From NCBI GenBank assembly GCA_013202335.1, contig JABMQR010000180.1, positions 1 through 6,991 on the forward strand: a stretch of DNA of 6,991 nt, written 5' to 3'. This DNA is from Bacteroidota bacterium. GTDB lineage: Bacteria; Spirochaetota; Spirochaetia; JABMQR01. Below the pieces are notes generated by a model. That model did no database searches, had not been told where the DNA came from, and saw only the letters and a list, made by a program, of their open reading frames with translations. This document shows positions 1 to 6,991 of the stretch, one piece after another. The stretch's first letter is position 1. Each line of letters opens with the position of its first letter. A program made the translations under genes and the position numbers.

Positions 1-2
1 AA

Positions 3-290
3 CCCTTTGGCAATATTAAAAAAACTGCTAAAGGTCCAGTAGTAAAAGAAGAGAGAGAGCCCATTACTGATATTTTTGATGAAAAGAACGAAATAATTAT
101 TATGGTGGAAATGCCGGGAGTTACTGAAAATAACATAAAAATTGAGGTAATAGGAGACATCCTTGAATTATCAGCAAAAGATGGAAAAAGGAACTATCAA
201 AAAGAAATTTTACTTCCTTTAAAAGTCAAACCTGAGAACTTAAGTTCGAATTATAACAATGGGATTCTTGAAATAAAAATTAAAAAGTAG
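3..290 (+). CDS. gvpH: Hsp20/alpha-crystallin-like gas vesicle protein GvpH (5' partial, C-terminal 95 residues)
   Basis: The reading frame is open from the window edge (codon at position 3) to TAG at 288-290, so the ATG at 102 is internal and the true start lies upstream. The visible part is almost entirely an alpha-crystallin domain. It opens with PITDIFDEKNEIII, the usual first strand of Hsp20 domains, followed by the MVEMPGV segment that matches the family's LPGV motif. It closes with NNGILEIKIKK, matching the conserved NGxLxIxxxK strand. Small heat-shock proteins bind partly unfolded proteins without ATP, and GvpH is the Hsp20-like member of archaeal gvp clusters. The protein stops straight after the last core strand, so the C-terminal extension carrying the I-x-I oligomerisation motif of ordinary Hsp20s is absent. 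The Hsp20 call is firm. The GvpH name rests on the gvp genes downstream, and a general Hsp20 is the alternative. Confidence 0.82.
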   Translation, partial: PFGNIKKTAKGPVVKEEREPITDIFDEKNEIIIMVEMPGVTENNIKIEVIGDILELSAKDGKRNYQKEILLPLKVKPENLSSNYNNGILEIKIKK

Positions 291-351
291 AAATTAAATC
301 ACACTGCTCTAATTTTTTAAAGATAGAAATATGCAGGTACTGGAGTAATAG
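291..351 (+). other. 61-nt intergenic gap between gvpH and the ArsA-like gene
   Basis: This is the largest non-coding stretch in the window. It is AT-rich and contains AAATTAAAT (291-299) and a T6 run (313-318). Either could be part of a weak archaeal TATA-like element or a T-tract terminator, but neither matches a consensus well and no convincing hairpin is visible. The GGAG for the next gene lies at 342-345. It may separate gvpH from the following genes transcriptionally, or simply be a spacer in one operon. Confidence 0.3.
342..345 (+). promoter_or_regulatory. Ribosome binding site of the ArsA/Get3-like gene
   Basis: GGAG lies 6 nt before the ATG at 352. An in-frame TAA at 346-348, just after it, rules out any earlier start for this gene, so ATG 352 is well fixed. 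Confidence 0.75.
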
Positions 352-1269
352 ATGAAATTGGTTTTTTTGGGAGGAAAAGGCGGCGTAGGAAAGACTACCT
401 GTGCAGCAAGTGCAGGATTGTATTATTCCGGGAAAAACATGAAAACCTTGATCATCAGTACAGATCCAGCACATTCCTTGTCAGATAGTATTGGACAACA
501 TATAGGTAATACCATTACAGCTATAAAAGGAGTGGATAATCTATATGCTTTAGAGGTAGATGCTGAAAAAGTGCTTTCTACGTTCAAAATTGAATATGAA
601 GATGAACTCAGAACTATTTTAGATACCTCGACTTATCTGGATAAAGAAGACATTGATTCCATGTTACAGCTGTCAATGCCTGGAATGGATGAACTGATGG
701 GATTAAAGACAGTTGTTGATTTTATTGAGATAGGAAAATTTAATGTATATATTGTGGATACTGCCCCTACAGGGCATGCTCTGCACCTGTTGAATTCACC
801 TCATCTTATAGATGAATGGGTGAAGGTTATGGCAAAACTGAGATGGAAATATAGATATATGGTGAAGTCTTTTTCTGGAACCTATGTGTCAGATTCAAGT
901 GATGATTTCCTTATGATGTTAAAAAAGACTGTGAAGAAAATTGAACGACTGCTCAGGGATAACGAACAGAGTGAATTTATAGTAGTGACAAAGCCAGAAC
1001 CTATGGTAATTCTTGAAACTGAGCGGCTGGTACATAACCTGATTGAATTTGGCATCTCTATTAAACGAATAATAATTAATAATGTTGCACTGTCAGAAGG
1101 GTGTCAATTTTGTAGGGATAGAATAAAATCCCAAAAAAAATATATAGATATCATATTCGAAAAATTCAAACATCATCAAATAATAAAAGTTCCACTTCAG
1201 GCGCAGCCTGTTAGCGGGATTAGTTCACTTGAGAAGGTTAAGAATATTCTTTTCGATAAAGTGCTTTAA
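352..1269 (+). CDS. ArsA/Get3-family ATPase of the gas vesicle operon
   Basis: This is a 305-residue single-domain P-loop ATPase of the ArsA/Get3 (TRC40) class; bacterial arsenite-pump ArsA is about twice as long with two P-loop halves. Residues 7-16 (GGKGGVGKTT) form the deviant Walker A loop with signature lysine K9 and K14. Switch I is DPAHSLSDS at 38-46, with D38 matching the catalytic aspartate of Get3. DTAPTGH at 136-142 is the second switch. SMPGMDEL around 108-115 resembles the Get3 PGIDE segment. C251 and C254 form the CxxC pair that binds zinc between Get3 subunits. The helical part is methionine-rich (M104, M109, M112, M116, M160, M170, M188, M189), as in proteins that shield hydrophobic clients. 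No arsenic genes are nearby. The setting among gvp genes suggests a cytosolic role in handling a hydrophobic gas vesicle protein such as GvpA. Family assignment is firm; the client is inferred. Confidence 0.9.
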   Translation: MKLVFLGGKGGVGKTTCAASAGLYYSGKNMKTLIISTDPAHSLSDSIGQHIGNTITAIKGVDNLYALEVDAEKVLSTFKIEYEDELRTILDTSTYLDKEDIDSMLQLSMPGMDELMGLKTVVDFIEIGKFNVYIVDTAPTGHALHLLNSPHLIDEWVKVMAKLRWKYRYMVKSFSGTYVSDSSDDFLMMLKKTVKKIERLLRDNEQSEFIVVTKPEPMVILETERLVHNLIEFGISIKRIIINNVALSEGCQFCRDRIKSQKKYIDIIFEKFKHHQIIKVPLQAQPVSGISSLEKVKNILFDKVL

Positions 1270-1270
1270 G

Positions 1271-1276
1271 AGGGAG
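1271..1276 (+). promoter_or_regulatory. Ribosome binding site selecting the TTG start of the Cdc48-like gene
   Basis: AGGGAG sits 7 nt before TTG at 1284, a normal spacing. The nearest in-frame ATG at 1293 would be 16 nt away. This favours TTG as the start codon. Confidence 0.65.
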
Positions 1277-1283
1277 TTGCAAA

Positions 1284-3437
1284 TTGGCCCAAATGACCGA
1301 AAAACTAATATTGAAAGTTAAGGAATCTCTAGCAAAAGATGTAGGAAGGGCTATTGCAAGAATAGATCCTGAAAATATGACGTTACTCAAATTAAAAATC
1401 GGTGACATTGTTGAAATAGAGGGGAAAAAGAAGACTCCTGTAAGGATTATGCCTTGTTATCTTGAAGATCGCGGGCAAAGTATTATCCAAATAGATGGTT
1501 TAATCAGAGAAAATTCACAGTGTTCTATCGATGAGAAGGTAGTAATTAATACTATCAGGTATGAACTTGCCTCAGTGGTAACACTTCTGCCTTTAACATT
1601 TTCCAGTGGGCTTCAGGAGAAGGATACAAAATATATTGGGTCTCTGGTTGAAGGGCAACCGGTCGTTACCGGGAACAGAATAAGAGCTACTCTTTTTGGA
1701 TCAAAATCTTATGACTTCAAGGTAGCAGATACTTCACCAAAAGGGGTTGTGCTGATAAATAAAAATACTACAATCAGAATGGAGGAGGATACACAGAAAT
1801 CAAATGGATCTATAAGAATTTCCTATGAAGATATAGGAGGTCTCGGACCACAAATTCAGAGAATCAGGGAAATGATCGAACTGCCATTAAGATACCCGCA
1901 GGTCTTTGAACGACTGGGAATTGAACCCCCCAAAGGGGTGTTTCTTTATGGGCCTCCAGGGACAGGAAAGACCTTAATCGCACGTGCAGTAGCACATGAA
2001 ACTGATGCATATTTTACTCATATTTCAGGACCTGAAATTATTGGAAAATTCTACGGTGAAAGTGAGGAACGTCTGCGTGGAGTGTTTAAGGATGCGAAAA
2101 AGCATGCACCTTCAATAATATTTATTGATGAAATAGATGCTATTGCTCCCAAAAGAGAAGATATGGGAGGAGAAAAGCAAGTTGAAAGGCGAGTGGTAGC
2201 ACAGCTTCTATCATTGCTTGATGGATTGGAGTCCAGAGGGCAGGTAATTGTAATTGGTGCTACGAATATTCCAAATACCATAGACCCGGCATTAAGAAGA
2301 CCAGGCCGGTTTGACAGAGAAATATCTGTATCCATACCCGATAAAAATGGAAGACTGGAGATACTTCAGATTCATACAAGGGGTTTGCCTTTGGCTGATG
2401 ATGTAAGTCTGGAGAAATTATCTTTTATGACACACGGCTATGTAGGTGCCGATCTTGAATCTCTTGCAAGAGAAGCTGCGATGGCAGCCCTCAGAAAAAT
2501 ACTCCCTAAAATTGATTTTGAAATGGCTGAGATTCCCTATGAAACGTTAATGTCATTGCAAATTGTTATGGACAATTTTTATGAGGCAATGAAGGAAATT
2601 GAACCTTCAGTACTCCGGGAAGTATTTGTCGAAGTCCCGAATGTCAGATGGGATCATGTAGGAGGGTTGGAAAACATAAAAGAAGAGTTGAAAGAAGCTG
2701 TGGAATGGCCATTAAAATATGCAGAGCTCTTTAAAGTGACAAATACGAAACCATCAAAAGGAATTCTGCTCTATGGAAAACCTGGAACAGGTAAAACACT
2801 TTTAGCAAAGGCTGTTGCCAATGAGAGTGGCGTCAATTTTCTCTATGTAAAGGGTCCAGAACTAATTAATAGGTATGTCGGGGAATCTGAGCGTGGAGTA
2901 AGGGAGATTTTTAGAAAGGCAAGACAGGCTACTCCAGTAATACTTTTTCTGGATGAAATAGACAGTCTTGTACCCAAAAGAGGAGCCGGTTCATCAGATT
3001 CGCAAGTCACAGAACGGGTTATCAGCCAGATTTTAACGGAAATGGATGGCATTGAAGAGCTTAAGGGAGTTCTGGTTTTGGCGGCTACTAACAGAAAAGA
3101 TTTAATTGATCCTGCTTTATTGAGAAGTGGAAGATTTGATTTGATACTTGAATTGCCCGTACCGGATGAACAAACCAGAAAGCAGATTTTTAAGGTGCAT
3201 ACAACGAATATGGTTACAGGTCCTGATGTGGATTTTACAATGATGGCCAGAGAAACAGAAGATATGGTTGGAGCTGATATCGAATTCATTTGTCGTAAAG
3301 CTTCTTTATTTGCTATTAGAGAAATCATTGAAAACAATTCATTCGTGTCTGAGGATTTGCAAAAATGTTTTAAAGTCTCGGAAAAACATTTTAAAAAAGC
3401 AATTAACCTGGTTAAGACTCAAAATAGCATTAAGTAA
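1284..3437 (+). CDS. Cdc48/VAT-like AAA+ ATPase with two ATPase domains
   Basis: A 717-residue protein with the layout of Cdc48/p97/VAT, an ATP-driven hexameric unfoldase. The N domain (about 5-170) opens with KESLAKDVGRAIARIDP, typical of the double-psi barrel. D1 has Walker A GPPGTGKT (223-230), Walker B IIFIDEID (278-285), sensor GATN (325-328) and arginine fingers R339 and R342. D2 has Walker A GKPGTGKT (498-505), Walker B ILFLDEID (553-560), sensor AATN (600-603) and arginine fingers R614 and R617. Aromatic pore-loop residues are present in both rings (F256/Y257 and Y531), which suits substrate threading. Both ATP sites look intact; a K replaces the usual first P of the D2 P-loop. The C terminus (KTQNSIK) lacks the HbYX tail used for proteasome docking. 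The start is TTG, supported by the upstream AGGGAG. Its place between the Get3-like and GvpF/L genes suggests remodelling of gas vesicle proteins. This is not GvpN, which is a smaller single-ring MoxR-type ATPase. Confidence 0.93.
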   Translation: MAQMTEKLILKVKESLAKDVGRAIARIDPENMTLLKLKIGDIVEIEGKKKTPVRIMPCYLEDRGQSIIQIDGLIRENSQCSIDEKVVINTIRYELASVVTLLPLTFSSGLQEKDTKYIGSLVEGQPVVTGNRIRATLFGSKSYDFKVADTSPKGVVLINKNTTIRMEEDTQKSNGSIRISYEDIGGLGPQIQRIREMIELPLRYPQVFERLGIEPPKGVFLYGPPGTGKTLIARAVAHETDAYFTHISGPEIIGKFYGESEERLRGVFKDAKKHAPSIIFIDEIDAIAPKREDMGGEKQVERRVVAQLLSLLDGLESRGQVIVIGATNIPNTIDPALRRPGRFDREISVSIPDKNGRLEILQIHTRGLPLADDVSLEKLSFMTHGYVGADLESLAREAAMAALRKILPKIDFEMAEIPYETLMSLQIVMDNFYEAMKEIEPSVLREVFVEVPNVRWDHVGGLENIKEELKEAVEWPLKYAELFKVTNTKPSKGILLYGKPGTGKTLLAKAVANESGVNFLYVKGPELINRYVGESERGVREIFRKARQATPVILFLDEIDSLVPKRGAGSSDSQVTERVISQILTEMDGIEELKGVLVLAATNRKDLIDPALLRSGRFDLILELPVPDEQTRKQIFKVHTTNMVTGPDVDFTMMARETEDMVGADIEFICRKASLFAIREIIENNSFVSEDLQKCFKVSEKHFKKAINLVKTQNSIK

Positions 3438-3442
3438 TGGTT

Positions 3443-3448
3443 GGAGAG
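3443..3448 (+). promoter_or_regulatory. Ribosome binding site fixing the start of the GvpF/L-J fusion gene
   Basis: GGAGAG lies shortly before ATG 3452 (5 nt from the GGAG core). An alternative in-frame ATG at 3437 overlaps the TAA of the preceding gene (TAATG) but has no Shine-Dalgarno sequence upstream. ATG 3452 is therefore preferred, although reinitiation at 3437 cannot be excluded. Confidence 0.65.
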
Positions 3449-3451
3449 ATT

Positions 3452-4516
3452 ATGGGTGAACAAAATATGGTAAAAGAGAAAGGAAAGTATATATACGGAA
3501 TTATTCCAAAGAACCCGGATCAGAAAAACTTATCCAAGATTGGTGACGATGGGGTGTACCTGATTAGCTGCAGATATTTCTCTGCTCTGGTTACTGACTC
3601 AAAAATAGTCGATTATACCCAAATGTCAAAAGGAGTTCTTACCGAACATTTATTACTGCATCAGAAAACCATTGAGGATGCTATGAATTTGGGGAATACC
3701 ATTGTTCCTTTTAAATTGGGTACGTTTGCTAAGAATGAGCATGAGGTACAACAAATTTTACATATAAATTCTGATCTGCTAGAGGGCACAATCGAAAAAG
3801 TAACTGACAAATTTGAAATAAATGTCATTGTTGTATGGAATAACCTCCCGTCTATTCTTAATAAAATCAGTGAAGAAGAAAAGAAAATCAGTGAGCTTAA
3901 AGAAAGTCTTAAATCCAAATCAAGGCAAATGACTGAAGAGGACCAGATACAGATTGGGCGTATGGTAGAACTCGCACTTAGAGAAAAAAATAACATATAT
4001 TTCGAAAGGATATTTGATGCATTAGTGCCTGCATATCCGGATGTCAAGATTCATGAAACAGCAGTAGATCAAATTGTTTTCAATGCAACCTTTCTTCTTA
4101 ATAAACAAAATCAAGAACCTTTTGTTGAAAAACTTACTCAGTTAAGTGCTGAATTTAACGATGCATTAAATTTTAGATATATGGGTCCTCTTCCCTGTTA
4201 CAGTTTTTATTCTATTGAAGTAAAGAAGACATGTTTCTCAGAGCTGGATCAGGCAAGAAAAAAACTCAGGCTACAATATTCTGCTACGAAAGATGAGATC
4301 AAGAAAGCCTATAAAAGCATGGCTTTTTCCTTGCACCCTGACCGAAAAATTGAATCTCATGGTAGTGGTAGTGAGGAAGAATTTAACGAGATCAACAATG
4401 CCTATAAAGTACTACTTGATTATTGTTCTTATGCTAAAGTTTCTAAAAAAAGACAATATTCTTTTCTTGAGAAAGACATCAATAAAAATTCATTCTTTAT
4501 AAAACTCAGGAGTTGA
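3452..4516 (+). CDS. gvpF/L: GvpF/GvpL-family gas vesicle protein fused to a C-terminal J domain
   Basis: A 354-residue protein from ATG 3452 (359 from ATG 3437). Residues about 7-258 form a complete GvpF/L domain: GKYIYGII near the start, IVPFKLGTF (84-92, the family's LPVRFGT position), an acidic/basic helical stretch likely to be coiled coil (about 138-180), and FRYMGPLPCYSF (242-253), the late GP-x-P-x-Y-x-F signature. Residues about 262-328 form a J domain: helix II SATKDEIKKAYKSMAF, the HPD motif at 295-297 inside SLHPDRK, and helix III EEEFNEINNAYKVLLDY. J domains stimulate ATP hydrolysis by Hsp70/DnaK and deliver clients to it. GvpF/L proteins usually end soon after their GP-P-Y-F motif at about 210-270 residues, so this is an extended fusion. 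No stop or frameshift separates the two parts. It probably tethers DnaK to early gas vesicle assembly; this is inferred. Both domains are clearly recognisable. Confidence 0.9.
   Translation: MGEQNMVKEKGKYIYGIIPKNPDQKNLSKIGDDGVYLISCRYFSALVTDSKIVDYTQMSKGVLTEHLLLHQKTIEDAMNLGNTIVPFKLGTFAKNEHEVQQILHINSDLLEGTIEKVTDKFEINVIVVWNNLPSILNKISEEEKKISELKESLKSKSRQMTEEDQIQIGRMVELALREKNNIYFERIFDALVPAYPDVKIHETAVDQIVFNATFLLNKQNQEPFVEKLTQLSAEFNDALNFRYMGPLPCYSFYSIEVKKTCFSELDQARKKLRLQYSATKDEIKKAYKSMAFSLHPDRKIESHGSGSEEEFNEINNAYKVLLDYCSYAKVSKKRQYSFLEKDINKNSFFIKLRS
4268..4436 (+). other. J-domain coding segment (HPD motif) within the GvpF/L fusion
   Basis: This segment encodes the C-terminal J domain of the gene at 3452-4516. 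The HPD tripeptide is encoded at 4334-4342. The Lys-rich helix II before it and the EIxxAYxVL helix III after it are in the canonical order. The boundaries are estimated by eye. There is no Gly/Phe-rich region or zinc finger, so it is a J-domain-only (type III) attachment and not a full DnaJ. Confidence 0.85.
4508..4512 (+). promoter_or_regulatory. Ribosome binding site of the second GvpF/L gene
   Basis: AGGAG lies 5 nt before ATG 4518, inside the last codons of the preceding gene, whose TGA is at 4514-4516. The two genes are thus separated by one base and are probably translationally coupled. Confidence 0.75.
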
Positions 4517-4517
4517 T

Positions 4518-5285
4518 ATGGAAAATGAAGGGAAATACATCTATTGCATTATTCCTACTAAGCATGACAGAAAATTCGGCCCAATAGGAATAGGCGGGAG
4601 AGGTGATGAAGTTATGACCATAGGATATGAAGGTCTTGCAGTGGTAGCAAGCAGTCATCCCATGTCAAAATTTGTGGTAAATCGGGAAAATTTGTTGGCT
4701 CATGAAACAGTGATTGAAGAAGTTATGAAGGAGTATGAAAGTGTTCTCCCTGTCAGATTTGGTACAATTGCAACTACCACTGATGTAATAAGCAATCTAC
4801 TTATCAGGAGATACCGAGAACTCAATAATCTTTCTTTGGAAATGAGAAATCTTATTGAATTAGGAGTAAAAGGGATATGGACAAATATGAGTATGATTTT
4901 CAAAGAGATTGAAGAATCCAATAACAATATAAAAATAGAGGTGGAAAGGGTGCGAGACCTCGGGGGGAAAGATAGTAAGACGATAGAGAAAATTGGAAAA
5001 ATGATAAAAGATGCACTGCCAAGTAAAAAAAATGAAGAAACAGAAAGGATAGTTGAAGTGTTAAAAGAGGCATCATATGATTACAGAGTGAACAGTACTT
5101 CAGGTGATGAGTATTTTATGAATGGTGCGTTTCTGATTTCCAAAGGAAGGGAGAAAGAATTTGATAATCTCATGGATGATTTATGTAAAGAATATGACAG
5201 CAGGATAAGATTTAAATATACTGGCCCGCTTCCTGTTTATAATTTTATGAACATTGCCATATATCCTGAAGAATGGGAAAAGTAA
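4518..5285 (+). CDS. gvpF/L: GvpF/GvpL-family gas vesicle protein (second paralog)
   Basis: A 255-residue protein of normal length for GvpF/L, with the standard features in order. The N terminus is MENEGKYIYCIIP. GYEGLAVVASSHP at 36-48 is the strand pair ending the first subdomain. ENLLAHETVIEEVM at 57-70 and LPVRFGTI at 77-84 match the family's conserved helix and strand. A polar helical stretch runs through about 120-180, with MNGAFLISKG at 201-210, and the closing signature FKYTGPLPVYNF sits at 232-243. GvpF/L proteins are cytosolic accessory proteins and minor vesicle components; halophile studies place them with GvpA early in assembly. The start is supported by AGGAG 5 nt upstream. It begins one base after the J-fusion gene and ends one base before the next paralog. 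Of the GvpF/L genes here it keeps the signature motifs best. Whether it corresponds to F or L of haloarchaea cannot be decided by eye. Confidence 0.93.
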   Translation: MENEGKYIYCIIPTKHDRKFGPIGIGGRGDEVMTIGYEGLAVVASSHPMSKFVVNRENLLAHETVIEEVMKEYESVLPVRFGTIATTTDVISNLLIRRYRELNNLSLEMRNLIELGVKGIWTNMSMIFKEIEESNNNIKIEVERVRDLGGKDSKTIEKIGKMIKDALPSKKNEETERIVEVLKEASYDYRVNSTSGDEYFMNGAFLISKGREKEFDNLMDDLCKEYDSRIRFKYTGPLPVYNFMNIAIYPEEWEK

Positions 5286-5286
5286 C

Positions 5287-6045
5287 ATGATAGATATAGA
5301 GAATGAGGGGAAGTACATTTATTGTATTATAGCATCTGAATTTTCCAGAGAATTTGATATCTCCGGTATTGGAGAAAGGGGTGATACTGTTTACAGTATT
5401 TGCACTAATGGAATTGCAGCAGTTGTAAGCACCGCTCCTTTAAAGAAATACAAAACTTCAAGAGAAAATCTCATGACACATGAAAAAGTTATTGAGGAAG
5501 TCATGAGAAACCACACGACCCTGCCTGTAAGATTTGCAACAGTTGCAAAGCATGAGGATAGAGTGAGAGAAATACTTTGTAAGGATACTGCCCAATTCAA
5601 GGACCTACTGGCAAAGTTTGATAATAAAAAGGAATATGGACTAAAAGTTATCTTTCGAGAAGATGTCATTTATAATCATATTCTTGAAAAATATGAGGAA
5701 TTGAAAAAATTAAAGAAAATAATACTTACTTTACCGTCTGAAAAAAGTCATTATCAGCGGATGAAAATAGGAGAAATGGTTGAATCTGCTTTAAAGAAAG
5801 AAGTTGAGTTGTTAAGGGATGAAATTCTCAAGATACTTTCCCCTTTGGCGGTGGAAGTCAAAATGAATAGTACTTTTTGGGAAGTGATGGTGATAAACGC
5901 AGCTTTTTTAGTCGAGAATGATCATTTGGAAGATTTTGACTGTAAAATTGAAGATATCAATACAAAATATGGTGAATTGGTTAGAATTAAATATGTTACT
6001 GTGGTACCACCGTTTAATTTTGTCAATTTAAGGATTCAGGTATAG
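5287..6045 (+). CDS. gvpF/L: GvpF/GvpL-family gas vesicle protein (third paralog)
   Basis: A 252-residue protein starting at ATG 5287, one base after the previous stop (TAA C ATG). The N terminus MIDIENEGKYIYCIIA aligns with its upstream neighbour. A TTG at 5254 would add 11 residues with no counterpart in that neighbour, so I rejected it. Conserved blocks are NGIAAVVSTAPL (41-52), ENLMTHEKVIEEVM (60-73), TLPVRFATVA (78-87), a charged helical middle (about 130-180) and VINAAFLVEND (202-212). The closing motif is altered: KYVTVVPPFNF (235-245) where the family has Y-x-GP-x-P-x-Y-N-F, so the Gly-Pro pair is lost while PP and F-N-F remain. There is no clear Shine-Dalgarno sequence, only GGGAAAAG close upstream, so reinitiation by ribosomes finishing the previous gene is likely. 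The role is probably as for other GvpF/L proteins; the altered motif hints at a specialised one. Confidence 0.9.
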   Translation: MIDIENEGKYIYCIIASEFSREFDISGIGERGDTVYSICTNGIAAVVSTAPLKKYKTSRENLMTHEKVIEEVMRNHTTLPVRFATVAKHEDRVREILCKDTAQFKDLLAKFDNKKEYGLKVIFREDVIYNHILEKYEELKKLKKIILTLPSEKSHYQRMKIGEMVESALKKEVELLRDEILKILSPLAVEVKMNSTFWEVMVINAAFLVENDHLEDFDCKIEDINTKYGELVRIKYVTVVPPFNFVNLRIQV

Positions 6046-6054
6046 GAAACTTTT

Positions 6055-6267
6055 ATGGTAATAATTAAAGGGGTAATCTGGCTGGCAAAAAAAATTAATG
6101 AGGTGGCAGAAAATGAGTTTTCAGGCCGGGGTTCAATAAAAGAAAAGCTTATGGAACTGCAACTGCGTTATGAATTAGATTTAATAAGTGAAGAGGAATA
6201 TATTGCACAAGAAAGTGAATTGCTTGAGCGATTAAATATAGGTGAAAATGATGAGGATGAAGAATGA
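6055..6267 (+). CDS. gvpG: Gas vesicle protein GvpG
   Basis: A small 70-residue protein with the GvpG family pattern. A short hydrophobic amphipathic start, KGVIWLAKKINEVAENEF (residues 5-22), matches the PVKGPLWVLRKIAEQAE-like opening of known GvpG proteins. A helical segment follows, SIKEKLMELQLRYELDLISEEEY (27-49), with the characteristic L-x-x-L-x-x-x-Y-E-x-x-x-I-S-E-E-E-Y core. The tail ENDEDEE is strongly acidic. The hydrophobic leader before KG is shorter than in many GvpGs. ATG 6055 is the first possible start after the upstream stop, with AGGA at 6044-6047 seven bases before it, overlapping that stop. GvpG is an essential accessory protein in studied systems and is nearly always next to gvpF/L, as here. 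No membrane helix or signal peptide is evident. Confidence 0.9.
   Translation: MVIIKGVIWLAKKINEVAENEFSGRGSIKEKLMELQLRYELDLISEEEYIAQESELLERLNIGENDEDEE
6253..6257 (+). promoter_or_regulatory. Ribosome binding site of the fourth GvpF/L gene, inside the gvpG acidic tail codons
   Basis: GAGGA lies 6 nt before ATG 6264. It is formed by the Glu and Asp codons of the gvpG C terminus. The ATG overlaps the gvpG stop as ATGA (6264-6267), a classic coupling arrangement. Confidence 0.65.
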
Positions 6268-6991
6268 ATACGGATGCTAGCTACCTGTATGTATACTGTG
6301 TCACGAAAGAACCTCCCAAGCTTGCAAATCTTACTGATCTAGTAGAATCTATCGATTTTCTTCAGTTCGGGAATCTTTATGTAACAATCGGTTATGTTGA
6401 TAAAGATGATTTTACTCAGGAAATCCTGAAAAAGAATCTACAGAACCTTGAGTGGGTGAGTAAGTATGTGATAATCCATGAAAAAGTAATAGAAACTGTT
6501 ATGAAGGATACTCCCGTGATTCCTTCCCAATTTGCTACAGTTTTTATTGATAAGAAAAACCTGGAAGGTTTTATAGATAAACATGCTATTCATCTAGAGG
6601 GAAAACTCATCTATTTGGAGGGAAAAGAAGAGTGGGGCGTAAAGATTTATTGTGATGTTGAGATTTTAAGAAATGTTAGCAAAGTATCTGATAGTATACT
6701 GCTGCTTGATCATGAGATTAATATATCTTCCGTTGGAAAAGCATATCTATTAAAAAAGAAAAAAACTGAAATACTTCAAGAGTTAGTTGATGAAACTATT
6801 TCAACGTACAGAACTTTATTTCGAGATAAGTTGGCAGAACATAGCTTTGATACACAGATAAATGAATTGCACAAAGAATCATTGAAGGAGAAAAATGATG
6901 AAATGATTCTGAATGCTGCTTTTCTTGTGGGTAAAAGTGATGTTGGAAATTTTGTTACGGAGGTGGAAATTCTTAAGAAGGATTATAATTC
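6264..6991 (+). CDS. gvpF/L: GvpF/GvpL-family gas vesicle protein, divergent fourth paralog (3' partial)
   Basis: An open frame from ATG 6264 to the window edge gives 242 complete codons and two extra bases without a stop. The start MNTDASYLYVYCVTKEPP corresponds to the KYIYCII strand of the other paralogs but lacks their ENEGK lead-in. Family marks are FGNLYVTIGYV (35-45), a helix ending IHEKVIETVM (71-80), the VIPSQFATVF block (85-94, equal to LPVRFGT), WGVKIY (124-129) and ILNAAFLVGKSDVGNF (215-230). The closing GP-P-Y-F motif would lie just beyond the window. A Lys-rich stretch KKKK at 164-167 is unusual. It overlaps gvpG by 4 nt (ATGA). The family call is good. It is clearly more diverged than the three upstream copies and may take the GvpL-like or another non-redundant role. 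Confidence 0.85.
   Translation, partial: MNTDASYLYVYCVTKEPPKLANLTDLVESIDFLQFGNLYVTIGYVDKDDFTQEILKKNLQNLEWVSKYVIIHEKVIETVMKDTPVIPSQFATVFIDKKNLEGFIDKHAIHLEGKLIYLEGKEEWGVKIYCDVEILRNVSKVSDSILLLDHEINISSVGKAYLLKKKKTEILQELVDETISTYRTLFRDKLAEHSFDTQINELHKESLKEKNDEMILNAAFLVGKSDVGNFVTEVEILKKDYN

Follow-up and report, generated by a model that had tools for sequence, protein, structure and literature searches.

The window, that is, the whole stretch of 6,991 nucleotides analyzed here, carries genes exclusively on the + strand, in the order Hsp20(GvpH)–ArsA/Get3-like–Cdc48–GvpF/L::J–GvpF/L–GvpF/L–GvpG–GvpF/L, as delineated by open reading frames and domain profiles:

3..290, + strand: Hsp20, probably GvpH, 5' end cut (PF00011, 37.4 bits)
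352..1269, + strand: single-domain ArsA/Get3-like ATPase of the ArsA/GET3/TRC40 type (PF02374, E 4e-80; TIGR00345, 262 bits)
1284..3437, + strand: Cdc48/VAT-type unfoldase with N domain, D1 and D2 (TIGR01243, 925.5 bits; PF02359, PF02933, two PF00004)
3437..4516, + strand: GvpF/L protein with a C-terminal J domain (PF06386, 174 bits; PF00226, 47.3 bits)
4232..4435, + strand: stretch coding for the J domain, approximately residues 266-333 of the fusion (PF00226 match to 277-328; AF2 helices)
4518..5285, + strand: GvpF/L paralog 2 (PF06386, 176.6 bits)
5287..6045, + strand: GvpF/L paralog 3 (PF06386, 210.7 bits)
6055..6267, + strand: GvpG (PF05120, 63.5 bits)
6264..6989, + strand: GvpF/L paralog 4, 3' end cut (PF06386, 128.2 bits)

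The gaps between the first five genes are 61, 14, -1 and 1 bases, and on balance we read the window as the chaperone-bearing middle part of a bacterial gas vesicle operon. The earlier note had placed four types of protein quality control factors next to GvpF/L and GvpG genes, and domain profiles detected all of them; however, the J domain, which it took for a separate neighbor, is the C-terminal domain of the GvpF/L protein at 3437-4516. A J domain encoded as a gene of its own is ruled out because PF06386 and PF00226 match one and the same protein.

Domain architectures of the chaperone-like proteins

The window Hsp20 scores 113.5 bits against the archaeal Hsp20 model NF041800, below its cut-off of 140, and the Pfam search yielded no match of this 5'-cut copy to PF05455 (GvpH). 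Full-length relatives of 176 aa are encoded in the related loci L001, L002 and L004, and the one in L001 (358-885) is barely above the PF05455 cut-off (22.3 vs. 22 bits). The window Hsp20 is probably GvpH. Like haloarchaeal GvpH, which has been reported to keep GvpM from aggregating (PMC9501494; PMC6107691), it is an Hsp20-like protein encoded among gvp genes; in contrast to the haloarchaeal protein, it is bacterial, is followed by ArsA and Cdc48 genes, and the Pfam GvpH match is borderline and comes from a relative.

The ATPase encoded next passes the curated cut-off of TIGR00345 (262 vs. 135 bits) and contains the motifs GKGGVGKTT, DPAHSLSD and DTAPTGHA, which we take to be the P-loop, switch I and switch II, respectively, as well as the CxxC motif CQFC. 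The CxxC motif is present in 12 of the 13 aligned ArsA sequences (the window protein and 12 cluster copies), the remaining copy being cut before the motif. Structure matches include archaeal 3ug6 (E 2.9e-54), in which a CxxC occupies the equivalent position, and yeast Get3 2woj (E 6.7e-41). Identity with the arsenite pump ArsA is ruled out by the TIGR04291 score (115.9 bits against a cut-off of 650) and by the presence of one domain instead of two. The window protein is homologous over its whole length, including the P-loop, switches and CxxC, to Get3/TRC40 proteins (archaeal 3ug6 and 3zq6; yeast Get3) but differs from them in being encoded among gas vesicle genes. ArsA homologs and hsp20 in gvp clusters were already described in 2010 (PMC2963123; Cluster 4 and 6 ArsA), where an ArsA-type ATPase and Hsp20 are reported to be encoded with gvpFGJKLMN and a role in gas vesicle biogenesis is proposed, with ArsA energizing a biogenic step. 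Those ArsA proteins are reported as two-domain, with average lengths of 637 and 645 aa, whereas the window ArsA is a single-domain protein of 305 aa.

The window Cdc48 is above the TIGR01243 cut-off (925.5 vs. 802.65 bits) and, similarly to Cdc48/VAT/p97, possesses an N domain and a domain 2 in addition to two AAA modules, and Walker A and B are intact in both rings (pore motifs were also examined); unlike these proteins, it is bacterial and adjoins gvp genes. Together with the Get3-like ATPase, it might power shell insertion or work with GvpN in the control of vesicle size and shape rather than in quality control. In line with this possibility, GvpN is an AAA+ ATPase reported to be needed for vesicle enlargement (PMC9501494; PMC11445434), it is encoded in the loci of 28 of the 48 genomes analyzed, and the 2010 proposal assigns an energizing function to ArsA; nevertheless, the neighboring Hsp20 and J domain and, in some clusters, Hsp70 and a DnaJ-type zinc finger point to chaperone work, and we consider a function in shell insertion or together with GvpN quite improbable.

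The fusion protein combines a GvpF fold, with PF06386 above the cut-off, and a J domain that scores well above the PF00226 cut-off (47.3 vs. 27.8 bits; residues 277-328). In the AF2 model (mean pLDDT 87.9), helices span residues 267-276, 285-299 and 311-332, with the intact HPD motif at residues 300-302 between the last two, and structure matches are to GvpF 6l5d (E 1.3e-14) and to several J domains. Both domains are found in 37 of 40 GvpF-J homologs, with HPD in 37/37, and the motif is invariant at the J site in the 36 aligned homologs (36/36); the GvpF-J proteins of G406 and G571 both possess it. Class C J-domain proteins, such as auxilin, consist of a client-binding part and a C-terminal J domain. 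The fusion has the same layout, with an HPD-bearing J domain on the C-terminal side, but its client part is GvpF/L, and assembly would be a likelier task than coat removal. Alternatively, an auxilin-like GvpF::J could call Hsp70 and Cdc48 to dismantle collapsed or unwanted vesicles and recycle GvpA, a scenario that agrees with this layout and with Cdc48, which belongs to an unfoldase family and whose two rings both retain intact Walker motifs; disassembly was also proposed in the earlier note, from the sequence alone. Such turnover appears unlikely given that the J domain resides on GvpF, the reported primary and possibly cotranslational partner of GvpA2 (PMC11445434), and that the chaperone genes and the gvp assembly genes follow one another in a single orientation. 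In split-GFP experiments, GvpF is reported as the only Gvp that binds GvpA (PMC9501494). The best reading of GvpF::J is a putative client-specific Hsp40 of the gas vesicle chaperone set.

Conservation and modularity of the chaperone set

These genes recur in an identical order in MAGs labeled Nitrospira and Syntrophaceae, the first part only is found in one labeled Bacteroidetes, and a Celaenobacter contig carries the Hsp20-ArsA pair and ends there; the conservation is thus not limited to this genome. A chance or single-genome arrangement is ruled out by these related loci and by the association between Cdc48 and gvp genes in two samples of genomes, which together support a widespread arrangement; in several phyla, the co-oriented genes form a conserved section of gas vesicle clusters. 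Specifically, Cdc48 was detected in 11/17 gvp+ vs. 1/278 gvp- genomes of the first phylum sample (p 4.8e-15) and in 20/25 vs. 13/272 of the second (p 4.0e-18), for phyla picked from matches to the window ArsA and including related genomes that are not independent. Three candidates per genome were scored, and scoring up to 17 left the same 31 gvp+ genomes Cdc48-positive. Conversely, 11/12 and 20/33 of the Cdc48+ genomes are gvp+, compared to 17/295 and 25/297 overall. In the second sample, 13/33 of the Cdc48+ genomes are gvp-, and Cdc48 is accordingly not exclusive to gas vesicles.

These 13 among the 272 gvp- genomes, along with haloarchaeal plasmids that carry Hsp20-Cdc48 pairs without gvp genes alongside, might suggest that these are general stress genes simply carried along in the gvp operon, possibly for the sake of shared regulation. 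This explanation is highly improbable in view of the enrichment described above, the fusion of the J domain to GvpF, and the cluster Hsp70s, which form a separate clade and occur beside a general DnaK in the five genomes examined.

The next recognized gene upstream of Cdc48 (n = 32, comprising the window plus 31 genomes, with the duplicate locus L053, identical to L003, left out here and in the counts over 48 genomes) is Hsp20 in 14 cases, ArsA in 13 and GvpF in 1, with none on the contig in 4; downstream, it is GvpF or GvpF-J in 26, others in 4 and none in 2. Cdc48 is present in all 20 genomes with a whole GvpF::J and absent from the examined loci of 17 of the 48 genomes, many of these on short contigs; G422 and G666, which have a J chimera or fragment, show no Cdc48 match anywhere in the genome. 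The chaperone set is modular: in the 22 genomes with well-recovered clusters, Cdc48 and Hsp20 are both ubiquitous (22/22 each; Cdc48 shares a contig with a gvp gene in 21), J is missing in 8, and ArsA in 5, or 6 excluding G571, in which the contig bearing ArsA has no other gvp gene.

Parts of the set are also encoded on complete plasmids. The gvp clusters of Methylocella (tundrae) and Methylosinus (sp. C49) end with Hsp20/gvpH-hypothetical-CDC48, and that of Nostoc sphaeroides ends with ArsA-AAA. The N-terminus of the Nostoc AAA protein resembles GvpH (17.7 bits vs. 5.9 for the best of 2000 shuffles), a similarity noticed post hoc; GvpH is absent among the Pfam matches listed for this protein (25 of 57 families). 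Octadecabacter arcticus encodes a GvpF::J with HPD and no Cdc48 in the stretch examined. In Halobacterium PHS3, Kitasatospora and Spartinivicinus, gvp genes are present and ArsA, Cdc48 and J are unannotated in the stretch examined; hence the chaperone set is not required for gas vesicles in general.

In the second of two phylogenetic trees, the gvp-type Cdc48s did not group together (2 changes; a single clade in 4% of bootstraps), and their monophyly was not rejected (p-AU 0.40). The first tree comprised 67 rows: 31 for gvp and 14 for non-gvp Cdc48s, plus 22 drawn from 107 unplaced homologs, the latter taken from at least 120 listed after removal of near-copies and of two rows of deviating length (one long, one short). 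The second left out the 22 unplaced homologs, the partial G038, G496 and G584 and the long G333, and was extended by two gvp rows, four archaeal rows and three from alphaproteobacterial plasmids. The G571 Cdc48 match contains a stop, with an ORF of 708 aa remaining. In G520, Cdc48 continues in frame into GvpF, and in G422, Hsp20 into GvpF-J; deletion or misassembly is equally likely since each is a single instance and parts of both genes are absent. A search for the proteasome family PF00227 produced matches in 30 of 31 genomes (three in G030) but also in the E. coli and B. subtilis controls, and therefore the matches are presumably HslV or its like.

Hsp70 and zinc finger proteins in related clusters

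An Hsp70 is encoded on eight gvp contigs of relatives, and these eight proteins form one clade (95/93), distinct from 18 further Hsp70s encoded by related genomes. The interdomain linker L-(V/I)-D-V is kept in all eight; of the three that were scored, NF001413 (648) was passed and TIGR02350 (822.55) was not. The Hsp70 matches of G593 and G406 contain a stop, with ORFs of 569 and 561 aa remaining. Genome searches detected Hsp70 in 33 of 34 relatives, the exception being G002, which lacks a match despite having GvpF::J. DnaJ-type zinc fingers are encoded in the loci of 13 of the 48 genomes, as separate, mostly six-motif proteins located mostly beside gvpN. The earlier suggestion of a hand-off through the J domain to DnaK gains independent support from the eight separate-clade Hsp70s, in a revised form in which the J domain is fused to GvpF.

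A possible chaperone pathway for gas vesicle biogenesis

Taken together with the rivals considered above, the explanation that we favor, with some confidence, is that Hsp20, the Get3-like ATPase, Cdc48 and GvpF::J serve gas vesicle biogenesis by acting on the small hydrophobic shell proteins of the GvpA family, and probably keep these sticky subunits soluble until they are incorporated. The identity of the clients, the order of the steps, the role of Cdc48 and assembly as opposed to dismantling are inferred. In such a pathway, GvpH (Hsp20) and GvpF would hold nascent GvpA/J/S, and a dimer of the Get3-like ATPase might shield their hydrophobic face. The GvpF-borne J domain would then recruit Hsp70, which may be the general DnaK or, where a cluster encodes one, the operon-borne Hsp70, and would trigger its ATPase, such that the client could move on from GvpF to GvpG and the vesicle under construction. 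Stalled complexes of GvpF with its clients, or subunits that were misassembled, might be pulled apart by Cdc48. The dedicated hand-off line envisaged in the earlier note is partly supported, namely by the conserved set in gas vesicle clusters and by the evidence for the J-to-DnaK step; its serial order (Hsp20, Get3, DnaK, Cdc48) and a disassembly of vesicles by Cdc48 would be conjecture. Its ArsA and Hsp20 part had already been published.

Our literature search found no description of Cdc48, the J fusion or Hsp70 in gvp clusters; the main text of PMC2963123 does not contain 'Cdc48', and the J fusion and Hsp70 were not met in the covered parts of that article. Somewhat more tentatively, in many bacteria gas vesicles could have their own foldase line, consisting of the GvpF-J Hsp40, 'split DnaJ' zinc fingers, in some cases their own Hsp70, and Get3 and Cdc48 ATPases. 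If so, the gas vesicle would rank as a protein organelle served by an almost complete chaperone network of its own. The set would also show, for bacteria, Get3, Hsp70/Hsp40 and Cdc48 types brought together around a single class of hydrophobic clients. The gas vesicle shell protein is reported to aggregate even in SDS (PMC11445434), and one screen in E. coli reportedly obtained detectable gas vesicles from five named clusters only (PMC10344784). With respect to how the shell protein stays soluble and becomes inserted, this conserved, compact and apparently little-reported set provides direct candidates, and counterparts exist on completely recorded plasmids of named organisms, namely Methylocella tundrae, Methylosinus sp. 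C49, Nostoc sphaeroides and Octadecabacter arcticus.

Gene content and order of the gvp operon

Pfam and NCBIfam scans identified eight genes in the window, all co-oriented and almost abutting, in the order Hsp20, ArsA/GET3, Cdc48, GvpF/L with a C-terminal DnaJ domain, GvpF/L, GvpF/L, GvpG, GvpF/L. Because the window ends within a gene on both sides, gvpA and gvpN of the source organism are not visible. All four protein-quality-control types that the earlier note reported in this region (Hsp20-like GvpH, Get3/ArsA-like ATPase, Cdc48/VAT-like unfoldase and J domain) were found by Pfam and NCBIfam. The J domain, however, is not a separate neighboring gene as the note had it but, according to Pfam, the C-terminal part of a GvpF/L protein (GvpF::J; positions 3437-4516).

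Four relatives were identified when genome contigs were searched with the window ArsA-like protein; the MAGs that contain them carry the labels Nitrospira, Syntrophaceae, Bacteroidetes and Celaenobacter. Comparison of gene order, as proposed in the earlier note, shows that the window arrangement recurs: loci L001 and L002 contain Hsp20-ArsA-Cdc48-...-GvpF::J-GvpF-GvpF-GvpG-GvpL, with extra genes separating Cdc48 from GvpF::J, and locus L003 contains the first part, Hsp20-ArsA-Cdc48 and the start of GvpF, followed by the contig end. In L004, the contig ends within ArsA.

Genomes positive in a GvpL/F (PF06386) search were defined as gvp+. These comprise 17 of 295 sampled genomes from the phylum to which L001's genome belongs (first sample), 25 of 297 from that of L002's genome (second sample; one more is below the cut-off), 3 of 124 from the L004 phylum and 1 of 164 from the L003 order. 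The 46 PF06386 genomes together with G003 and G004 form a set of 48 genomes, the loci of which were mapped with purpose-built profiles.

Linkage of Cdc48 and the other parts to gas vesicle genes

In the mapped loci of this set, where many contigs are short and some were chosen through their own Cdc48 or ArsA match, Cdc48 is found in 31 of the 48 genomes, Hsp20 in 35, whole GvpF::J in 20, single-domain ArsA (the 305-aa form of the window) in 13, long ArsA in 15, a DnaJ-type zinc finger in 13 and Hsp70 in 8. J fragments or a chimera are present in three genomes, one of which (G496) also encodes whole GvpF::J. The two ArsA forms do not occur together in the mapped loci of any of the 48 genomes; G247 has a long ArsA on a contig outside the mapped set, and in G571, G406 and G277 the long ArsA is located on stretches without another recognised gvp gene. 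Cdc48 shares a contig with a gvp gene besides Hsp20 in 29 of the 31 genomes, since the Cdc48 contigs of G304 and G584 otherwise carry Hsp20 (and ArsA) only; in G496 this linkage depends on a 194-aa Cdc48 piece. Among the 22 well-recovered genomes (gvpN, gvpG and two or more gvpF present), Cdc48 and Hsp20 are present throughout (Cdc48 gvp-linked in 21), along with ArsA in 17 (8 single-domain and 9 long; 16 in total if G571 is omitted), GvpF::J in 14, the zinc finger in 8 and Hsp70 in 4. All 20 genomes with the whole J fusion encode Cdc48; the Cdc48 search gave no match in G422 (J chimera) and G666 (J fragment).

Cdc48 is associated with gvp genes in both samples (12 genomes with Cdc48, 11 of them gvp+, in the first and 33, 20 of them gvp+, in the second; Fisher p = 4.8e-15 and 4.0e-18, respectively, uncorrected for kinship). 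Of the gvp+ genomes with Cdc48, 10 of 11 in the first sample (all but G207) and 17 of 20 in the second have it on the same contig as a gvp gene; the second-sample exceptions are G333, G304 and G584, the last two with Cdc48 beside Hsp20 only. The exclusive association raised as a check in the earlier note does not hold for Cdc48: 13 gvp- genomes of the second sample also carry it, so this ATPase is not restricted to gas vesicles.

Named records, for which the plasmid gene tables are incomplete, agree with the window's gene set in part. The end of the gvp cluster consists of Hsp20/gvpH, a hypothetical gene and CDC48 in Methylocella tundrae p1 and Methylosinus sp. C49 pMSC49b, and of a 634-aa ArsA followed by an AAA ATPase of 613 aa in Nostoc sphaeroides p4. 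The Nostoc AAA ATPase matches the window Cdc48 (48.5%) from residue 180 onward only, and thus lacks the Cdc48 N domain; this Cdc48-type double AAA ATPase (L164:11743-13584) has a GvpH-like N-terminus instead. Octadecabacter arcticus 238 encodes a GvpF with an HPD-containing J domain (28.0 bits against a cut-off of 27.8) as well as Hsp20, with ArsA and Cdc48 absent within the gvp stretch. No ArsA, Cdc48 or J gene is annotated within the gvp stretches of Halobacterium PHS3, Kitasatospora and Spartinivicinus; in Halobacterium PHS3, CDC48 is located about 20 kb or more from the cluster. On haloarchaeal plasmids (L137:7558-10208, L138:3750-6259), Cdc48 lies immediately downstream of Hsp20, with no annotated gvp gene in the stretch; given this occurrence apart from gvp genes, the Hsp20-Cdc48 pair may predate its gvp use.

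The GvpF::J fusion and its candidate partners

Protein search with the 359-aa GvpF::J identified 40 homologues, with Schekmanbacteria and Elusimicrobiota among the source names. Both Pfam domains are present in 37 of the 40 (counting the window's own), all with HPD, which is invariant at the J site in the 36 aligned homologues (short P0032 omitted). The AlphaFold2 model (mean pLDDT 87.9) contains three J helices with HPD between II and III. Foldseek matched the protein to crystal structures of GvpF (6l5d, E 1.3e-14) and a short part of it to many J domains, mostly with probability 1.00 yet with E 0.014 or worse; by sequence, the best match of the J part to solved J domains has E 1.8e-6. Two in-frame chimeric ORFs, Cdc48-GvpF (L078:5075-7753, G520) and Hsp20-GvpF-J (L068:1199-2608, G422), might be natural fusions, deletions or misassemblies.

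An Hsp70 match was detected in 33 of the 34 genomes searched; the genome search gave none in G002, which carries GvpF::J. An additional Hsp70 is encoded on the gvp contig in G571, G417, G406, G593 and G388, and the scan of mapped loci adds G518, G370 and G529. These eight group together as a single clade (95/93), apart from the 18 other Hsp70s compared, which come from 11 of the genomes:

L067:12644-14476, clade Hsp70 on gvp contig
L080:1619-3325, clade Hsp70 on gvp contig
L065:1370-3055, clade Hsp70 on gvp contig
L086:11356-13065, clade Hsp70 on gvp contig
L062:4253-5716, clade Hsp70 on gvp contig
L060:5053-6909, clade Hsp70 on gvp contig
L079:5177-6898, clade Hsp70 on gvp contig
L077:2144-4036, clade Hsp70 on gvp contig

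In the five genomes compared, they share 46-52% identity with that genome's general DnaK; the G388 copy is short (487 aa). In five of the eight, the Hsp70 gene either overlaps the nearest member of the gvpA family or lies within 19 bases of it. Five come from GvpF::J genomes; the mapped contigs of the other three exclude the Cdc48 / GvpF::J part. Several are followed by another Hsp20 and a long ArsA.

Small zinc-finger ORFs contain six CxxCxGxG motifs in 13 of 21 cases and adjoin gvpN in 17 of 21; both proteins tested score above the Pfam DnaJ_CXXCXGXG (PF00684) cut-off:

L004:5389-5724, small DnaJ-type (CxxCxGxG) zinc-finger protein
L004:7438-7839, small DnaJ-type (CxxCxGxG) zinc-finger protein
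L037, L055, L071, L076 and others, proteins of the same type

Possible functions and other recurring neighbours

In a 2024 interaction study, GvpF is described as the primary partner of GvpA2, later superseded by GvpG, and is termed chaperone-like by the authors (PMC11445434); a review by Pfeifer states that GvpA was bound by GvpF alone in split-GFP and that GvpH prevents aggregation of GvpM (PMC9501494). By analogy with their families, the other parts could act on the same putative clients. Fusion of a J domain to GvpF would bring Hsp70 activity to the very place at which the client is bound; the Get3-like protein, with P-loop, switches and CxxC all kept, could shield a hydrophobic face; and Cdc48, with Walker motifs kept in both rings, could free stalled complexes. 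The main alternative is that the chaperone-type parts dismantle gas vesicles. Gvp clusters that carry ArsA together with Hsp20 were already described in 2010, the ArsAs being two-domain (PMC2963123). The window operon is a variant of such clusters, and a dedicated chaperone set is the bolder reading. Among the literature matches listed (titles and abstract openings, mostly open-access with few preprints), there is no report of Cdc48, DnaJ/J-domain, DnaK/Hsp70, Get3 or unfoldase in gvp clusters; the Cdc48 mention checked in one gas vesicle paper refers to a Ni-column contaminant (PMC6107691).

Several other genes recur in these loci. Proteins of about 200 aa are encoded near Cdc48 or the gvp cluster end (L002:13253-13873, L067:15356-16069, L086:6936-7628, L139:5396-5977); those of L002, L067 and L086 have similar N-termini by eye, and those of L002 and L139 show a weak TraB match. 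A recurrent ORF of about 100 aa that by eye resembles a coiled coil (L002:8941-9246, L003:154-459, L004:7069-7419, L067:5440-5751), is located between gvpN and Hsp20 wherever both are visible. Finally, two-component sensor/response-regulator genes flank or lie within gvp clusters (L002:719-5315, L004:364-3119 and L067:1157-2542, assigned by eye; L060:3366-5005, assigned by NCBIfam), which suggests that these clusters are under signal control.
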